The translations under genes and the position numbers were made by a program. This document shows positions 1 to 64,000 of a stretch of DNA of 64,000 nucleotides, one piece after another. Below the pieces are notes generated by a model that saw nothing but the letters and a program-made list of their open reading frames with translations, was not told the origin of the DNA and searched no databases. Positions within the stretch are counted from its first letter, which is position 1; each line of letters starts with the position of its first letter. Location of the stretch: positions 2,108,001-2,172,000 of the forward strand of contig CP014771.1 of the NCBI GenBank assembly GCA_001596155.1. The letters run 5' to 3'. Source of the DNA: Hymenobacter psoromatis (lineage in GTDB: Bacteria > Bacteroidota > Bacteroidia > Cytophagales > Hymenobacteraceae).

Positions 1-64
1 AGCGTGGGTGCCTTGGAAAGGTGCATTAAACTCGTACATTCGCGCCCTATTGCTACTTATACCT

Positions 65-759
65 ATGTCTGACGCGCTTCAGGAACTATATGCCAGCCAA
101 GCCGCTTATCGGCTGCCGCTGTACACGGTGCAGCAAACCGCGCATTTGACGGGGCTCCCGCTGCAAACTACGGCCCGTTGGGCAGCCGCCGGAACGGGCC
201 TGCTGGTGCGGCAGCCAGGCAAAGCCGGCTTGTCTTTTCTGAATCTGGTGGAGCTGCACGTTTTGGCTGCCATTCGGCGTTTGCATCGCATTCCGTTGAG
301 CAAAGTCCGCCAGGCGGTGCAGTTCGTGCGCAGAAACGCGGGCACCGACTACCCATTGGCCGAGCAGCAAGTTGAAACTGACGGCGTTGATTTATTCATT
401 CGCGAATTAGACGTGCTCAGCAATGCCTCGCGACATGGCAGGTGGCCATTCGGGAGTTAGTAGCTGCTTATTTACAGCGGATTGAGCGCGACGCGGCGGG
501 CTTTCCCCGGCGGCTTTACCCTCTCTACCGGGCCGATGCGGAAACGGCGGCGGAAGTCAGCCAATCGCCCATGCTGATAGCGGTTGACCCTGCGATTTCG
601 TTTGGGCGGCCGGTGTTGGCTGCTTCCGGCATCGCGGTCGATATTATCGTGTCGCGCTACCGGGCCGGCGATTCCATCCGCGATTTAACAGTTGACTATA
701 ACCTGACGGAAGCGGCTGTTGAGGAAGCTTTGCGCTATGAGCTTGGAGTGGCCGCCTGA
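65..759 (+). pseudogene. DUF433-family antitoxin with a one-base frameshift
   Basis: The first part (from ATG 65) encodes an N-terminal helix-turn-helix-like region; the second part, in another frame, ends in a clear DUF433 domain (ISFGRPVLAASGIAVDIIV, then a YRAGDSIRDLT helical segment). The frames join near 437-442, where adding one C in catggcaggtggcc would restore the expected GQVAIREL sequence, so a single-base deletion is the simplest reading. DUF433 proteins act as antitoxins of PIN-like toxins, and the next gene is one. The 3' end overlaps the toxin gene by 23 bases, as expected for a coupled toxin-antitoxin pair. If the frameshift is real the antitoxin is broken while the toxin is intact, which would be unstable unless the toxin is inactive or silent; a sequencing error is the alternative. 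Confidence 0.65.
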
Positions 760-1138
760 TTTCACGCTTTTCCTGGACCGAGGTGCCTCGGTAAATCTAC
801 TGATGACCGCGCTCCGCGAGCTGGGCGTTGATTTTATCCGGCACGACGCTGTTTTTCCGCAAGCCACGCTGGATACGGAGTGGCTGGCTCACGCCGGGCG
901 AGCGGGTTGGCTGGTGCTGACGCTGGACCAGAATAGCAGCTACAACAACCTGGAGAAAGCAGCCCTTCTAAGTAGCGGGGTAGGTAGCTTCGTGCTGGTG
1001 GCCAAGAAGTTAAACGGCCAGCGAATAGCTGATTGCATCACGAAAGCACTACCCGCGATGCGCGACTTTGCTCAGGCTACCCCCGGCCCTTCATCGCCAA
1101 AATTTACGCTGACAGCCGGGTACTGGCCCAACTTGTAG
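737..1138 (+). CDS. PIN-like toxin of a DUF433-linked toxin-antitoxin pair
   Basis: 133 aa. The sequence has the layout of PIN-like (VapC45/DUF5615-type) nucleases: an early acidic motif FLDRG, a LRELGVDFIRHDAVFP segment, a DTEWLAHAGRAGW helix and a late acidic motif VLTLDQN. These acidic positions would bind the divalent metal used for RNA cleavage. I chose ATG 737 because it starts just before the FTLFLD strand and overlaps the upstream antitoxin by 23 bases; a start at 719 would add only six residues. The pairing of DUF433 with a PIN-like protein is an established toxin-antitoxin arrangement. The target RNA cannot be read from the sequence. Confidence 0.7.
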   Translation: MSLEWPPDFTLFLDRGASVNLLMTALRELGVDFIRHDAVFPQATLDTEWLAHAGRAGWLVLTLDQNSSYNNLEKAALLSSGVGSFVLVAKKLNGQRIADCITKALPAMRDFAQATPGPSSPKFTLTAGYWPNL

Positions 1139-1546
1139 AGGACAAGCCCTAGCTAAGCGAATATATTTTTGCGTCCATGACTGCCCCGCTTGCCTACCTC
1201 GCCGAAGCGTGAACTCTGCGAGTCCTCACTTCTTAGTCTTGACAAAGCTTTTCATCACTGGCAGGCCGCGTAGTGGCCTAAACCTGCCAGTTCCAAAATA
1301 AAATAGCTTACTACCCAACACTTTATCACTTAATAACCTAAAGCCGCGCAAGTATTCCGGCCGGCTGGCTCCTAAGTAGTCAGTCAAAAGTAATGGTATC
1401 AAAAGAACGTCATTCCGAGCTTGCCGAGGAATCTCGCTCGCATCATTCGGGCCTCGCTCCACGACGCACGCGAGATTCCTCGGCAAGCTCGGAATGACGT
1501 TCTTTTTATACCTGTTTACTTCTGCACGAGTACTTAAGCCTGCGTA
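1139..1546. other. Intergenic region with a start-codon remnant, a hairpin and a long palindrome
   Basis: No full gene is visible. A TATTTTTG box (1164-1171) precedes an ATG at 1177 that opens only 11 codons and stops at 1212, possibly the remnant of a gene start cut by repeat DNA (the stretch around 1208-1222 resembles a motif seen again near 31979). A hairpin with 9-bp arms lies at 1257-1265/1283-1291. The 36-bp palindrome at 1401-1506 is listed separately. Confidence 0.5.
1401..1506. repeat. Palindromic intergenic repeat, copy 1
   Basis: Perfect 36-bp inverted arms at 1401-1436 and 1471-1506 enclose a 34-bp centre. The arms contain gtcattccgagcttgccgag, and a closely related palindrome lies at 3733-3830. 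The outer ends are an A-run and a T-run, so the transcribed hairpin could also act as a bidirectional terminator. The related family with core gtcatgctgagc occurs at several other gene junctions here. Confidence 0.9.
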
Positions 1547-1609
1547 ATGTTAGCCCCCCGAACGGCTGGCGTTGCGCACTCTTTTAACCGGACTTGCCGC
1601 TTTGGTTTT

Positions 1610-2245
1610 ATGGCGCTTAGCCTTTCGCTGCTCCCTACCCCCGCCCCGCCATACTGTGCCAGTGGCCGCGCCGCCACGGCCGATGCCGAGCTGGTAGCGC
1701 AGCTCCGGCAGGGCAGCGAGGCCGCGTTTCGCACCCTCGTGGCGCGCTACCAGGACCGTATTTACAGCACGGCCTTTTCGCTGCTGCGGTCGGCGGAGGA
1801 GGCGGAAGACGTGGCGCAGGAGGTTTTTGTGGAGGTGTATCAAACGGTGGCGCGGTTTCGGGGCGAGGCGGCGTTGAGCACCTGGCTCTACCGGCTGGCC
1901 ACGTCGCGGGCCTTGCAGCACCGCCGCCGCCTGCAGGCCAAGAAGCGTTTTGCCTATTTCACCAGCTTGCTGGGCTTTGACAACCAGGTGCTGCACGAGC
2001 CGCCCGACCACGCGCACCCGCTGGCGCTGCTGGAAGGCCAGCAGCAGCTGGCTTTGCTGCTGCATCACATTGGCCGCCTGCCCGGCCCGCAGCAGGTGGC
2101 TTTTACCCTGCGCCACGAGCAGGAGCTAAGCTACGAAGCGATTGCCGCCGTGCTCGATACCACGGTTTCGGCGGTCGAATCCTTGCTGTTTCGGGCGCGG
2201 CAGACGCTGCGCCGACACCTTCACTCCCGCTCTAGCCATGTCTAA
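1610..2245 (+). CDS. RNA polymerase sigma factor, ECF (sigma-70) family
   Basis: 211 aa from ATG 1610; an in-frame ATG at 1547 would add 21 residues that do not resemble the family. Region 2 is clear: RYQDRIYSTAFSLLRSAEEA, then EDVAQEVFVEVYQTVARF, which carries the -10 recognition and core-binding helices, and TWLYRLATSRALQHRR. Region 4 is LPGPQQVAFTLRHEQELSYE followed by the helix-turn-helix AIAAVLDTTVSAVESLLFRA for -35 recognition. The downstream small membrane protein overlaps its last codons, so the two are probably translated together and the partner may control it. No target promoters can be inferred. Confidence 0.92.
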   Translation: MALSLSLLPTPAPPYCASGRAATADAELVAQLRQGSEAAFRTLVARYQDRIYSTAFSLLRSAEEAEDVAQEVFVEVYQTVARFRGEAALSTWLYRLATSRALQHRRRLQAKKRFAYFTSLLGFDNQVLHEPPDHAHPLALLEGQQQLALLLHHIGRLPGPQQVAFTLRHEQELSYEAIAAVLDTTVSAVESLLFRARQTLRRHLHSRSSHV

Positions 2246-2588
2246 TCCAGCCGTTCGCCCTGGCTCCGAGGAGGAGTGGGACGCGTTGATGCGCCAGCTG
2301 CGGGCGCAAGCCAACGTCCAGCCCCGACCGTTTTTTTACGCCCGCGTACATAGCCGGCTCACTTCTGGGCTTACTGCGGCGGGCGGCTGGCTGCCGGCCT
2401 GGGCGCGTCGCCCCGCTTACCTGGCTCTGCTGGCCGCCCTGATGCTGGCCGTGAGCGGCGACGGCGCGGCCCTACCCCCGGCCGCCAACCCGGCCCATAG
2501 CTACCGGCCCGGCCGGCCGCCCCTACCCCCCTGCTTTGCGGCGGTGCTGGCCAGGCGCGGCTTACCCGGCTTCAATCCCAACTGCTGA
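2238..2588 (+). CDS. Small membrane protein coupled to the sigma factor, possible anti-sigma factor
   Basis: 116 aa. The ATG at 2238 overlaps the 3' end of the sigma-factor gene by 8 bases, so translation is likely coupled. The N-terminal 50 residues are charged and predicted cytoplasmic (EEEWDALMRQLRAQANVQ, then PFFYARVHSRL), followed by one hydrophobic segment (AYLALLAALMLAVSG) and a short Pro/Arg-rich tail ending in Cys. This layout, a soluble N-terminus plus one membrane helix next to an ECF sigma gene, is typical of anti-sigma factors, but no zinc-binding anti-sigma motif is visible. The function is inferred from position only. Confidence 0.6.
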   Translation: MSNPAVRPGSEEEWDALMRQLRAQANVQPRPFFYARVHSRLTSGLTAAGGWLPAWARRPAYLALLAALMLAVSGDGAALPPAANPAHSYRPGRPPLPPCFAAVLARRGLPGFNPNC

Positions 2589-2634
2589 ACCAACCGCCAC
2601 GGCGCTCAAAAAACGACAAGCCCGAGGTAAGAAG

Positions 2635-2642
2635 TACCTTTG
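2635..2642 (+). promoter_or_regulatory. Putative -7 promoter box of lgt (TACCTTTG)
   Basis: An exact match to the Bacteroidetes -7 consensus TAnnTTTG, 24 bases before the lgt ATG. No convincing -33 TTTG was found at the usual spacing. Confidence 0.5.
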
Positions 2643-2666
2643 AACCCTCTTTCTCTTCTGCTACCC

Positions 2667-3680
2667 ATGACCGGACCACTCGCTTACATTACCTGGACTG
2701 CCGACCCCATTATTGTCCACCTGGGGCCGCTGCTGCTGCGCTGGTACGGCGTGCTGTTTGCCTCGGGTTTCGTCATTAGCTCGTTTGTCATTACCGATAT
2801 GTTCAAAAAAGAGGACGTGCGGCCCTATTGGGTCGATGTTCTCACGTTTTACATGGTGGTGGCCACGGTGCTGGGCGCACGGCTGGGCCACGTTTTTTTC
2901 TACGACTGGCCTTCGTACCGCGAGCATCCGTGGGAAATTCTGAAAATCTGGCACGGCGGGCTGGCTTCGCACGGGGCCACGATTGGCATTTTGCTGGCCG
3001 TGTTCATTTTTAGCGTGCGCAATAAGTTCGATTACCTCTGGGTGCTCGACCGCATCGTGATTGTGGTGGCGATTGGGGGCGCGTGCATTCGGCTGGGCAA
3101 TCTGATGAACTCCGAAATCGTGGGCAAGCCTACCAATGTGCCCTGGGCCTTCGTGTTTCCGCGCGATACGGAGCACCTGCAAACGCCCGTGACGCCCCTA
3201 CCCCCCGGCGCGGTGCTGGTGCAGCGCAGCCACCTGCCCAACGGCGAGGAGCACACCAAAGTGCTGCCCGCCGGCACCGCGCCCGCGATGGGCATGGAAA
3301 TGGCCGTCCCGCGCCATCCCACCCAGATTTACGAGTCGCTGTTCTGCGTGTTTCTGTTCGTCATTCTCTACGGCTTGTGGAATAAATACAAGGAGCGCAC
3401 ACCGCGCGGGCTGCTCTTCGGGCTGTTTGTGGTGCTGCTCTTCACCTTCCGCCTCTTGGTGGAATATCTAAAAGAAAACCAGGTGTCGCAGGAAACGGGC
3501 ATCATCGCGCAGTACCACCTCAACATTGGGCAACTGCTCAGTATTCCATTCATCCTCATTGGCTTATGGGTGCTGCTGCGCGCCGGCAAAGACCCCAAGA
3601 ACCCCTACGGCTACGCCCCGCGCGGCCTGGCCGAGGAGGAAGCCGCCGCCCGCGCGGCTGCGCCTGCTACTAAATCATAA
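2667..3680 (+). CDS. lgt: Prolipoprotein diacylglyceryl transferase Lgt
   Basis: 337 aa. Lgt moves diacylglycerol from phosphatidylglycerol to the lipobox Cys of prelipoproteins in the inner membrane. The family signature is present: HGGLASHGATIGILLAVF in the conserved loop, RLGNLMNSEIVG with the catalytic-region Arg and Asn, and HPTQIYES. At least six hydrophobic segments are visible. I chose ATG 2667, which leaves a 24-base leader after a TACCTTTG box; a TTG at 2640 is possible but lies inside that promoter box. A periplasmic loop of about 45 residues before HPTQIYE is longer than in enterobacterial Lgt, as is common in Bacteroidetes. Its substrates include several lipoproteins encoded in this window. 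Confidence 0.97.
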   Translation: MTGPLAYITWTADPIIVHLGPLLLRWYGVLFASGFVISSFVITDMFKKEDVRPYWVDVLTFYMVVATVLGARLGHVFFYDWPSYREHPWEILKIWHGGLASHGATIGILLAVFIFSVRNKFDYLWVLDRIVIVVAIGGACIRLGNLMNSEIVGKPTNVPWAFVFPRDTEHLQTPVTPLPPGAVLVQRSHLPNGEEHTKVLPAGTAPAMGMEMAVPRHPTQIYESLFCVFLFVILYGLWNKYKERTPRGLLFGLFVVLLFTFRLLVEYLKENQVSQETGIIAQYHLNIGQLLSIPFILIGLWVLLRAGKDPKNPYGYAPRGLAEEEAAARAAAPATKS

Positions 3681-3732
3681 TTAAGCAAGCAGCTTACCAA
3701 TAAGCAGTTAATCGGCAGTAATCGAGGAATGA

Positions 3733-3830
3733 GAACGTCATTCCGAGCTTGCCGAGGAATCGCGCTCGCCTCGTTCGGATGTCGTTCCACGAGGCGAGCG
3801 AGATTCCTCGGCAAACTCGGAATGACGTTC
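3733..3830. repeat. Palindromic intergenic repeat, copy 2
   Basis: Arms 3733-3773 and 3790-3830 (41 bp, a few mismatches) around a 16-bp loop. The sequence is closely related to the palindrome at 1401-1506 and sits between the convergent ends of lgt and the lipoprotein gene, so it may terminate both transcripts. Confidence 0.88.
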
Positions 3831-3871
3831 TTTTTATACTTTTTGCCTGCTTATTAATCCCTACCTCCCTG

Positions 3872-4804
3872 TTACAGCGGCAGCTCGTACACGTCGCCCT
3901 GCTCGGTGGTGATGAGCAGGGTTTTGGGGTCTTTAAAGGCGGCGCCTTCGGTCTGGCCGGCGCCTTCGAGGCTGATGTGGCGCGGCGTCGCTTTTAGAAT
4001 AGCATCCCAGGAATTACCGTCCAGAATGAACAGTTCTTGCCGGGCCAGCAGCACGAGGCGGTGGCCGTCGGGCGAGAGGGTCGCATCGGTCACTTCGCCC
4101 GGAATAACGAGCTTGGCGATGAGCTTGGCAGTGTAATTACCGGGCTGGTCGGGCACGGTGTAAACCTTGCAGGTGCTTTGCTGGCCGCGGTCTTTGGTGA
4201 ACAGATAGATTTGGCCATCGTGCCAGAGGTTGGCCTCACAGTCAAAATTGCGGTTCTTTTTGCTGGGCGGAAACTCAGTCTGGTCGGGGTAGTTGAAGTT
4301 GATTTTGCTGACCTGGCTGGGCGCGGCGGGCCGAAAGCGCAGGATGGCCAGGTTCTGGCGGTCGGAATTATTGTTGCCGCAGTCGCCCATGTAGTAGTTG
4401 CCGCTGGGGTCGCGGCTCAGGCTTTCCCAGTCGTGGTTGGGCGCGCCCAGCGTAAACTCGCCCACCTGCTGGCCGGTGGCATCCACCCGGAACACGGTGG
4501 GCGGGTTGCCATCGTCGCCGAAGGTGAAATACGTGCCCGCCTCGGGCGCGGCGCACAGCCCCGAGCTTTCCCGGATGCCATCGGTGAGGCGGCCCACGCG
4601 GCGCAGGCCGCTGGGCAAGTTTCCAGTTTCGTCCACTTGGTGCTTTTTATGGCCTTTTTTGCCCTTTTTGCCGGGGTGGGTCTGGGCCGTGCTTTGCGGC
4701 TGGCCGGCGTCGTTGGCAACGTGCTCACCCTCGGCCGACGAGCAGGAAGAAGTAAGAAGCAAAACCCCCAGCAGCGGGCGGATAAAGAGCGGGATATACA
4801 GCAT
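3872..4804 (-). CDS. Lipoprotein with a probable beta-propeller fold
   Basis: 310 aa from ATG 4804. The N-terminus is a lipoprotein signal (PLLGVLLLTSSC, lipobox Cys about residue 21), followed by a Lys-rich linker (HPGKKGKKGHKKH). The rest has repeated blade-like motifs such as GTYFTFGDDGNPPTVFRVD, NHDWESLSRDPSGNYYMGDC and DATLSPDGHRLVLLARQELF, suggesting a six- or seven-bladed propeller. The Asp/Asn-rich GDCGNNNSDRQN loop could bind a metal. An upstream start at 4888 would add 28 residues without a signal peptide and overlap yidD. It follows yidD by 50 bases on the same strand. No enzymatic function can be assigned. Confidence 0.75.
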   Translation of the reverse strand: MLYIPLFIRPLLGVLLLTSSCSSAEGEHVANDAGQPQSTAQTHPGKKGKKGHKKHQVDETGNLPSGLRRVGRLTDGIRESSGLCAAPEAGTYFTFGDDGNPPTVFRVDATGQQVGEFTLGAPNHDWESLSRDPSGNYYMGDCGNNNSDRQNLAILRFRPAAPSQVSKINFNYPDQTEFPPSKKNRNFDCEANLWHDGQIYLFTKDRGQQSTCKVYTVPDQPGNYTAKLIAKLVIPGEVTDATLSPDGHRLVLLARQELFILDGNSWDAILKATPRHISLEGAGQTEGAAFKDPKTLLITTEQGDVYELPL

Positions 4805-4854
4805 ACGACCCGCTTGTACGGCAAAGCCCGCCCCAGTGGCTAAGTGCCACCGCC

Positions 4855-5067
4855 CTACAGCACCGGGTCGTAGCCCGCGCCGCCCCACGGGTGGCAGCGC
4901 CCGATGCGCCGCAGCGCCAGCCTACCCCCCCGCCACGCCCCATACTTACCGATGGCCTCGGCTGCGTAGGCCGAGCAGGTGGGCGAGTAGCGGCAGCTCG
5001 GCGGCGTGAGCGGCGAAATAAACAGCTGGTAGAAGCGCACCAGCAGCAGCAGCAAGCGGCGAAACAT
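4855..5067 (-). CDS. yidD: Membrane protein insertion efficiency factor YidD
   Basis: 70 aa, the usual length of the family. Diagnostic motifs are visible in order: [12 protein letters not shown], the [15 protein letters not shown] block with its paired cysteines, and [14 protein letters not shown] at the C-terminus. YidD assists YidC in inserting inner-membrane proteins and sits at the cytoplasmic face. Here it lies upstream of a lipoprotein gene rather than in the rnpA-yidC cluster, which is common in Bacteroidetes. The start is the only ATG giving the hydrophobic [13 protein letters not shown]-terminus. Confidence 0.96.
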
Positions 5068-5223
5068 AGCGCAATAAGCAACGGCAAGGGAGCAAAGTTC
5101 GGCGGGGCCAACGCCGTGGTTGCTCAGTACATACCCGGCCCGAAAATAAAGCGCAGCTTCTGCCCATAAATATTCACCAAATCGCCATCTTGCCAGTACA
5201 TTTCGGCTTTTATCTGCTACTTA

Positions 5224-6114
5224 GTGTTTGTGCTGAGACATTTATACTTTTTCCTTTTATTCTTATTTACCGTTCCCCTACCCCTGCTGGCGCAGGGCAA
5301 CGGCCCGGCCGGGCACGGCGGCCGCGCGCAGGCGCTGGGCAACGCCTCGGCCCCGCTGGGCGGCGAGGTGTGGGCGGTAGCCAACAACGCGGCCGGCCTG
5401 GGCAGCCTCACGCGGCCCACGGCGGGCGCGTATTTTGAGAATCGCTACCTCATTCCAGGCCTCAACGTGGCGGCAGTGGCCCTGGCGCTGCCGCTGGGCG
5501 TGGTGGAGCCGGCGGCGGGCGGCCTGCCCGCCCGCGCCAGCCGGGGCGTGGTGGGGGTTGAAGCCCAGCGGTTTGGCGGCATTTTATACAACGAAACGCG
5601 GGTGGGCGCGGCCTACGGCTACGGGCTGGGGGTGGTGCGCGTGGGCGGGCGGCTCGACGCGCTGCAGGTGAGCTTGCAGGACCTGGGCAGCCGCCGCGCG
5701 CTGGCCGCGTCGCTGGGCGGGCAGGCCGATATTCTGCCTCAGCGCCTCACGCTGGGCGTGTACCTCTACAACATCACGCAGGCTAAACTAGCTGATTACC
5801 AAGATGAGCGCGTGCCCACCGTGCTGCGCGCCGGCCTGGCCTACCGCCCCGGCAAGCAGGTGCTGCTGCTGGGCGAAGCCGAAAAAGACGTGGAGCGCGC
5901 AGTGGGTTTCAAGGCCGGCATCGAGTACCTCCCTACCCCCGCCGTGGCCGTGCGCCTGGGCTACGCCAGCCTGAGCCAGCAGAGCACGGCCGGCGTGGGC
6001 CTGCGCGCCGGCGACTGGCAGCTCGACTACGCGGCCGGCTGGCACAACGAGCTGGGCCTCAGCCAGTATTTCAGCGTGAGCTGGCAGTGGGGGAAGGAGG
6101 CCATTAAAAATTAA
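5224..6114 (+). CDS. PorV/PorQ-like outer-membrane beta-barrel protein
   Basis: About 296 aa. A signal peptide (FFLLFLFTVPLPLLAQ) is followed by GGRAQALGNASAPLGGEVWA and NNAAGLGSL, the pattern by which PorV/PorQ/UPF0164 barrels begin: glycine-rich first strands and an NPAGL-like turn. The remainder is alternating amphipathic strands (VGAAYGYGLGVVRVGGRLDA, PTVLRAGLAYRPGKQVLLLG) ending in an aromatic strand (FSVSWQW) suited to BAM recognition. No ATG opens the frame; GTG codons at 5224 or 5230 are the plausible starts. The family includes type IX secretion components, but a role in secretion is not shown here. Confidence 0.75.
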   Translation: MFVLRHLYFFLLFLFTVPLPLLAQGNGPAGHGGRAQALGNASAPLGGEVWAVANNAAGLGSLTRPTAGAYFENRYLIPGLNVAAVALALPLGVVEPAAGGLPARASRGVVGVEAQRFGGILYNETRVGAAYGYGLGVVRVGGRLDALQVSLQDLGSRRALAASLGGQADILPQRLTLGVYLYNITQAKLADYQDERVPTVLRAGLAYRPGKQVLLLGEAEKDVERAVGFKAGIEYLPTPAVAVRLGYASLSQQSTAGVGLRAGDWQLDYAAGWHNELGLSQYFSVSWQWGKEAIKN

Positions 6115-6135
6115 AATTATGAATTATGAATTAAA

Positions 6136-6178
6136 AAAGAATGGTCATGCTGAGCTTGTCGAAGCATGACCATTCTTT
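6136..6178. repeat. Short palindrome, possible terminator
   Basis: Perfect 15-bp arms (6136-6150 and 6164-6178) with a 13-base loop; the core gtcatgc belongs to the same repeat family as those at 46491 and 32871. The left arm starts in an A-run and the right arm ends in TTT, so it could terminate the barrel-protein transcript. Confidence 0.75.
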
Positions 6179-6226
6179 AACATAAGTTAATTAGCAACGG
6201 GTACTTACACTATCCAAAAAGCTTCC

Positions 6227-8344
6227 ATGAACAAACTCCTACCCGGATTTTTAATTTCTATTTTATCATTTTTAATTATTCCCCTCGCGGCGGCGCAGGA
6301 GTTTCCGCGGCGCGCGCCCGAGCTGGACCGGATAGCGCAGGAACTGTTTGCCGAAATTCAATCGGACCAGATTCCCTACGAGGACCTGTACGGTACGCTG
6401 CTGAATTTTTACCAGTCGCCGCTCAACCTCAACACCGCCGGCCCCGAGGAATTGCGCGCCCTACCCCTGCTCAGCGAGGCGCAGGTGGCAGCGCTGCTGC
6501 TGCACCGCCGCCGCACCGGCCCGCTGCTGAGCGTGTATGAGCTGCAGGCCGTGCCGGGCTGGACCGTGCGCACCATCGAGCGGGTCGCGCCCTTCGTCAC
6601 GGTGGCCGGCACCAACCCCAACGCGGGGCGCGGCCCGCTGGGGCAACGCATTAAAAAGGAGGAGAATAACGCCGTTATGCTGCGCTACGAGCGCGTGTTG
6701 CAGCAGCGCAAGGGCTACTCGGCCGTCGATACCTTCCAGGGGCGGCCCACGCTACGCTACCTGGGCTCGCCCGATGCCGTAGCCCTGCGCTACCGCGTGA
6801 GCCACGCCCACGATTTCAGCCTGGGTTTCACGGCCGAAAAAGACGCGGGCGAGCCGCTGACCTGGCGGCCGGCGCGGAACCAGTTCGGCCCCGATTTTTT
6901 GTCGGCGCACGTCGTGCTCTACGAGCAGGGCCGGCTGAAGACGCTGGCCCTGGGCGACTACCAGCTGCAATTTGGGCAGGGCTTATTACTGTCGTCGGGG
7001 CTGGCGCTGGGCAAGGGCGGCGAAACCGTGACCTCGCTGCGCCGGGCGTCGCTGGGCGTGCGGCCCTACGCGGCGCTGCTCGAAAACACGTTTTTTCGGG
7101 GCGCGGCGGCTACGTATCAGCTCGCGCCGCGCTGGGAGGCCACGGCCTTCGCTTCGCGCAAAAACATTGACGCCAACGCCCGCCAGACCACCGACTCGCT
7201 GGCGCAGTTTGACGAATTCAGCACCAGCCTGCTGCTGACGGGCCTGCACCGCACGGCCACCGAAATTGCCAACCGCCAGCGCCTGGCCGAAACCGTGGGC
7301 GGCGGCCACCTCGGCTACCGCGGCCCCGGCGGCAACCTCAGCTTCGGCCTCACGGCGGTGGGCACGCACTACGGCACGGCGTATCAAAAGCGGCCTGAAC
7401 CTTATAACCGCTATGAATTTCAGGGAAAGAACAACCTGGCCATTGGCGCACACTACAGCTACGGCTGGCGCAACCTGCTGCTCTTTGGCGAGGGCGGGCG
7501 CAGCAGCGGCGGCGGCCTGGGCACCGTGAATGGCGTGCTCGCCAGCCTGGGGCCTGATGTGGATGCCTCGCTGCTGGTGCGGCACTACGACGCTGATTTT
7601 CACACCTTCTACGGCAATGCGCTGAGCGAAAACACCCGCAACATCAACGAGAGCGGCCTCTATATTGGCTTGAAAGTGAGGCCCCTACCCCACTGGGAAG
7701 TGTCGGCGTACTTCGACCAGTTTCGGTTTCCGTGGCTGCGCTACCGGGTGAGCGCGCCCAGCCACGGCCAGGACGCGCTGCTGCGGGTGGCCTTCACGCC
7801 CAGCAAAACCGGCCTGCTCTACGTGCAGTACCGCGCCCGCCTCAAGCCCCTCGACCTGCCCAGCAACCTGGGCCGGCCAGTGCCGCTGCCCGGCCAGCAG
7901 CTGCGCCACTCGCTGCTGTTCTACGCCGACGTGCAGCCTACCCCCCGCCTGGGCCTGCGCACCCGCCTGCAAGCCAGCTATTTGCGCGCCGACGACAACC
8001 TGCCCTGGCGCAGCGGCTTCGTGCTGAGCCAGGACGCCACCGTGCAGCTGGCCCGCCGCGTGAGCCTGGCCGCCCGCTACGCCGTGTTCGACACCGACGA
8101 CTACGACACGCGGCAGTACATGTTTGAGCAGGATGTGCTATACGCCATCTCCGCGCCCGCGCTCTACGGCCAGGGCACGCGGGCCTACGCGCTGCTGCAA
8201 GCCACTTTAAATAAGCACTTTACCATCTGGCTGCGCTACGCCGACACGCGCTACCGCCACCAGACTATTATCAGCTCGGGGCTGGAAGAGATAAAGGGCA
8301 ACGCCCGCTCGGAGGTGACGGCGCAGGTGCGGTATCGGCTGTGA
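6227..8344 (+). CDS. Helix-hairpin-helix outer-membrane protein
   Basis: 705 aa. After a signal peptide (LISILSFLIIPLAAAQ) comes a helical region with two helix-hairpin-helix motifs of the ComEA kind: SPLNLNTAGPEELRALPLLS, then ELQAVPGWTVRTIERVAPFV (about residues 65-125). The remaining 550 residues have the strand pattern of an outer-membrane barrel (LGDYQLQFGQGLLLSSGLAL, RYAVFDTDDYDTRQYMFEQD, SEVTAQVRYRL at the end). HhH motifs bind DNA, so uptake or surface handling of DNA is conceivable, but this Bacteroidetes family is uncharacterised. It lies downstream of the PorV-like gene on the same strand, separated by a palindrome. Confidence 0.8.
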   Translation: MNKLLPGFLISILSFLIIPLAAAQEFPRRAPELDRIAQELFAEIQSDQIPYEDLYGTLLNFYQSPLNLNTAGPEELRALPLLSEAQVAALLLHRRRTGPLLSVYELQAVPGWTVRTIERVAPFVTVAGTNPNAGRGPLGQRIKKEENNAVMLRYERVLQQRKGYSAVDTFQGRPTLRYLGSPDAVALRYRVSHAHDFSLGFTAEKDAGEPLTWRPARNQFGPDFLSAHVVLYEQGRLKTLALGDYQLQFGQGLLLSSGLALGKGGETVTSLRRASLGVRPYAALLENTFFRGAAATYQLAPRWEATAFASRKNIDANARQTTDSLAQFDEFSTSLLLTGLHRTATEIANRQRLAETVGGGHLGYRGPGGNLSFGLTAVGTHYGTAYQKRPEPYNRYEFQGKNNLAIGAHYSYGWRNLLLFGEGGRSSGGGLGTVNGVLASLGPDVDASLLVRHYDADFHTFYGNALSENTRNINESGLYIGLKVRPLPHWEVSAYFDQFRFPWLRYRVSAPSHGQDALLRVAFTPSKTGLLYVQYRARLKPLDLPSNLGRPVPLPGQQLRHSLLFYADVQPTPRLGLRTRLQASYLRADDNLPWRSGFVLSQDATVQLARRVSLAARYAVFDTDDYDTRQYMFEQDVLYAISAPALYGQGTRAYALLQATLNKHFTIWLRYADTRYRHQTIISSGLEEIKGNARSEVTAQVRYRL

Positions 8345-8649
8345 GGATTATTGTTGGGTTGAGGGCCAGTTGTGAGTATTTCAGGGTCAAATTTAAATTC
8401 TACTTACTTCTCTACTGAAAAAATCCCTTTACATAACACGTATTCCCGGACAAACCTTAGAATCGTTTAGCTACCATTAGTTCATAAGGTGAACGGCAAA
8501 TTTGGTATTTTTCAAGTAATATTTTTTACCAAGTCACCTTCTGTTCTGTATAAACAAGAATTTAGTAGTCTTTTCTCAAGCAGCTTGAACGCTAAATACA
8601 AAAATTTATAGTACATTGCTCGTGAAAACACCCTCTTCTCCTTTTCCAT
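8345..8649. other. A+T-rich intergenic region
   Basis: About 300 bases with no convincing gene, much richer in A+T than the gene upstream. It must carry the promoter of the lipoprotein gene at 8650, but I found no exact TAnnTTTG box. The composition change marks the left edge of an apparently acquired segment. Confidence 0.6.
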
Positions 8650-10434
8650 ATGCGACTATCCTCTACCTACTTACGGCTCGTGTTAGCGGGCCTACTGTTC
8701 TCTTACCTATTCTCCTGCTCCCGGCATTCGGCGGACTTACCAGTCCCCACCGCCACCGTACAAGTGCCGGAGCTTACCATTAGCGAGGTTCAGACGTGGT
8801 ACCAGCAGCACTACGCCGCTACGTTCAGCACGTCACCTGCCACGTTGAGCAACGGCTCTAGCAGCCGTACAGCTGCGGGCGGTTCGACTCCTTTGCGCCA
8901 TACCCACTTGATATGGCCCCGTGCCCTAACCGTTGGGCATGGTGCTCAGACCCTTGTCCTCGTTCCCTTAGCCGGTGACCAGGCCCAGGCCCTGTTTGCG
9001 GGTCACTGGCAAGGAACACGCTACCTGGTTGTCACTAAAAAGGAGGACCAAGCCTTGGACGGCAATCTGCTGGAGTTGTTGTTACGTCGCACGAACACGC
9101 CCGTTGACACGCTGGCGCTCTTCACCAGTCTCTACCGCAGTTACCACGCGGGACAGGTAGCCGCGCCAACCCAGGGCGAGGGGTACCTCATTGCGTACAC
9201 ATTAGACTACGTTTATATATCTGGGAAACACTTTCTAAACGGACAGCTGCTAACCGGAAATGTGCGCTTAAAGTTTTTTCCTTCTGGCAGCTCCAGTCAT
9301 CTTAAGGGGGGCTCTGCTACGTCCCCGCAAGTAATTAACGGCAGTGGTACTTTGCCAACTAGTCCAATTGCAAACTCTTCGAATGGAGGTTGTGGGGCGT
9401 ATTACAACTCTGGTAATGGAGACGATGAATACATAGACACCATAGATTGCGGCAACTACGTCTATGATGGAAACCCCGACTTCTCTGCGCAGGGCGGGGG
9501 AGGATATTCTGGCCCTGGTGACTATGGTGGAACAGGAGACAGTGGTGGTGGCGGCGGTAATAGTACCGATGGCACTACTAGTATGCAAGCCAATGCTGCT
9601 TATCTAGTAGATAATCCACTGGCTCTGTTCGGTCCTTGTCCTGGACTGCATGATGGGTGGAAAAAACAAATTACCTTCAAGCCATCGGCCCAAATTATGC
9701 AAAAAATATCTGGTTTGAATTTCGGTAATGGAATGAATCTGGGCGGAGTACCTGTGAACTGGGCATATTATGTTCAGAGTATTGGAGATGCAAGCGGAGC
9801 TGTGATAAATTTAGATTATCACTCTATATACTTTAACTCATTGCCGGTAATCGATGGGCAGCAAACAACGTTAAACAGCTTTGCTGACTATTTGCGACTA
9901 AATTTGGGTAGTCTGACGGGTACACCATTTACACCTTCAACTCATACTGGTGTTGATGAATCTTACCTGTGGACGCATTCCGTGGTAGGAACTGTACTTG
10001 AAATAGGCATTCCCGGTGACCCTGGCGCGGTAATTTGCAGTGAATACACCCAGGCAAGCAATCAGGTAAGTTGGGTATTTACTACCATTCATGACCCCTA
10101 TGTTGGCGACCATCCCGTATCTGGAACGCGTTTTTTCGGTTTACAGGATATAGGTTCAGGGTATATCTTTTACACGCAAGGAGCTGATAGGTTGACAGGA
10201 AATGCTGACGCGTTTGTTGCTTGGCTCACAGGACTAGGCAATACTGCAAATGGTATTCAGTATACTTCAGCAGATGCGTTATGGGAGAAGGCAATGAGAA
10301 ACGCAGGGCTGTTACTCGACCCTAACAACAATCCTTATTCAGTGGGTACGCCTACAGAGAATCGACCGAAATTTGCAGACATACTATCTGCAATACAAAA
10401 TGGTCGTCCGCTTTCAACTGTTCCATGTAACTGA
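8650..10434 (+). CDS. Large lipoprotein with Gly-rich linker and distinct C-terminal domain, candidate polymorphic toxin
   Basis: 594 aa. A lipoprotein signal ends at Cys 23 (LLFSYLFSC). Residues 40-230 form an N-terminal region (ISEVQTWYQQHYAATFS; TLDYVYISGKHFLNGQ). A low-complexity linker around residues 275-310 (GGGGYSGPGDYGGTGDSGGG) separates it from a C-terminal region of about 280 residues beginning at CPGLHDGWKKQITF. The DNA for the N-terminal third is G+C-rich, while the C-terminal part is visibly A+T-rich. It is followed after 7 bases by a small four-helix membrane protein. This layout resembles surface-anchored polymorphic toxins with a replaceable C-terminal domain and adjacent immunity gene. 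I do not recognise the C-terminal domain, so the toxin role is inference. Confidence 0.8.
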   Translation: MRLSSTYLRLVLAGLLFSYLFSCSRHSADLPVPTATVQVPELTISEVQTWYQQHYAATFSTSPATLSNGSSSRTAAGGSTPLRHTHLIWPRALTVGHGAQTLVLVPLAGDQAQALFAGHWQGTRYLVVTKKEDQALDGNLLELLLRRTNTPVDTLALFTSLYRSYHAGQVAAPTQGEGYLIAYTLDYVYISGKHFLNGQLLTGNVRLKFFPSGSSSHLKGGSATSPQVINGSGTLPTSPIANSSNGGCGAYYNSGNGDDEYIDTIDCGNYVYDGNPDFSAQGGGGYSGPGDYGGTGDSGGGGGNSTDGTTSMQANAAYLVDNPLALFGPCPGLHDGWKKQITFKPSAQIMQKISGLNFGNGMNLGGVPVNWAYYVQSIGDASGAVINLDYHSIYFNSLPVIDGQQTTLNSFADYLRLNLGSLTGTPFTPSTHTGVDESYLWTHSVVGTVLEIGIPGDPGAVICSEYTQASNQVSWVFTTIHDPYVGDHPVSGTRFFGLQDIGSGYIFYTQGADRLTGNADAFVAWLTGLGNTANGIQYTSADALWEKAMRNAGLLLDPNNNPYSVGTPTENRPKFADILSAIQNGRPLSTVPCN

Positions 10435-10441
10435 ACTCAGT

Positions 10442-10834
10442 ATGAAAGGAGCAATAAAAATTTCATTCTCCCTCTTTATATCATTAGGTATTGTTGCAGC
10501 ATTGCTTGCTAGTGCAGCGGAATCGCCTTTCTACCAAAGCTTTATTTATGGTTGGTTTATAATAACCTGCTACGGATGGATTTTATATTCCCCATTTGCA
10601 TACATAATTTCCATTGTAGCCAACGCTATAAAGTCAAAATCTATGCCGTTACTGTTTGCAGTTGGGGCTTTACTAGCGTCTTTTATATCTGCATGTCTGT
10701 TAGCAAGTCCATTTGCTGTTACATTCAGTAAGCATAAAATAATCGATGTTATTTGCTTTGCAGTAGGAGGTGGCATTTACAGTGTTTTGTATAAAGAATG
10801 GGTTATGCGTTATCAGGTAGCTAAGGGAAAATAG
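10442..10834 (+). CDS. Small four-helix membrane protein, candidate immunity protein
   Basis: 130 aa from ATG 10442, 7 bases after the stop of the lipoprotein gene. Four hydrophobic segments are visible: FSLFISLGIVAALLAS, YGWFIITCYGWILYSPFAYI, LLFAVGALLASFISACLLAS and VICFAVGGGIYSVLY, with a short basic tail (RYQVAKGK). The gene is A+T-rich like the 3' part of its neighbour, so the two probably arrived together. Multi-helix membrane proteins beside variable C-terminal toxin domains are often immunity proteins against membrane-acting or periplasmic toxins. No family was recognised. A rho-independent terminator follows at 10883. Confidence 0.75.
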   Translation: MKGAIKISFSLFISLGIVAALLASAAESPFYQSFIYGWFIITCYGWILYSPFAYIISIVANAIKSKSMPLLFAVGALLASFISACLLASPFAVTFSKHKIIDVICFAVGGGIYSVLYKEWVMRYQVAKGK

Positions 10835-10882
10835 ACTACAATAGAGTATTGATAAAATACTGACTATTTTCCTCATAGTTTT

Positions 10883-10913
10883 AAAAGCCTGCTTCACCAC
10901 AGCAGGCTTTTTT
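10883..10913 (+). terminator. Rho-independent terminator
   Basis: Stem AAGCCTGCT / AGCAGGCTT with a 7-base loop and a following T-run, about 50 bases after the small membrane-protein gene. It would end the lipoprotein/membrane-protein transcript. Confidence 0.88.
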
Positions 10914-10933
10914 GTGCTCTGTATAGAAACAGA

Positions 10934-11202
10934 GGTAGCGCGAGAGTAGGAACAGAAATTCCCGCTAGGCTTTTTACAATGTCAGAGTTCAGCATTTAAG
11001 AGCCCCTTTTGTCTCATGAAATCATCTATTGTGGTCAGTAAGGAACACTGATTGATGAGACAACCAAATGAGATGCTTTCACAGGGCGGAGGACACTCGG
11101 CATCCAAAACTGCCTTAAATACCTTAAAACGGACATTTTTTGAGTCATCAGCCATGTTCAAACTCCCCTAACGGGAATTTCTGTTCCTACTCGCGCGCTA
11201 CC
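10934..11202. repeat. 269-bp unit bounded by 31-bp inverted repeats
   Basis: Arms 10934-10964 and 11172-11202 are reverse complements with one mismatch (the outer end is ggtagcgcgagagtaggaac on the left). The interior of about 207 bp carries a 57-codon ORF on the minus strand. No target-site duplication is obvious. The unit may be a miniature mobile element or an invertible segment. Confidence 0.8.
10982..11155 (-). CDS. Small Cys-rich ORF within the inverted-repeat unit
   Basis: 57 aa starting MADDSKNVRFKVFKAVLDAE. The centre holds four cysteines (CPPPCESISFGCLINQC) and the tail is TTIDDFMRQKGLLNAEL. It fills the space between the two 31-bp inverted repeats. The Cys spacing could suit metal binding or disulfides, or a modified peptide, but no modification enzyme is nearby. 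I do not recognise it, and whether it is translated is uncertain. Confidence 0.4.
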   Translation of the reverse strand: MADDSKNVRFKVFKAVLDAECPPPCESISFGCLINQCSLLTTIDDFMRQKGLLNAEL

Positions 11203-11312
11203 CTTACTACCTGCTGGTGGGCGTGTAGGGTCTGCTGGATGCAGCTGCGACAAAGCAGCAACTCGTTAGCCGCTGAACAGTCCTCCAAAAATTGTAGCTC
11301 GTCGGGCGTCAT
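11187..11312 (-). CDS. Small ORF with a CxxC pair
   Basis: 41 aa: MTPDELQFLEDCSAANELLL, then CRSCIQQTLHAHQ and a VVRVARE end. It is co-directional with and just upstream of the 57-aa ORF, and its stop codon lies in the right inverted-repeat arm. Codon choice is coding-like. No family was recognised. Confidence 0.4.
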   Translation of the reverse strand: MTPDELQFLEDCSAANELLLCRSCIQQTLHAHQQVVRVARE

Positions 11313-11337
11313 GCAGTTGCGAGATTATCAATCCTAC

Positions 11338-13290
11338 CTACGCATCGGTCTTCACCAGCACCACCTGGGCGTGGTCGGCCTGGTTGACTTTGCGGCGAAA
11401 GTTCTGGTACTCCGGGTAGTTGGCGGGGGGTAGGGACGTGCCTCCGGCGGGGCGGCGGGTTTCGAGCTGGCGCACGTATTGCAGCGTGCCGTCGGGCAGA
11501 GTGGTGCAGGCGCTGGAATAGGTGCCGTAGGGCGAGGTTAGCTGCGTGGGCTGGGGCAGGTTTTCGGCGCGGAAGCCGGCCGGCAGGTGCAGGCGTACGG
11601 TATCCTGGTAGATTTTGGCGGGGGGTAAGGACAACGGCGCGGTGCGCGGCCCCACCTGAGTGGGCAGCGCGGCCAGGCGGCCCAGGATGTTGGGCTCTAG
11701 CAGCAGGCGGCGGCCGGCGGCGGTGCCCACGCTCGGCAGCTCCAGGCCCAGCGTTTCGACTACGCCCGGCAGGGGCGCGGGGCCGGTGGTGGGGGCCGCC
11801 GCCATGCGCAGGCTGGTGATGTTAAAATGACTCAGGGGCAAGTGGTTGGCCACGTACTTCTTCTGGTCTTCGGGGCCTACCTCGTGCAGCAGCTGGGCAT
11901 AAATATCCTGCGCCAGGCCCAGGCGGCGGGTGCGCACCGTGGCCTTGGCCGCGCCGGTGGCGTCGAGCCAGAGGTCGGTGCGGCGCTGCTGGCGGTTGGC
12001 TTGGGCGCCGTAGCGGGGGGTAGCGACCAGGCGGCCACCTTCAGGCGTGAGCAGCAGCGCGTGGCGGTTGCCGGTGAAGGAGCCCATGTAGCCGAACGCC
12101 TCGGTCTGGCTCGTGCATTCCAGCCACACCGTGTCGGCGGGCGCGCTGCCGTGAGCGGCCAGCGGCATGCACAAAATCACGTGGTTGAACTGGCGGCTGG
12201 GAAAATCGGCCCGCACGTCGGGCTCGTTGGGGCCGGCTTTCACCAGGGCTACGTAGGCGGGCAGGCCGGCCGCCTTTAGCAGCGCGCGGGTGTAGTTGCT
12301 CAGGGCTTTGCAGTCGCCATAGCCGCCGGCCACTACGCTGCTGGCGGGCGCGGTTTGCCAGCCGCCCAGGCCCAGCTGCACCGAGATGTAGCGCGTCGAG
12401 CCCTGCAAAAACTCATACACCTTACGGGCCCGCTCGCGGGCATCGGGGGCAGTCACCATTAGCTGGGCCATCTTCGCAGTGAGGGCGGGGGGTAGCACGT
12501 CGCGGCCTTCGCCCAGCTGGTAGCTCCACAGGCCCAGGCTTTGCCACGAGGCCATCGACCCCGCGTGGCCCTGCACTTCGAACGTGGCCGGGGCCAGGTG
12601 CACGGCCGGCAGCAGCTCATCCAGCGAGGGCGACAGCGGCTCTTCCTCCACGGCGGGCGCGGCGGGCAGCTGCCAGCGGTAGGTAGTCTGGCTGCCCGCC
12701 ACCACGGGCGCGCTGGCGGTGCCGGCCGGCAACAGCTGCTCCTGGTAGCGCAGGGGCAGGGCGGTGGGCGTAGTTACTTGCAGCGTAGCTCCTTCCAGCG
12801 ACACATTTTCGGCGCTCTGGGGCTGCCAGTCGGGGTAGAACAGCGTATTATCCGACACCACCTCGTAGTCAAACTCCACGGTGTAGGGCGTGGCGGGCTG
12901 GCGCAGGTCGGCATAGCGCACGCGCACGTCGGTCATCAGGTCGCCGCCGCTGCTGCCCAGGCCCTGGTCATGCACCTCAGCCGGCCGCAGCTGGTGCAGC
13001 AGCAGCCCCTGGGCATCATATACTGCCCCGTGCAGGTAGCTGATGCGGTTGAGCGCATCGTAGCCAACCACCAGTTGGCCATACTCTTCGCTCCCGGCCT
13101 CACTGAGCACCGTCACTACCTGATGCACAGTCTTGACGAGCTGGCTGGCCGACTTCACCACCACTTTCTCGTCATAAGCGCGCACCACGACGTGAGCGTT
13201 TTCGCGCAGGGCCGGCGCAATGGCATCAGCCGGATACTTGGGGGTAGGCGCGCCCAGCAGCACCAGCGAGGAGAAAACAGGGAGGAACAT
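11338..13290 (-). CDS. DUF3857 / transglutaminase-fold protein with intact catalytic residues
   Basis: 650 aa with a signal-like N-terminus (FLPVFSSLVLLG). The first half is a DUF3857 beta domain; a transglutaminase core follows, with the nucleophile in GGYGDCKALSNYT (Cys about 327) and the His in SRQFNHVIL (His about 370), then VWLECTSQTEAFGY. Known members are exported proteins of unknown substrate in Bacteroidetes. It is the last of three related genes in tandem on this strand, and the only one retaining the Cys and His. The upstream gene ends about 250 bases away, so separate transcription is possible. Confidence 0.85.
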   Translation of the reverse strand: MFLPVFSSLVLLGAPTPKYPADAIAPALRENAHVVVRAYDEKVVVKSASQLVKTVHQVVTVLSEAGSEEYGQLVVGYDALNRISYLHGAVYDAQGLLLHQLRPAEVHDQGLGSSGGDLMTDVRVRYADLRQPATPYTVEFDYEVVSDNTLFYPDWQPQSAENVSLEGATLQVTTPTALPLRYQEQLLPAGTASAPVVAGSQTTYRWQLPAAPAVEEEPLSPSLDELLPAVHLAPATFEVQGHAGSMASWQSLGLWSYQLGEGRDVLPPALTAKMAQLMVTAPDARERARKVYEFLQGSTRYISVQLGLGGWQTAPASSVVAGGYGDCKALSNYTRALLKAAGLPAYVALVKAGPNEPDVRADFPSRQFNHVILCMPLAAHGSAPADTVWLECTSQTEAFGYMGSFTGNRHALLLTPEGGRLVATPRYGAQANRQQRRTDLWLDATGAAKATVRTRRLGLAQDIYAQLLHEVGPEDQKKYVANHLPLSHFNITSLRMAAAPTTGPAPLPGVVETLGLELPSVGTAAGRRLLLEPNILGRLAALPTQVGPRTAPLSLPPAKIYQDTVRLHLPAGFRAENLPQPTQLTSPYGTYSSACTTLPDGTLQYVRQLETRRPAGGTSLPPANYPEYQNFRRKVNQADHAQVVLVKTDA

Positions 13291-13538
13291 AGGGGAATTA
13301 ATGACTAATGACTACTAATCTGTCGTTTACAACTGTTCTTATTAGTCATCTATCATGGCAAGCGAAGCAATGACAAATAGCCTTCAACTAAGAACCAGGT
13401 GAAGTAACCTTTTAAATTAGCCTACGGGGAGCCGTTTGCTTCCGCGTCTTCTGCGCAAACCTCTGCGTCTTCTGCGGGCTAAAAACGCCTGAAGCTGTAT
13501 GCCAATTTAATTTGTCAATTCAACCAGAAACTCAAAAA

Positions 13539-15626
13539 CTACGAACCCTTTTTAATCACCAGCGCCTCGGCCTGCTTGGCCAGCATCTGGCGGTATAGCT
13601 CACGCAGGGCCTGGTATTCGTCGGCGCTATACACGGGCTTGTCGAGGGTGAGGCGGCTCATGAGCTGCACCGTGCCGGGCGTGGGGCTGCTGGCCACGTA
13701 CACGTAGCGGCCGCCCTGGTTGGGCAGCACCAGCGTGGCGGCCTTGGGCAGCTCGGCCACGTAGCCGGGGGGTAGGGTCAGCGTTAGATTGATAACCTCC
13801 TGCTGCATCATGCCCACATCGACGGGATACGTGCGCTCGGGGTGGCGAAACGGATTTTGCCGCTCCCCAAACGGCTCCAAAGGGTTTATATAAAGCTCTT
13901 TGGCTACAGCGGCCGTGCTGGCCAGCTGCCGCAATTCGTAGCGCAGCGCCAGCGCCGAGCCCACCTCGCCTTGCCCGCCAAACGCGTAGCTGGGCAGCTC
14001 CCAGCCGGGATGCTGGCCCGCCAGCTCGGCCACGAATTTCTTCTCGCCCAGCTGCTGTAATTTTTCGCGGGCTTCCAGCCCGGCGTAGCCCCCGTGCTCT
14101 TCGCGCACCTGCCCGCTCAGGTTGCCCTGGGCATCAAGGGCCAGCTTTATTTCCTGGTAATGGTTGTATCGCTGGGCGGGCACCAGGCTCACCCAGCGGC
14201 CGTCTCCCTGCTCGGGCACCACGCGGCCCAGTTGGTTGAGGCAGGGCCGGGGCAGCAGGCCGGCGGGCAGCAGCGGCTCGGTGGCATCGAGCAGCAGCTC
14301 CTTCTTATCGGCCAGCGTCACCAGCGCCACCACGTAGTTGAACTGCTCCAGCAGCGGATATTCCTCGCTCACGCGGCCGTGGACGCGGGTGCTCAGCAGC
14401 ACCGGCTGCGTCGCAAGGCCCGCCTCGCGCAGGGCCGCGATGAGCAGCAGGTTCACGTCGGCGGCCGTGCCGCGGTGCAGCTCGTAGCTGCGCTTGAGGG
14501 GGGTAGTGGCGTGGTAGCGCGCCGTGCCGTCGCACTTCACGCTCCGGAGCACCAGCTCGCGCACGGCCGCCGCGCGGGCCGCCGGGTCGGGATACTGCGC
14601 CACCAGCGGCTGCACCACGGCCGCCAGAAAGCCGCCGTGCTCCAGCGCCTGCCCAAAAAACTCGTCTTCCAGCAGCAGCTTGTTTTTCTTGGTCCAGCTG
14701 TCGGTCAGGTCGCGGTATTCCTGGTCGGGCCACTGCTCGCCGGCCAGCTCAAACGTCATGCGCGGCAGGTAGTCGTTGGCCGTCGTCATGTAGGGCTCGG
14801 CGCGAAACGCCGGCGCATCGCGCAGCACCCAGCGATGCTGCTCGGTGCTCATGCTAATGCTGTTGTTACCCACGTCCGTACCGGTCAGCGGGCCGCTTTG
14901 CACCCGGTCGGTCAGCAGCAGGCTCACCGAGCCTTTGCTTACTTCATTGACACTCAGTGGAGAGTACCCCTGATACAGCACCTTATAATGAAATACCTGC
15001 GGAATGCTGGTGCGGTATTCGCTCCAGCGCGTCGGAATTTCGCGCTGGAAAGTCCAGTCCTGGTAGTTACTGAAAAACGTGGACGTAACGACGTAGCTAT
15101 ACTCAATCACCGCGCCTTCCTGCACGCCCGGCAGCGTAAACTTGCGCACGGTGAGGTGGTCGCTGCGCTTCTCTTCGAAAGAATTACCGGCTTCCAGCTT
15201 AGTTTTGAGGAGCTTGTCATCGGCCCCGCGCACGTAGGTGAAGCCGCGCAGGTTGTTGAGCTTCTCCGCGCTGCCACCGTTATGGTACAGCGGCACTTCC
15301 ACGGTGGCGTAGTCGTAGCCGGCTTTCTTAAGAATCTTAATCCGCGTGGTCCGCTCGTAGATGATACTCAGCTCGCCGGCCGTGCTGCCAAAGCGCGCCG
15401 TGCCATAGTCGCACAGCACCACGGCCACGGCCCCACTATCACCCACAAAGTTCCGGGCCTCAAAGTCTTTGGCCTCGGGCTGGCCAAAGCGTAGCGGCAG
15501 CGGGGCGGGGGTAGGCGGTGCCGCCGTTTGGGCCACCGCGGCCCACGGCCCCACGGCCAGCAGCCAGCCCGCTGCCATCACGGCCGGCCAATAATTTTTC
15601 CAGCCAATAAGCGGTTCGTTAAACAT
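13539..15626 (-). CDS. DUF3857 protein with a degenerate transglutaminase domain
   Basis: 695 aa with a signal peptide (MAAGWLLAVGPWAAVAQ; the alternative start at 15578 begins there). The DUF3857 part contains KILKKAGYDYATVEVPLYHN and REIPTRWSEYRTSIP. The transglutaminase-like part reads HRGTAADVNLLLIAALREAG where active members have GDCKD, and QFNYVV where they have FNHV, so the catalytic Cys and His are replaced by Ala and Tyr. It is a close paralogue of the next gene upstream (15667-17751), 40 bases away, probably one operon. It likely has a binding or structural role rather than an enzymatic one. Confidence 0.85.
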   Translation of the reverse strand: MFNEPLIGWKNYWPAVMAAGWLLAVGPWAAVAQTAAPPTPAPLPLRFGQPEAKDFEARNFVGDSGAVAVVLCDYGTARFGSTAGELSIIYERTTRIKILKKAGYDYATVEVPLYHNGGSAEKLNNLRGFTYVRGADDKLLKTKLEAGNSFEEKRSDHLTVRKFTLPGVQEGAVIEYSYVVTSTFFSNYQDWTFQREIPTRWSEYRTSIPQVFHYKVLYQGYSPLSVNEVSKGSVSLLLTDRVQSGPLTGTDVGNNSISMSTEQHRWVLRDAPAFRAEPYMTTANDYLPRMTFELAGEQWPDQEYRDLTDSWTKKNKLLLEDEFFGQALEHGGFLAAVVQPLVAQYPDPAARAAAVRELVLRSVKCDGTARYHATTPLKRSYELHRGTAADVNLLLIAALREAGLATQPVLLSTRVHGRVSEEYPLLEQFNYVVALVTLADKKELLLDATEPLLPAGLLPRPCLNQLGRVVPEQGDGRWVSLVPAQRYNHYQEIKLALDAQGNLSGQVREEHGGYAGLEAREKLQQLGEKKFVAELAGQHPGWELPSYAFGGQGEVGSALALRYELRQLASTAAVAKELYINPLEPFGERQNPFRHPERTYPVDVGMMQQEVINLTLTLPPGYVAELPKAATLVLPNQGGRYVYVASSPTPGTVQLMSRLTLDKPVYSADEYQALRELYRQMLAKQAEALVIKKGS

Positions 15627-15666
15627 AGAAGCTAAATAAGTGCGTTCGTCCTTGAACTGCGCTTAG

Positions 15667-17751
15667 TCAGTTCTTTTTCAGTACCAGCGCTTCAGCCTGC
15701 TTGGCCAGAGCCAGGCGGTAGAATTCGCGCAGCGACGCATACTCTTCAGCCCCATACACGGGCTTGGTGAGCGTGAGGCGGCTGAGGAGCTGCACCGTGC
15801 CCGGCGCGGTAGTGCTGGCCGAGTACATGTAGCGGCCGCCCTTGTCGGGCAGCTCTATCACGGCAGGCTTGGGCAGCTCGGCCGCGTAGCCGGGGGGTAG
15901 GGTCAGCGTGACCAGAATAACATCCTGGGTCGGCGCGCCAAAATCGACGGGGTAGGTGCGGTCGGGGTGCCGGAAGGGATTCTCGCCGTCACCAAACGAG
16001 GCCAACGGGCTCACGTACAGCTCCTGGGCCGCGCCGGGCGTGCTGGCCGGCTGGCGCATCTCATAGTTCAGGGCCAGCGGCCTACCCACCTCGCTCACCT
16101 CGCTGAACTTGTAGCTCGGCATTTCCCAACCGGGGTGCTGGCTGGCCAGCTCGGTCACGTATTTCTTCTCGCCCAGCTGCTGCAAGCGCTCGCGGGCCGA
16201 CGCCCCCGAGTAGCCGCCGTGCTCCTCGTGCACCTGGCCGGTCAGGTTGCCCTGCTCATCTATTTTCAGCTGCACTTGCTGGAAGTGGTTGCGGCTCTGG
16301 GTCGGCGTGAGGCTCACCCAGCGGCCTTCGCCTTCCTTGTTGGCCACGAGGCGGCCAATTTGGTTGAGGCAGCGCGTGGGCAGCACGCCGCAGGGCAGCA
16401 GCGGCTCGGTGGCATCGAGCAGCAGCTCCTTGCCATCGGCCAGCGGCAGCATGCCAATCACGTAGTTGAATTGCTGAAGCAGCGGAAAATTCTGGTCCAC
16501 GCGGCCGTGGCTGCGGGTGCTCAGCAGCACGGCCTCGGCGGGCAGCCCGGCCTGGCGCAGCGCCGCGATGAGCAGCAGGTTTATGTCGGCGGCCGTGCCG
16601 CGGTGCAGCTCGTAGCTCTTCCTGAGCGAGCCGCTGGCCACAAAGCCGGTCGTGCCGTCATACTTCATCCCTTTTATCACCAGCTCGCGCACGGCGGCGG
16701 CGCGGGCGGCCGGGTCAGGATACTGCGCTATCAGCGGTTTCAGGGCCGCATCCAGAAAGCCCAACCGGCCCAGCTGACCGCCAAAGTTTTCTTCGTTTTG
16801 CAGCTCCGCGTTGATTTTCGTCCAGGTGCCCAGCACGTTCTGGTAAGCCCCGCCGGGCATCCGCTCGCCGGCCAGCTCAAAGTTGATGCGCGCCACGTAG
16901 TCGCGCATGGTGGTCATGTAGGGCTCGTCGCGCAGGGCGGGCACGTTCTGCATGGCCCAGTGGTAGTTAGTGGCCTGCGCCGTAATGGCATCCGAGTGCG
17001 AGGCCGTGTGGCTCCCTTGCCCGTTGAGGCCGCCCCCACCGTCGCCCACCTCCACGCGCTCGGTGGCCAGGTACTGGGTAGCGGTTTGCTCCTTGGTTTG
17101 CAGCGCCAGCGGCTCGTAGCCCTGCATCAGCATTTTATAGTCGAAATACTCCGGAATGCTGGCCCGAAACTCGCTCCACCGGGTCGGAATTTCGCGCTGA
17201 AAGGTCCAGTCCTGAAACTGCGACAGAAAATCCGAAGTCACGGTGTACGAATACTCAATCACGGCGCCCTCGCGCACGTTGGGCAGCGTAAACTTGCGCA
17301 CCCGCGTATTCTTGGTGCGCTCCTCGGTGAAAGCCTTGCTCGTTTCGAGCTTCACCTTCTCAATCTTACCACCTACTTCGTTGTAGGTGAAGCCTCTCAG
17401 GTTCACGATTTTTTCCTCGTCCTGGTCCTTGTGGTAGAGGGGCACCTCCACGGTCGCCACGTCGTAGCCCGATTTTTTGAGAATCTTAATCCGCGTCGTG
17501 CGCTCCGATTCCAATTGAAAGCTCAGGCCATTGAGCCGGAAGCGGGTATTGCCGTAGTCGTAGAGCACCACGGCCCCGGCGGCGCTGTCGCCCACGAAGT
17601 TTTTAGCCTCAAAATCAGCGGGCTCGGGCTTGCCGAATTTTATTTCGACCGGCTTCACCGGGGCTTGCTGCGCGCGGCCGGCGGCCGGGCATAACAGCAA
17701 AAGAAGCGCCGCTGCGGAGCAGGGCGCAAGCGCACGTAGCGTTTGCTTCAT
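15667..17751 (-). CDS. DUF3857 protein with a degenerate transglutaminase domain (paralogue)
   Basis: 694 aa with signal peptide AALLLLLCPAAGRAQ. It matches the neighbouring gene along its whole length: DFEAKNFVGDS, RTTRIKILKKSGYDVATVEV, REIPTRWSEFRASIPEYFDY, HRGTAADINLLLIAALRQAG and QQFNYVIGMLPLADGKELLL. The usual catalytic Cys and His are again missing. Tandem duplication is evident; the two differ mainly around residues 230-260, where this copy has a Gly-rich insertion (GDGGGGLNGQGSHT). It is probably the first gene of the pair. Substrate and role are unknown. Confidence 0.85.
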   Translation of the reverse strand: MKQTLRALAPCSAAALLLLLCPAAGRAQQAPVKPVEIKFGKPEPADFEAKNFVGDSAAGAVVLYDYGNTRFRLNGLSFQLESERTTRIKILKKSGYDVATVEVPLYHKDQDEEKIVNLRGFTYNEVGGKIEKVKLETSKAFTEERTKNTRVRKFTLPNVREGAVIEYSYTVTSDFLSQFQDWTFQREIPTRWSEFRASIPEYFDYKMLMQGYEPLALQTKEQTATQYLATERVEVGDGGGGLNGQGSHTASHSDAITAQATNYHWAMQNVPALRDEPYMTTMRDYVARINFELAGERMPGGAYQNVLGTWTKINAELQNEENFGGQLGRLGFLDAALKPLIAQYPDPAARAAAVRELVIKGMKYDGTTGFVASGSLRKSYELHRGTAADINLLLIAALRQAGLPAEAVLLSTRSHGRVDQNFPLLQQFNYVIGMLPLADGKELLLDATEPLLPCGVLPTRCLNQIGRLVANKEGEGRWVSLTPTQSRNHFQQVQLKIDEQGNLTGQVHEEHGGYSGASARERLQQLGEKKYVTELASQHPGWEMPSYKFSEVSEVGRPLALNYEMRQPASTPGAAQELYVSPLASFGDGENPFRHPDRTYPVDFGAPTQDVILVTLTLPPGYAAELPKPAVIELPDKGGRYMYSASTTAPGTVQLLSRLTLTKPVYGAEEYASLREFYRLALAKQAEALVLKKN

Positions 17752-17856
17752 AAACCAGAAAAAAGGGAGAATCAGAAAGGCGAGGCTATAAAGCCCACGC
17801 CGGCCGGGTAAAAGTACGTGGTGGCAAATACTTTACCAACTTTCCCGCCGCAGTTT

Positions 17857-19098
17857 CTACACCACTTCTTCGGGGGAAGCCACGGCTTCGGCCTGGGCAG
17901 CCAGGGCGGCCTCGGCGACGCTGGCCGAATGGGCGGGGGTAGGGCGCACCACCAGCAGCAAATAGGCGATGGCCAGCAGCACGCTGGCCAGGCTCAGGGC
18001 ATGCACGTAGGGTAGGCGGCCGGGTTGGTTATCAAAAATCCAGCCCGCCAGCACGGCCCCCAGCCCGATGCCCACTTCCAGGGCAATATACATGGTGGCC
18101 ACGCCCCTACCCCTCCGCTCCGGGTCGCTCAGGTCAATGGTCCAGGCGTAGAGCGTGGGCGAGTTCAGCCCCGTGCCGAGGCCAAATATTACCGCTCCCA
18201 GCAAAAAAACCGGCACCGACGGCGACCACACCAGCACCGCCAGCCCCCCGGCCAGGATGCCCGCCGACCAGCGCAGCACCGGCACCCGCCCGTGGGTGTC
18301 GCTGGCCTTGCCCAGCCCCAGCCGCACCGCCAGCGAGGCCACCGTGTAGCAGATGTAAAACAGCCCTTTAGTGGAGCCCGTGAGGCCCAGCAGCCGGCTC
18401 TGGTCGGGTATCACGGTGAGCACCGCGCCAAAGGGAAACAGGCACAGCAGCGTCACCAGCGCCGGGCTCAGCACCCGCGGCTCCAGAATTTCATCCAGCT
18501 TGAGCTTTAATAAGGAGAAGCTGAACTTGCGCCGCTGGGCGGGGGGTAGGGTTTCGGTGAGCGTGCCCTGCACCAGCACCGAGAGCAGCGCCGCCGCGCT
18601 CGACAGGTAAAACATGGTGTTCAGGGAGAACGCCGTGGCCACCCACGAGCCCAGGGCCGGGCCGGCGGCCATGCCCAGGCTGCCCGTCACGCCGAGCAGG
18701 CCCATCGCCTCGCCGCGCTTCGCCATCGGCACGATGTCGGCCACGAACGCCGCCGTGGCCGTGGGCTTGAAGCCGGTGCTGAAGCCGTGCAGCAGCCGCA
18801 GCAGCAAAAACCCGCTCACCGTGAGCGCCCAGGGGTAGAAAAACCCGCAGATGAAGCACACCAGCGAGCCAAACACCATCACCGGGATGCGCCCCACCGT
18901 GTCGGCGAGCTTGCCCGAAAATGGCCGCGAAATAGCCGCCGTGAGCGTAAACAGCGCGATAATGAAGCCCTTGTACTCGCCCCCGCCCAAGTCGGCCAGG
19001 TGCTGCGGCAACTCAGGCAGCAGCAGATTAAAGGACAAAAAAAACAAGAACGACGACAGGCACATCAGCCAGAAGCCGCGGGAGTAGGAACCCAGCAT
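17857..19098 (-). CDS. MFS transporter
   Basis: 413 aa from ATG 19098 (MLGSYSRGFWLMCLSSFLFF). Twelve hydrophobic segments are expected; the MFS loop 2-3 motif appears as GKLADTVGRIPVMVFG and its second-half counterpart as GKASDTHGRVPVLRWS. RLLHGFSTGFKPTATAAFVA matches the helix-4/5 region of drug or sugar efflux members. An in-frame upstream start at 19224 would add 42 Arg-rich residues that overlap a set of phased repeats, so I prefer the shorter form. The substrate is unknown. The C-terminal tail is Ala/Glu-rich. Confidence 0.88.
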   Translation of the reverse strand: MLGSYSRGFWLMCLSSFLFFLSFNLLLPELPQHLADLGGGEYKGFIIALFTLTAAISRPFSGKLADTVGRIPVMVFGSLVCFICGFFYPWALTVSGFLLLRLLHGFSTGFKPTATAAFVADIVPMAKRGEAMGLLGVTGSLGMAAGPALGSWVATAFSLNTMFYLSSAAALLSVLVQGTLTETLPPAQRRKFSFSLLKLKLDEILEPRVLSPALVTLLCLFPFGAVLTVIPDQSRLLGLTGSTKGLFYICYTVASLAVRLGLGKASDTHGRVPVLRWSAGILAGGLAVLVWSPSVPVFLLGAVIFGLGTGLNSPTLYAWTIDLSDPERRGRGVATMYIALEVGIGLGAVLAGWIFDNQPGRLPYVHALSLASVLLAIAYLLLVVRPTPAHSASVAEAALAAQAEAVASPEEVV

Positions 19099-19209
19099 AA
19101 GTGGGCGCAAAGGTCGGGCAAAAGCTGGAGGATTTACCCGTAGTAGCGTAGTTGCCGCCAGAAGCAGGGTAGCAGGTGTCAGACGGACAGCTCTTTCAGT
19201 CGTTCGCCT

Positions 19210-19268
19210 GACTTTTCGAGCCATGCATACGACTTTTTAAGTCATGCGCGTCACTCTTTGAGTCAATT
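19210..19268. promoter_or_regulatory. Three GACTTTT-AGTC repeats at exact 21-bp period
   Basis: Related units start at 19210 (GACTTTTCGAG), 19231 (GACTTTTTAAGTCATG) and 19252 (CACTCTTTGAGTCA), each 21 bp apart, two helical turns. The second is a near-perfect palindrome. Such phasing is typical of operators bound cooperatively on one DNA face. The position, 110-170 bases before the MFS start, suggests control of the transporter. Confidence 0.45.
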
Positions 19269-19316
19269 TTATCCTATTTCATCTAATTCACATCCTAATG
19301 CAAATTGTTTGCCTGC

Positions 19317-19355
19317 CTGTTCAACTCGTTCGCAGACCTGTTCATTTAGTTCGCG
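19317..19355. promoter_or_regulatory. Two ctgttcaN6gttcgc-like direct repeats at 22-bp period
   Basis: CTGTTCAACTCGTTCGC (19317-19333) and CTGTTCATTTAGTTCGC (19339-19355) share 13 of 17 bases at 22-bp spacing. They lie between the 21-bp repeats and the 19552 gene and may be a second operator. Confidence 0.35.
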
Positions 19356-19551
19356 TTCTGGTTTGGATTGGTTTCATCCTAGTCCAGGCGTCCGTTGCCG
19401 GTCATAGTAGTAGCAAAACAGCTTTTCCGCCAGTCAGGGGGCTTTTTCATGAAAATCAAGCCACTAAATGAAGAACTGGTGTGGTAATTTCCCCGCCGGG
19501 TATGCATCTTTGCGAATTGCTTTTCTGCTCCATTTTACTACTTACCCGCCC

Positions 19552-20283
19552 ATGAACCGCAGCCAGAACGCCCGCCTCAAACGCCACCAGAAATACAATC
19601 AGGTCCTCCTGGAAGCCACCGCCGAAATCGCCACCGTGCCCGCCTTCGCCGACCTCGTAGCCACCTACCAGCAGGAGTTGGCCCGGCTGCTGCCCGCCTT
19701 GGGCAGCCAGCAGCGCCAAACCTCCGCCGGAGCCACCGAAATCAAAGACGACCTAAGTGCCGCCCTCATCCCCGGCGTAGTGCGTTGCGCCAGCGCCCTG
19801 CTGCTGCTGTTCAAAAAAGAAGGCGACCTCGAAGCCGCCCGGAGCCTGCACATTCACCGCTCCGATTACAGCCGCCTCAGCGGCCCGGCCCTCGCCGCCG
19901 AAGCCGCCGACGTGCTCCGGCTCGCCCGCCAGCGCCTCCCCGACCTCCAGCCCTACGCCATCACCGCCGCGGACCTAACCACGCTGGAAACCGCCGCCGC
20001 CGCGTTTGCCGCCGCCCTACCCGCCCCCAAGCTCAGCATCGAGCAGCGCAAAATCAGCGGCCTCACCTTCCGCAACGCCCTCAAAGCCACCGACGACTTC
20101 CTCACCGAAGAGCTGCAAGCCGGCACCGAGCTGCTGGCCGACGCCCACCCCCTGCTCTACGCCCGCCTCAAAGAAGCCCGCCGCATCGACGATGCCAGCT
20201 ATGGCAAGAGCGCGGCCGCCAAGCTGCGGCGCGAGGAAAAGCAAGCGTTGGGTAAGGACGGGGCCGCGCCGACGGGGGGGTAG
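19552..20283 (+). CDS. Protein of unknown function, mostly alpha-helical
   Basis: 243 aa from ATG 19552 (MNRSQNARLKRHQKYNQVLL). The protein is Ala/Leu-rich and mainly helical, with a basic N-terminus, no signal peptide, and a charged end (SAAAKLRREEKQALGKDG). Motifs such as SIEQRKISGLTFRNALKATD and RSLHIHRSDYSRLSG do not match a family I know. It is transcribed away from the MFS gene and followed by a strong terminator at 20305, so it is probably monocistronic. Upstream starts extend into A+T-rich non-coding DNA. Confidence 0.7.
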   Translation: MNRSQNARLKRHQKYNQVLLEATAEIATVPAFADLVATYQQELARLLPALGSQQRQTSAGATEIKDDLSAALIPGVVRCASALLLLFKKEGDLEAARSLHIHRSDYSRLSGPALAAEAADVLRLARQRLPDLQPYAITAADLTTLETAAAAFAAALPAPKLSIEQRKISGLTFRNALKATDDFLTEELQAGTELLADAHPLLYARLKEARRIDDASYGKSAAAKLRREEKQALGKDGAAPTGG

Positions 20284-20304
20284 GCGGTAAGTAGGTTATA
20301 ATGG

Positions 20305-20343
20305 AAGCAGCTCCGGCCGCTAGTGCGGCTGGGGCTGCTTTTA
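20305..20343 (+). terminator. Rho-independent terminator
   Basis: An imperfect stem AAGCAGC-CC-GGCCGC / GCGGCT-GG-GCTGCTT with a short loop and a TTTT tail, 22 bases after the unknown gene. Confidence 0.88.
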
Positions 20344-20381
20344 TGGTCAGAATATATTATGAATTTTGAAGGTACTAGCAC

Positions 20382-20389
20382 TAGCTTTG
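20382..20389 (+). promoter_or_regulatory. Putative -7 box (TAGCTTTG) of the DUF262-RelA/SpoT operon
   Basis: An exact TAnnTTTG match 55 bases before ATG 20445. No TTTG lies at the ideal -33 spacing; one occurs 13 bases upstream. Confidence 0.45.
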
Positions 20390-20444
20390 CGAAGCACCAC
20401 TTAAAATTGCTTCTCTCTTCCTAAGCACTTTTTAACACTCTTTT

Positions 20445-21470
20445 ATGAAGCGGCAACCCACCACGCAACAAGTAAGCTGGTTTCTAGACTTAGATAGAAA
20501 TAAGCAGCTAGATTTGAACCCGCCCTACCAACGGAAAAGCGTGTGGACTCCTAAGGATAAGAAGTTTTTTATTGATACCGTCCTAAAAAACTATCCCGCA
20601 CCACCCGTTTTTATTCATAGGACGATTGACGACAATGGTATTCCCACCTACCACGTTGTTGACGGAAAACAGCGATTGGAAGCAATATTAGCATTTGCTA
20701 AAAATAAGCTAGCCTTGGCAAAGGATTTTGGCGATACCAATGTCGATGGTAAAAAGTTTAACGATATTGATATTGTTTATAAAAGAAAATTTTGGGACTA
20801 TATTCTAGTAGTAGATTTCCTAGAAGAGGTAGACGGTACTAGCATTGACCAAGTGTTTGATAGAGTTAATAGAAATTCTAGAAATCTTCAACAGCAAGAA
20901 TTAAGGCATGCGCGCTATAATGGCTGGTTTATTAGTGAAGCAGAAAGATTTAGCGAGGATAAGTTTTGGTATGACATAAGAGTGAGTACCAAAGCTAAAG
21001 AGAAGCGTATGAAAAGTACGCAACTTATCAGTGAGTTGATGTCTGTTGTAATTGATAAGAAATATGTAGGCTTTAATCAGGATTACTTGGATGAAATTTA
21101 CGCCACGTATGATGACTTGGAGGAAACGTCACCAGATTTTGATGAAGAGGAGTACAATGATAAACGGGATACTATTGTAGCTAACCTGAAAGCAATGGAG
21201 GCTGCGAACGGATGTGTAAGCACCTATTCTAGAACGGCTAATAACCTATACACATTATGGTCTGTTCTAGCGCTGACACCCAATCTGCCTGATGCAGTAG
21301 AATTAGCTACAAGATACCAAAATTTTATGGAGAAAGTGCAGCAGTACCAAGAAGGAGACTCTAATGCAGAGAAATCCGTGGAAATATATGCGCAGGAATC
21401 CAAAGGCGCAAGCACGGATTATCAGCATCGGCATGAGCGTTTCACAGCCCTTCAAGGCGTGCTGTTATGA
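20445..21470 (+). CDS. DUF262 (GmrS-like) protein, probable defence component
   Basis: 341 aa. The DUF262 hallmarks are all present: PPYQRKSVW (28-34 region), VVDGKQRLEAIL (DGKQRL at 73-78) and FDRVNRNSRNLQQQELRHA (138-156). DUF262 is the nucleotide-binding, ParB/sulfiredoxin-like half of GmrSD-type enzymes that restrict modified phage DNA. Here no DUF1524 HNH nuclease domain follows; instead the stop codon overlaps the start of a RelA/SpoT-fold gene, which may be the effector. The gene is clearly A+T-rich compared with its surroundings, suggesting recent transfer. The C-terminal half (residues 200-341) is helical and acidic (DDLEETSPDFDEEEYNDKRD). Confidence 0.85.
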   Translation: MKRQPTTQQVSWFLDLDRNKQLDLNPPYQRKSVWTPKDKKFFIDTVLKNYPAPPVFIHRTIDDNGIPTYHVVDGKQRLEAILAFAKNKLALAKDFGDTNVDGKKFNDIDIVYKRKFWDYILVVDFLEEVDGTSIDQVFDRVNRNSRNLQQQELRHARYNGWFISEAERFSEDKFWYDIRVSTKAKEKRMKSTQLISELMSVVIDKKYVGFNQDYLDEIYATYDDLEETSPDFDEEEYNDKRDTIVANLKAMEAANGCVSTYSRTANNLYTLWSVLALTPNLPDAVELATRYQNFMEKVQQYQEGDSNAEKSVEIYAQESKGASTDYQHRHERFTALQGVLL

Positions 21471-22468
21471 TGAAAATAATGAAATCTGTTTCCGACTTAT
21501 ACGAGGAGCAATATCCGCTCCTCCAGCAGTTAAGGAAACAGGTAGATTCGATATTTCTTGCTAAGAAGCATGATACTTGGCATTACTTCAGCCGAATCAA
21601 AGAGAAAGAAAGCTTTGCTCTTAAATTAGAAACTGGTAGAGTACCTATAGCTAATGCCTTAGAAGATTTCTTTGCATGCACATTGGTAGTTGAAAATTCA
21701 TCAAAATTCACTGAGGCTAGAACATTAATTGAGCAGTATTTTGACATACAATATCAACGGCCTAAAAAAGATTATTTTACTCACAAGGCACCGGATGCCT
21801 TTCCGTTTGACGATATTCGATTGTATGTGAGCTTTAAACAGGTACCATATACGCCCGAAACCCCAGTGGACACTACTGTATTCGAGGTGCAAGTAAAGTC
21901 TTTTTTGCAGCACGCTTGGTCTATTGCCACGCACGACTTGATTTACAAGTCGGATGCCATTAGTTGGTCAAGAGAGCGAGTAGCATTTCAAGTAAAAGCT
22001 ATGCTAGAGCAGGCGGAAGTAGCTATTAGCTCTGCTGAGCATTTAGCTACTATGCCAGAACTGAATAAAACCAATCAGGATTTCGATGACCTGCGTAAGG
22101 TTTTGACTTTTATTACTTCAGTTTTTAGTAAGGACGACCTACCCCGCAACACATTGTTACTGGCTAGAAATACCAATGAATTACTTAAAAGTTTGAAACT
22201 AACAGTTGAAGATTTGCAGCAGATGTTAGAAGCAGAAAATGCTACTGGTAATGGTACACAGACGCGCAATCTATCTCCATATACTATCCTTATTCAATCT
22301 CTTATTAATCAATCATCATCGAAACTGCAAGATTATCTAACGGGTAAAGGATGGGGGAAATTTAAAGTATTCATTCCTCAGGAGGTGGATTTAAAAGGCT
22401 GGAAAAGTGTACAGGGCAGAGCAGTAATATTCAAATTGCAGAAGTTCACTAATGACGTTCAGCAATAA
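21467..22468 (+). CDS. RelA/SpoT-fold nucleotidyltransferase-like protein
   Basis: 333 aa, overlapping the DUF262 gene by ATGA. The N-terminal 165 residues follow the RelA/SpoT synthetase pattern: SRIKEKESFALKLETG (43-57, the R-x-K-x-x-x-S strand), ALEDFFACTLVVEN (64-77, with the Asp position), FPFDDIRLYVSF (113-123) and FEVQVKSFLQHAWSIATHD (139-157, with the Glu and Gln of the acceptor site). The usual YRSLH motif is replaced. Residues 170-333 are helical and unassigned. Short RelA/SpoT proteins can make alarmones or, as toxSAS effectors, toxic nucleotides or modified tRNA. The pairing with DUF262 suggests a phage-triggered effector. The gene is A+T-rich and followed by a bidirectional terminator. 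Confidence 0.8.
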   Translation: MMKIMKSVSDLYEEQYPLLQQLRKQVDSIFLAKKHDTWHYFSRIKEKESFALKLETGRVPIANALEDFFACTLVVENSSKFTEARTLIEQYFDIQYQRPKKDYFTHKAPDAFPFDDIRLYVSFKQVPYTPETPVDTTVFEVQVKSFLQHAWSIATHDLIYKSDAISWSRERVAFQVKAMLEQAEVAISSAEHLATMPELNKTNQDFDDLRKVLTFITSVFSKDDLPRNTLLLARNTNELLKSLKLTVEDLQQMLEAENATGNGTQTRNLSPYTILIQSLINQSSSKLQDYLTGKGWGKFKVFIPQEVDLKGWKSVQGRAVIFKLQKFTNDVQQ

Positions 22469-22484
22469 CACCAGATAGTATTGC

Positions 22485-22520
22485 AAAAAGGCCCCTACTA
22501 GAGCTAGCAGGGGCCTTTTA
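22485..22520. terminator. Bidirectional terminator
   Basis: AAAAAGGCCCCT-ACTAGAGCTAGC-AGGGGCCTTTTA: a strong stem with A- and T-tracts on either side, between the convergent RelA/SpoT and methylase genes. Confidence 0.9.
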
Positions 22521-22538
22521 CTTGCTTAAAATCTGTTG

Positions 22539-23867
22539 TCAAACAGTGATGGGCCACCAGGGTATAGCCTGAATGGAACTGACAGTAAGATGCCGGCAAC
22601 AAATACGTGCGTTGAGCCACTGATTTGTTGCCGGGTATCGTAAGCACGCCAGTAGAGTTTCACACTCAGCTAAGGTGCCGTTATTAGGAGTAAGCACTAG
22701 AAGATGATTCTCCACCGCCACTTGCTCAAGCTGCTCTTGATGAGTTGTGATGATGGTGCCTATAGCTCGTTCCAAATCTCTTGCTCGTGAATTGCGACGA
22801 ACTACTACGAAAGGTGGAGTAAACGTAACGCCTAAAAACTGCCGTCGAGATTGGCCAGCTACTAGGGTCGCCCAAGGCTTCACATTGTGTACATCTAAGT
22901 AAGGATAATCCTGGCCTTCCTTTGGGTCTCGGTGTGGTACTACCCGGCCAACACTAACTTGAAAGAGATTGCCAATTGTTTTGGTTATTTCAGCAGGGGG
23001 CGTATTATCAACCCACATGACTGGCTGTTCAAGTAGGTGTCCGCCTGCGGTCAGTGTTAGCCTAAATACATCCACCTTCGTGTTATCGTCGAACTGACCA
23101 AGGAGTTCAATAGCTTCTATAGATGCTAAATGCTGGATGTGTCGGCGCCACTTGGCGTAGTTGGACCCCGAACGTAGCACATCGGGCAGAATGGCCCGGA
23201 TAATACTGGTAGGTTCTGCCTCTGTAAGGCACTTACTTACGAAAAGAGCTGCTTGCGAAGTTTTGCTGGTGGCCCACTTGCACCACCTTGGTGCCGGTTC
23301 GCGGTTAAATGGTGGATTGAGAAGATAGAATCCAACTTTAGGCCAGTTTACTTGCAAACTATTCGCTACAACAATATAAGGAAAGGATTTTTCTAGTTTC
23401 GGGGCTTGGCAGTTGAAAAATTCTGGTTTAGCTTCGGTTAAGCCGCGCAAGGTAGCCAGTAGCATCAGGCGGGCGCGGGTAGCCCGCACAAACTCAGCGT
23501 GGATGTCCATACCGTACAACCGCTCACTCCAGTCGGCAATTGTTTCGATAAGTGTAGGAGCTAGGAGAAAGCGACGGGCAGTAGCAAGCAGTAAATTACC
23601 GCCCCCACATGAGGGGTCGAAGACAGTGATAGTAGCTAAAGAATCGGCGGGAATGGAGGCTACCAGCTCATTAGACATATCCTCGCCCGTAAAGAAAGCA
23701 CCTGCCTCTTGTAGGTCTGATGGCTTTACGAGTTCGCGCAGAGTCTTGGATAGTTCCCCGTTGAGCGCGTGGGTAACCTCAAGGGTGTATCTAGCAATCT
23801 GCTGAACAACGGGAAGTTGTACAGCTAGGCTTTCTAAGCGCGCAATATAGGGCTCAATAATCTGCAT
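22539..23867 (-). CDS. N6-adenine DNA methyltransferase (type I/II-like, Eco57I/HsdM fold)
   Basis: 442 aa. Methylase motif I is FDPSCGGGNLLLATARR (about 83-99), preceded by GAFFTGEDMSNELV like the G-x-F-x-TP segment of HsdM-type enzymes; the catalytic motif IV is LNPPFN (about 183-188). The C-terminal part (residues 290-440) with VGRVVPHRDPKEGQDYPYLD and FTPPFVVVRRNSRARD resembles a target-recognition region. It transfers methyl from S-adenosylmethionine to adenine N6. No restriction subunit lies next to it in this window, so it may be a solitary methylase, part of a BREX/DISARM-like remnant, or a partner of the convergent DUF262-RelA/SpoT pair. Its composition is intermediate between the island and the chromosome. 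Confidence 0.88.
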   Translation of the reverse strand: MQIIEPYIARLESLAVQLPVVQQIARYTLEVTHALNGELSKTLRELVKPSDLQEAGAFFTGEDMSNELVASIPADSLATITVFDPSCGGGNLLLATARRFLLAPTLIETIADWSERLYGMDIHAEFVRATRARLMLLATLRGLTEAKPEFFNCQAPKLEKSFPYIVVANSLQVNWPKVGFYLLNPPFNREPAPRWCKWATSKTSQAALFVSKCLTEAEPTSIIRAILPDVLRSGSNYAKWRRHIQHLASIEAIELLGQFDDNTKVDVFRLTLTAGGHLLEQPVMWVDNTPPAEITKTIGNLFQVSVGRVVPHRDPKEGQDYPYLDVHNVKPWATLVAGQSRRQFLGVTFTPPFVVVRRNSRARDLERAIGTIITTHQEQLEQVAVENHLLVLTPNNGTLAECETLLACLRYPATNQWLNARICCRHLTVSSIQAIPWWPITV

Positions 23868-23927
23868 AATAGCAAGTAATATTTACTGCTAACGGAGTAG
23901 AAACATAAAAGGCAGTAACAGGTCAGC

Positions 23928-24041
23928 TTAGTAGTGCAAAGCTAACGCCTCATAGGCAGGAATACTAGGCAAATTAGCCCAGTGAGTTGTAGCGCTCGTG
24001 TTATCACAGTGACGCAAGGCTACCGCTCCAATTTTATTCAC
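23928..24041 (-). CDS. Possible small ORF upstream of the methylase
   Basis: A GTG-started frame of 37 aa (MNKIGAVALRHCDNTSATTH, then WANLPSIPAYEALALHY) on the methylase strand, ending 60 bases before the methylase start. Its codon use looks coding-like, but length and the lack of an ATG make it uncertain. It could be a decayed C-terminal fragment. Confidence 0.25.
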   Translation of the reverse strand: MNKIGAVALRHCDNTSATTHWANLPSIPAYEALALHY

Positions 24042-24101
24042 CAAACTGCCAAAAAGTCCCCTACCCCCACCCCGGCCCCAAATGTGCCCTGAGCCGGGCC
24101 T

Positions 24102-25991
24102 ATGAGTTTCCTATCTGATTTATTTCAAAGCATTTCCGCGAAGAACCCCCGCGGTGGGCACGGCCCCGAAAAGCCCGCCGTGAGCGTGCGCGAGCGGGTG
24201 TCGGCGCTGCGCAACCTGCCGGCTTTTTTGCGGCTGATTTGGCAGACTTCGCCGGCTCTCACGATGGGCAACATCGGGCTGCGGCTAATCCGGGCGGCCC
24301 TACCCCTGGCCATGCTCTACGTGGGCCGGCTCATCATTGATGATATCGTGCAGCTGACCAAATTGCCGGCCGCTGCCCGCGCCCTACCCCCCGTGTTTGG
24401 GCTGGTGGCGCTGGAATTCGGCCTCGTGCTGCTGGCCGACGCGCTGGGCCGCGCCGTGGCCCTGCTCGATTCGCTGCTCGGCGATTTGTTTGCCAATGCT
24501 TCGTCGGTGCGCCTCATGCGCCACGCCGCCGAATTGGACTTGGACCAGTTTGAGGACAGTAACTTTTACGACAAGCTGGAGCGCGCCCGCCGCCAGACGC
24601 TTTCGCGCTCGGTGCTCATGAGCCAGGTGCTGGCGCAGGGCCAGGATGCCGTGACGCTGGTGCTGCTGGCCGCCGGGCTGGTGGCGTTTCAGCCGTGGCT
24701 GCTGGGGCTGCTGCTGCTGGCCGTGGTGCCCGCCTTCCTGGGCGAAAGCCATTTCAACGAGCGCAGCTACTCGCTCTCGCACTCCTGGACGCCCGAGCGC
24801 CGCGAGCTGGACTACCTGCGCCAGACCGGGGCCAGCGACGAAACAGCGAAAGAGGTCAAAATCTTCGGCTTATCCGATTTTCTGATTGACCGCTTCGCTA
24901 CCCTCTCCGATACCTTTTACGCGCAGAATAAGTCGTTATCATTGCGTCGCGCCGGCTGGGGCACCGTGTTTGCGGCGGTGGGCGCGGCGGGCTACTACGG
25001 GGCCTACCTCTACATTATTCAGCAGGCCGTGGCGGGGGCCATTTCCATTGGGCAGCTCACGTTTCTGGCCGGCTCGTTTGCCCGGCTGCGGGGCTTGCTC
25101 GAAGGCATCCTGAGCCGCTTCAGCCAGGTGGCCGACGGGGCGCTGTACTTGCAGGATTTCTTTGATTTTTTCCAGATTCAGCCGCGTATCGTGCGGCCGG
25201 CCCTGGGTCAGGCGGTGCGGCCGTTCCCGCGGCCCATCCGGCAGGGCTTCACATTTGAGGACGTGGGCTTTAAGTACAAGAATGCCGAGAAGTGGGCGCT
25301 GCGCCACCTGAGCTTCGAGCTACAAGCCGGCGAAAAGCTGGCGCTGGTGGGCGAAAACGGGGCCGGCAAAACCACGCTCGTCAAGCTGCTGGCCCGCCTC
25401 TACGACCCCAGCGAGGGCCGCATTCTGCTCGACGGCCACGACCTGCGCGAGTACGACCCGGCCGAGCTGCGCCAGGAAATCGGGGTTATTTTCCAGGATT
25501 TCGTGCGCTTCCAGCTGCCGGCCGGCCAGAACCTGGCCGTGGGCCGCATTGAGGAGCGCCAGAACCAGTCCCGCATCGAGCAGGCCGCCGGCCAGAGCCT
25601 GGCCGATACCGTCATTACCAAGCTGCCCCTGGGCTACGACCAAATGATTGGCCGCCGCTTCAACGGCGGCGTGGACCTGAGCGGCGGCGAGTGGCAGAAA
25701 ATCGCCCTGGGCCGCGCCTACATGCGCGAGGCGCAGCTGCTCATCCTCGACGAGCCCACCGCCGCCCTCGACGCCCGCGCCGAGTACGAAGTCTTCCAGC
25801 GCTTCAAGGAGCTGACGCAGGGCAAAACCGCCGTGCTCATCTCCCACCGCTTCAGCACCGTGCGCATGGCCGACCGCATCCTGGTGGTCGAGAACGGCCG
25901 CGTGCAGGAAATCGGCTCCCACGAGGAGCTGCTGGCCAAGGACGGGCGCTACGCGGAGCTATTCGCGTTGCAGGCGGCGGGGTATCGGTAG
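24102..25991 (+). CDS. ABC transporter, fused permease and ATPase (exporter type)
   Basis: 629 aa. The N-terminal half (about 40-340) has the six-helix exporter membrane domain, including LVLLAAGLVAFQPWLLGLLLLA and a coupling region KEVKIFGLSDFLIDRF. The ATPase half starts at FTFEDVGFKYKN: Walker A GENGAGKTTL, Q-loop VIFQDFVRF, signature LSGGEWQKIALGRA, Walker B LLILDEPTAALD and H-loop ISHRFSTV, all intact. It works as a homodimer or heterodimer in the inner membrane; the substrate cannot be predicted. No second half-transporter is adjacent. A CTACCCC-rich stretch precedes the ATG. Confidence 0.95.
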   Translation: MSFLSDLFQSISAKNPRGGHGPEKPAVSVRERVSALRNLPAFLRLIWQTSPALTMGNIGLRLIRAALPLAMLYVGRLIIDDIVQLTKLPAAARALPPVFGLVALEFGLVLLADALGRAVALLDSLLGDLFANASSVRLMRHAAELDLDQFEDSNFYDKLERARRQTLSRSVLMSQVLAQGQDAVTLVLLAAGLVAFQPWLLGLLLLAVVPAFLGESHFNERSYSLSHSWTPERRELDYLRQTGASDETAKEVKIFGLSDFLIDRFATLSDTFYAQNKSLSLRRAGWGTVFAAVGAAGYYGAYLYIIQQAVAGAISIGQLTFLAGSFARLRGLLEGILSRFSQVADGALYLQDFFDFFQIQPRIVRPALGQAVRPFPRPIRQGFTFEDVGFKYKNAEKWALRHLSFELQAGEKLALVGENGAGKTTLVKLLARLYDPSEGRILLDGHDLREYDPAELRQEIGVIFQDFVRFQLPAGQNLAVGRIEERQNQSRIEQAAGQSLADTVITKLPLGYDQMIGRRFNGGVDLSGGEWQKIALGRAYMREAQLLILDEPTAALDARAEYEVFQRFKELTQGKTAVLISHRFSTVRMADRILVVENGRVQEIGSHEELLAKDGRYAELFALQAAGYR

Positions 25992-26090
25992 GGGCTTGCA
26001 TAAATCAAGGCAGACCTTATCTTGTGAATGCTAAACCAACAGTAACCGGCTTGCGGTGAATGAGCAGCTTTTTAAAAAAATAGACAAATT

Positions 26091-27251
26091 ATGTTGTTAC
26101 AAGACAAAGAAGTAGCCGTTGTTGGTGGCGGTCCTGGTGGCCTGATGCTGGCCCGGTTGCTACAGCTGGCGGGGGTAAGGGTGCGGGTATACGAGCGGGA
26201 TTTAACTAAAAATGCCCGCCTGATAGGTTCCCCGCTCGATATGCACCGCGATTCTGGCCTGGCAGCTTTGCGGAAGGCAGACTTACTGGAAGTCTTTAAG
26301 AAGAAGTATCGTCCCGATGCCGATAAATCGCGCATCGTGAATGACCAGGGCGAGGTGCTTTTCAGCGACCACCACGCGGCGCAAACGGAAGATTTTGACA
26401 GCGAAGCTTTTCGCCCTGAAATAGACCGTGCTCCCCTGCGAGATATGTTGTTGGCTTCTTTGCAGCCCGAAACGGTTTGCTGGGACAGCCAGTTTATCGC
26501 AATGGAACCGCAAGGCGCGGGCTGGTCAATGCATTTCAAAAATAAGCCGGCCGTTTATGCCGATGTTGTAATTGCCGCCGACGGGGCTAATTCTAAAATT
26601 CGGCCCTACCTCACGGATGTAAAAGCCTTTTACACCGGCATTACCATGCTGGAGGGTACGGTGCCTGATGCCAAACACGCCGCTCCCACCATTCATACGT
26701 TGATAAATGGTGGGAAAATAATGGCTTTTGGCAAGGAAAAGAATTTGCTGATGGGTATGAAAGGCAACGGTGATTTAACGTATTATGCCAGCTTTAAAAC
26801 GAGCGAGACGTGGGCGACAACCAGTGGCCTTGATTATGCTGATAAAGCGCAGCTAGTAGCTTGGTTTAAAAATCAGTATTTCGATTGGAATCCTGTCTGG
26901 CATGAATTAATTGAAAACACCGCGGGACCTTTTATTCCGCGGCCTATTTATTGTATGCCCCTCCACCAAACCTGGGAAGCGTTGCCTAACCTAACCATGT
27001 TGGGTGATGCCGCCCACGTGATGCCGCCCTTTGCTGGGGAAGGGGCAAATATGGCGCTGCTGGATGCGTTGGAATTGAGCGAATGCTTAACGTCGCCTAC
27101 CTACCCGACACTGCCAGATGCTATTGCCAGCTACGAGCTGGCCATGCGCGCAAGAGCCGCTACGGCAGCTCAGGATTCGCTCGAAAATGGCGAACGGATG
27201 CACTCGGAAGATGCCTTGAGTACCATGCTGAATTTCTTTAGTGGGCATTAG
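26091..27251 (+). CDS. FAD-dependent monooxygenase, Tet(X)-like
   Basis: 386 aa, the length of Tet(X). Order of motifs: FAD-binding VAVVGGGPGGLMLARLLQLA (8-27), the VRVYERDLTKNARLIGSPLD segment with its ERD and conserved HRDSG, VIAADGANSKIRPYL (DG motif) and GDAAHVMPPFAGEGANMALL (FAD/NADPH GD motif). These match the flavoprotein hydroxylases that inactivate tetracyclines by 11a-hydroxylation, although many chromosomal Bacteroidetes homologues have other or unknown substrates. The gene is less G+C-rich than its flanks, suggesting transfer. Tetracycline inactivation is an inference from family resemblance. Confidence 0.85.
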   Translation: MLLQDKEVAVVGGGPGGLMLARLLQLAGVRVRVYERDLTKNARLIGSPLDMHRDSGLAALRKADLLEVFKKKYRPDADKSRIVNDQGEVLFSDHHAAQTEDFDSEAFRPEIDRAPLRDMLLASLQPETVCWDSQFIAMEPQGAGWSMHFKNKPAVYADVVIAADGANSKIRPYLTDVKAFYTGITMLEGTVPDAKHAAPTIHTLINGGKIMAFGKEKNLLMGMKGNGDLTYYASFKTSETWATTSGLDYADKAQLVAWFKNQYFDWNPVWHELIENTAGPFIPRPIYCMPLHQTWEALPNLTMLGDAAHVMPPFAGEGANMALLDALELSECLTSPTYPTLPDAIASYELAMRARAATAAQDSLENGERMHSEDALSTMLNFFSGH

Positions 27252-27375
27252 CGTATGGCTGACATTGAGAAATAATTATTTCAACCATAATACCTAAATT
27301 TGAATGTTGTTTACTGCCATTATCTAACTGCGAACGTTTTCCCAGTTTATTTCAAACTCGCGCTAAGGCAAAATT

Positions 27376-27471
27376 ATGGAACTCATTAGAGAACCAAGGA
27401 ACATTGACTTCTCCACCAAGTCAGAACCGTGGACGGAGGAAGAGCTTGCAGACTTTCGGCAGCTTAAGTAG
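27376..27471 (+). pseudogene. Small ORF interrupted by the outer insertion sequence
   Basis: ATG 27376 opens a frame starting MELIREPRNIDFSTKSEPWT and continuing EEELADFRQL. It stops within the first bases of the insertion element; the TA target at 27465-27466 falls in the codon after Leu 30. The frame re-enters host DNA at 30690 but then runs antisense to the DAHP synthase gene, so the real 3' end is unclear. It looks like the 5' end of a small host gene broken by the IS. Confidence 0.45.
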
Positions 27472-27496
27472 TTGTCGGCAAATAATCGACACAAAT

Positions 27497-28196
27497 TTAA
27501 GTAAAATGTATTTTGTATTTGGAACCTAAATTATCAAAAATTTCGTCTAGGGCATCATTTAAAGATTGCCAATTAGCGAAATAATGTGGTTTCAACCATT
27601 CATATTTAATTTTTCGCCAAAGTGTTTCTATTAAGTTTAAGTGGGGGCTATACTTTGGCAAAAACCAGATATACAGGTCTTTTTCCTGCCATTCTTTCAT
27701 TTTGCCAGTAATAAAATTAGCATGATGAAAAGGCGCATTATCCATTATAATAACTGTTTTTTGAGTTATTTTAGTGACGAAATCATCAATACAAGTCGCT
27801 AAAAGTTCTGCATTCATGGTGCCAAAGGTTTCGTACCCTTCAAATTTGTTGTCCCGAGAAAGAAGACCAAACACATTCCGCCTTTGACTTTTTTGCGCTA
27901 CAATAGCCGTGTGTTGTCCGACTGGTTGTCAGCCGTAAGGCACGGATGGCGTCAGGCAAAAACCGCTCTCATCACTGAAATAGGCCTGAAGATACTGCTG
28001 ACTTTCAAGCTTTAAGAGCTCTTTGAGTTCGGTGGCAAGACGCGCATATTCTGCCTCGTCTTGCTTTGGCTTGAGCCATTTACGCAGGCGATGCCAGGTA
28101 TACTTCAGTTTTTTTTAACTAATTCTTAAGCGCTAATTTGGTCATCGGGAATCCAAATTTTTCACTTAAAAGAGTAGCTAAGTACTCGGCAGTAAA
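27497..28196 (-). pseudogene. C-terminal part of the outer IS630 transposase, with nonsense and frameshift mutations
   Basis: The DDE_3 catalytic end is visible: VIIMDNAPFHHANF (second Asp) and LPKYSPHLNLIETLWRKIKY (Glu region). Upstream the coding sequence continues as YFSDESGFCLTPSVPYG, then a TGA replaces the expected Trp of PYGWQPVGQ near 27930; an A8 run near 28120 adds a frame change, and a TAG lies near 28130. The N-terminal half is at 30294-30635, separated by the inserted element. The outer element is therefore immobile by itself. Confidence 0.85.
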
Positions 28197-28485
28197 TAGT
28201 TTATGTTACGTTGATTAGTTTTGCACCATGTCAAGAGTCAACACCCCCTTATTGAGTGAATCCGCTAAATCAGTATTGGAACAAGGCGCAAGAACGGGAA
28301 AAACACCCTGTTTTCGAACCAGATGCGAAGTAATTTTGCTAAAAGCGATGGGCCTTACTTCGGAGGAAGTAGGTAAATTTACGGCGATGACTTATGTGAG
28401 TGTGAATGCATGGACAAAACGTTATAAAGAGGCAGGTATTGACGGGCTGAAAACAAAGCCTGGACGCGGGCGCAAAGCCCTCTTA

Positions 28486-29527
28486 TAGCGAATTCGCAAA
28501 CGCTTAAACCGCTTTTTGGGCAGGTTTGGTGTGGTAGCCACAATGGTCAAACCAGTTTTGGGCGTCCTGACTACTAATCCAGTCGATGGCCTCACGTACG
28601 GCTTCTTTTAGGGCCTCGTAGGAACGGGCGGCGCAGGTGCGCAGCTTGGTTTTGAGCTTGCTCCAGGCCTGCTCGATGGGGGAAAAATCGGGGGAGTACG
28701 GGGGCAGAAAGACCACGTCCACGCCCCGCTTGGCCAGCCACTCGCGCAGGCCCGCGAGGTGGTGCACGGGCAGGTTGTCGAGCACTAGCACATCGCCCCG
28801 GCGCAGGGTGGGGGCCAGGCACCGGCCTACGTAGAGGGCGAAACTGTGCTTGTTGAGGGGCTGATGGAGCAATTGCAGGGCTCCAAGCCCGCGCACGGAC
28901 AGCGTACCAATAAGGGTGTAGGAGCGGCCCCGACGCAGCGGCACGGCCCCCCGGACGCGTTGCCCACCCACCGCCCGGCCGTGGGTGCGGGCGTAATCCA
29001 GCCGCAAGCCCGTCTCATCCAGAAAATGGAACCGGGCAACATCGGGGCGGGTGCAGACCTGTTCGACATGGTCCTGACGGGCCTGGCGTACGCGCTCGGT
29101 GTCGCGTTCAGCCGCGTGGGGGCTTTTTTTTTCGCCGCAGCTCGTGTTCGTCCAGCACTTGCCAGAGGCAGGTTTGGCCCACGGGGCGGCCCCCGCTGGC
29201 CTGCCAGGCCTGGTTTAGCTCGGCCAGCGTAGCATCGGGGTGTTGCGCCACGTAGGCCACGAGCCAGGCTTGGGCGGCGGCATCGAGGTAGCGGGCCCGG
29301 CCGCCACTGGCCGGTTTGGGGGCCAGTGAGCCGGTTTGTTGCTGCTGGCGAACCAGGCTTTTGACAAAGGAGCGGCTCACATCGAAGCGCCGGGCAACGG
29401 CGGCTTTTTTGGCCCCCGGCTCCTGGCAGGCCGCCGCCACCCGGGTACGTAAATCAAGCGAGTACGGGTTCATAAACGCTAATACGACAAGTAACTGATA
29501 GTGGCTTAACTGTTTGCGAATCCGCTA
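28486..29527. mobile_element. Third IS630-family element, inserted in the second
   Basis: 1042 bp with imperfect inverted ends TAGCGAATTCGCAAAC (28486) and GTTTGCGAATCCGCTA (ending 29527), flanked by duplicated TA (28484-28485, 29528-29529). It is G+C-rich, unlike the other two, and is the youngest of the nest. Confidence 0.9.
28504..29473 (-). CDS. IS630-family transposase in two frames across an A9 run
   Basis: The first frame (29473-29108, 121 aa) starts MNPYSLDLRTRVAAACQEPG and carries a helix-turn-helix (AVARRFDVSRSFVKSLVRQQ). It ends just after RRKKKPPRG. The catalytic frame continues from the same A9 run (29124-29132) as KKSPHAAERDTERVRQARQD, then HFLDETGLRLDYARTHG, VLVLDNLPVHHLAGL and LPPYSPDFSPIEQAWSKLKT (DDE residues) to 28504. 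With eight A's the frame would be continuous, so transcriptional slippage on the A-run, or a one-base expansion, joins the two. Otherwise the element looks intact. Confidence 0.88.
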
Positions 29528-29654
29528 TATCTGTTGAGACAGATAAAGAATCTATTTTAGAAGCTATTAAAGCAAACAGACAACGTACCCAAACGGCCAA
29601 AGCGGAATGGGAACAGGAAACGAACAAGTCGGTTAGTCTACGCACATTCAAAGC

Positions 29655-29661
29655 TTTTTTA
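29655..29661 (+). promoter_or_regulatory. -1 ribosomal frameshift heptamer TTTTTTA
   Basis: In the zero frame of the second IS transposase the bases read GC-T-TTT-TTA, an X-XXY-YYZ slippery site. The -1 frame continues uninterrupted into the DDE domain, while the zero frame stops soon after at TAA. Confidence 0.65.
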
Positions 29662-30293
29662 AAAGTCTTGGCGGACGATATAAACGCATAAGGAAACGGT
29701 GCAAAGGGGAACCCTGCCCGGAGATATACGCGCTAAAAAAAGAGCAACTGGCTGAACTAGAGAATCTTTACGAGCAAGGTTTTGTGGACTTATTGTACGG
29801 AGATGAAAGTCATGTTTGTAGTACGGGTTATGTTCCTTACGGCTGGCAATTTCCGGGAGAAGTGGTTTCAACAGGTGTTGAGAAGGGCTATAAAATAAAT
29901 ATCTGGGGACTCATCAACCGACGCAATGAAACGCATTGGGTAATGACCGAAAAGAATATTAACGCACAGTTCATATTTACGCAATTAGAAGAGATATCCT
30001 TTCAACTTAAAAAGCCAACGTTCATTGTATTGGATAATGCAAGTATGCACAAAGCCCAGCTTATCCAACAGCAACTACCCTTTTGGGAAGAACGAGGCTT
30101 GTACCTATTTTACTTACCTACGTATTCACCGCACTTGAATCTGGCGGAAACGCTTTGGCGCAAATTAAAAAAAGAACAGCTTGACCCAGCTGATTATCAT
30201 ACGAAAGATACCCTGTTCTATGCAGTTAATCGTTGCTTAGCACAAGTAGGAAATTTATGGAAGGTAAATTTCTCCAAATTTAACATAATCTAA

Positions 30294-30635
30294 TTAGCGC
30301 CGGCTACTTACTTCCCGCAAACTTTGCGGATTTAGCTTTATTTGTTCTTTGAGGTCGTCGACTTGCTCCGGCATTAAATCTTTTAACGGTGCTTTTAACC
30401 CGCGACCCGCTTTTATTTTTAACCCGAGAAAACCCTCCTGCTCGTAGCGGTGTAGCCAGTCGTAAATTATTCGTGTCCGTGTTTTGTAAATTAAGGCCAA
30501 TTCTTTTACCTCAAAACCGGCTGAACTGAGTAAAATACATTGACAGCGTTCTCGGAAATACAATTTCTTGCCGTTTTGTTTGCCTGCTTCGATTGTCTTT
30601 TTTTCTTCCTCGGGAAGATTTAATATGTATAGCAT
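30294..30635 (-). pseudogene. N-terminal part of the outer IS630 transposase
   Basis: From ATG 30635: MLYILNLPEEEKKTIEAGKQ, then a helix-turn-helix region (FEVKELALIYKTRTRIIYDW) and LGLKIKAGRGLKAPLKDL. It ends at a TAA after LREVSSRR, next to the insertion point of the second element; the remainder is at 27497-28196. The TAA would be CAA (Gln) in a working copy. Confidence 0.85.
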
Positions 30636-30771
30636 AAAGCAAAGGTAAACAACTATTGAAAAAATGACGATTATTTGCCGACAACCACTTAATCCAACGG
30701 TTAGGAAAGATTGCCGCGCTCCACTTCGCCCTTGCTTGATGCGCAACATGCTCGCAATGACAACTGGTGCC

Positions 30772-31842
30772 CTACCCCTTCATCACCCGCTCCTGGCGCA
30801 TAACCGATTCCAGGTGAACGGCTTCCATGTAGCGCTCCACAAAATCTTCGGTGAGGCCCACTTGCGCACCCTGGCGCTTGCTGCGCTCCAGAATCTCGGT
30901 GAGGCGGGCGGTTTGCAGGATGGTGATGTCGTTTTCCTTCTTGTATTGGCCGATTTTTTCGGCCACGGCCATGCGGCGGCCCAGCAGTTGCATCACCTCG
31001 GCATCAAGGTTGTTGATTTGCTCGCGCAGGCCGGCCAGGGCGGTCAGGTATTCGGCTTTGTCGGTGGTTTCGTGGCGCCACACTAGGCCCTGAATGAGCT
31101 GGCCCAGCGCCTCGGGCGTAATCTGCTGCTTGGCATCGCTCCAGGCATTATCGGGGTCGATGTGGCTCTCAATCATCGTCCCGTCGAAGTCCAAATCCAG
31201 CGCCTGCTGCGCCACGCCGAACAGCGTATCGCGCCGGCCGCAGATGTGGCTGGGGTCATTGAGGATGGGCATGTCGGGCAGCCGGCGCTTCATTTCGATG
31301 GGCAGGTGCCACATGGGCGCGTTGCGAAAATCGGTGTTGCCGTAGCTCGAAAAGCCGCGGTGAATCATGCCCACCTGCTTCAAACCGGCTTTTTGCAGGC
31401 GCTCGATGGCCCCCACCCACAGCTCCAGCTCGGGATGAATGGGGTTTTTGACCAGCACCGGAATGTCCACGCCGCGCAGGGCATTGGCGATTTCCTGCAC
31501 CGAAAACGGGTTGCCGGTGGTGCGCGCGCCCACCCACACCAGGTCCACGCCAAAGGCCAGGCAGTCTTCGACGTGCTTAGCGGTAGCTACTTCCACGGCC
31601 ACCGGCAGGCCGGTAAGCTCACTGGCTCGCTTGAGCCAGGGTAGGCCTTTAGCCCCTACCCCCTCGAAGCCGCCGGGTTTGGTGCGGGGCTTCCAAATGC
31701 CAGCGCGCAGGGCCTGCACCTTGCCAGTGGCGGCCAGCCGCTGGCAGGTTTCGAGCACCTGGGCTTCGGTCTCGGCCGAGCACGGGCCGGAGATGAGGAA
31801 GGGCTTATCCTCGGGTTTGCGGTTGAAGAGGTCGTTGAACAT
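30772..31842 (-). CDS. Bifunctional DAHP synthase / chorismate mutase
   Basis: 356 aa from ATG 31842 (MFNDLFNRKPEDKPFLISGP). The first 260 residues are a type I-beta DAHP synthase joining phosphoenolpyruvate and erythrose-4-phosphate: SGPCSAET, LRAGIWKPRTKPGGFEGVG, VWVGARTTGNPFSVQEIA, HRGFSSYGN and NDPSHICGRRDT. The C-terminal 90 residues form a chorismate mutase helix bundle (LREQINNLDAEVMQLLGRRM, EKIGQYKKENDITILQ). It is the last gene of the pheA-aminotransferase-tyrA operon and supplies both entry to the shikimate route and the branch to prephenate. A start at 31899 would add 19 residues lying in intergenic repeat DNA. Confidence 0.93.
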   Translation of the reverse strand: MFNDLFNRKPEDKPFLISGPCSAETEAQVLETCQRLAATGKVQALRAGIWKPRTKPGGFEGVGAKGLPWLKRASELTGLPVAVEVATAKHVEDCLAFGVDLVWVGARTTGNPFSVQEIANALRGVDIPVLVKNPIHPELELWVGAIERLQKAGLKQVGMIHRGFSSYGNTDFRNAPMWHLPIEMKRRLPDMPILNDPSHICGRRDTLFGVAQQALDLDFDGTMIESHIDPDNAWSDAKQQITPEALGQLIQGLVWRHETTDKAEYLTALAGLREQINNLDAEVMQLLGRRMAVAEKIGQYKKENDITILQTARLTEILERSKRQGAQVGLTEDFVERYMEAVHLESVMRQERVMKG

Positions 31843-31877
31843 GGGGGTAGGGAAGTAGCGCGAAGTTTCCACTTCAT

Positions 31878-31977
31878 GCACGAGCGCAGCGAGTATCATC
31901 GTCTGCGTGCGTGCCAGGGGTTGAAAATGAAGGTATTGAGTAGAATGAGCAGGCGATGATACTCGCTACGCTCGTGC
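31878..31977. repeat. Inverted repeat between tyrA and DAHP synthase genes
   Basis: 24-bp arms at 31878-31901 and 31954-31977 with one mismatch (core agcgagtatcatcg). It lies inside the operon, so it may act as an mRNA hairpin rather than a terminator; there is no T-run. Confidence 0.75.
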
Positions 31978-32005
31978 GCAGACTCGCAGAGTCCGCGCTA
32001 CATTT

Positions 32006-32854
32006 TTAGGGAATGATTTTTCGGATTTCGTTGGCGTGTTCAAGCTGGGTGGTCAGCCCGGCGTAGTCCTCCTGCACCAGCAGCTCACGCAGCTTATGGA
32101 GCTGCACCAGGTGCTCGTCGAGCACGTCGAGCAGGTTGTGGCGGTTTTGGCGGAAAATGGGTATCCAGGTGGCCGGCGCGCTCTTGGCCAGCCGCACGGT
32201 GCTGGCAAAGCCGCCGCCCGCCAAGTCAAAAATGCGCTGTTCGCCGCGCCGCTCCTTTTCCAACACCGTGAGCGCCAGCGCAAACGAGGTAAGGTGCGAG
32301 ATGTGCGACACGTAGGCCGTGTGCAGGTCGTGGTCGGCCGCGCCGAGGTGCATCACGCGCATGGGCAAGGCTTGAAACAGCGCCTCTACGGTAGCCACGG
32401 CGTCGGGGTCGCTGGCGGCCGCGTCGCACACAACCAGCGTTTTGCCTTCAAACAAGCCGCGCACGGCCGCGTCGGGGCCCGAGTATTCGGTGCCGGCCAT
32501 CGGGTGCACGGCCACGAAGCGGCCCCGGCGCGGGTGCCCGGCCACGGCCGCCAGCAGGTTGCCTTTGGTCGAGCCCACGTCGATAACCAACTGCTGGTCA
32601 GTTAGCAGGTCCAGCACCTGCGGCAGCACGGCCAGCATCGCATCCATCGGCACGGCCACGATGACGAGGCCGGCCGGGGCCACGGCGCTGGCCAGGTCGG
32701 GGTCAATCTCATCGACCAGGCCCAGCTCCAGCGCCCGCTGGGCGTAGGGGGGGTAGGCCTCCACGCCAATGAGGCGGTCGGCCAGGCCGTGCTGCCGCAG
32801 GCTGAGCGCTAGCGAGCCGCCGATGAGGCCCAGGCCGATAATGGTGATGGTCAT
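32006..32854 (-). CDS. tyrA: Prephenate dehydrogenase
   Basis: 282 aa. TyrA oxidatively decarboxylates prephenate to 4-hydroxyphenylpyruvate using NAD(P). The Rossmann motif is at the N-terminus (ITIIGLGLIGGSLALSLRQH), followed by VAVPMDAM, VIDVGSTKGNLLAAV, the substrate region AVHPMAGTEYSGPDAA, and the helical half with DHDLHTAYVSHISHLTSFAL and RLAKSAPATWIPIFRQNRHN. There is no ACT domain. It lies third in the aromatic operon, 70 bases after the aminotransferase stop. Confidence 0.95.
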   Translation of the reverse strand: MTITIIGLGLIGGSLALSLRQHGLADRLIGVEAYPPYAQRALELGLVDEIDPDLASAVAPAGLVIVAVPMDAMLAVLPQVLDLLTDQQLVIDVGSTKGNLLAAVAGHPRRGRFVAVHPMAGTEYSGPDAAVRGLFEGKTLVVCDAAASDPDAVATVEALFQALPMRVMHLGAADHDLHTAYVSHISHLTSFALALTVLEKERRGEQRIFDLAGGGFASTVRLAKSAPATWIPIFRQNRHNLLDVLDEHLVQLHKLRELLVQEDYAGLTTQLEHANEIRKIIP

Positions 32855-32870
32855 TTGATTAAAAATTAAA

Positions 32871-32991
32871 AAAGGCCGTCATGCTTCATCTGGCGTCCGC
32901 TTGTCGAAGCATCTCTACCGCGTAACTACTTAATGCCATTGCAACGAAGCGGTAGAGATGCTTCGGCAGGCTCAGCATGACCGTTCTTTTT
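32871..32991. repeat. Palindromic repeat overlapping the 3' end of the aminotransferase gene
   Basis: An imperfect inverted repeat: left arm 32871-32921, right arm 32951-32991, core gaagcatctctaccgc. It belongs to the gtcatgctgagc family. The last about 20 codons of the aminotransferase are inside the right arm. Confidence 0.8.
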
Positions 32992-34155
32992 AGCTCCTAT
33001 CTCCAACACCCTCCCTAGCGCCTCGCGCAGCACGCTCTCCGGCTGGCAGAGGCTGGCGCGCACGTAGCCATTTCCGTTGCTGCCGAAGATGCCGCCGGGC
33101 GTCAGAAACACGCGGGCTTCGGCCAGCACGGCGTCGCTCAGGGCGTAGCCGTCGGCATAAGGCGGCGGCACGGCGGCCCAGATGAACAGACCCACCTGGC
33201 CGGGCGCGGGCGCGCAACCCAGGGCGCGCAGCAGCGCCACCACCAGCTCGCGCCGGGCGCGGTAGGTGGCGTTTAGCTCCGCAAACCAGTCGGGGCCGAG
33301 CGCCAGCGCCGCCACGGCCGCCTGCTGCGTGCCCAGAAACATGCCTGAATCCATGTTGCTCTTGAAACGCAGCACCTCGGTCAGCCAGTCGGCGCGGCCC
33401 ACCAGCATCCCTACCCGCCAACCGGCCAGGTTATGGCTTTTGCTCAAGGAGTTAAGCTCTAACGCTACCTCTCGCGCCCCCGGAATGCTGAGCAGGCTCG
33501 TCGGCGGCGTCTCGTTCAGCACGAAGCCGTAAGGGTTGTCGTGCACCAGCATAATGCCGTGAGCCGTGGCAAATTCGACCAGCTTTTGCAGAAATTCGGG
33601 GCTGGCCGGCGTGCCGGTGGGCATGTGCGGGTAGTTAACCAGCATCATTTTCACCCGGCTTAAATCACTCTGAGCCAGCGCGTCCAGGTCGGGCAGCCAG
33701 CCAGTGGCGGCGGTCAGGTCATACGCGCGCACCTCGGCCCCGCAGATTTCGGCCACCGCCCGGTAGGTGGGGTAGCCGGGGTTTGGGATTAGCACCGCGT
33801 CGCCGGCCTCCAGAAAGGTCATGCCAATGTGCATCAGGCCCTCTTTGGAGCCGGCCAGCGGCAGCACTTCGGTGGCCGGGTCGAGGGCCACGCCGTAGCT
33901 TCTCTGGTAAAAACCGGCCATTGCCTGGCGCAGCGCCGGGGTGCCCTGGTAGCTTTGGTAACCGTGCGCGCCGGGCTGCTCAGCGGTAGCCGCCAGGGCC
34001 GCCACCACGCTCGGGTGCGGCGGCAAATCGGGGCTGCCGATGCCCAGGCTGATAATATTGGCCCCGGCCGCGTTGAGGGCGGCCAGCTCGCGCAACTTGC
34101 GCGAGAAGTAGTATTCGCCGGTGTGGGCCAGGCGGCGGGCAGTGAGGATAGTCAT
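32926..34155 (-). CDS. Class I/II PLP-dependent aminotransferase of aromatic amino acid synthesis
   Basis: 409 aa. A fold type I aminotransferase: GIGSPDLPPHPSV, SYQGTPALRQAMAGFY, PLAGSKEGLMHIGMTFLEAG, PNPGYPTYRAVAEICGAEVR, the PLP Lys in LNSLSKSHNLAGWRVGML, and TPGGIFGSNGNGYVRASL near the end. It probably transaminates phenylpyruvate and 4-hydroxyphenylpyruvate, given its position between pheA and tyrA. The last residues (NGHAEPAEASLPLRCNGIK) are encoded by the palindromic repeat, so the original protein probably ended near residue 390. Confidence 0.92.
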   Translation of the reverse strand: MTILTARRLAHTGEYYFSRKLRELAALNAAGANIISLGIGSPDLPPHPSVVAALAATAEQPGAHGYQSYQGTPALRQAMAGFYQRSYGVALDPATEVLPLAGSKEGLMHIGMTFLEAGDAVLIPNPGYPTYRAVAEICGAEVRAYDLTAATGWLPDLDALAQSDLSRVKMMLVNYPHMPTGTPASPEFLQKLVEFATAHGIMLVHDNPYGFVLNETPPTSLLSIPGAREVALELNSLSKSHNLAGWRVGMLVGRADWLTEVLRFKSNMDSGMFLGTQQAAVAALALGPDWFAELNATYRARRELVVALLRALGCAPAPGQVGLFIWAAVPPPYADGYALSDAVLAEARVFLTPGGIFGSNGNGYVRASLCQPESVLREALGRVLEIGAKKNGHAEPAEASLPLRCNGIK

Positions 34156-34171
34156 TCTATTACAAACTAAA

Positions 34172-34288
34172 AACGAATGTCATGCTGAACGAAGTGAAGC
34201 ATCTCTACAACCTCGTTTTGCCATCATTTACCGATTGGTTTACTGCTGCACGCGAGATGCTTCACTGCGTTCAGCATGACGTTCTTTC
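34172..34288. repeat. Palindromic repeat overlapping the 3' end of pheA
   Basis: Imperfect arms ending in gaatgtcatgctgaacg on the left and cgttcagcatgacgttctt on the right, with gagatgcttcactgcgttca inside. The right arm encodes the last residues of PheA (ERHAERSEASRVQQ). Confidence 0.78.
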
Positions 34289-35142
34289 AGGTCCATTTCG
34301 GCAACCACTTCCTGCCCAAACTCCATGCTGCCGCGCTGGTACGCGCCCAGCACCCGCAGCTCTTCGGTCACGGCGGGCAGCTCGGCCAGCAGGTCCGCCA
34401 GCTGGGTAGGCGCGTCAAACTCCACGTCGGCGTGGAAGCCGTAGTGCCAGGGCTGGCTGGGGCGCGGGCACGACTGCAACTTGCTCAGATTCAGGCCGTG
34501 GCTAGCCACCAGCGTGAGCACCCGCGCCAGCGTCCCCGGCGCGTGGGAGGTGTAGAAATAAAGGGAAGCCTTGTCGGGGTGGGCCACCGGCCGGGCCTCG
34601 GCGGCGCGCGCCAGCACCAGGAAACGGGTGTAATTATGGGGGTCGTCGTTGATGGCCGGGGCCAGGATTTCCAGCCCGAACGCCTCGGCCGCCTGGGTAC
34701 CGGCCACCACGGCCACGCCGGGCGGGCGGCTTTCGGCCAGGCGCTGGGCGCTGAGGCCGGTATCCTCGGTTTCGACGAGCTGCCAGGTGGAGTGCTGGCT
34801 CAAAAAATCGCCGCATTGGCGCAGGGCCATCGGGTGCGAATGCACGGCCCGCACATCGGCCAGCGTGGTGCCGGGCAGCGCCAGCAGGTGCTGGTGAATG
34901 GGCAAATACACCTCGCCGGTGATGGTGAGGGCGTTGCGTTCCAAGAGCAGATAATTAGGTAAGATGCTGCCGGCCAGCGAGTTTTCCATTGCCATCAGGG
35001 CCGCCCCGGCGCGGCCGTCGGCCACCTGGGCCACCACCTCGCCAAAGGTGGCGCAGAAATTCAGCGTCGGGGCCGCCCCGAAATACTGGCGGGCGGCTAC
35101 TTCGTGAAAACTGCCTTGAAACCCTTGGATGGCGACTTTCAT
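34240..35142 (-). CDS. pheA: Prephenate dehydratase
   Basis: 300 aa from ATG 35142 (MKVAIQGFQGSFHEVAARQY); an earlier start at 35223 would add non-homologous residues from the leader region. PheA converts prephenate to phenylpyruvate. Catalytic-domain motifs: AIQGFQGSFHE, ALMAMENSLAGSI, VHSHPMALRQC, DTGLSAQRLAE and NDDPHNYTRFLVLA (the TRF motif). The C-terminal ACT domain (SLYFYTSHAPGTLARVLTLV, GLNLSKLQSCPRPSQPWHYG) gives feedback inhibition by Phe. It is the first structural gene of the aromatic operon and lies behind a Phe/Tyr leader-peptide attenuator. Confidence 0.95.
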   Translation of the reverse strand: MKVAIQGFQGSFHEVAARQYFGAAPTLNFCATFGEVVAQVADGRAGAALMAMENSLAGSILPNYLLLERNALTITGEVYLPIHQHLLALPGTTLADVRAVHSHPMALRQCGDFLSQHSTWQLVETEDTGLSAQRLAESRPPGVAVVAGTQAAEAFGLEILAPAINDDPHNYTRFLVLARAAEARPVAHPDKASLYFYTSHAPGTLARVLTLVASHGLNLSKLQSCPRPSQPWHYGFHADVEFDAPTQLADLLAELPAVTEELRVLGAYQRGSMEFGQEVVAEMDLKERHAERSEASRVQQ

Positions 35143-35228
35143 GTTAATTATGAGTTGTGAATTATGAATTGTTGCGGATGGGTGCGGTGCCATTTTTTTG
35201 GGCCGGCACCAGCGCTTCGGCAAAACAT

Positions 35229-35260
35229 AAAAAAAGCGCCACTCGGAGAACGAGTGGCGC
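35229..35260 (-). terminator. Attenuator terminator upstream of pheA
   Basis: On the minus strand GCGCCACTCG-TTCTC-CGAGTGGCGC (perfect 10-bp stem) followed by seven T's, 87 bases before the pheA start. Bases 35247-35255 can instead pair with 35292-35300, which would prevent terminator formation. Confidence 0.9.
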
Positions 35261-35298
35261 GGCTAATTTTTTGGGGCTTAGCTACAGGACGACTCGTT

Positions 35299-35352
35299 CT
35301 ACGCGGGCGGCGTAAAATAATAGAAGCCAAAAAAGTAGCGGTTGCTGAGCAT
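35299..35352 (-). CDS. Phe/Tyr-rich leader peptide of the pheA operon
   Basis: 17 aa: MLSNRYFFGFYYFTPPA, with four Phe and three Tyr in eight positions. It precedes an intrinsic terminator, and bases at its stop codon (35292-35300) are a perfect 9-nt complement of the terminator stem/loop (35247-35255). In classical attenuation, ribosome stalling on Phe/Tyr codons when charged tRNA is scarce would favour the antiterminator and allow transcription of pheA, the aminotransferase, tyrA and the DAHP synthase. A promoter TTG-N19-TACCTTG lies just upstream. The codon bias, order and pairing are seen directly; the regulation is inferred. Confidence 0.8.
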   Translation of the reverse strand: MLSNRYFFGFYYFTPPA

Positions 35353-35373
35353 GATAGGTGCTGAATCGGGTAG

Positions 35374-35402
35374 CAAGGTAGATAGAATTTTGGGAAATGC
35401 AA
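35374..35402 (-). promoter_or_regulatory. Putative promoter of the attenuated aromatic operon
   Basis: On the minus strand TTG (35402-35400), 19 bases, then TACCTTG (35380-35374), close to the Bacteroidetes TTTG-N19-TAnnTTTG form. Transcription would begin about 15 bases before the leader peptide ATG. Confidence 0.45.
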
Positions 35403-35435
35403 GTAGCGCGCACTCGCCAAGACCGCGCCACGGCG

Positions 35436-36728
35436 CTACCGCACAAAAAAAGGCACGTTGCCGGTAGCCACATTGCCGTGCCCATCGTGGGCATAAATAA
35501 ATAAGCGGTAGGCCCCCGGCTGGCTGGGCGCGGTGAGGGTGGTTTGGCCGGTTGCCCCGGCCGGCAGAGCCCCCGCCAGGGGGGTAGGGCGGTTTTCGCG
35601 GTCGCCGCCCTGCCCGAGGTCGGTGCTTTCGGGCAGCAGCTCCCACTGGTAGGTCAGCGCGTCGTGGTCGGGGTCCGTCACGGCGGCCTGCGCGGGGTAG
35701 GGCTGGCCGGGCTTGAGATATATGCCAGCCGTAGCTACCTTACCATCAAGGGTTAAGGAGCTAATGTGGGGGGCGCGGTTTTTCGGGTAGTGGCCACTCC
35801 ACTCATATTCCAGCACGTCCATCACCTCCGTCTCCTCGCCAGCTTCGGTGAAGAGGCCGTACCAGGTGGGCGTGCGCTCCTGCTTCTGGCCCCACAAAAA
35901 CACGTAGGAGCCCAGGCAGTGCGCCCGGTCCTGCACCACCGAAGCCTCGTAGCGGCTCTTGTACACGGCGGCTTTCTGGCTGCTGGTTTCCTCCACCGAG
36001 GCTTTCCAGGGGGTTTGGGGGCCTTCCCAGTGGCCGGTGGGTCCCCACTCGGTCACGAGGTAGGGGCCGGCCCAGCCGGCTTCGCGGATTTGCTGCGGCA
36101 GCGTGGCCAGCCCCGCGTAAGTGTTGACGCTCAGGATATCGACGGCCGGGCAGCGGGCCTTTATGTACGCCACTTCCTTCGGCCCTACCCCCGCCAGCAC
36201 GGTCGAGGTCGGGTGGTTGGGGTCCGTTTCGTGAATCATCCGGGCGATGTCGTTCACGGCATCCCATACCTTGGGATTAGTATAGTCGAGGTTCAACTCA
36301 TTGCCAATGCCCCAGAGCAGCACGGCCGGGTCATCTTTGTATTTAAGCACCTCGCCCTTAATCTTTTGCAGCTGCGCGGCCACGGCCGCCGCGTCGTTGT
36401 AGTCGAAGCCGTGGCGCTCGCGGGCCACGTCGAGGCCGAGCATCACGGTGAGGTGGTTTTTGTTGGCCTCAGCCAGCACCTTCGGCGCGTCGCCGGTGCC
36501 CCAGGTGCGGATGGAATTGCCACCGTAGGCCGCGATGCGCTCGGGGTACTGGCTGCCGCCCGCGCCTTTCACGAAGTAAGGCTGGCCGCCTCGCAGCAAC
36601 TCATACTTCCCATTGACCTGACGGACAACTACTTTGACAGGCTTGGCGGGCGGGCCGGCGAGAGTAGGCTGAACAACGAAAGCCAGCGCGGCAACGGCCA
36701 AGCTGAGGGGTAGGAAAAAGTAGCGCAT
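35436..36728 (-). CDS. Exported glycoside hydrolase-like TIM-barrel protein
   Basis: 430 aa from ATG 36728, with signal peptide MRYFFLPLSLAVAALAFVVQ and TLAG. The barrel follows GH2/GH5-type patterns: GGQPYFVKGAGGSQYPERIA, GGNSIRTWGTGDAPKVLAEA, LLWGIGNELNLDYTNP (the GNE acid/base motif), and LVTEWGPTGHWEG (the second Glu, the likely nucleophile). A C-terminal Ig-like domain (QAAVTDPDHDALTYQWELLP) follows. Both catalytic Glu positions seem present, so it probably cleaves a beta-linked polysaccharide in the periplasm. The substrate is unknown. A start at 36884 would add 52 residues without a signal. Confidence 0.82.
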   Translation of the reverse strand: MRYFFLPLSLAVAALAFVVQPTLAGPPAKPVKVVVRQVNGKYELLRGGQPYFVKGAGGSQYPERIAAYGGNSIRTWGTGDAPKVLAEANKNHLTVMLGLDVARERHGFDYNDAAAVAAQLQKIKGEVLKYKDDPAVLLWGIGNELNLDYTNPKVWDAVNDIARMIHETDPNHPTSTVLAGVGPKEVAYIKARCPAVDILSVNTYAGLATLPQQIREAGWAGPYLVTEWGPTGHWEGPQTPWKASVEETSSQKAAVYKSRYEASVVQDRAHCLGSYVFLWGQKQERTPTWYGLFTEAGEETEVMDVLEYEWSGHYPKNRAPHISSLTLDGKVATAGIYLKPGQPYPAQAAVTDPDHDALTYQWELLPESTDLGQGGDRENRPTPLAGALPAGATGQTTLTAPSQPGAYRLFIYAHDGHGNVATGNVPFFVR

Positions 36729-37127
36729 AGCGGGAAGAAGCTGAGCGGCAAAAGTAGCCGGAATAGTGGCCTTGGTTGAAAGTTTGGTCCAAATGCTGAT
36801 TGTTGAACTTGTCAGCAATCCCGCCGCGCTAACATTGACAAGGTACTCTAACCTGAAAGACAATAACTTATAGTTGTCAAGCAACCGTTTTTAGAGCCAG
36901 AACACAACCTTTCCGTCGCGTCTGTAAAGTTATCTGTACGTTGATTGCTGAAGTTATCCGTACCAAATCAGCCTGTTTTTCGCTCCCATTGTCTGCTACT
37001 AGGTAGTCAGCTTAGTTGCACAGTTAAACGGACGTTTGATTGTGCAACTAAGCTGACAGCATCTAAGCGCGTAATTTTATATCTAAATAGTTTTTAGTTG
37101 TGTTCATTGGAACAAACCCAGCAGCCA
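36729..37127. other. Intergenic region with a long hairpin and direct repeats
   Basis: No gene was seen. AAGTTATCTGTAC (36927-36939) and AAGTTATCCGTAC (36951-36963) repeat at 24-bp spacing. A perfect 17-bp inverted repeat (gtcagcttagttgcaca, 37006-37022, and 37041-37057) has a loop that contains a further small palindrome. The hairpin lacks a T-tail, so it is not a typical terminator. Confidence 0.6.
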
Positions 37128-37544
37128 TTAGTCAGCATTCCGGGCCTGCACAAGCTGCTGGTATTTCTGGATGGTGGCCTCCTTATCGGCTGCCAGTTCC
37201 CGGAGCAAGGTGGCCTCGCCCCCAGCCGGGCTGTACTTGGCTCCCCAAAGGGTGATTTCCAAGAGGAGCGGCAGTAAGTCTACGCCTTTTTCAGTAAGAC
37301 GGTAGGTGAACTTCGAGCGCTTATCGGCCGCTACTTCTTTGGTGATGATGCCCTGCGCTTCGAGCGTGGCCAGCCGGTTGGCGAGGATGTTGGTCGCCAT
37401 TTTTTCTGCCGATTGCAGGAATTCGCCATAGGTCGATTTGCGCGCGAACACCATGTCGCGCAGAATCAGGAGCGCCCACTTATCGCCCAGCACATCCAGG
37501 GCAAAGCTGATGGGGCAGTCGGAACGAGGCATTAGCTGCTTCAT
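37128..37544 (-). CDS. HxlR-family transcriptional regulator
   Basis: 138 aa from ATG 37544 (MKQLMPRSDCPISFALDVLG). The winged-helix HxlR fold is clear: DCPISFALDVLGDKWALLIL with the conserved Cys, the recognition region FLQSAEKMATNILANRLATL, and the wing KRSKFTYRLTEKGVDLLPLL. HxlR proteins respond to reactive electrophiles, oxidants or other small ligands and bind palindromes of the ACTTGC type. It is divergent from a VOC-family gene, with a matching palindrome between them, so it probably regulates that gene and itself. Confidence 0.92.
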   Translation of the reverse strand: MKQLMPRSDCPISFALDVLGDKWALLILRDMVFARKSTYGEFLQSAEKMATNILANRLATLEAQGIITKEVAADKRSKFTYRLTEKGVDLLPLLLEITLWGAKYSPAGGEATLLRELAADKEATIQKYQQLVQARNAD

Positions 37545-37599
37545 AAAACACGCGCTTAAATTCCACTTGCAAATCAAAAGCAAATGAGCCTACCTTTAC

Positions 37600-37616
37600 A
37601 CTTGCCAGGTGCAAGT
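37600..37616. promoter_or_regulatory. Candidate HxlR operator ACTTGC-N5-GCAAGT
   Basis: A perfect 6-bp inverted repeat with 5-base spacer between the divergent HxlR and VOC genes. It is adjacent to a -7-like box TACCTTTA (37591-37598). A further half-site ACTTGC occurs at 37565. Confidence 0.6.
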
Positions 37617-37713
37617 AAATGCCCGTCGGGCTAGTTCCCCTTTTATTACCAAGTAGAAAAGCATCTTCAGTAGCCTTTCAATACTACCATTACTCAACTT
37701 ACGCATCTCCTGC

Positions 37714-38157
37714 ATGGACTCTTCCTCTGCTAACGGCTTGCAAAGCCTCAGTTTTCACAATCTGGCCTTCACCGTATCGGATATCGAAAAAACTATCCAT
37801 TGGTACGAAGCCACGCTTGGCTTTAAAGTGCTGAGTAGAACCGCCATTCCGGCCATCGGTGCGCAAGTCGTCTTTCTACAGTTAGCTGATATTCAGCTGG
37901 AAGTGTTACAGGCGAGCAACGGCTTTCGCCTCGATGAACTGTTTGCCGATGCGCCGAATCACTTGTTGCCCATCGGCAACAAATCGCTGGTACTACAGGT
38001 GAACGACCTGCACCGGGCGACCGTGGAGCTTGAAGAAAAAGGCGTAACCTTCGCCTGGAAAGAAGTGGACCTCTCGGGCGAAGGCCACTTGTCAACGATG
38101 ATACGGGACAATGACGGCAATTTTATCAACATCTTCCAGAGAGAATCGCCTGAGTAA
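37714..38157 (+). CDS. VOC-family (glyoxalase-like) protein
   Basis: 147 aa. The vicinal-oxygen-chelate fold shows as two beta-alpha-beta-beta-beta units: LSFHNLAFTVSDIEKTIHWY, EATLGFKVLSRTAI and VVFLQLADIQLEVLQ, then NKSLVLQVNDLHRATVELEE and MIRDNDGNFINIFQ. Potential metal ligands are His 15, Glu in QLEVL and the later Glu/Asn positions, in keeping with glyoxalase or dioxygenase members. It is controlled, in all likelihood, by the divergent HxlR regulator. I chose ATG 37714; an upstream start at 37619 overlaps the operator region. Confidence 0.88.
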   Translation: MDSSSANGLQSLSFHNLAFTVSDIEKTIHWYEATLGFKVLSRTAIPAIGAQVVFLQLADIQLEVLQASNGFRLDELFADAPNHLLPIGNKSLVLQVNDLHRATVELEEKGVTFAWKEVDLSGEGHLSTMIRDNDGNFINIFQRESPE

Positions 38158-38470
38158 GCAGCAGCCGTGAGCGCCGGCGTTTTGCGCCTCGCCCAGAAGA
38201 ATGTGGCAGCGGCCTTCTCTGTGTCAAGCACTACCGCAAGCCCTTGCAAGCGCACCTAGTAGAATGGCTATCAAGAAGGGCTTAAAGCAATTTTACTTCT
38301 CCGAGGTTGTAGCAAGGACACGATTGGCAGCCATTCGCTTAATTCATGCACCAAGCTTTTAACCGAGGCTAATAGGGAGGAATTTGGAAGAAAGAAGGAG
38401 GAATGTAGAACCGACCCAAGCCTTTTGCATTTCAGGCTAAGTTCCGCCTTTTTTCTTCCAAATTCCGCCT
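38158..38470. other. Intergenic region with inverted repeat, no gene recognised
   Basis: The first half has short coding-like phrases (HYRKPLQAHLVEWLSRRA around 38232-38285) that might be a decayed fragment, but no intact frame. The second half holds an inverted repeat, ggaatttggaag (38379-38390) and cttccaaattcc (38455-38466), extendable with mismatches to about 24 bp. Confidence 0.5.
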
Positions 38471-39835
38471 TTAGCTTTTCTCCTCCGTGGGCGGCGTGCC
38501 GCGGAAGGCATCCGTTTTCCCTACCCCCACCGTCAGCTTCACCGGGCGGTTCTCCTTGGCCGACTGGTAGATAGCTTCCATGATGCGCTGGTCCTGCAAG
38601 CCTTCTTCGCCGGGCGTGTAGGGCGTTTTGTTGTCGCGCACGCACTCGGCCAGGTGGTCCATTTCGAGGGCAAATTGCTGCTTGTCAGGGTTGCTTGGCA
38701 TTTCGGTTACCTGCTGGCCGCCGGGGGCGTGTACCAATTCTTGCTTCAGCCCTTTGTAGGGAAAAGCGGGGTCCATTTTAATGGTGCCGGTTTCGGCGTG
38801 CACGGCGTAGCTTTTGGCATTAAAAGAGCCGTAGCCGCTCATGCACTGCGAGATGGCCCCGCTGGGAAAGCGCAGCGTGAAGGCCACGTTCTCCTCGATT
38901 TCCTTAAATCGGTCGTCGCCGGGCGTGCTGTAAATCTGGGCCGAAACCTCCGTGGGCTCCTCCCCTAGCAAGAAGCGCGTGGTGTTGAGGCAATACAAGC
39001 CTACATCGGGCAGCGACCCGCCGCCGGCCAGGGCTTTTTTGTGGCGCCACTGCTGGTCGTGGGCCTGGTTCTGGCAGTTCATCATCTGGATAAGCTTGGT
39101 CTGGCCATAGGTTTTGGCGCGTACCAGCTGCATGGCGGCGCGGTTAAGCGGCTCGTACTGAATACGGTAGGCAATCATAAGCTTTTTGCCAGCCTTGTCG
39201 CAAGCCGCAATCATCTCCTCGCACTCCTTCACGGAATCGGCCATCGGCTTTTCGCAGAGAATATGCTTGCCCGCTTTGGCCCCCCGAATGGTGTATTCGT
39301 GGTGCATCGAGTTGGGCAGCACGATGTAAATGACCTGCACCTCGGGGTTGTCCCTGAGCTTGTCGTAGGTTTGGTACGAGTAGCAGCTGCTAGGCTTAAT
39401 CCCGTACTGCTTAGCCACTTTAGCCATCTTGTCGGCATCGCCGCTCACCAGGGCTACCGGCTTGGCGTGCTTGCACTGGCCAAAGGCGGGCAGGATTTCG
39501 GCCAGCGTGAGGTGGCCCAGGCCCACGATGGCGTAGCCCACGCGCTGGTCGGGCGCGTCGGGGTTGAGGAAAGGGCCGGCTTTGGGGTCGGTGGGCGCTT
39601 CGAGGGGGGGTAGGGTAATGTCGAGCGGGCCGGTGGGCGGTGAGGTGGTGCCGAAGCCACTGAGGTCGGCGGCCTCGGCGGCGGCCAGCGGCAGGGCCGA
39701 CGCCAGGCCGGCGGCCAGCAGCCCGCGCCCGGCGTGGTTGATAAACTGGCGGCGCGAGGCGTCGCAGGCCGTATCGGTAGTAGTTTCGAGCGCGATGCGG
39801 TCGAGGGTATCGGCAGTGGAAATCTCGTGGAACAT
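38471..39835 (-). CDS. Gfo/Idh/MocA-family oxidoreductase with Tat-like signal
   Basis: 454 aa. The N-terminus has a twin-Arg-type signal (SRRQFINHAGRGLLAAGLAS), so it is probably folded with cofactor and exported. The Rossmann domain begins at VGYAIVGLGHLTLAEILPAF; the conserved EKP motif is HILCEKPMADSVKECEEM, and the C-terminal substrate domain has GGGSLPDVGLYCLNTTRFLL, with the DVG/H-x-x-D-type region. It resembles periplasmic glucose-fructose-like oxidoreductases acting on sugars with NADP. A related Tat-exported member is encoded at 41238. The substrate is unknown. Confidence 0.9.
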   Translation of the reverse strand: MFHEISTADTLDRIALETTTDTACDASRRQFINHAGRGLLAAGLASALPLAAAEAADLSGFGTTSPPTGPLDITLPPLEAPTDPKAGPFLNPDAPDQRVGYAIVGLGHLTLAEILPAFGQCKHAKPVALVSGDADKMAKVAKQYGIKPSSCYSYQTYDKLRDNPEVQVIYIVLPNSMHHEYTIRGAKAGKHILCEKPMADSVKECEEMIAACDKAGKKLMIAYRIQYEPLNRAAMQLVRAKTYGQTKLIQMMNCQNQAHDQQWRHKKALAGGGSLPDVGLYCLNTTRFLLGEEPTEVSAQIYSTPGDDRFKEIEENVAFTLRFPSGAISQCMSGYGSFNAKSYAVHAETGTIKMDPAFPYKGLKQELVHAPGGQQVTEMPSNPDKQQFALEMDHLAECVRDNKTPYTPGEEGLQDQRIMEAIYQSAKENRPVKLTVGVGKTDAFRGTPPTEEKS

Positions 39836-40014
39836 GGTAGAAATAGCGCGTGAAAAACCAGGGGAAGCTGGCTTTACGTGCCGGAGGGGGCCTAGCGTTG
39901 CCAGCCAGCCGGGTAAGCTCGGCGGTGATAACCTCTCCCGGACTGGCCGGTTTAGCAGGGGTCAATTATTAGCTATCACTGCTTTATTTTTCAACTTAAA
40001 TACTTGACAAATAA

Positions 40015-41136
<1,122 letters not shown>

Positions 41137-41237
41137 CACGTAGCGAGTAGCGGGGGGGTAGGGCGGGAAAAGATGAGTTGAATAAGCTGCGTTTTTGCGT
41201 ACCTTTTGCCCACCTTTTCCCATCCAATTTTCTTCGC

Positions 41238-42695
41238 ATGAGCCAGCTTCCCGAAAACCCCTCCCGGCGCTCGTTTCTCAAACACGGCACGGCCGCCACG
41301 GCCGGCATTCTCATCGTGCCGCGCTTCGTGCTCGGCGGCAAGGGCTACACCGCCCCGAGCGACCAACTGGTGATTGCCGGCGTGGGCGTGGGCGGCAAGG
41401 GCGAGAGCGACATCGCCATGTTTGCCAAAACCGGCAAGGCCCGCATCGCCTACCTCTGCGACGTGGACGACCGCCGGGCGGCCCGCACGCGCCAGGCGTT
41501 CCCGAAGGCGGCGTATTACAAAGATTGGCGCAAGCTGTTCGACCAGGAGCACAAGCACTTTGATGCGGTGTCGGTCTCGACGCCCGACCACAACCACGCC
41601 ATCATCACGCTGGCGGCCATGCAGCTGGGCAAAAACGTGTACGTGCAAAAGCCTTTGACCCATGACATTTATGAGGCTCGCATGCTCACCGACGCGGCCC
41701 GGCGCTACCCGAAGCTGGTGACGCAGATGGGCAACCAGGGTGCCTCCAACGACGGCGTGCGGCAGCTGCGGGAGTGGTACGACGCGGGCACCATCGGCGA
41801 CGTGCACACCGTGTATTGCTGGACCGACCGCCCGGTGTGGCCCCAGGGCATTGCCTGGCCCACCACCAAAGCCCCCGTGCCGCCTGAGCTGGACTGGGAC
41901 CTGTGGCTGGGCACGGCACCCCAGCGCGACTACGTGGATAAGCTGGTGCCCTTCAACTGGCGCGGGTGGTGGGACTACGGCACCGGCGCGCTCGGCGACA
42001 TGGGCTGCCACCTGCTCGAAGCGCCTTTCCGGGTGCTCGACCTGACCTACGCTAACTCGGTGCAGGCCAGCGTGGGCAGCGTGTATGTGGATGAGTTTAA
42101 GCGCGGGTATTTCCCCGACGGCTGCCCGCCGTCGAGCCACGTCACGCTCACGTTTCCCAAAACCGCCAAAACCCAGCACGACATCACGGTGCACTGGATG
42201 GACGGCGGCATTCAGCCCGAGCGCCCCGACGAGCTGGGGCCCAACGAGCTGTTTGGCGACGGCGGCAACGGCATCCTGTTCATCGGCGACAAAGGCAAGA
42301 TGATGGCCAGCACCTACGCGGACAACCCGCGCCTGCTACCCCTCTCCCGCAACCAGGAAGTGCACGTGCCCCAGACCCTGGCCCGCGTGCCCGGCCAGGC
42401 CAACGGCCACTACGGCCAGTGGGTAGAAGCCTGCCTGGCTGGCCCCGGCAAAATGCCGGTCAGCTCGCCCTTTGAGCTGGCCGGCCCCCTCACCGAGGCC
42501 CTGCTGATGGCCAACCTCGCCGTTCGCGGCTATGATATTCAGCGCCCGCGCGCCACCGGCCCCGGCGGCAGCTTCGACTACCCCGGCCGCGGCGTGAAAT
42601 TGCTCTGGGACAACCAGCAGATGCGCATCACCAACCTCGACGACGTGAACCGCTTCGTGAAACGCGACTACCGCCAGGGCTGGAAGCTGGGATAG
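41238..42695 (+). CDS. Gfo/Idh/MocA-family oxidoreductase, Tat-exported
   Basis: 485 aa from ATG 41238, with a clean Tat signal (NPSRRSFLKHGTAATAGILI). The NAD-binding domain begins VIAGVGVGGKGESDIAMFAK; STPDHNHAIITLAAMQLGKN and VYVQKPLTHDIYEARML carry the K-P motif (QKP here instead of EKP). The C-terminal domain contains WDYGTGALGDMGCHLLEAPF, with the catalytic-region Asp and His, and YFPDGCPPSSHVTLTFP. It is the type found beside sugar-processing genes in Bacteroidetes. A TACCTTTTG box precedes it (41200). No neighbour fixes its substrate. Confidence 0.9.
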   Translation: MSQLPENPSRRSFLKHGTAATAGILIVPRFVLGGKGYTAPSDQLVIAGVGVGGKGESDIAMFAKTGKARIAYLCDVDDRRAARTRQAFPKAAYYKDWRKLFDQEHKHFDAVSVSTPDHNHAIITLAAMQLGKNVYVQKPLTHDIYEARMLTDAARRYPKLVTQMGNQGASNDGVRQLREWYDAGTIGDVHTVYCWTDRPVWPQGIAWPTTKAPVPPELDWDLWLGTAPQRDYVDKLVPFNWRGWWDYGTGALGDMGCHLLEAPFRVLDLTYANSVQASVGSVYVDEFKRGYFPDGCPPSSHVTLTFPKTAKTQHDITVHWMDGGIQPERPDELGPNELFGDGGNGILFIGDKGKMMASTYADNPRLLPLSRNQEVHVPQTLARVPGQANGHYGQWVEACLAGPGKMPVSSPFELAGPLTEALLMANLAVRGYDIQRPRATGPGGSFDYPGRGVKLLWDNQQMRITNLDDVNRFVKRDYRQGWKLG

Positions 42696-42756
42696 AGAGT
42701 AATGGGTAATGGGTAAGTCCTGGACCAATAAGAACGTCATTAGTCATTAGCCCAGC

Positions 42757-43269
42757 TTACGCGGCCCGCACCACGCGGGCCGTCACCAGCAGCTGGCCCA
42801 CGTGGCGGGTGGTGTGCTCGGCGGCGTGCATTAGCAGGCCGATTACGGTGCTGGGCAGCTGGGCGCGCCCTACCCCCCGCCACTCGGGCAACGTGGCTTC
42901 GGCGGTGTTTTGCAGCTGCATCAGGGCTTTATCTACTTGTTGATGAAAGGCTTGCACCAGCTTGGGCGCGGCGGCGGCGGGCGTGGGCGGCTGGCTCTCG
43001 GCGGCCAGGTAATCCAACTGGGTTTTGCTGAGGACCTCGCCGCGGGCATAGGTAAACGTGCGGTCGAGCACGCCCGTGAGGTGGCGCAGGTGGAAGCCCA
43101 CCGAGGCCAGGCCCAGCGGCCGGGTCGCCAGGCGGTCGGCCGGAAAGCTGGCCATGAGCGCCGCTACTTCTTCGCGGGCTTGCAGCAGGGCGTGGGCCAC
43201 CGGCTGAAGCAGCGGCGGCACGGCGGGCAGCGGGCCGCGCAGCCACACTTCGGGTAAGTTCTCAGCCAT
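42757..43269 (-). CDS. DinB-family protein
   Basis: 170 aa, a four-helix bundle of the DinB/YfiT superfamily. The three metal-binding histidines are visible in the usual spacing: SVGFHLRHLTGVLDR, and LLMHAAEHTTRHVGQLLVTA near the C-terminus. In bacillithiol- or mycothiol-using bacteria such proteins are thiol transferases; in Bacteroidetes the substrate is unknown. It is oriented toward the second Gfo/Idh/MocA gene. No operon partner is evident. Confidence 0.85.
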   Translation of the reverse strand: MAENLPEVWLRGPLPAVPPLLQPVAHALLQAREEVAALMASFPADRLATRPLGLASVGFHLRHLTGVLDRTFTYARGEVLSKTQLDYLAAESQPPTPAAAAPKLVQAFHQQVDKALMQLQNTAEATLPEWRGVGRAQLPSTVIGLLMHAAEHTTRHVGQLLVTARVVRAA

Positions 43270-43319
43270 CGTAATAGTAAGCGGCTTGGGAAAGATTCAA
43301 CGCCCTACCAGGCAGCTAC

Positions 43320-43895
43320 TTATTTATCTCGCGGCGACAGGTCGGTTTCAGGCCGGCGGGGCGAGGTAAAGTAATAGCTGCGCGCCGGCCCGCCGTCGTC
43401 GGTCGCGTTGCGGATGGTGAGGCTTAAGTAGTCGCCGCGTACCCATTCCGACGCCCGAAACGGGTGGTTGAAGGCGCGACCATTGCGCTCGCTGTACTCA
43501 TACAGCCGCAGGCGCACCAGCTGGTGCTGCTGATACAGCTCGGAGAGCAGCAGCTTGCCGCTGATATTATAGTAAAAAACCTTCGTTACGTCGGCCGTGT
43601 GGGTTTTGTGCTTGGTTATCTCTTTCTTCACAATCCGATAGTCGGAGGGCTTAGCTGACACCGTGCTTTGATGCCGGGGGGCGAGGCTTTTGGTGCGGCG
43701 GCTAATGCCGTGCAGGGCCAGAAACGAGCTGTGCGACCGCGCAATGCGCGAATCAACGAGCGTGCGCACTTGCTCGGCCCGCTGCCACAGCAGGTCATGC
43801 TCGGTTTGGTAGTCGGTGGGAGGCGCATCTTGGGCGTGGGTCGCCAAGGGGCTCGCCAGCAACCAACTCAGCAGCAGCAACAAACAATTTTTCAT
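43320..43895 (-). CDS. Secreted protein of unknown function
   Basis: 191 aa from ATG 43895, with signal peptide MKNCLLLLLSWLLASPLATH and AQ. The mature part begins DAPPTDYQTEHDLLWQRAEQ, has a helical stretch (VRTLVDSRIARSHSSFLAL) and a beta-rich end (KVFYYNISGKLLLSELYQQH, VRLRLYEYSERNG). It lacks a lipobox. I do not recognise the family. An upstream start at 44039 would run into the divergent lysA promoter and lose the signal peptide. Confidence 0.7.
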   Translation of the reverse strand: MKNCLLLLLSWLLASPLATHAQDAPPTDYQTEHDLLWQRAEQVRTLVDSRIARSHSSFLALHGISRRTKSLAPRHQSTVSAKPSDYRIVKKEITKHKTHTADVTKVFYYNISGKLLLSELYQQHQLVRLRLYEYSERNGRAFNHPFRASEWVRGDYLSLTIRNATDDGGPARSYYFTSPRRPETDLSPRDK

Positions 43896-43980
43896 TAAAC
43901 AGGAAGGGGGAAGAAAGCCCACCAACAGGCGGGCAAATATATGGGTGGCGACTTCGCTGCGGCTACCCCCAAAGCGCCCG

Positions 43981-43988
43981 TACCTTTG
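43981..43988 (+). promoter_or_regulatory. Putative -7 box of lysA (TACCTTTG)
   Basis: An exact TAnnTTTG match 38 bases before the lysA ATG. Confidence 0.5.
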
Positions 43989-44026
43989 CGGGCGCGGCCC
44001 GGCCGCTGCTCTTTTGCTGCTTCGTA

Positions 44027-45238
44027 ATGTCTGCTTCACTCCCTACCCCCGCCCTGCTGGCCGCCGCCGCGCAGTTTGGCACGCCCCTCTACGTGTACCA
44101 GGCCGATAGTATTCGGGCCCAGTACCACAAGCTCACGACGGCCTTTAGCGGCCATCCCACGCGGTTTTTTTATGCCTGCAAAGCGCTTACCAACGTGGCC
44201 GTGCTGAAAATTATGCTGGCCGAGGGCGCGGGCCTCGACTGCGTGAGCCTCAACGAGGTGCGGCTGGGAATGCACGCCGGCTTTCAGCCCGAGAATATTC
44301 TATTTACCCCCAACAGCGTGGCGTTCAGCGAATTGGTGGAAGCCAAGGAGTTGGGCGTGAACCTGAACATCGACAACCTGGCCATTTTGGAGCAGTTCGG
44401 GGCCACGTTTGGCGGCTCCTACCCGGTGTGCGTGCGCCTGAACCCGCACATCGAGGCGGGCGGCAACTACAAGATTTCGACCGGCCACATCGACAGCAAG
44501 TTTGGCATCAGCATTCACCAGCTGCGGCATTTGGAGCGGGTAGTAAAAGGCACCGGCCTGCACGTGCGCGGCCTGCACATGCACACGGGCTCCGAAATTA
44601 AGGACGTGGGCGTGTTCTTGCGGGCGCTGGAAATCCTGTTCGACGCCGCCCGGCGCTTCCCCGATTTGGAGTTTCTGGACCTGGGCTCGGGCTTCAAAGT
44701 GCCCTACAAGCCCGGCGACCCCGAAACCGACGTGGCCGGCCTGGGCCAGCAGGTGGCGGCGGCCTTCCGGGAATTTGAAACCGAATATGGCCGGCCGCTC
44801 GAAGCCTGGTTTGAGCCCGGCAAGTACCTGGTGAGCGAGGCGGGCTTTCTGCTGGTGGAGGTTTCGACGGTGAAGCACACCACGGCTACCGTGTTTGCGG
44901 GCGTCAATTCGGGCTTCAACCACCTCATCCGGCCCATGATGTACGACGCCTACCACTACATCTCGAACCTGTCGCATCCTCGCGGCCCCGAACGGCTCTA
45001 CACGGTGGTGGGCAACATTTGCGAAACCGACACCTTTGCCTGGGACCGCCTGCTGCCCGAAGTGCGCGAGGGCGACGTGCTGGCCTTCCACAACGCCGGG
45101 GCCTACGGCTTCGAGATGAGCAGCTCGTTCAACTCGCGTCTGCGCCCCGCCGAGGTGCTGCTCGACGCCGACGCCGCCCCGCGCCTCATCCGCCGCCGCC
45201 AAACGTTCGAGGATTTGTTGGCCGGGCAGGAGGGGTAG
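44027..45238 (+). CDS. lysA: Diaminopimelate decarboxylase
   Basis: 403 aa. Fold type III PLP enzyme converting meso-diaminopimelate to lysine. The PLP Lys lies in RFFYACKALTNVAVLKIM, the glycine-rich phosphate site in FLDLGSGFKVPYKPGDPETD, the HxGS motif in GLHMHTGSEI, and the active-site Cys/Glu in VVGNICETDTFAWDRLLPEV. AYGFEMSSSFNSRLRPAEV is the conserved C-terminal block. A TACCTTTG promoter box precedes the gene and a perfect 22-bp palindrome follows, so it is probably monocistronic. The start ATG is directly before the SLPTPALLAAAA segment. Confidence 0.96.
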   Translation: MSASLPTPALLAAAAQFGTPLYVYQADSIRAQYHKLTTAFSGHPTRFFYACKALTNVAVLKIMLAEGAGLDCVSLNEVRLGMHAGFQPENILFTPNSVAFSELVEAKELGVNLNIDNLAILEQFGATFGGSYPVCVRLNPHIEAGGNYKISTGHIDSKFGISIHQLRHLERVVKGTGLHVRGLHMHTGSEIKDVGVFLRALEILFDAARRFPDLEFLDLGSGFKVPYKPGDPETDVAGLGQQVAAAFREFETEYGRPLEAWFEPGKYLVSEAGFLLVEVSTVKHTTATVFAGVNSGFNHLIRPMMYDAYHYISNLSHPRGPERLYTVVGNICETDTFAWDRLLPEVREGDVLAFHNAGAYGFEMSSSFNSRLRPAEVLLDADAAPRLIRRRQTFEDLLAGQEG

Positions 45239-45300
45239 GATAAGCTTTAGCTTGTCCGGCGTTGAACGACCAGGCACTGGACAAGCTAAAGCTTATCCTA
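45236..45300. terminator. Perfect 22-bp palindrome between convergent genes
   Basis: Arms 45236-45257 (taggataagctttagcttgt, then cc) and 45279-45300, perfect, with a 21-base loop. It overlaps the stop of lysA and the end of the convergent gene. There is no long T-run; it may still end both transcripts as an RNA hairpin. Confidence 0.7.
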
Positions 45301-45709
45301 CACTAATCAGCCAGTCGATGGCTTCTTTTTCGTGCTCGAAATTGCGGTAGGTGTGGCCCAGCCCGCGGCTGGTCATCACCAGATTTGACATGGCCAGGCG
45401 GGCAAACACGTCGCGCGCCACAATGACGACTCCGTGGCGGTAGCCGGCTTCGCGCACGGTTTGGGGCAGCCACTCGTTCACTATCCAGGTTTCTTCGGCG
45501 GGCATAAACGGGCTCATCTGCTGCTGGTTGATGAGCAGGCTGTGCCAGCCGTGGCGCTGCAAAGCCTGGCGCACGTGCGTGAGCAGAGCCCTGAACTGGG
45601 CTTCCTCCCGCGCGCCGGGGTAGTACTCCAGGCGCAGGTAGTTTTCGGGTTCTTCCCAAACGCAGCCGGCGCTGTTTTTGAAATAGATAGTGCGGGTGAG
45701 GGCGGGCAT
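45293..45709 (-). CDS. Conserved protein of unknown function (STAS/SpoIIAA-like layout)
   Basis: 138 aa. The sequence begins MPALTRTIYFKNSAGCVWEE, followed by LRLEYYPGAREEAQFRALLT, a helix VRQALQRHGWHSLLINQQQM, then TWIVNEWLPQTVREAGYRHG, VVIVARDVFARLAMSN and YRNFEHEKEAIDWLISVG. Alternating strands and helices resemble SpoIIAA-like/STAS domains of Bacteroidetes, which are common but uncharacterised. Its last codons lie in the palindrome after lysA. Confidence 0.65.
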   Translation of the reverse strand: MPALTRTIYFKNSAGCVWEEPENYLRLEYYPGAREEAQFRALLTHVRQALQRHGWHSLLINQQQMSPFMPAEETWIVNEWLPQTVREAGYRHGVVIVARDVFARLAMSNLVMTSRGLGHTYRNFEHEKEAIDWLISVG

Positions 45710-45840
45710 AGCGCGCGGGTTTGGTTGCCCGGCGCGGGGCCGGCCGCAGGGGCGCGGGCCAGGCCTGGTGCCTGGGCATCGAGCCTTAAACCGCGAAGCG
45801 CGCCGAGAGGTTAGCCCGCCCGCCGCTTTACTTTGGCGGC

Positions 45841-46446
45841 ATGAAACCTCGCCGCAAGCCCACTACCCTGCGCCTACCCACCTATTTTCCGGCCGAAAAC
45901 GTGCTCACCGGCCTCGACGCGCCGCGCCTGCTGGCGCTGGGCCGCGAGCTGGAGAACTACCATTTTATAGGCTGCGACCTGAGCGAAGCCAACCTGGCGG
46001 GCCTGCGCTTCGAAGATTGCCGCTTCGAGCGCTGCAACCTGACCACGGCCAAGCTCGGCGGCGCGGCCCTGCAAAACGTGGCCTTTGCCGATTGCAAGCT
46101 GCTGGGCGTGGCCTTCGGCGCGTGCCAGGACATGCTGTTCGGGGTGCATTTCGACTATTGCCAGCTGCGCTACGCCTCGTTTGGGGGCAAGAAGCTGGCC
46201 GGCACGCGCTTCGCCCACTGCTCTCTGGCCGAAACCGACTTCACCAACGCCGACCTCAGCGGGGCCGCTTTTGCTGACTGCGACCTCACGGGCACCGTCT
46301 TCCACGATACCCGGCTGGTAGGCACCGATTTCACCACCGCCACCGGCTTCAGCCTCGACCCCGAGGCTAATGTGTTGACCAGTGCCCGCTTCGCGCTGGC
46401 CGGCCTGCCGGGTTTGCTCGACAAGTACGGGCTGGTGGTGGAATGA
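45841..46446 (+). CDS. Pentapeptide-repeat protein
   Basis: 201 aa. From residue 38 onward a run of A(D/N)LxX pentapeptides is visible: GCDLSEANLAGLRFEDCRFE, RCNLTTAKLGGAALQNVAFA, DCKLLGVAFGACQDM, then ETDFTNADLSGAAFADCDLT and GTVFHDTRLVGTDFTTA. These fold into a right-handed four-sided beta-helix. Such proteins can mimic DNA and protect gyrase, or serve as scaffolds. With no neighbours of known role, none can be assigned. A TTACTTTG promoter-like sequence lies almost directly before the ATG, so the mRNA may be nearly leaderless. Confidence 0.9.
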   Translation: MKPRRKPTTLRLPTYFPAENVLTGLDAPRLLALGRELENYHFIGCDLSEANLAGLRFEDCRFERCNLTTAKLGGAALQNVAFADCKLLGVAFGACQDMLFGVHFDYCQLRYASFGGKKLAGTRFAHCSLAETDFTNADLSGAAFADCDLTGTVFHDTRLVGTDFTTATGFSLDPEANVLTSARFALAGLPGLLDKYGLVVE

Positions 46447-46490
46447 TGATGGATAGTAGGTAATGGGGTAATGGGTAATGGGATAATGAT

Positions 46491-46614
46491 AAAGAACGGT
46501 CATGCTGAGCTGGCGTCCGCTTGTCGAAGCATCTCTACCGCTTCGTTGAACGGCGCGGATGAAGCGGTAGAGATGCTTCGACAAGCGGACGCCAGCTCAG
46601 CATGACCGTTCTTT
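46491..46614. repeat. Perfect 54-bp palindromic repeat
   Basis: Arms 46491-46544 and 46561-46614 are perfect reverse complements over 54 bp around a 16-bp loop. The core gtcatgctgagctggcgtcc is shared with the repeats near 32871 and 34172. Perfect identity suggests recent formation or gene conversion. Confidence 0.93.
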
Positions 46615-46642
46615 GTCATTACCCATCACCTACCCCCCCACC

Positions 46643-47017
46643 ATGACCCCGATACCGCCCGCCACCCACTACCGCTGGGACGACATGCCCAAGGATGAAC
46701 TGTCCGACACCATTTCGCGCCGCCTCATCACCGGCGACCAGATGATGCTGGCCCACGTGTACCTCAAGAAAGGGGCCATCGTGCCGAAGCATTCGCATCA
46801 TAATGAGCAGATTACCTACATCCTGGAAGGCGCGTTGCGCTTTCACCTCGGTGACGACGGCAGCCAGGAAGTTGTCGTGCGCGCCGGCGAAGTGCTGACT
46901 ATTCCCTCGTGGCTGCCCCACACCGCCGAGGCCCTTGAAGACACCCTCGACGTGGACGTGTTCAGCCCGCCCCGCCAGGACTGGCTCGACGGCAGCGACA
47001 GCTACCTGCGGAAGTGA
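46643..47017 (+). CDS. Cupin-domain protein
   Basis: 124 aa from ATG 46643. A single conserved cupin: motif 1 GAIVPKHSHHNEQITYILEGALRF with metal-ligand histidines and Glu, and motif 2 VRAGEVLTIPSWLPHTAEAL with the last His. The end VFSPPRQDWLDGSDSYLRK is typical of small cupins close to dioxygenase or isomerase genes. It is 107 bases before an SDR gene on the same strand, so both may be transcribed together. The substrate is not evident. Confidence 0.9.
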   Translation: MTPIPPATHYRWDDMPKDELSDTISRRLITGDQMMLAHVYLKKGAIVPKHSHHNEQITYILEGALRFHLGDDGSQEVVVRAGEVLTIPSWLPHTAEALEDTLDVDVFSPPRQDWLDGSDSYLRK

Positions 47018-47022
47018 ATGGG

Positions 47023-47123
47023 TGAGTGAGTGAATGGGTGAATGACCCGTTTGCCCATTCGCCCACTCACTCACTCACTCACTCACTCACCCACTCACCC
47101 ATTCACTCATTCACCCATTCACC
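47023..47123. repeat. Simple-sequence repeats (ACTC / TGAATGGG units) before the SDR start
   Basis: gtgagtgagtgaatgggtga on the left is complemented on the right by acccattcactcattcaccc; in the centre (ACTC)6 spans 47065-47088. The array ends one base before the SDR ATG (47125). Four-base units can change number by slippage. Confidence 0.85.
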
Positions 47124-47124
47124 A

Positions 47125-47916
47125 ATGGACCTCGGAATAACCGGAAAAGTGGCCCTCGTGGCGGCTGCCAGCAAGGGGCTGGGGCGCGCCGTGGCCGAAG
47201 AGCTGGCCGCCGAAGGCGCGCACTTGGTGCTGTGCGCCCGCACCGACGCCACCTTGCAGCAAACCTGCGCCACTATCCGCGAAGCCACCGGCGCGCGGGT
47301 GCTGGGCGTGGCCGCCGACGTGAGCCAGCCCGCCGACGTGGCCCGGCTGGTGCAGGCCGCGCGGGCCGAGTTTGGGCAAATTGATGTGCTGGTGACGAAC
47401 GCCGGCGGGCCGCCGGCCGGCACCTTTGCGCAGCACGGTGCCGCCGCCTGGGACGCCGCTACCCGCCTGCTGCTCACCAGTGTAGTGGAGCTGACCCGCG
47501 CCGTGCTGCCGGGGATGCAGGCCCGCGGCTGGGGTAGGATTCTGAACATTACGTCCATCGCCGTGAAGCAGCCCATCGCCGGGCTGCTACTTTCCAACAG
47601 CCTGCGGGCGGCCGTGACGGGGATGGCCCGCACGCTGGCCACTGAGGTGGCCGCCAGCGGCGTTACGGTCAACTGCATCCTGCCCGGCTACACCCGCACC
47701 GACCGCGTGGAGCACCTGGCCCAGGCCGCCGCCACCCGCGAGGGTATCAGCGAGGAGCAGGCTACCGAGCGCTGGACCAGCGAGATACCCATGCGCCGCC
47801 TGGGCGAGCCCCGCGAGTTCGCGGCGCTCGCTGCGTTTCTGTGCTCCGAGCGGGCCAGCTACATCACCGGCACCTCCACGGCCGTGGACGGCGGCTGGCT
47901 GCGGGGACTTTTTTAG
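47125..47916 (+). CDS. Short-chain dehydrogenase/reductase lacking the usual catalytic Tyr and Lys
   Basis: 263 aa from ATG 47125; an in-frame upstream start at 47026 would translate the ACTC/TGAATGGG repeats into a THSLTHSL tail. The Rossmann motif is VALVAAASKGLGRAVAEELA, with LVTNAGGPPAG as the NAG motif and a PG motif NCILPGYTRTDRV. In the catalytic helix, ITSIAVKQPIAGLLLSNSLR has the Ser but reads S-x-x-x-R where Y-x-x-x-K is expected. The C-terminal ASYITGTSTAVDGGW is standard. Either it uses other residues or its role is not classical reduction. It follows the cupin gene. Confidence 0.9.
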   Translation: MDLGITGKVALVAAASKGLGRAVAEELAAEGAHLVLCARTDATLQQTCATIREATGARVLGVAADVSQPADVARLVQAARAEFGQIDVLVTNAGGPPAGTFAQHGAAAWDAATRLLLTSVVELTRAVLPGMQARGWGRILNITSIAVKQPIAGLLLSNSLRAAVTGMARTLATEVAASGVTVNCILPGYTRTDRVEHLAQAAATREGISEEQATERWTSEIPMRRLGEPREFAALAAFLCSERASYITGTSTAVDGGWLRGLF

Positions 47917-47936
47917 GAGTTGCTGGTTAGTAGTTG

Positions 47937-47980
47937 AAGAGTTTGTCATTGCTGCGCGTTGCTCGCAATGACAAACTCTT
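47937..47980. repeat. Short palindrome
   Basis: Perfect 16-bp arms (47937-47952 and 47965-47980) with core gtttgtcattgc, loop of 12. It lies between the SDR and the FMN reductase gene. A similar motif occurs near 30740. Confidence 0.8.
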
Positions 47981-48008
47981 TCGACTTATACTCATAATTA
48001 TCAATCAA

Positions 48009-48536
48009 TTGATTACCCTCCTCGTTGGCACCAACCGCCCGCAATCCCGCGCCCGCATCGTGGCCGATTTCTACGCTACCCTGCTCACGGAGCTGGGGGC
48101 GGCGTATCAGTTTATGGATTTGACGGCGCTGCCGGAAGATTTTCTCAACGTGGCGCTCTACCACAACGCCGGGCGGCACGACGATTTCAACGCCTTTATC
48201 GCTCCGCTCAACCAATCGGACAAGCTCGTCATTATCGCGCCGGAGTACAATTGCTCCATTCCCGGCGCGCTCAAGTCGTTTATCGATGCCCTACCCTACC
48301 CCGGCGGCATCAGAGGGAAAAAAGCGGCCCTCATCAGCCTGAGCAGCGGCAGCATGGGCGGCGCGCTGGCCCTAAGCCACCTCACCGATATTCTGTTTTA
48401 TCTGGGCACCAGCGTGTTGCCGCAGCGCGTGCGCCTGCCCGGCATCAGCCAGCATTTATCGGCTGAGGGCAAGCTGAGCAGTCCGCTGTTTGAGCAATTG
48501 CTGCGCGAGCAGGCGGAGGCGCTGCTGGCCTGGTAG
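48009..48536 (+). CDS. NADPH-dependent FMN reductase family protein
   Basis: 175 aa from a TTG start at 48009; no ATG gives the expected N-terminus (LITLLVGTNRPQSRARIVAD), and the extension to 47934 is encoded by a palindrome. Flavodoxin-like fold: GTNRPQSRAR forms the FMN phosphate loop, VIIAPEYNCSIPGALKSFID the flavin/substrate loop and ALISLSSGSMGGALALSHL the later strand. Members reduce FMN, quinones, azo compounds or chromate with NAD(P)H. It is the third co-directional gene after the cupin and SDR. Confidence 0.85.
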   Translation: MITLLVGTNRPQSRARIVADFYATLLTELGAAYQFMDLTALPEDFLNVALYHNAGRHDDFNAFIAPLNQSDKLVIIAPEYNCSIPGALKSFIDALPYPGGIRGKKAALISLSSGSMGGALALSHLTDILFYLGTSVLPQRVRLPGISQHLSAEGKLSSPLFEQLLREQAEALLAW

Positions 48537-48565
48537 CAGGGCGCGCTGCCAAGCCAGCTTGTCCC

Positions 48566-48573
48566 TAGCTTTG
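48566..48573 (+). promoter_or_regulatory. Putative -7 box TAGCTTTG, nearly leaderless gene
   Basis: An exact TAnnTTTG match only 6 bases before ATG 48580, so transcription would begin at or close to the start codon. Confidence 0.4.
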
Positions 48574-48579
48574 CGCTTT

Positions 48580-49701
48580 ATGCCTATTACGAGCCCGGCA
48601 ACCCGTACCTACCAGCCCGAACTACTGGGTCTGCGCACCGTGGCCGTGGGCCTGGTTATACTACACCATTGGACGCTGACCGCCTTACCCCTTGGCGACT
48701 TGGGTCTGATGCTGTTTCTCGTGCTCAGTGGCTACCTTATCTCGGGTTTGCTGTGGAAAAACAATATTTATTGGGGAGCAACCGGCCCCGGCCGCTGGCA
48801 GCGGCGAATGGGCGTTTTTTACCTGCGCCGGGCCCTGCGTATCGTGCCGCCCTACTACGTAGCCCTCGGCTTAGCCGCCCTGCTGCCGCTGGCCACGCTG
48901 CGGCAGCATCCGCTGTGGTTTCTACTGCCCACCGCCAATATGCTGTGCTACCGGCTGCAAGCCTGGCCTGAGGGCCTGGGTCACTACTGGACGCTGGCGC
49001 TGGAAGAGCAGTTTTATTTACTCTGGCCCTTACTGCTCACGCTTTTTCGGTGGCTGCCAACTACTAGCCGGGGCTTATGGGGCGTAGTATGGTTTGCCCT
49101 GATTTTTCGGATAATCTGGATATGGACGGCGGGGCCGAGCTTCGTATTAGTGCTGCTGCCTTCTTGTCTCGACTTGTTCGCAGCCGGGGCGTTGCTGCGG
49201 CTTCAGGCCCCGCGCCTGCGGGCGGGCGAAGGCTGGTTGCTACCGGGCTGGCTGGTGGCAGTGGGCTGGCTAAGCTTGGTGACCAGTTGGTGGCTAATAC
49301 GGGTGAGCCCCGTTCCTAAAGCAGTCTGGGAAGTATGCTCGCCCACCGTATGGGCGCTGGTGGGCTACTGCACCCTGCGCTGGTTACTGGCTGGGCCACC
49401 CGCCGCCCGGTGGCTGCGCCACCCGCTGATGCAATGGCTGGGCCAGCGCAGCTACGGCCTCTATCTCTATCACTTGCTGCTGCCGATATTCTACCAGCGT
49501 CTGGTGTTTCGGCTGCTGCCGGCCAGCCTGCCCGAGGCCGAGCACCTGCGGCAGCTCTGGCTGGGACCCATTCCGACCGTGCTGGTGCTTACTCCCGTGC
49601 TGGTCGGGCTGAGCGCGGCTTCCTGGCGCTGGCTCGAAGCGCCGCTTGATAAGTTCCGGCGGCAGTTTGCCTACGCGCCGCCCGCCCCGATAGCCAAGTA
49701 A
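48580..49701 (+). CDS. Acyltransferase 3 family membrane protein
   Basis: 373 aa from ATG 48580. About ten membrane helices. Family motifs: LLGLRTVAVGLVILHHWTLT with the catalytic His, FLVLSGYLISGLLWKN, YLRRALRIVPPYYVALGLAA with the conserved R-x-x-R-I-x-P-P-Y-Y, and LGHYWTLALEEQFYLLWPLL (the H-x-W-x-L-x-x-E-x-x-F-Y-x-x-x-P element). Such enzymes transfer acetyl or other acyl groups to surface sugars. No polysaccharide cluster is adjacent. Confidence 0.92.
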   Translation: MPITSPATRTYQPELLGLRTVAVGLVILHHWTLTALPLGDLGLMLFLVLSGYLISGLLWKNNIYWGATGPGRWQRRMGVFYLRRALRIVPPYYVALGLAALLPLATLRQHPLWFLLPTANMLCYRLQAWPEGLGHYWTLALEEQFYLLWPLLLTLFRWLPTTSRGLWGVVWFALIFRIIWIWTAGPSFVLVLLPSCLDLFAAGALLRLQAPRLRAGEGWLLPGWLVAVGWLSLVTSWWLIRVSPVPKAVWEVCSPTVWALVGYCTLRWLLAGPPAARWLRHPLMQWLGQRSYGLYLYHLLLPIFYQRLVFRLLPASLPEAEHLRQLWLGPIPTVLVLTPVLVGLSAASWRWLEAPLDKFRRQFAYAPPAPIAK

Positions 49702-49716
49702 ACGCCTACCCCCCTC

Positions 49717-51345
49717 CTACCGCCGCGTCTTCAGCAGCAGCGCGAAGCCGTAGAGCGTGATGGCCAGCACGCCCAGCGCCGAGAGCATGGCCACCGCGTC
49801 GCGAATGTTTTTGCCGGCCCAGTCCATCAAAAAGAACTTGTGCAGCACCGCGAAGGACAGCCCCTCGCGCCGGTCGCCATCAGTGACGAGGGCGGCAAGG
49901 CGGCCGGTGGCGGGCTCCACGTACAGAGCCGGGTGGCCGGGGCCGGCGTAGCTGAGCTTCATTACCGGCAGGCGCTTGTTTACGAAGCCATACTCGCCGG
50001 CAAACTTGGTCACCAGCTCGGGGCTGCCCAGGCTGGCCAGGGGCGGCGCGGGGCCGCCTACCCCCGCCGCCGCGGCGGGCGCGCCGATGGCGGCCGGGGC
50101 TTCGGCTTCCGGCGTGGGCGGGGCGCAGCAGTCGGGCAAGGCGCCGTCTTCGGCCGCGCCGGTGGCGCTGGTGGTGGCCGGGTGGCCATTCAGCGCCAGC
50201 ATGAACTCCTGGCCCAGCTCGGCGGCGTAGCGCATTTCGCCGGCGGGCAGCAACGCACCATCGCGGGTGCTGCGGTACTGCACAGTCGGCTTACCCTCAG
50301 CGCCTTTGCTCACGAGTCGGTAGTAGGGCTGGCCGCCTACCCGCGCCAGCGATACCCGCGTGACGGGCGCGGCACCGGGTAGGGCCGCGGTCAGCGGCCA
50401 GGTCAATTCGCTGGCGGCGAAGGCGCTGACCCGCGCCACTTCCTCGCGGCGGTCGGGGGTGAATTTTTGGATGAGATGGTAAGACGCGCTCAGGGCAAAC
50501 GTGAACGTGACGAAGGCCACCCACAGCCCCAGCGTGCGGTGGCAGCGGCGCAGCCAGCCCACCTGGTCGTGGGCCGAGCGCGGCTGCCGCAATTTCTTCC
50601 GCACGAAGCCGTAAATCACCAGTCCACTCAGAGCCGAAAGCCAGATAACAGTCGTGAAAACCAGCATAATGCCCAAGTGCAAAGACCGGGGTAGGGCATC
50701 GAGAAAATCCCAGTTGTGCAGCATCCCGAACACCCACAGGAAGCGGGCGCGGGCGTGGTTGTTGAACGTGCCCATCCGGCTCTGCCCGGTTTCCACGAAA
50801 ATAGCCATGCCATCGGGCCGGGCAAAAGTAATTTTCCAGACCGGCAGCAGGCGGTTAATAAACTTATAATCACCCGTGTAGTGCGTCAGTCGCTCGGCGC
50901 GGGCCACGGCCGAAGTCGAGTCGGCCAGCAGGTAGCGGGCCACGTCTTCGGCGTAGGCGCGGTCGCCGCTCGGCAGTTCCTGCCCAGTGGCGGCGCTGAA
51001 ATAGCGCAGCCGTCCCTGGTAGTCAGTTATTTGATAATAAGGCTGCTGCTGAAACTGCACCACCCGCAGGTTTTGGATAGCCGCCAGGTGATTCTGGCTC
51101 AGCACCTGCGCCACGGACACGGCCAGCGCATCGGGCCGCAGCGGGGGGGTAGGTACGGTTTCGTGCGCAATGGCCGGCCGCAACCAGTTGGACATCAGCG
51201 GGTGCGACAGCCCGCTGAGCGTCCACAAAATAACGGGCAGCAGCGTAACCAGGCCCAGCGTGCGGTGCCAGCGGTACAGGTGGCGGCCCACGAAGCGCCG
51301 CACGGGCGAGGCCGCCGCACGGGGCGGAGTGGAAGTGGTTTGCAT
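49717..51345 (-). CDS. PepSY-associated transmembrane protein (reductase-like)
   Basis: 542 aa. The layout is that of PepSY_TM proteins: HLYRWHRTLGLVTLLPVILW as first helix, a periplasmic PepSY domain (VVQFQQQPYYQITDYQGRLR), RARFLWVFGMLHNWDFLDAL with paired His, further helices (LGIMLVFTTVIWLSALSGLV), CHRTLGLWVAFVTFTFALSA, and a second PepSY region before the last helices. Conserved His in the helices could bind heme. Members next to TonB receptors are thought to reduce metal-siderophore complexes at the inner membrane. It lies directly downstream of a TonB receptor on the same strand. A Cys pair (ALPDCCAPPTPE) sits in the loop. Confidence 0.88.
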   Translation of the reverse strand: MQTTSTPPRAAASPVRRFVGRHLYRWHRTLGLVTLLPVILWTLSGLSHPLMSNWLRPAIAHETVPTPPLRPDALAVSVAQVLSQNHLAAIQNLRVVQFQQQPYYQITDYQGRLRYFSAATGQELPSGDRAYAEDVARYLLADSTSAVARAERLTHYTGDYKFINRLLPVWKITFARPDGMAIFVETGQSRMGTFNNHARARFLWVFGMLHNWDFLDALPRSLHLGIMLVFTTVIWLSALSGLVIYGFVRKKLRQPRSAHDQVGWLRRCHRTLGLWVAFVTFTFALSASYHLIQKFTPDRREEVARVSAFAASELTWPLTAALPGAAPVTRVSLARVGGQPYYRLVSKGAEGKPTVQYRSTRDGALLPAGEMRYAAELGQEFMLALNGHPATTSATGAAEDGALPDCCAPPTPEAEAPAAIGAPAAAAGVGGPAPPLASLGSPELVTKFAGEYGFVNKRLPVMKLSYAGPGHPALYVEPATGRLAALVTDGDRREGLSFAVLHKFFLMDWAGKNIRDAVAMLSALGVLAITLYGFALLLKTRR

Positions 51346-51369
51346 AGGTTTGGTTGTTAACTGATTAAG

Positions 51370-53697
51370 CTACTCGCGCGCCCTGGCGGCAAACGTGTAG
51401 CCGACTCCCAGCGTGACGGTGCGGGGCGCGGCGGCCGTGTAGGTAGAACCGTATTGGTTGGCTGTTACCAGCGTGGCGTACAGCGCGTTACTTAGGTTGA
51501 TAACATTGGCCCACACTTCCAGGCCGCGCCCGGCGTGGGGCAGGCGGTAGCCCAGGCGCAGGTTCAGCAGGTTGTAGCCGGCGTAGGTTTTGGTGTTGGC
51601 CGTGTTGGTGAAGTAGGAGCTAATGCGCTGATACTCCAGCCCAATCCGCGCGCCCGGCGCGAAGCGCGGCTTGTAGTACACTTCCGCGTTGGCAATCCAG
51701 CTGGGCGCGTTCACCATACGATTGCCCGAGTAGTCGCGGTTCTTACCCTGCACTACCTCGCTGTATTCCAGGTAAGTATGGCGGGCGTTGGTGCCGCTGA
51801 GGCGGAAATTCACCTCTGAAACGGGCGCGTAGGTCAGCGTGTATTCAACCCCCTGGTGCCGGGTCGCGCCCACGTTCTGGCTCTGGGTCGAGTTGTCGGG
51901 CTGCAACAGGCTCACGATTTCGTTGCGGCCCTCCAGCTGGTACACGCTCAAATCCACGTACACCTTGCGCTCAAACAGCGCCACCCAGCCGCCGGCCTCG
52001 TAGTTCTTGAAATTGGCTTCCTTCAGCTCAATTGTCTGGCGTGAGCTGTACAAGCTGCTGGTTTCGGGCGGCTGAAAACCAGTGCTGAAGTTGGCGTACA
52101 CGCCCCGGTTCGCGCCCAGCGCGTAGGTCAGCCCCAGCTTGGGCGCTACGATGTTGTACACGTTGTTCTGGGCCGCCTTTTTGGTGGTTTGCGCGCCGCT
52201 CAGATAGTTCACAAAATTGTACTGAACCCGGTCGTAGCGCAGGCCGCCCACGATGCGCAACGCCTCAGTGGCCTGCACCTCGTACTGGGCATAGGCCGCC
52301 GCGTTGTAGAGGTCGGTTTTATAGTTGTCAATGTAGCGGCCGGTGTCGGTGTAGCCGGAATAGAAGTTATTGGCCACGTCCTTCTGAATGGTCAGGTAGC
52401 GGGCGTAGTAGGTGCTCGGACTATAGTCAAAATATCCCCCCACGATGAGCCGCGAGTTCAGAAAGCCCAGGTCGGCGCGGTGCTGCACCAACGCCCCGTA
52501 GCTATGAAACGATTGATTATTTACCTGTCCGTTAGAGCTTTGATAAGCTCCGTTTACGCGCACGTCGGAAATATAATAGCTAGGCAGCTGCCCGGTGGAG
52601 TTGTAGCGGGTGTAGGCCGTGAGGGCCGTTTGCTGGCTCGGGCTCCAGTCGTGCTCCAGGCGCAGGCTGGCACGCACGGCCGTCACCACGCGGTTGGTGA
52701 AGCGGTTGTTGCTGGCGTAGCTGCGGCTGTAGAAGTGGGCGCTGTCGAGGGTGCCCGGCGTTTGGGTATTGAGGTAGTTATACGTGCCCATCCCAATAAG
52801 CCGCGTTTTAGCACTAAACGAATAGTCGCCCCGCAGCGTCCACGACTCTTTGTCGAAGTCGGTGTAGTCCTGCCAGCCGTTGCGCTGCTGGGCCGCGTAG
52901 CCGCCCGCGTACAGCCCGAGCCGGCCCACCGTGCCGCTGGCGCTGGCATCCACGCGCCGGTAGCCGTAGTTGTCGCCCTGCACCGACACCCCGGCCGTGG
53001 GCAGGGGGGTAGGGCGCTGCGTCAAAAAGTTGATGGCCCCGCCAATGGCGTTGGAGCCGTAGAGCGACGAGGCCGGCCCTTTCACCACCTCAATGCTGCG
53101 CACGCCGGCTTGGTTTATCTCATACAGCGCGTTGTGGTTGAAGATGCCGATGGGCCGGATGGGCAGGCCATCTTCCAGATACAAATACACCGCGTTGGTG
53201 CTAATGGGCTGGCGGATAGCCATCATGTGCTGCTCATTGCCCAGGTTCACCATGTACACGCCGGCCACCTTGTTCAGCAGCTGGTAGGGCGCGGTGGCCT
53301 TGGAATCGGCAATGAGCTGCGGCGAGACCTGGCTGATGGCCACCGGCTCCTGGGTGCGGCGCTCCTGCTCGCGGCTCGCCGACACCACTACCCCCTGCAA
53401 ATTGACCGGGGCCGCTTCGAGGCGCACCGTGAGCGGCTGGCCGCCGGCCGGCACCCGCACGTCCTGCGTGTTGTAGCCAATAAAGGAGATGACCACCTCG
53501 CGACCTCCGGCCAGGGTGAAGCGGCCGCTGGCATCGGTGGTGGTGCCGGCCTGGGTGCCGGGCGCTACCACCGTCACGCCCGGCAGGGGCTGCTGCGACT
53601 GCGCGTCGAGCACGGTGCCGCGCAGCGGAGCCTGCTGCGCGCAGGCCAGGTTCAGGCTGGCAACGGCCAGCCCGGCAGTTATAACTAGTGATTTCAT
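51370..53697 (-). CDS. TonB-dependent receptor
   Basis: 775 aa from ATG 53697 with signal peptide SLVITAGLAVASLNLACAQ. A carboxypeptidase-like regulatory domain (GTVLDAQSQQPLPGVTVVAP, then TTTDASGRFTLAGG) precedes the plug (KATAPYQLLNKVAGVYMVNL, SIEVVKGPASSLYGSNAIGG) and a 22-strand barrel ending VTLGVGYTFAARARE. It imports a scarce ligand, probably a metal complex, with TonB energy. The PepSY protein follows 24 bases after its stop, indicating an operon; the location beside MbnP-type genes suggests copper or another transition metal as cargo, which is inference. Confidence 0.93.
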   Translation of the reverse strand: MKSLVITAGLAVASLNLACAQQAPLRGTVLDAQSQQPLPGVTVVAPGTQAGTTTDASGRFTLAGGREVVISFIGYNTQDVRVPAGGQPLTVRLEAAPVNLQGVVVSASREQERRTQEPVAISQVSPQLIADSKATAPYQLLNKVAGVYMVNLGNEQHMMAIRQPISTNAVYLYLEDGLPIRPIGIFNHNALYEINQAGVRSIEVVKGPASSLYGSNAIGGAINFLTQRPTPLPTAGVSVQGDNYGYRRVDASASGTVGRLGLYAGGYAAQQRNGWQDYTDFDKESWTLRGDYSFSAKTRLIGMGTYNYLNTQTPGTLDSAHFYSRSYASNNRFTNRVVTAVRASLRLEHDWSPSQQTALTAYTRYNSTGQLPSYYISDVRVNGAYQSSNGQVNNQSFHSYGALVQHRADLGFLNSRLIVGGYFDYSPSTYYARYLTIQKDVANNFYSGYTDTGRYIDNYKTDLYNAAAYAQYEVQATEALRIVGGLRYDRVQYNFVNYLSGAQTTKKAAQNNVYNIVAPKLGLTYALGANRGVYANFSTGFQPPETSSLYSSRQTIELKEANFKNYEAGGWVALFERKVYVDLSVYQLEGRNEIVSLLQPDNSTQSQNVGATRHQGVEYTLTYAPVSEVNFRLSGTNARHTYLEYSEVVQGKNRDYSGNRMVNAPSWIANAEVYYKPRFAPGARIGLEYQRISSYFTNTANTKTYAGYNLLNLRLGYRLPHAGRGLEVWANVINLSNALYATLVTANQYGSTYTAAAPRTVTLGVGYTFAARARE

Positions 53698-53755
53698 ATG
53701 GCTTAAATCGTATTTTAGCTTATCAGCCAAGTAGTTACCAAAAATGATAGTGCGC

Positions 53756-54643
53756 TTATCTCTTCACGTACTGCGCGGGGTGACGGCGGAAATTCCCGCG
53801 GCAGTTGGCCGAGCAGAAGTGGTAGGTGATGCCCTGGTAAGCCAGCGTTGGCCCGTCTTTGCTCGGCACGGGCATCTGGCACACGGGGTCGCGGGCCACG
53901 TGGGCGGCCAGGGGAGCCGGCGGCCGAATGCCCGACTTGCCCAGCACCACGCCCTGGCCCGGCTGCCACTTATCGTACTGCATGAGGCGCGTGACCGCCA
54001 CGGCCTCGTCGTGGCCGCGCAGCTCCTCCACCACCCGCAGCGCCCCGTCGATGCCGGCCGATACGCCGGCCGTGGTCAGCAGCCGGCCGTCTTCCACGAA
54101 GCGCTTGTTTTTGAGCACGGTTGCCTGCGGGTCGAAGCGCTGGAGCGAATCCACGACGGACCAGTGGCTGGTGATGCTTTTGTGGTGCGTGAGGCCCGCC
54201 CGGCTCAGAATGAACGCGCCCGTGCACACCGACATGGTGAGCTGCGTGTGCTGGTCAACTTTTTTAATCCAGGCCACCACGGCCGGGTTGCGGTACACGC
54301 CGGCCACCACTTCATCCGGCCCGCCCGGCACCACCAGAATGTCGGGCCGCGGGGCGTTGGCCAGGGTATAGTCGGCGGTCAGATGCACGAGATTTCCCTT
54401 GGTAGCCAGGCTTTTAGCGCCCGTCGAAACCAGATACACCCGCACGTCGCGCGCGTTGCTGAACACCTCGGCCGGCCCCGAAAAATCGAGCAGCTCCATG
54501 CCGGGGTACACCAGGATGGCCACTTTTACCGGTTTGGTCATCGCCATTTTCATCGCCTGGCTGCGGGCGGGTAGGGACCCGGCCATGATGCTCATTCCTG
54601 CTGTCAGCAGCCCTAGCAAGCTGCGCAATGCGTTGTTTCTCAT
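53756..54643 (-). CDS. DJ-1/PfpI-like domain fused to a YHS metal-binding domain, exported
   Basis: 295 aa from ATG 54643 with signal peptide MRNNALRSLLGLLTAGMSIM. The DJ-1/PfpI fold: VAILVYPGMELLDFSGPAEV, DILVVPGGPDEV and the nucleophile elbow TMSVCTGAFILSRAGL (Cys about 140), followed by TAGVSAGIDGALRVVEELRG. The C-terminal 50 residues are a YHS domain (DPVCQMPVPSKDGPTLAYQG, ITYHFCSANCRGNFRRHPAQ), which binds copper or similar ions through Cys/His. The fusion is unusual. It lies between two TonB receptors on the same strand and may sense or store metal in the periplasm. Confidence 0.88.
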   Translation of the reverse strand: MRNNALRSLLGLLTAGMSIMAGSLPARSQAMKMAMTKPVKVAILVYPGMELLDFSGPAEVFSNARDVRVYLVSTGAKSLATKGNLVHLTADYTLANAPRPDILVVPGGPDEVVAGVYRNPAVVAWIKKVDQHTQLTMSVCTGAFILSRAGLTHHKSITSHWSVVDSLQRFDPQATVLKNKRFVEDGRLLTTAGVSAGIDGALRVVEELRGHDEAVAVTRLMQYDKWQPGQGVVLGKSGIRPPAPLAAHVARDPVCQMPVPSKDGPTLAYQGITYHFCSANCRGNFRRHPAQYVKR

Positions 54644-54708
54644 GTTATTAGTTGATTGATAATCAGCTTTATTGGTAATGCTCATCTTCAAAAACTCAAA
54701 ACGGCAGC

Positions 54709-57102
54709 CTAAAACCTGGCCGTGAGCGTGGTGCCCAGCAGGCGCGGCAGGCTCTGCATGTAGGTGGGCGACTGGGGGCTGAGCGAGCCGTAGGTGATGT
54801 ACTTGCGCTCGAACACGTTGCGCACCCAAAAGGCCAGCTCCAGGTGCCGCACGCTCACCCCGGCGCGGGCGTTGAGGAGGCCGTAGGCACCCTGCCCGTC
54901 CTGGTTGTAGTAGTCGAAATAGTAATGGCCCAAGTAGCGCCACTCGCCCCGCACGAACAGGGCCGGCTGCCGCGGGCCCTGGCCCAGCTTATAGGTATAT
55001 TGCGCGGCCAGCATCGAAGTCACCACGGGCGTGTTAATCGGCTGGTTGCCGGCGTAGCTCTGGGTGCGATTCTCCGTGTAATTGTAGAGGGGTAGGGCGG
55101 CGTAACGGGCGTGGTTGTAGGCGACGTTCCAGCTCACTTCCAGCCCTTTAACGAGCACGGCCGCCGCTTCCAGCTCCACGCCGAAGTTGTTCATCTGGCC
55201 CACGTTCAGGATGACGGAGTTCAGCCCGTTGGTGCTGCTGGCTATCTGCTGGTGGCGCTGCTGCAAGTAGAACGCGGCCAGGTTGAAGCGGGCGCGCTGG
55301 TGGGGCAGCGTCGTTTTCAGGCCCAGCTCGTAGTTATCGCTCGTTTCGGGCTGGTAGGGAATCTGCGCCCGCGTGGGGGCGGTCGTGTTCAGGCCCCCGG
55401 CCCGGAAGCCGCGGGCGTAGCTGACGTAGGCCAGCACGTTTTCAGTGGCTTGGTAGCTAAGAATCGCCTTCGGCGACCAGGCCCGGTAGGTTGCGCTGAA
55501 AGTGGTGTCGGCCGCCGTCAGGATGACCGGCCCGCCGCCTTGCTCGTAGGCAGAGCCATTGACCAACTCGCGCCGCTCGTAGTCATAGCGCAGCCCACCG
55601 GTCAAACTCAGCGCCTCGGTCAGCTTATAAGTTGCCTGCCCGAAGCCGGCCAGACCGCGGTTAAGGGCGCTGCCGGTGGTAAGAAAGCCTTGTTCGCTGG
55701 AAGTGGGCGGCGTCTGAAGCGAATCGGGCCGGAGGTAGAAGATGCTGCGAATACCGGGCAGGGTGGCCTGCCGGAAGCCGAACGCCCCCACCGTCCAGCT
55801 CAGCCGCCGCTCGCTGCTGGGGTCCGAGGTCAGGCGCAGCTCCTGAGTAAAGTTGCGCTGGGGCGTGCTACCCGTGCCGCTAATCAGGTCGCGGGCCGTG
55901 AAGTCAAAGTCGTAGCGGTCGGGGTAATCAATGGTGAACCGCTGAAAACCCGTGACCGAAGTCAGCGTCACACCCGGCAGGCGGTAGCTGGCTTTGAGCG
56001 ACGTGTTGAAGTTGCGTCGGCGCTCGGTGTTGGGGTAGTTGCTATATATCTGCCAGGGCTGAGTTGAAATCTGTTGGCGGGTGGGCACCCAGGGGTAGGA
56101 GCCCCGGTCGTCGTTGCGCTCGTTGTAAGCGCTCAGCGCGAAGCTCAGTCGGTCAGTCGCCAGGTAGCGCAGCGTGCCATTGAAAAGCCAGGAATTTTGC
56201 TCGTCGAAGTCGCTGTTGGTCACCAGGTTCTGGAAAATACTGCCCCGGTGCCCGTGCTGCCCGCCCAGGCTCAAAAACAGCTTATCCTTCACCAGCGGCG
56301 CTTGCATGGCCAGCGAATAGCGCTGCTGGCCGTAGTCGCCCACGCTCACTTCGGCGTAGCCACTCGGCGTATTGGTCGGCTGCTTGGTCACGATATTTAC
56401 TACCCCACCCAGCGCGTTGCGGCCGTAGAGGGTGCCCTGTGGCCCGCGCAACACCTCGATGCGCGCCACGTTCAGCAGTTGCGTGGGGGCCGAAAAATAG
56501 TCGAATTGATACACCCCGTCCACGTAAGTAGCCACGGCCTGCTCGTTGCTGAAGCCCATCACGCCCCGGATATTGAGGAAGTTGCCGCCCGTGCTGTTGG
56601 CGTGCTCTATCACGAAGAGGTTCGGGGCCAGGGCCGTCAGGTCCTTAAAATCCCAGACCCGGTACTCGCGCAATTGCTTGGTGCCCAGCGCCGAAATGGC
56701 CAGCGGCGTTTTCTCCAGGGTCGTTTCGTCCTTTTGGGCCGTCACTACCACCTCATCCAGGCCCGCCGTGCTCGGCGTAAGCGTCAGGGTCAGCGGCGCG
56801 GTCTGGCCGGCCGCCACCTCCACCGGTTGGGTGCGCGTGGCATAGCCCACGCTGCTGACCACCACCGTCTGGCGGCCGGCCGGCACGTTGGCAATGGAAA
56901 AGTGGCCGCTCTGGTCGGCCGTCGTCCCGAGTGCGGAGTTAAGCACGGCCACCGTGGCAAAGGGCACGGGCTGGTGGGCGGCGGTCGTGATGGTGCCGCG
57001 CAGGGCACCCGCGCCGGTTTGGGCACCGGCAGCAAAGCTGCTGAGCAGCAGCAAGACGCAGGCAGCCACGAGCCGCCCGGTCAGGGAGAAAAAATTACCC
57101 AC
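54709..57102 (-). CDS. TonB-dependent receptor
   Basis: 797 aa with signal peptide LVAACVLLLLSSFAAGAQ. A carboxypeptidase-like domain (LRGTITTAAHQPVPFATVAV, GHFSIANVPAGRQTVVVSSV) is followed by DEVVVTAQKDETTLEKTPLA, the plug with LNVARIEVLRGPQGTLYGRN and ALGGVVNIVTKQPT, and the barrel (AYVSYARGFRAGGLNTTAPT), ending LLGTTLTARF. The plug sequence is closer to siderophore/TonB receptors of the FecA-like class than the first one. It heads a minus-strand group with the DJ-1/YHS protein, another receptor and the PepSY protein. Confidence 0.93.
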   Translation of the reverse strand: MGNFFSLTGRLVAACVLLLLSSFAAGAQTGAGALRGTITTAAHQPVPFATVAVLNSALGTTADQSGHFSIANVPAGRQTVVVSSVGYATRTQPVEVAAGQTAPLTLTLTPSTAGLDEVVVTAQKDETTLEKTPLAISALGTKQLREYRVWDFKDLTALAPNLFVIEHANSTGGNFLNIRGVMGFSNEQAVATYVDGVYQFDYFSAPTQLLNVARIEVLRGPQGTLYGRNALGGVVNIVTKQPTNTPSGYAEVSVGDYGQQRYSLAMQAPLVKDKLFLSLGGQHGHRGSIFQNLVTNSDFDEQNSWLFNGTLRYLATDRLSFALSAYNERNDDRGSYPWVPTRQQISTQPWQIYSNYPNTERRRNFNTSLKASYRLPGVTLTSVTGFQRFTIDYPDRYDFDFTARDLISGTGSTPQRNFTQELRLTSDPSSERRLSWTVGAFGFRQATLPGIRSIFYLRPDSLQTPPTSSEQGFLTTGSALNRGLAGFGQATYKLTEALSLTGGLRYDYERRELVNGSAYEQGGGPVILTAADTTFSATYRAWSPKAILSYQATENVLAYVSYARGFRAGGLNTTAPTRAQIPYQPETSDNYELGLKTTLPHQRARFNLAAFYLQQRHQQIASSTNGLNSVILNVGQMNNFGVELEAAAVLVKGLEVSWNVAYNHARYAALPLYNYTENRTQSYAGNQPINTPVVTSMLAAQYTYKLGQGPRQPALFVRGEWRYLGHYYFDYYNQDGQGAYGLLNARAGVSVRHLELAFWVRNVFERKYITYGSLSPQSPTYMQSLPRLLGTTLTARF

Positions 57103-57230
57103 GAAAAAATACTAGCTAGCGGGCCCGGCCCTGGGCCGGCCCTGATAAGACCTTACTGGTACGCCGTTATCCGCCGGCCCGCGCGTTGGCGCGGCCGTAG
57201 GCCCGTGGCGTTCCCGGTTTCAGAAGCTAG

Positions 57231-57602
57231 CTAGCCGCGCGGGGGCTGGTCAATGGCTCCGCCCGGCCCGTGGGGCACGGCCGCCGCAGTGGCCGCCGGG
57301 TAGCACGTCGGCACGGCCCAGGCCACAGCCAGCCGCGGCTGCCAGCCGCCGAAGGCAACGGGCAGCATATCGAGCCGCTCCTTGAGCGGGCCGGCCGACT
57401 TGCTCTGGCGCTCCTCCTGCTTTTTGAGCTGCTTGGCGAAGTAGCATTTGCCGTCGCAATGCAGCTGGGGCCGGCTTTTATTCACGCAAAACTGCTGCGT
57501 AATGGCCGCCCGGTTGAGCATGAAATCCGCCACCAGCAGCTCGCGGCTGAAGGTTTGCAGCAGCACGAGGCCGGCGAGCAAGTAGGCGAAAATGGATTTC
57601 AA
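57231..57602 (-). CDS. Small Cys-motif membrane-anchored protein
   Basis: 123 aa. An N-terminal membrane helix or signal (IFAYLLAGLVLLQTFSRELL) is followed by LNRAAITQQFCVNKSRPQLH and CDGKCYFAKQLKKQEERQ. The motif CVNKxRPxLHCxGKCYxxxQL (Cys at intervals of 9 and 3) is shared with the divergent neighbour at 57708 and could bind a metal. The family is known only as hypothetical in Bacteroidetes. The two genes are clear paralogues arranged back to back, sharing a 105-bp promoter region. Confidence 0.8.
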   Translation of the reverse strand: MKSIFAYLLAGLVLLQTFSRELLVADFMLNRAAITQQFCVNKSRPQLHCDGKCYFAKQLKKQEERQSKSAGPLKERLDMLPVAFGGWQPRLAVAWAVPTCYPAATAAAVPHGPGGAIDQPPRG

Positions 57603-57627
57603 GGGCAGAAAATAAACTAACCGGCGA

Positions 57628-57687
57628 CAAAAGTAGTGCCCGCCAACGAATATTCACCCCTTTGCCACCCACCCCCTATTATCTTTG
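57628..57687. promoter_or_regulatory. Divergent promoters: two TAnnTTTG boxes
   Basis: TACTTTTG on the minus strand (57635-57628) faces the 57602 gene; TATCTTTG on the plus strand (57680-57687) faces the 57708 gene. They are 44 bases apart, so one regulator could act on both genes. Confidence 0.5.
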
Positions 57688-57707
57688 GTAGCTATCCTTT
57701 CGCTGCC

Positions 57708-58091
57708 ATGATGCGCCCGCTGGCTTTCTTTCTCACCGCGCTGGTTCTGCTCCAATCGCTTGGACGCGAGCTGCTGGTGCTGAATTTTGCCGTCAACCGG
57801 GCCGCCATTGCCACAAAATATTGCGTGAACAAGACGCGCCCTCGTCTGCACTGCGCTGGCAAATGCTACCTGACCCGGCAGCTGCACCGCGCCGAAAATG
57901 GCCCCGCCAAAGCCCCGGCCGGCCTGCTGGCCAAGGTCAAGTTTGAGGGGGTAGCGCCCGCGCCGTTTCGGCTGGCGCTGCCCGCGTGGGCGGGCTTGGT
58001 GGCAGCCCCGCACTTCGCGCCGGCAGTGGCCCACGCCTACGCGGCAGGACCATCAAGAGGCATTTTTCGGCCGCCGGGGGAACGCGGCTGA
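57708..58091 (+). CDS. Small Cys-motif membrane-anchored protein (paralogue), start of MbnP operon
   Basis: 127 aa from ATG 57708. It begins with a hydrophobic segment (LAFFLTALVLLQSLGRELLV), followed by VNRAAIATKYCVNKTRPRLH and CAGKCYLTRQLHRAENG, the same Cys spacing as its divergent partner. It is followed 135 bases on by mbnP-like and di-heme genes on the same strand. An accessory copper-binding role is therefore likely but not shown. Confidence 0.8.
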   Translation: MMRPLAFFLTALVLLQSLGRELLVLNFAVNRAAIATKYCVNKTRPRLHCAGKCYLTRQLHRAENGPAKAPAGLLAKVKFEGVAPAPFRLALPAWAGLVAAPHFAPAVAHAYAAGPSRGIFRPPGERG

Positions 58092-58226
58092 ACTATTCGA
58101 ACGCGGCGCGTGTGGGGCAAGATGCTCCCCGACGCGCTGGTTATCAAGTAGCTAGCCTTCTGTAAAGCAGGGGGTAGCGCCTGGCAGCAGGCACCCGTTA
58201 GCTTTCACTTATTCAGTCTTTTATCG

Positions 58227-59012
58227 ATGAATACTCGTCGTCTTTTCGCGGTTTCCGCGCTGCTTCTTTCCCTTTCGGCCGGCCTGCTCAATGGCTGCAA
58301 AAAAGACGGCTCCGATAGCAGCCAGCCCACCGTGGGCACCGTTTCGCTGGCCCTGAACAACGTGGCGGGGAGCAAGGCCGTGGCGCTCGACGGCACTACC
58401 TACACCACGGCCAGCGGCGAAACCTTCAGCATCAGCACGTTGGAATATTACATCTCCAACGTGGTTTTCACCAAAGCCGATGGCAGCACCTACGCCGCGC
58501 CGGGCGTGTACCACCTGGTGAACGTGGCCAAGCCCAGCACCACCTCGTTTGCGATTGACAACGTGCCGACGGGCGACTATTCGGGCGTGAAGTTCACGGT
58601 GGGCGTCGATTCGACCAGGACCAAAGCCGACCCGCTCTCGCTGACCGGCGACCTCAACCCGGCCAATAATATGTACTGGGTGTGGAGCACGGGCCACATT
58701 TTTATGAAGCTCGAAGGCAACGTGACTTCGGCCGGCAACAAGGCCCTGGTCTGCCACGTGGGCGGCTATCGCGCGCCATACAGCGCCATCGTCACGGCCG
58801 CGCCGTCGTTTAACGGCACTACCCTGCCCGTGCGCGCCGACCACGCCGCCACGGTTAACCTCACGGCCGACGTGCTCAAGCTGTTTGACGGCACCACGCA
58901 CTTCGCGCTCAGCACGTTCCCAACCACGATGGAGCCCAGCGCCTCGTCGGTGCAGGTAACTCAGAACTACGCGGCCGGCATGTTCACGGTCAAGAGCATC
59001 AACGCCAACTAG
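58227..59012 (+). CDS. MbnP-family copper-binding lipoprotein
   Basis: 261 aa. Lipoprotein signal LLLSLSAGLLNGC (Cys 24), then KKDGSDS. The mature protein is beta-rich and follows MbnP: VSLALNNVAGSKAVALDGTT, FSISTLEYYISNVVFTKADG, VKFTVGVDSTRTKADPLSLT and LNPANNMYWVWSTGHIFMKL. In MbnP a Trp is oxidised to kynurenine by the partner MbnH and then binds copper; Trp 151 or 153 in the MYWVW motif is the likely site here. It lies 12 bases before an MbnH-like di-heme gene. No methanobactin precursor is visible, matching the wider MbnP family outside methanotrophs. Confidence 0.9.
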   Translation: MNTRRLFAVSALLLSLSAGLLNGCKKDGSDSSQPTVGTVSLALNNVAGSKAVALDGTTYTTASGETFSISTLEYYISNVVFTKADGSTYAAPGVYHLVNVAKPSTTSFAIDNVPTGDYSGVKFTVGVDSTRTKADPLSLTGDLNPANNMYWVWSTGHIFMKLEGNVTSAGNKALVCHVGGYRAPYSAIVTAAPSFNGTTLPVRADHAATVNLTADVLKLFDGTTHFALSTFPTTMEPSASSVQVTQNYAAGMFTVKSINAN

Positions 59013-59024
59013 GGGGGTAGGGCC

Positions 59025-60101
59025 ATGCGGGCGCTCGGGCAATTTTCGGCACGGAGCCGGCTACTGGCGCGGGGCGGGCTGGTGGCCGGCTTGGCGCTGG
59101 GCGTGGTGGCGGCCGGGCTGGTATCGGTGGCTACCCCCGCCCCGCCGCCCGGTGCCGGGCAGCCAGCTAATTTTCCGGCGATGGTGTATGAGCTGGCTCG
59201 GAACCAGCCCGACCAGGCCACGTTTGAGCTGGGCCGGCGGCTGTTTTACGACCCCCGGCTGTCGCGCAGCGGCACGGTGGCCTGCGCCTCGTGCCACCAG
59301 CAAAGCCGGGCCTTCACCGATGGCCGGGCCCTGGCCGTGGGGGTAGGCGGCCGCCTCAGCCCGCGCAACGCCCCGGCCCTGCAAAACCTGCGCTGGCGCC
59401 ACGGCTTCATGGCCGACGGCGGCGTGCTGGGCCTGGAGCTGCAAGCCCTGGCCCCGCTCACCAGCAAGGCCGAGATGGACACGCCCCTGGCCGACGCCCT
59501 GGCCCGCCTCAACGCCGACCCCGCGTACCGGCAGCGTTTCGCGGCTATTTATGGGCCGGGCCAGATTGATACGCCGCAGCTGCTGCGGGCGCTGGCGCAG
59601 TTTACGGCAGCGCTTACCTCGGGCCAGTCGCGCTACGATAAGCACGTGCGGCACGAAGCGGGCGGCACCTTCAGCGCGCCGGAGCAGCGCGGCAGTATTC
59701 TATTCGTGGCCAAGTGCGGCGGCTGCCACGCCACCGATTTATTCACCGACGAGAGCTTTCGCAACAACGGCCTCGACCGGACTTTTGCGCGCGATTCGGG
59801 CCGGGCGCACATCACGGCCCGGCCCACCGACCGGGGCCGCTTCAAGGTGCCGAGCCTGCGCAACGTGGCCCGCACCGCGCCCTACATGCACGATGGCCGC
59901 TTTGCTACCCTGCCCGAAGTGCTGGCTCACTATGCCCACGGCGTGCAGCCCTCCCCTACCCTCGACCCGCTGCTGCGCCAGCCCAACGGCCGGCTGGGCA
60001 TCCCCCTTTCCGATGCGCAACAAGCTGATTTACTGACCTTTCTGAATACACTTACGGACCAGGAATTCTTAACGGACCAGCGCCTGGCCCCGCCCCGCTA
60101 G
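59025..60101 (+). CDS. Di-heme peroxidase of the MauG/MbnH type
   Basis: 358 aa. A hydrophobic signal (GGLVAGLALGVVAAGLV) lacks a lipobox. Two c-type heme sites are present: CASCHQQSRAFTDG (87-91) and CGGCHATDLFTDES (231-235), with the conserved LGRRLFYDPRLSRSGTVAC, and a later PSLRNVARTAPYMHDGRF bearing the Tyr/Met/His region. With the preceding MbnP it would form a complete MbnPH unit: MbnH uses peroxide at a bis-Fe(IV)-like state to convert a Trp of MbnP to kynurenine. It needs periplasmic cytochrome c maturation. The 12-base gap to MbnP supports co-transcription. Confidence 0.93.
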   Translation: MRALGQFSARSRLLARGGLVAGLALGVVAAGLVSVATPAPPPGAGQPANFPAMVYELARNQPDQATFELGRRLFYDPRLSRSGTVACASCHQQSRAFTDGRALAVGVGGRLSPRNAPALQNLRWRHGFMADGGVLGLELQALAPLTSKAEMDTPLADALARLNADPAYRQRFAAIYGPGQIDTPQLLRALAQFTAALTSGQSRYDKHVRHEAGGTFSAPEQRGSILFVAKCGGCHATDLFTDESFRNNGLDRTFARDSGRAHITARPTDRGRFKVPSLRNVARTAPYMHDGRFATLPEVLAHYAHGVQPSPTLDPLLRQPNGRLGIPLSDAQQADLLTFLNTLTDQEFLTDQRLAPPR

Positions 60102-60191
60102 CCCCGCCAGCACCAGGCCTCGGAAACCAAGCTGCCCGGTTTCGTCGTTACCGCCGCAACGCTGCTTATTTTCGCTTTTTCAACCTGCCCA

Positions 60192-61322
60192 ATGGCCTTT
60201 CGCACTACTACCCTTTCGTACGTCGGCGTGCTACTGAGCGCCCTGGCGCTGGGCATTGCCAGCTGTAGCAAAGGCGGAGGCGGCAGCAACGAACCGCCCA
60301 CGCCGGCCGCGCCCACGCCCTACGCGCTCACGGTGCCGGCGGGCTTTCCTACCCCCGTCATTCCGGCCGATAACCCGCTCACCAACGAGGGAATAGCGCT
60401 GGGCCGGCGGCTGTTTTACGAAAAGGCGCTGTCGAGCACCGGCACCATGAGCTGTGGCTCGTGTCACCAGCAGAGAAAGGCTTTCACCGATGGCCTGCCG
60501 CTGGCCGTGGGCGTCGATGGCGTGGCCAACCCGCGCGGCACCATGTCCTTGGCCAACGTGGGCTGGAGCACCCAGCTCACCTGGGACGGCGCTTTCACCA
60601 CCCTCGAAACCCAGGCCCTCAAGCCGCTCGAAAACATCATTGAGCTGCATCAGCCGCTCACGGTGGGGGTAGGGAAGTTGCAGGCCAGCAGCGCCTACCC
60701 CTCCTTGTTTCTGGCGGCCTTCGGCACCAGCACTATTACCAATGCCCTGGTGCTCAAAGCCCTGGCGCAGTTCGAGCGCACGCTTATCTCGGGCAATACG
60801 CGCTACGACACCTACATGGCCACCCGCCTGGGCCTCACGACCGATGAGGTGGCGGGCCTCAAGCTCTATACCACGCACATTGCACCGGGCTCGGTGCGCG
60901 GGGCCGAGTGCTTCCACTGCCACACCCAGCCGCTGATGTCGTCGGGCTACGAGGGCAAGTTTTTCAACAACGGCCTCGATATGACGTTCCCTGACCCCGG
61001 CCGTGGCGGCCTCACTAAGCTGGCCGTGGACCAAGGCAAGTTCATCGCGCCGACCCTGCGCAACATCGCGCTCACCGCGCCCTACATGCACGACGGCCGC
61101 TTCAAAACCCTGGAGGAAGTGCTCGACCACTACTCCGACCACGTGCAGATGAACAGCCCCAATCTCGACCCCAACCTGGCCGCGCCCGCCGGCATCAACG
61201 ACCCGCCCTTCGGCACCCACATGGACCTCACGGCCACCGAGAAAAAGCAGGTTATCGCTTTTTTGAAAACGTTGACCGACTCGACGTTCATTAGCGATAA
61301 GCGGTTCAGCAATCCCAACTAA
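60192..61322 (+). CDS. Second di-heme MauG/MbnH-like lipoprotein
   Basis: 376 aa. Lipobox ALALGIASC (Cys 25), then KGGGGSNEPP. Heme sites are CGSCHQQRKAFTDG (88-92) and CFHCHTQPLMSSGY (240-244); LGRRLFYEKALSSTGTMSC and PTLRNIALTAPYMHDGRFKT match the previous protein. It is a diverged paralogue attached to the outer or inner membrane by lipid. Two such enzymes with one MbnP may act on different partners or in sequence. It ends the operon; a terminator flanked by a 45-bp inverted repeat follows. Confidence 0.93.
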   Translation: MAFRTTTLSYVGVLLSALALGIASCSKGGGGSNEPPTPAAPTPYALTVPAGFPTPVIPADNPLTNEGIALGRRLFYEKALSSTGTMSCGSCHQQRKAFTDGLPLAVGVDGVANPRGTMSLANVGWSTQLTWDGAFTTLETQALKPLENIIELHQPLTVGVGKLQASSAYPSLFLAAFGTSTITNALVLKALAQFERTLISGNTRYDTYMATRLGLTTDEVAGLKLYTTHIAPGSVRGAECFHCHTQPLMSSGYEGKFFNNGLDMTFPDPGRGGLTKLAVDQGKFIAPTLRNIALTAPYMHDGRFKTLEEVLDHYSDHVQMNSPNLDPNLAAPAGINDPPFGTHMDLTATEKKQVIAFLKTLTDSTFISDKRFSNPN

Positions 61323-61325
61323 GTT

Positions 61326-61476
61326 TGAACCACGGATTCGACGGATTTTTCGGATTAGTCGGATTTTGTGGACGTGAAAAAGGCCGCCTAACGGGCGGCC
61401 TTTTTTAATTTCTGGCAGATTGGCTTGCGTTCACAAAATCCGACTAATCCGAAAAATCCGTCGAATCCGTGGTTCA
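61326..61476. repeat. 45-bp perfect inverted repeat around a terminator
   Basis: Left arm 61326-61370 and right arm 61432-61476 are perfect reverse complements (core ggattcgacggatttttcgg). The spacer of 61 bases holds a G+C-rich terminator hairpin. Confidence 0.93.
61376..61407. terminator. Bidirectional terminator between the di-heme gene and ftsZ
   Basis: AAAAAGGCCGCC-TAAC-GGGCGGCCTTTTTT: a strong stem with A- and T-runs on both sides, ending the MbnH operon and the ftsA-ftsZ transcript. Confidence 0.93.
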
Positions 61477-61479
61477 GAT

Positions 61480-62997
61480 TTAGTCAACGTTATCGTGCAA
61501 AAACCGATTATCGCCCAGCAGCTCGTTGTCATCGCTCAGGTTGAAGCGCGAGATATTCTGGGCGCTGCTCGGCGTCACGGGTTCCAGCTTCTGGCCGCGG
61601 CGCAGGTAGGCGGGCGTGTCGAGGTGGGTCGTGGCTTCGGGCGAAAGGCCCTGGCTTTGGCTGAGCTGCTGCAAGCGGCGGCGGCGCTCCTCGGCCTGGG
61701 CCTCCAGCATGGCCGGGCGGGGGCGCGGCGCGGTGGGCTGCGGCCCTACCCCCTGCCCCTGCCCCTGGCCTGATAGCAGCACCGGGTCGCCGGGCGCGGT
61801 AATGGGCGCGCCGGCCAGGCCGGTTTGGGCGTTAGGGGTAACGGGGCCGTTGAGCTCGTAGGTGACGCGGGCCGGCTCGGGCGCGGCGGGCGTAGTGAAA
61901 GTGGGCACTTTCGGAGCCACCTGGCCCGCCTGAACCGGCTCGGGCACGCCGGCCTGGGGCTCCGGTGTGGGGGTAGCGGCTACCGGCTCGGACGCGGCCT
62001 CGGGCCGGCCGCCGGTCGAGATGGTGTGCGCCTCGCGGGCAAAGCCGGTGGCAATAACCGTCACCCGGATGCTCTGGCCCAGGGTGTCGTCGGTGCCGTG
62101 GCCAAAAATCATTTCGGCGTCTTCACCGGCCTTGCCCTGGATGTATTCGGTGATTTCCGATAACTCGTCCATCTCCAATTCGGCCTGGTCGCCCGACATG
62201 ATGCTGAGCAGAATTTTCTGTGCGCCCTGAATGTCGGTGTTGTTGAGCAGCGGCGAGTTCAGGGCTTCCTCAGCGGCGCGCAGGGCGCGGTTCTCGCCCT
62301 CCGTCACGGAACTGCCCATCACGGCCGCACCCGAGTCCTTCATCACCGTTTTCACGTCTTCGAAGTCCACGTTCACGTCGGCCGTCACGGTAATGATTTC
62401 CGCAATCGACTTGGCAGCCGTGGTCAGCACCGTGTCGGCCTTGGCAAACGCCTGGCCCATCGTGAGGTTGCCGTAGAGCTGGCGCAGCTTATCGTTGAGA
62501 ATCACCAGCACCGTGTCGCAGTGCTCGCTCAGCTCCTTGATGCCCTGCTCAGCCTGGTCGCGCTTTTTCTTACCCTCGAAAAGGAATGGTGCCGTCACGA
62601 TGCCCACCGTCAGAATATTCAGCTCCTGCGCGACTTGCGCGATAACCGGGGCCGCGCCCGTGCCCGTGCCGCCGCCCATGCCCGCCGTGATAAACAGCAT
62701 CTTGGTGCCGTTGCTCAGCAGCTCGCGGATTTGCTCGCGGCTCTCCAGCGCGGCCTGGCGGCCGCGCTCGGGCTTGGCACCCGCGCCGAGGCCCTCGGTC
62801 AGGTCCACCCCAATCTGGAGCTTATTGGGCACCGTGGAGCTTTCCAGCGCCTGCCGGTCGGTGTTGCAAATAATAAACTCCACGTCCTTGATGCCCTGCT
62901 TGTGCATGTGCTTCACGGCGTTGGAGCCCCCGCCCCCTACCCCAATCACCTTAATGATGGAACGGCTCTGGCTCGGAATGTCGAAGGTAAAATTCAT
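61480..62997 (-). CDS. ftsZ: Cell division protein FtsZ
   Basis: 505 aa from ATG 62997 (MNFTFDIPSQSRSIIKVIGV). FtsZ polymerises with GTP to form the division ring. The tubulin signature is GGMGGGTGTGAAPVIA-like (FITAGMGGGTGTGAAPVIAQ), with GVGGGGSNAVKHM at the N-terminus, NTDRQALESS, and the synergy loop NVDFEDVKTVMKDSGAAVMG. Residues from about 330 are a long Pro/Ala-rich linker (PTPEPQAGVPEPVQAGQVAP), and the end (ISRFNLSDDNELLGDNRFLH) includes the C-terminal binding peptide. It follows ftsA on the same strand; the junction is a simple-repeat palindrome. Confidence 0.98.
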   Translation of the reverse strand: MNFTFDIPSQSRSIIKVIGVGGGGSNAVKHMHKQGIKDVEFIICNTDRQALESSTVPNKLQIGVDLTEGLGAGAKPERGRQAALESREQIRELLSNGTKMLFITAGMGGGTGTGAAPVIAQVAQELNILTVGIVTAPFLFEGKKKRDQAEQGIKELSEHCDTVLVILNDKLRQLYGNLTMGQAFAKADTVLTTAAKSIAEIITVTADVNVDFEDVKTVMKDSGAAVMGSSVTEGENRALRAAEEALNSPLLNNTDIQGAQKILLSIMSGDQAELEMDELSEITEYIQGKAGEDAEMIFGHGTDDTLGQSIRVTVIATGFAREAHTISTGGRPEAASEPVAATPTPEPQAGVPEPVQAGQVAPKVPTFTTPAAPEPARVTYELNGPVTPNAQTGLAGAPITAPGDPVLLSGQGQGQGVGPQPTAPRPRPAMLEAQAEERRRRLQQLSQSQGLSPEATTHLDTPAYLRRGQKLEPVTPSSAQNISRFNLSDDNELLGDNRFLHDNVD

Positions 62998-63002
62998 AGG
63001 TT

Positions 63003-63090
63003 CAATGAGTGAGTGAGTGATTGAGTGAATGGGTGAATGAGCAGGCAGCCAAGCCATTCACTCATTCACCCATTCACCCATTCACCCATT
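63003..63090. repeat. Inverted simple repeats in the ftsA-ftsZ spacer
   Basis: tgagtgagtgagtgattgag and gaatgggtgaatga on one side face cattcactcattcacccatt and acccattcacccattg on the other. They fill the whole gap between ftsA and ftsZ and end about 6 bases before the ftsZ ATG. The same repeat family lies before the SDR gene at 47125. Confidence 0.85.
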
Positions 63091-63094
63091 GATT

Positions 63095-64000
63095 TTAATA
63101 TTGTTTGTCGTCAAAATCGTCAATCAGAATGCTTTTCAGCTTGCGGGTCATGTCACCCAAAAACTTGAGGCCCTTCTGCTCCTTCGGCGGCTTGGGCGCT
63201 TCGGGGGGGGTAGGCGCGGCAGACTGCGCGGCGGCCGGCGGCGCGGGCGCGAAGCTGGGCACCACCGGCGCGGCCACTGGGGCAGCAGCCTGGTAGCTAT
63301 AAGGAGCGGCTTCTTCCTCCCCGTAGCCGGGGCGGGCAACGCGCTCGTCCTGAGCCTGGTAGCCAGCCAGCACGAGACCCACGCCGGTGGCGTGCATCGG
63401 CGACTTCACGGCTTCAATCTTGCCCTTGCCCAAGTGTTGGTTGGGGTAGCCGATGCGCGTGTCGAGGCCGGTGAGATATTCGGTCAGCTGCTCCAGGTTC
63501 TGGAGCTGCGCGCCGCCGCCGGTCAGCACGATGCCGGCCGAGAGCTGCTCGTGCAGGCCCATGCGGTAGATTTCGGCATACACCAGCTCGACAATCTCCG
63601 ACATGCGGGCCTCGATGATATACGCCAGGTTCTTGAGCGACACCTCCTTAGGCGGGCGATTGGGCAGGCCCGGAATGCTCACGATTTCGTAATCGCTGGC
63701 TTCCTCGGCAATGGCTTTGCCAAATTTCACCTTCAGCTGCTCGGCCTGGTTGGGTGTCACGTTGCAGCCCTGCTTGATGTCCTGGGTAATGATATTGCCC
63801 CCGAACGGCAGCACCGCCGCGTGGCGAATAATGCCATCCTTGAACACGGCCAAATCGGTGGTGCCGCCGCCAATGTCAATCAGCGCCACGCCGGCTTCCT
63901 TCTCCTCGTCGCTCAGCACCGATACGCTCGACGCCAGCGGCTCCAGAATGAGGTCGGCAATGGCCAGCCCGGCCTTGGTCACGCACTTATTAATGTTATT
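63095..64000 (-). CDS. ftsA: Cell division protein FtsA, 3' part
   Basis: The 5' end is beyond the window; the frame is open to the edge (the last codons read NNINKCVTKAG). Actin-like ATPase that tethers FtsZ to the membrane. Motifs: GVALIDIGGGTTDLAVFKDG (phosphate-2 loop), HAAVLPFGGNIITQDIKQG, SAGIVLTGGGAQLQNLEQL (adenosine loop), and a Pro/Ala-rich linker (APAPPAAAQSAAPTPPEAPK) before the C-terminal amphipathic helix LKFLGDMTRKLKSILIDDFD, which binds membrane. It is followed by ftsZ. Confidence 0.97.
   Translation of the reverse strand, partial: NNINKCVTKAGLAIADLILEPLASSVSVLSDEEKEAGVALIDIGGGTTDLAVFKDGIIRHAAVLPFGGNIITQDIKQGCNVTPNQAEQLKVKFGKAIAEEASDYEIVSIPGLPNRPPKEVSLKNLAYIIEARMSEIVELVYAEIYRMGLHEQLSAGIVLTGGGAQLQNLEQLTEYLTGLDTRIGYPNQHLGKGKIEAVKSPMHATGVGLVLAGYQAQDERVARPGYGEEEAAPYSYQAAAPVAAPVVPSFAPAPPAAAQSAAPTPPEAPKPPKEQKGLKFLGDMTRKLKSILIDDFDDKQY

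Follow-up and report, generated by a model that had tools for sequence, protein, structure and literature searches.

A probable Phe/Tyr leader-peptide attenuator of the aromatic amino acid operon in Hymenobacter psoromatis and its tandem counterparts in the genus

The aromatic amino acid operon in the 64,000-nt stretch of the Hymenobacter psoromatis genome analysed here (hereafter, the window) is preceded by a leader ORF, a terminator and an alternative stem, which, as read from the sequence, very probably constitute a ribosome-mediated transcription attenuator of the classical type that would sense charged tRNA-Phe and tRNA-Tyr. We also consider it likely, with less confidence, that Hymenobacter ancestrally runs this Phe/Tyr operon by two serial Phe/Tyr-sensing attenuators behind one promoter, and that the lineage of the window dropped the second.

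Leader, stems and operon in the window

All of the features of the attenuator and of the operon lie on the minus strand. The leader ORF MLSNRYFFGFYYFTPPA (35352-35299) has 17 codons, of which codons 6-13 read Y F F G F Y Y F (Phe/Tyr at codons 6-8 and 10-13; seven aromatic codons in eight positions). When the 5.45-Mb genome was searched with the pattern of seven aromatic codons, this leader was the sole match; the backward control pattern gave two matches, and thus a rare pattern does not by itself decide the matter. The 1:2 hairpin (35297-35317), formed by TTTTACGC (35317-35310) and GCGTAGAA (35304-35297), covers the end of the leader together with its stop codon. The intrinsic terminator (35260-35229), GCGCCACTCG-TTCTC-CGAGTGGCGC followed by 7 U, was assigned from the sequence and the folds; its 10-bp stem (35260-35251 with 35245-35236) is perfect, seven T follow (35235-35229), and it stands between the leader and the first structural gene, pheA. 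The antiterminator consists of the 5' arm AGAACGAGT (35300-35292), complementary to 35255-35247, and the 3' arm ACTCGTTCT (35255-35247), assigned from this complementarity and from covariation (see below). Since the 9-bp antiterminator overlaps the 5' arm of the terminator, the two structures are mutually exclusive. Its overlap with the 1:2 hairpin is only about 4 nt, and in the folds a shortened 1:2 hairpin can coexist with it; the 1:2 hairpin would therefore be a weak, partial anti-antiterminator. A small linker hairpin (GCTAA/TTAGC, 35262-35282) was predicted in the folds in the interval from the antiterminator 5' arm to the terminator, and many loci of the tandem group described below have a putative GTTTG/CAAAC pairing instead. 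The predicted folding energy of the leader RNA (138 nt) was -41.5 kcal/mol, against -26.9 +/- 3.3 kcal/mol in 200 shuffles (z -4.4). Tested alone against dinucleotide shuffles, the antiterminator of the window is borderline (p = 0.0498), and it becomes convincing because it is conserved in the genus and the class.

Downstream, Pfam matches gave, in this order and on one strand, pheA (prephenate dehydratase; 34240-35142; PF00800, 1.8e-52, with ACT below the cut-off), an aminotransferase of class I/II (Aminotran_1_2; 32926-34155; PF00155, 8.7e-60), tyrA (prephenate dehydrogenase, PDH_N/PDH_C; 32006-32854; PF02153, 2.1e-32, and PF20463, 4.7e-20), and a DAHP synthase-chorismate mutase fusion (DAHP_synth_1 + CM_2; 30772-31899, putative start; PF00793, 4.6e-35, and PF01817, 5.2e-19). 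By these assignments, the genes behind the attenuator produce the sensed amino acids themselves, Phe and Tyr. The first-pass annotation, made from the letters of the window, had described a 17-codon ORF with seven aromatic codons per eight positions, a strong terminator at 35229-35260, a 9-nt stretch at the leader stop perfectly complementary to the terminator, and this set of downstream genes; the exact reading, the stem, the pairing and the Pfam assignments all agree with it. As a separate observation, the DAHP synthase end of the operon is followed directly downstream by two sets of transposase-like genes (DDE_3 and helix-turn-helix partners; 28504-30749), which we take to be IS630-like, and in the second set the DDE and HTH ORFs are on opposite strands.

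In the mechanism that we favour, RNA polymerase would start about 16 nt before the leader ORF, the start being placed from the promoter motif (see below). When both Phe and Tyr abound, the first ribosome would reach the stop codon and cover GCGUAGAACGAGU, the terminator (35260-35229) would form, and the operon would be off. With Phe or Tyr short, the ribosome presumed to translate the leader would stall on the aromatic codons; AGAACGAGU would then be free and, as long as the terminator still lacks its 3' arm, would pair with ACUCGUUCU, and readthrough should follow. With no ribosome engaged, the 1:2 hairpin and the terminator would be expected. The folds for given ribosome positions were performed with an assumed footprint of 11 nt past the first base of the A-site codon. 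When the whole leader was folded, the antiterminated form was the minimum with codons 6-8, 10 and 11 in the A site; a ribosome at codons 12-13 or at the stop codon, or no ribosome at all, gave the terminator as the minimum. When the folds were cut before the 3' arm of the terminator, the antiterminator was obtained in every state tried, including that with no ribosome, where it stood beside the shortened 1:2 hairpin. The no-ribosome state, for which the full-length minimum is the sole basis, would thus be the least secure step of the mechanism. In its other steps the modelled leader follows the classical scheme, and Phe and Tyr would be sensed jointly ahead of genes for the synthesis of both.

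Conservation and tandem attenuators in Hymenobacter

A scan of species genomes with PheA of the window gave 56 loci, 41 of which were from Hymenobacter or Hymenobacteraceae; two of these (L037 and L054) end before the upstream region, and the remaining ones, together with the window and the same-genus locus L130, made up the 41 usable loci analysed below. Note that L129, of the same genus, was omitted, both of its leaders being equal to those of L020, and that six more same-genus genomes with a PheA match lie outside this set. All of the 41 loci have a counterpart of the F/Y-rich leader (leader A), which is 17 codons long in 39 of them, and these 39 were tabulated codon by codon. Codon 10 is Phe in 15 and Tyr in 24, and codon 11 is Phe in 8, Tyr in 29 and His in 2, the two aromatic residues thus interchanging at both; codon 12 is mostly Tyr (33), with Thr in 5 and Phe in 1, and most codon positions show synonymous changes. 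The interchange and the synonymous changes indicate that the F-or-Y identity is kept, and not one peptide sequence. The C-terminal codons form two groups, TPPA-like and YATA-like, between which the hairpin arm is shifted by one base in the reading frame while the 1:2 hairpin is kept (loop of 5 or 4). This hairpin is present in 41/41 loci, with 8 pairs in 39 and 7 in the other two (L032 and L130), where one U-A pair has become A-U. As judged from these sequences, the pattern suggests that it is the RNA and the codon identity of the leaders that are under selection. The motif RYFFG is well kept within Hymenobacter, and this would suit a nascent-peptide arrest, in which the leader peptide stalls the ribosome on free Phe/Tyr, as TnaC does, and not on uncharged tRNA; arrest of this type, however, would bring induction by excess, which is wrong for a biosynthetic operon. 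Against it stand also the exchange of F and Y in codons 10 and 11, a variable C-terminus (TPPA- or YATA-like) over a kept RNA hairpin, and the leaders of the class (see below), which share F/Y richness. We therefore regard peptide arrest as very unlikely, and stalling for want of charged tRNA as the reading to be preferred.

The antiterminator was found in all of the 41 loci, with 6-9 bp, and reached p <= 0.05 against dinucleotide shuffles in 40 of them, the loci being related and not independent. In the alignment of the 41 loci, 96.6% of the antiterminator cells were paired, compared with 34.6-41.2% after sliding by 1-3 columns. The covariation score was 0.148 versus 0.089 in shuffles, none of the 500 shuffles, which ignore relatedness, being as high; the number of doubly changed pairs (2) was equalled in 81/500 shuffles and that of further pair types in 500/500. 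The outer pair is C-G in 25 loci and U-A in 14, and the two sides of the arm have both been rewritten in L032 and L130 (GTCGGG/CCCGAC and GTCGAG/CTCGAC). As for the terminator stem, 94.1% of the cells were paired, 6 of the 10 pairs were invariant, one pair was mismatched in 24/41 loci, and no covariation beyond shuffles was detected in the 41 loci (26 to 431 of 500, five measures). The first-pass annotation had named conservation of the leader and covariation in both alternative stems of relatives as the check on its reading: the leader ORF, the terminator and the antiterminator are kept, and covariation exceeded that of the shuffles by score (0/500) in the antiterminator but not in the terminator stem. 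Its proposal of classical translation-coupled attenuation for both Phe and Tyr thus gains support from the conserved elements and from the antiterminator covariation, the response itself being what we infer from them.

A promoter of the Bacteroidota type, TTG-N19-TACCTTG (35402-35374, minus strand), was predicted by motif conservation, and transcription would probably start near 35368. The motif TTG-N17-22-TANN(T)TTG, searched within 70 nt upstream, was found for leader A in 33/41 Hymenobacter loci, at 48-51 nt 5' of the leader ATG, for leader B (see below) in 0/26 and for pheA in 0/41, and in 6 of 2460 random 70-mers. In Bacteroidia beyond Hymenobacter, the motif was present within 80 nt upstream of 26/51 leaders and 0/51 pheA genes, and in 16/1400 shuffled 80-mers. 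The conserved promoter thus sits directly upstream of the leader, not of pheA. In Flavobacterium psychrophilum, the box of the main sigma factor is TAnnTTTG and that of a second promoter class is TAnnTTGY (PMC9723704); the box of the window (TACCTTGC, 35380-35373) fits the spelling TAnnTTGY, not TAnnTTTG. The position of the promoter bears on whether the terminator simply ends the upstream gene, with the small ORF and the complementary 9-mer coincidental. A same-strand ORF upstream of the promoter does have its end at 35436, about 175 nt away from the terminator, and the antiterminator of the window alone is borderline (p = 0.0498); yet the conserved promoter separates that gene from the terminator, the leader and the stems are present in 41/41 relatives with compensatory changes in the antiterminator, and leader, terminator and antiterminator recur across the class. 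A chance combination at the end of a gene is extremely improbable on this evidence, and the terminator is best read as part of the attenuator.

In 27 of the 41 Hymenobacter loci, a single promoter is followed by two successive leader-terminator units, an arrangement that the first-pass annotation had missed; the locus of the window has one unit only. Leader B (for example, MVPTQQVFFYYGYYFFYPKKPARCCQC) starts 15-23 nt after the U tract of terminator A when the shortest ORF is taken, and is followed by a GC-rich hairpin and a U tract. The hairpin of type B is formed by the codons for FF (CTTCTTC) and for KK (GAAGAAG), perfectly so in 11/26 loci, and a pairing of GGCCC with GGGCC in terminator B is possible. 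This B antiterminator is less secure than that of A, because it is short (5-8 bp) and beat shuffles at p <= 0.05 in only 7/26 loci, versus 40/41 for A. One locus at variance was that of Hymenobacter negativus (L036), in which, about 221 nt upstream of pheA, the B leader is without the usual stop and reads through the terminator region.

A PheA tree of 45 rows places the tandem locus L130 on the deepest Hymenobacter branch and has the 14 loci with a single unit, the window included, in nested positions, which suggests that the tandem form is probably ancestral in the genus and was lost once or twice; resolution of the forks in the clade of the window is poor in this tree. The second attenuator was thus probably lost in the lineage of the window. 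The ancestral order would read leader A, terminator A, leader B, terminator B, pheA. Outside Hymenobacter, tandem Phe/Tyr leaders with two terminators were found in two Saprospiraceae loci (L044 and L047) and in L141 of another family, perhaps as independent origins. If the serial arrangement is as we read it, repression would be multiplied; with the tandem loci, one- and two-step attenuators of the same genes are available as a natural series.

Surveys of the class, order and phylum

For the class survey, PheA of the window was compared with 296 genomes of Bacteroidia, 84 of which gave a match at E <= 1e-30, and 70 upstream regions were taken; among the 14 matching genomes outside this set are G018 (with a leader) and G033 (without), both seen through the order sample. 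A leader was defined as an ORF that starts with ATG and has 6 or more F/Y among 10 codons, and its terminator was to lie within 150 nt. By these criteria, 54 of the 70 pheA upstream regions had a leader and 38 a leader with a terminator; 14 and 0 of 1400 shuffles, and 1 and 0 of 70 reverse strands, respectively, gave the same. In the other 16 of the 70 loci, no leader with at least 6 F/Y was present. Without the three rows of the same genus, the counts were 51/67 (leader) and 35/67 (leader and terminator). These 35 loci hold 36 leader-terminator units, and the antiterminator reached p <= 0.05 against dinucleotide shuffles in 23 of the 36, against 1/36 for a control segment upstream of the leader. 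Among the loci of the 56-locus PheA scan that were not from Hymenobacter, a leader was found in 6/15.

The order survey used PF00800, which matched 88 genomes; 40 of these, each from a different genus, were sampled (L058-L097). Two types of PheA were seen, one with an IAIQG-like start, which sometimes has an F/Y leader, and one with a VAYLGPEG-like start, which is the majority. No ATG leader with 6 F/Y per 10 codons was found at the VAYLGPEG-type loci of this sample; with a looser criterion (5 F/Y, any start codon), ORFs without terminators appeared in four of them (L060, L082, L095 and L096). Of the 13 loci with PheA of the window type, three had a clear leader, with a terminator in L069 and L089 and none detected in L071, and L088 had a weak leader with a terminator present. 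At L065, L070, L076 and L081, ORFs were found at the looser criterion only and without terminators; the match of L070, 1077 nt away, was left out of the leader count. In the phylum sample, which consisted of the best PF00800 scorers and was not random, a leader was found in 1 of 30 loci (L118). The PF00800 surveys of the order and the phylum are thus considered poor instruments, and the class survey with PheA of the window itself the useful one. Separately, a contig labelled Candidatus Saccharibacteria (L057) carries a Phe-rich leader (MVKKFFGFSFFAPA...) 161 nt upstream of pheA, with a terminator; this could be a binning error.

Leaders of other amino acid operons were also looked for. The genome of the window has an apparent Trp leader (MTFVATVSQSWWPSTFPRG) with a terminator upstream of trpE (G000:C3:4522792-4523232; L216), an apparent Ile/Val/Leu leader (MTLLPVISVVIIPTLAG) with a terminator upstream of ilvD (G000:C3:2425377-2426330; L227), and an ORF ending QQHHHHL upstream of hisG, for which no terminator was detected (G000:C3:841381-841845; L203). 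A leader with a detected terminator was obtained for trpE in 8/10 genomes, for hisG in 3/10, and for ilvD in 2/10 loci (9 genomes; G011 was without a match). The trpE, hisG and ilvD leaders are leads only, because the thresholds were looser and there was no shuffled control. A leader-terminator unit for pheS was found in none of 10 genomes, F-containing ORFs being present in two (L231 and L233).

Relation to known systems

Among the Rfam models, the best low-threshold match of the region was Phe_leader (RF01859), which aligned over its full length (1-125 of 125, from the leader to the U tract) with 32.3 bits (E = 0.00085), below its gathering cut-off of 55 bits. Of 20 loci of the class compared with the same model, five gave 30.7-34.3 bits and the other 15 no match within the limit of E = 0.1. 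We take RF01859 to be the enterobacterial pheA attenuator with its Phe-rich ORF. Likewise a leader-type cis-regulatory RNA for phenylalanine, it differs in that the Tyr codons of the window are about as frequent as the Phe codons and that one switch in the window serves pheA, tyrA and DAHP synthase jointly. The Thr_leader and Leu_leader models also weakly match relatives in the class, and the likeness to Phe_leader is thus one of layout. The linker hairpin, which has no assigned use, might be taken for a sign that a protein- or metabolite-binding RNA (a riboswitch, a T-box or the target of an RNA-binding regulator) acts on the terminator and that the ORF is incidental. No Rfam family reached its gathering score in the 64-kb window, T-box included, none of the six low-threshold matches was a T-box, Phe_leader headed that list for the region, and F/Y-rich leaders are present in 54/70 loci of the class, all of which leaves a binding RNA with hardly any probability and argues for attenuation through the leader ORF. 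The Bacteroid-trp motif (RF01692) is a candidate RNA of Bacteroidetes (PMC2864571), and by its name concerns Trp, in contrast to Phe/Tyr here; it was not found at the gathering score in the window or in the 12 attenuator loci scanned, five of which have trp leaders.

Attenuators of this kind have been discussed in several reports. A survey of 2010 placed leader-peptide attenuation only in Proteobacteria and Actinobacteria, save its own case in Firmicutes and the atypical ermC (PMC2965389); amino acid attenuators may stem from gammaproteobacteria, with few transfers (PMC3766115); small ORFs like leader peptides are mentioned for Bacteroides thetaiotaomicron (PMC7366714); and the portion seen of a study of the his genes of the phylum mentions attenuation for enterobacteria only (PMC8305728). 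For F. psychrophilum, the text seen describes structured 5' elements upstream of pheA and hisG with signs of leader-peptide attenuation (PMC9723704). Its pheA element is in the same phylum, at the same gene and in a transcribed region, with attenuation proposed for amino acid operons and no Rfam hit; the description, as far as seen, gives no leader sequence, stems or amino acid specificity (PMC9723704). The first-pass annotation knew of no characterised example in Bacteroidetes, and in the papers found none is characterised, but the kind had already been noticed in F. psychrophilum (PMC9723704). The attenuator of the window therefore belongs to a known mechanism which, in Bacteroidota, had been noticed before and, in these papers, not characterised. 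Among the open-access literature matches listed, no described Phe/Tyr leader peptide in Bacteroidota was found. A comparative study of attenuation by Lopatovskaya in 2010 may contain predictions for Bacteroidota; for this reason, priority cannot be claimed.

Leader-peptide attenuation has chiefly been known from Proteobacteria and Actinobacteria, and is met here at the aromatic operon of most of the sampled loci of the class. Such switches need the first ribosome close behind RNA polymerase, so that their conservation in genomes is evidence that transcription and translation are coupled in Bacteroidota. If true, attenuators across Bacteroidia imply that this coupling is tight in the phylum, and the attenuator makes it testable there by a simple reporter. 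Bacteroidota is not named in the list of runaway phyla, in the part of that report at hand (PMC13323073). For the tandem loci of Hymenobacter, the mgtCBR operon of Salmonella offers a likeness, having two leader ORFs and attenuators in series on one transcript (PMC3641672). Its signals differ from each other, being ATP and proline (PMC3641672), whereas both leaders of the tandem Hymenobacter loci are Phe/Tyr-rich and the window has one; if our reading is true, tandem leader-peptide attenuators for the same signal would be a novel variant.
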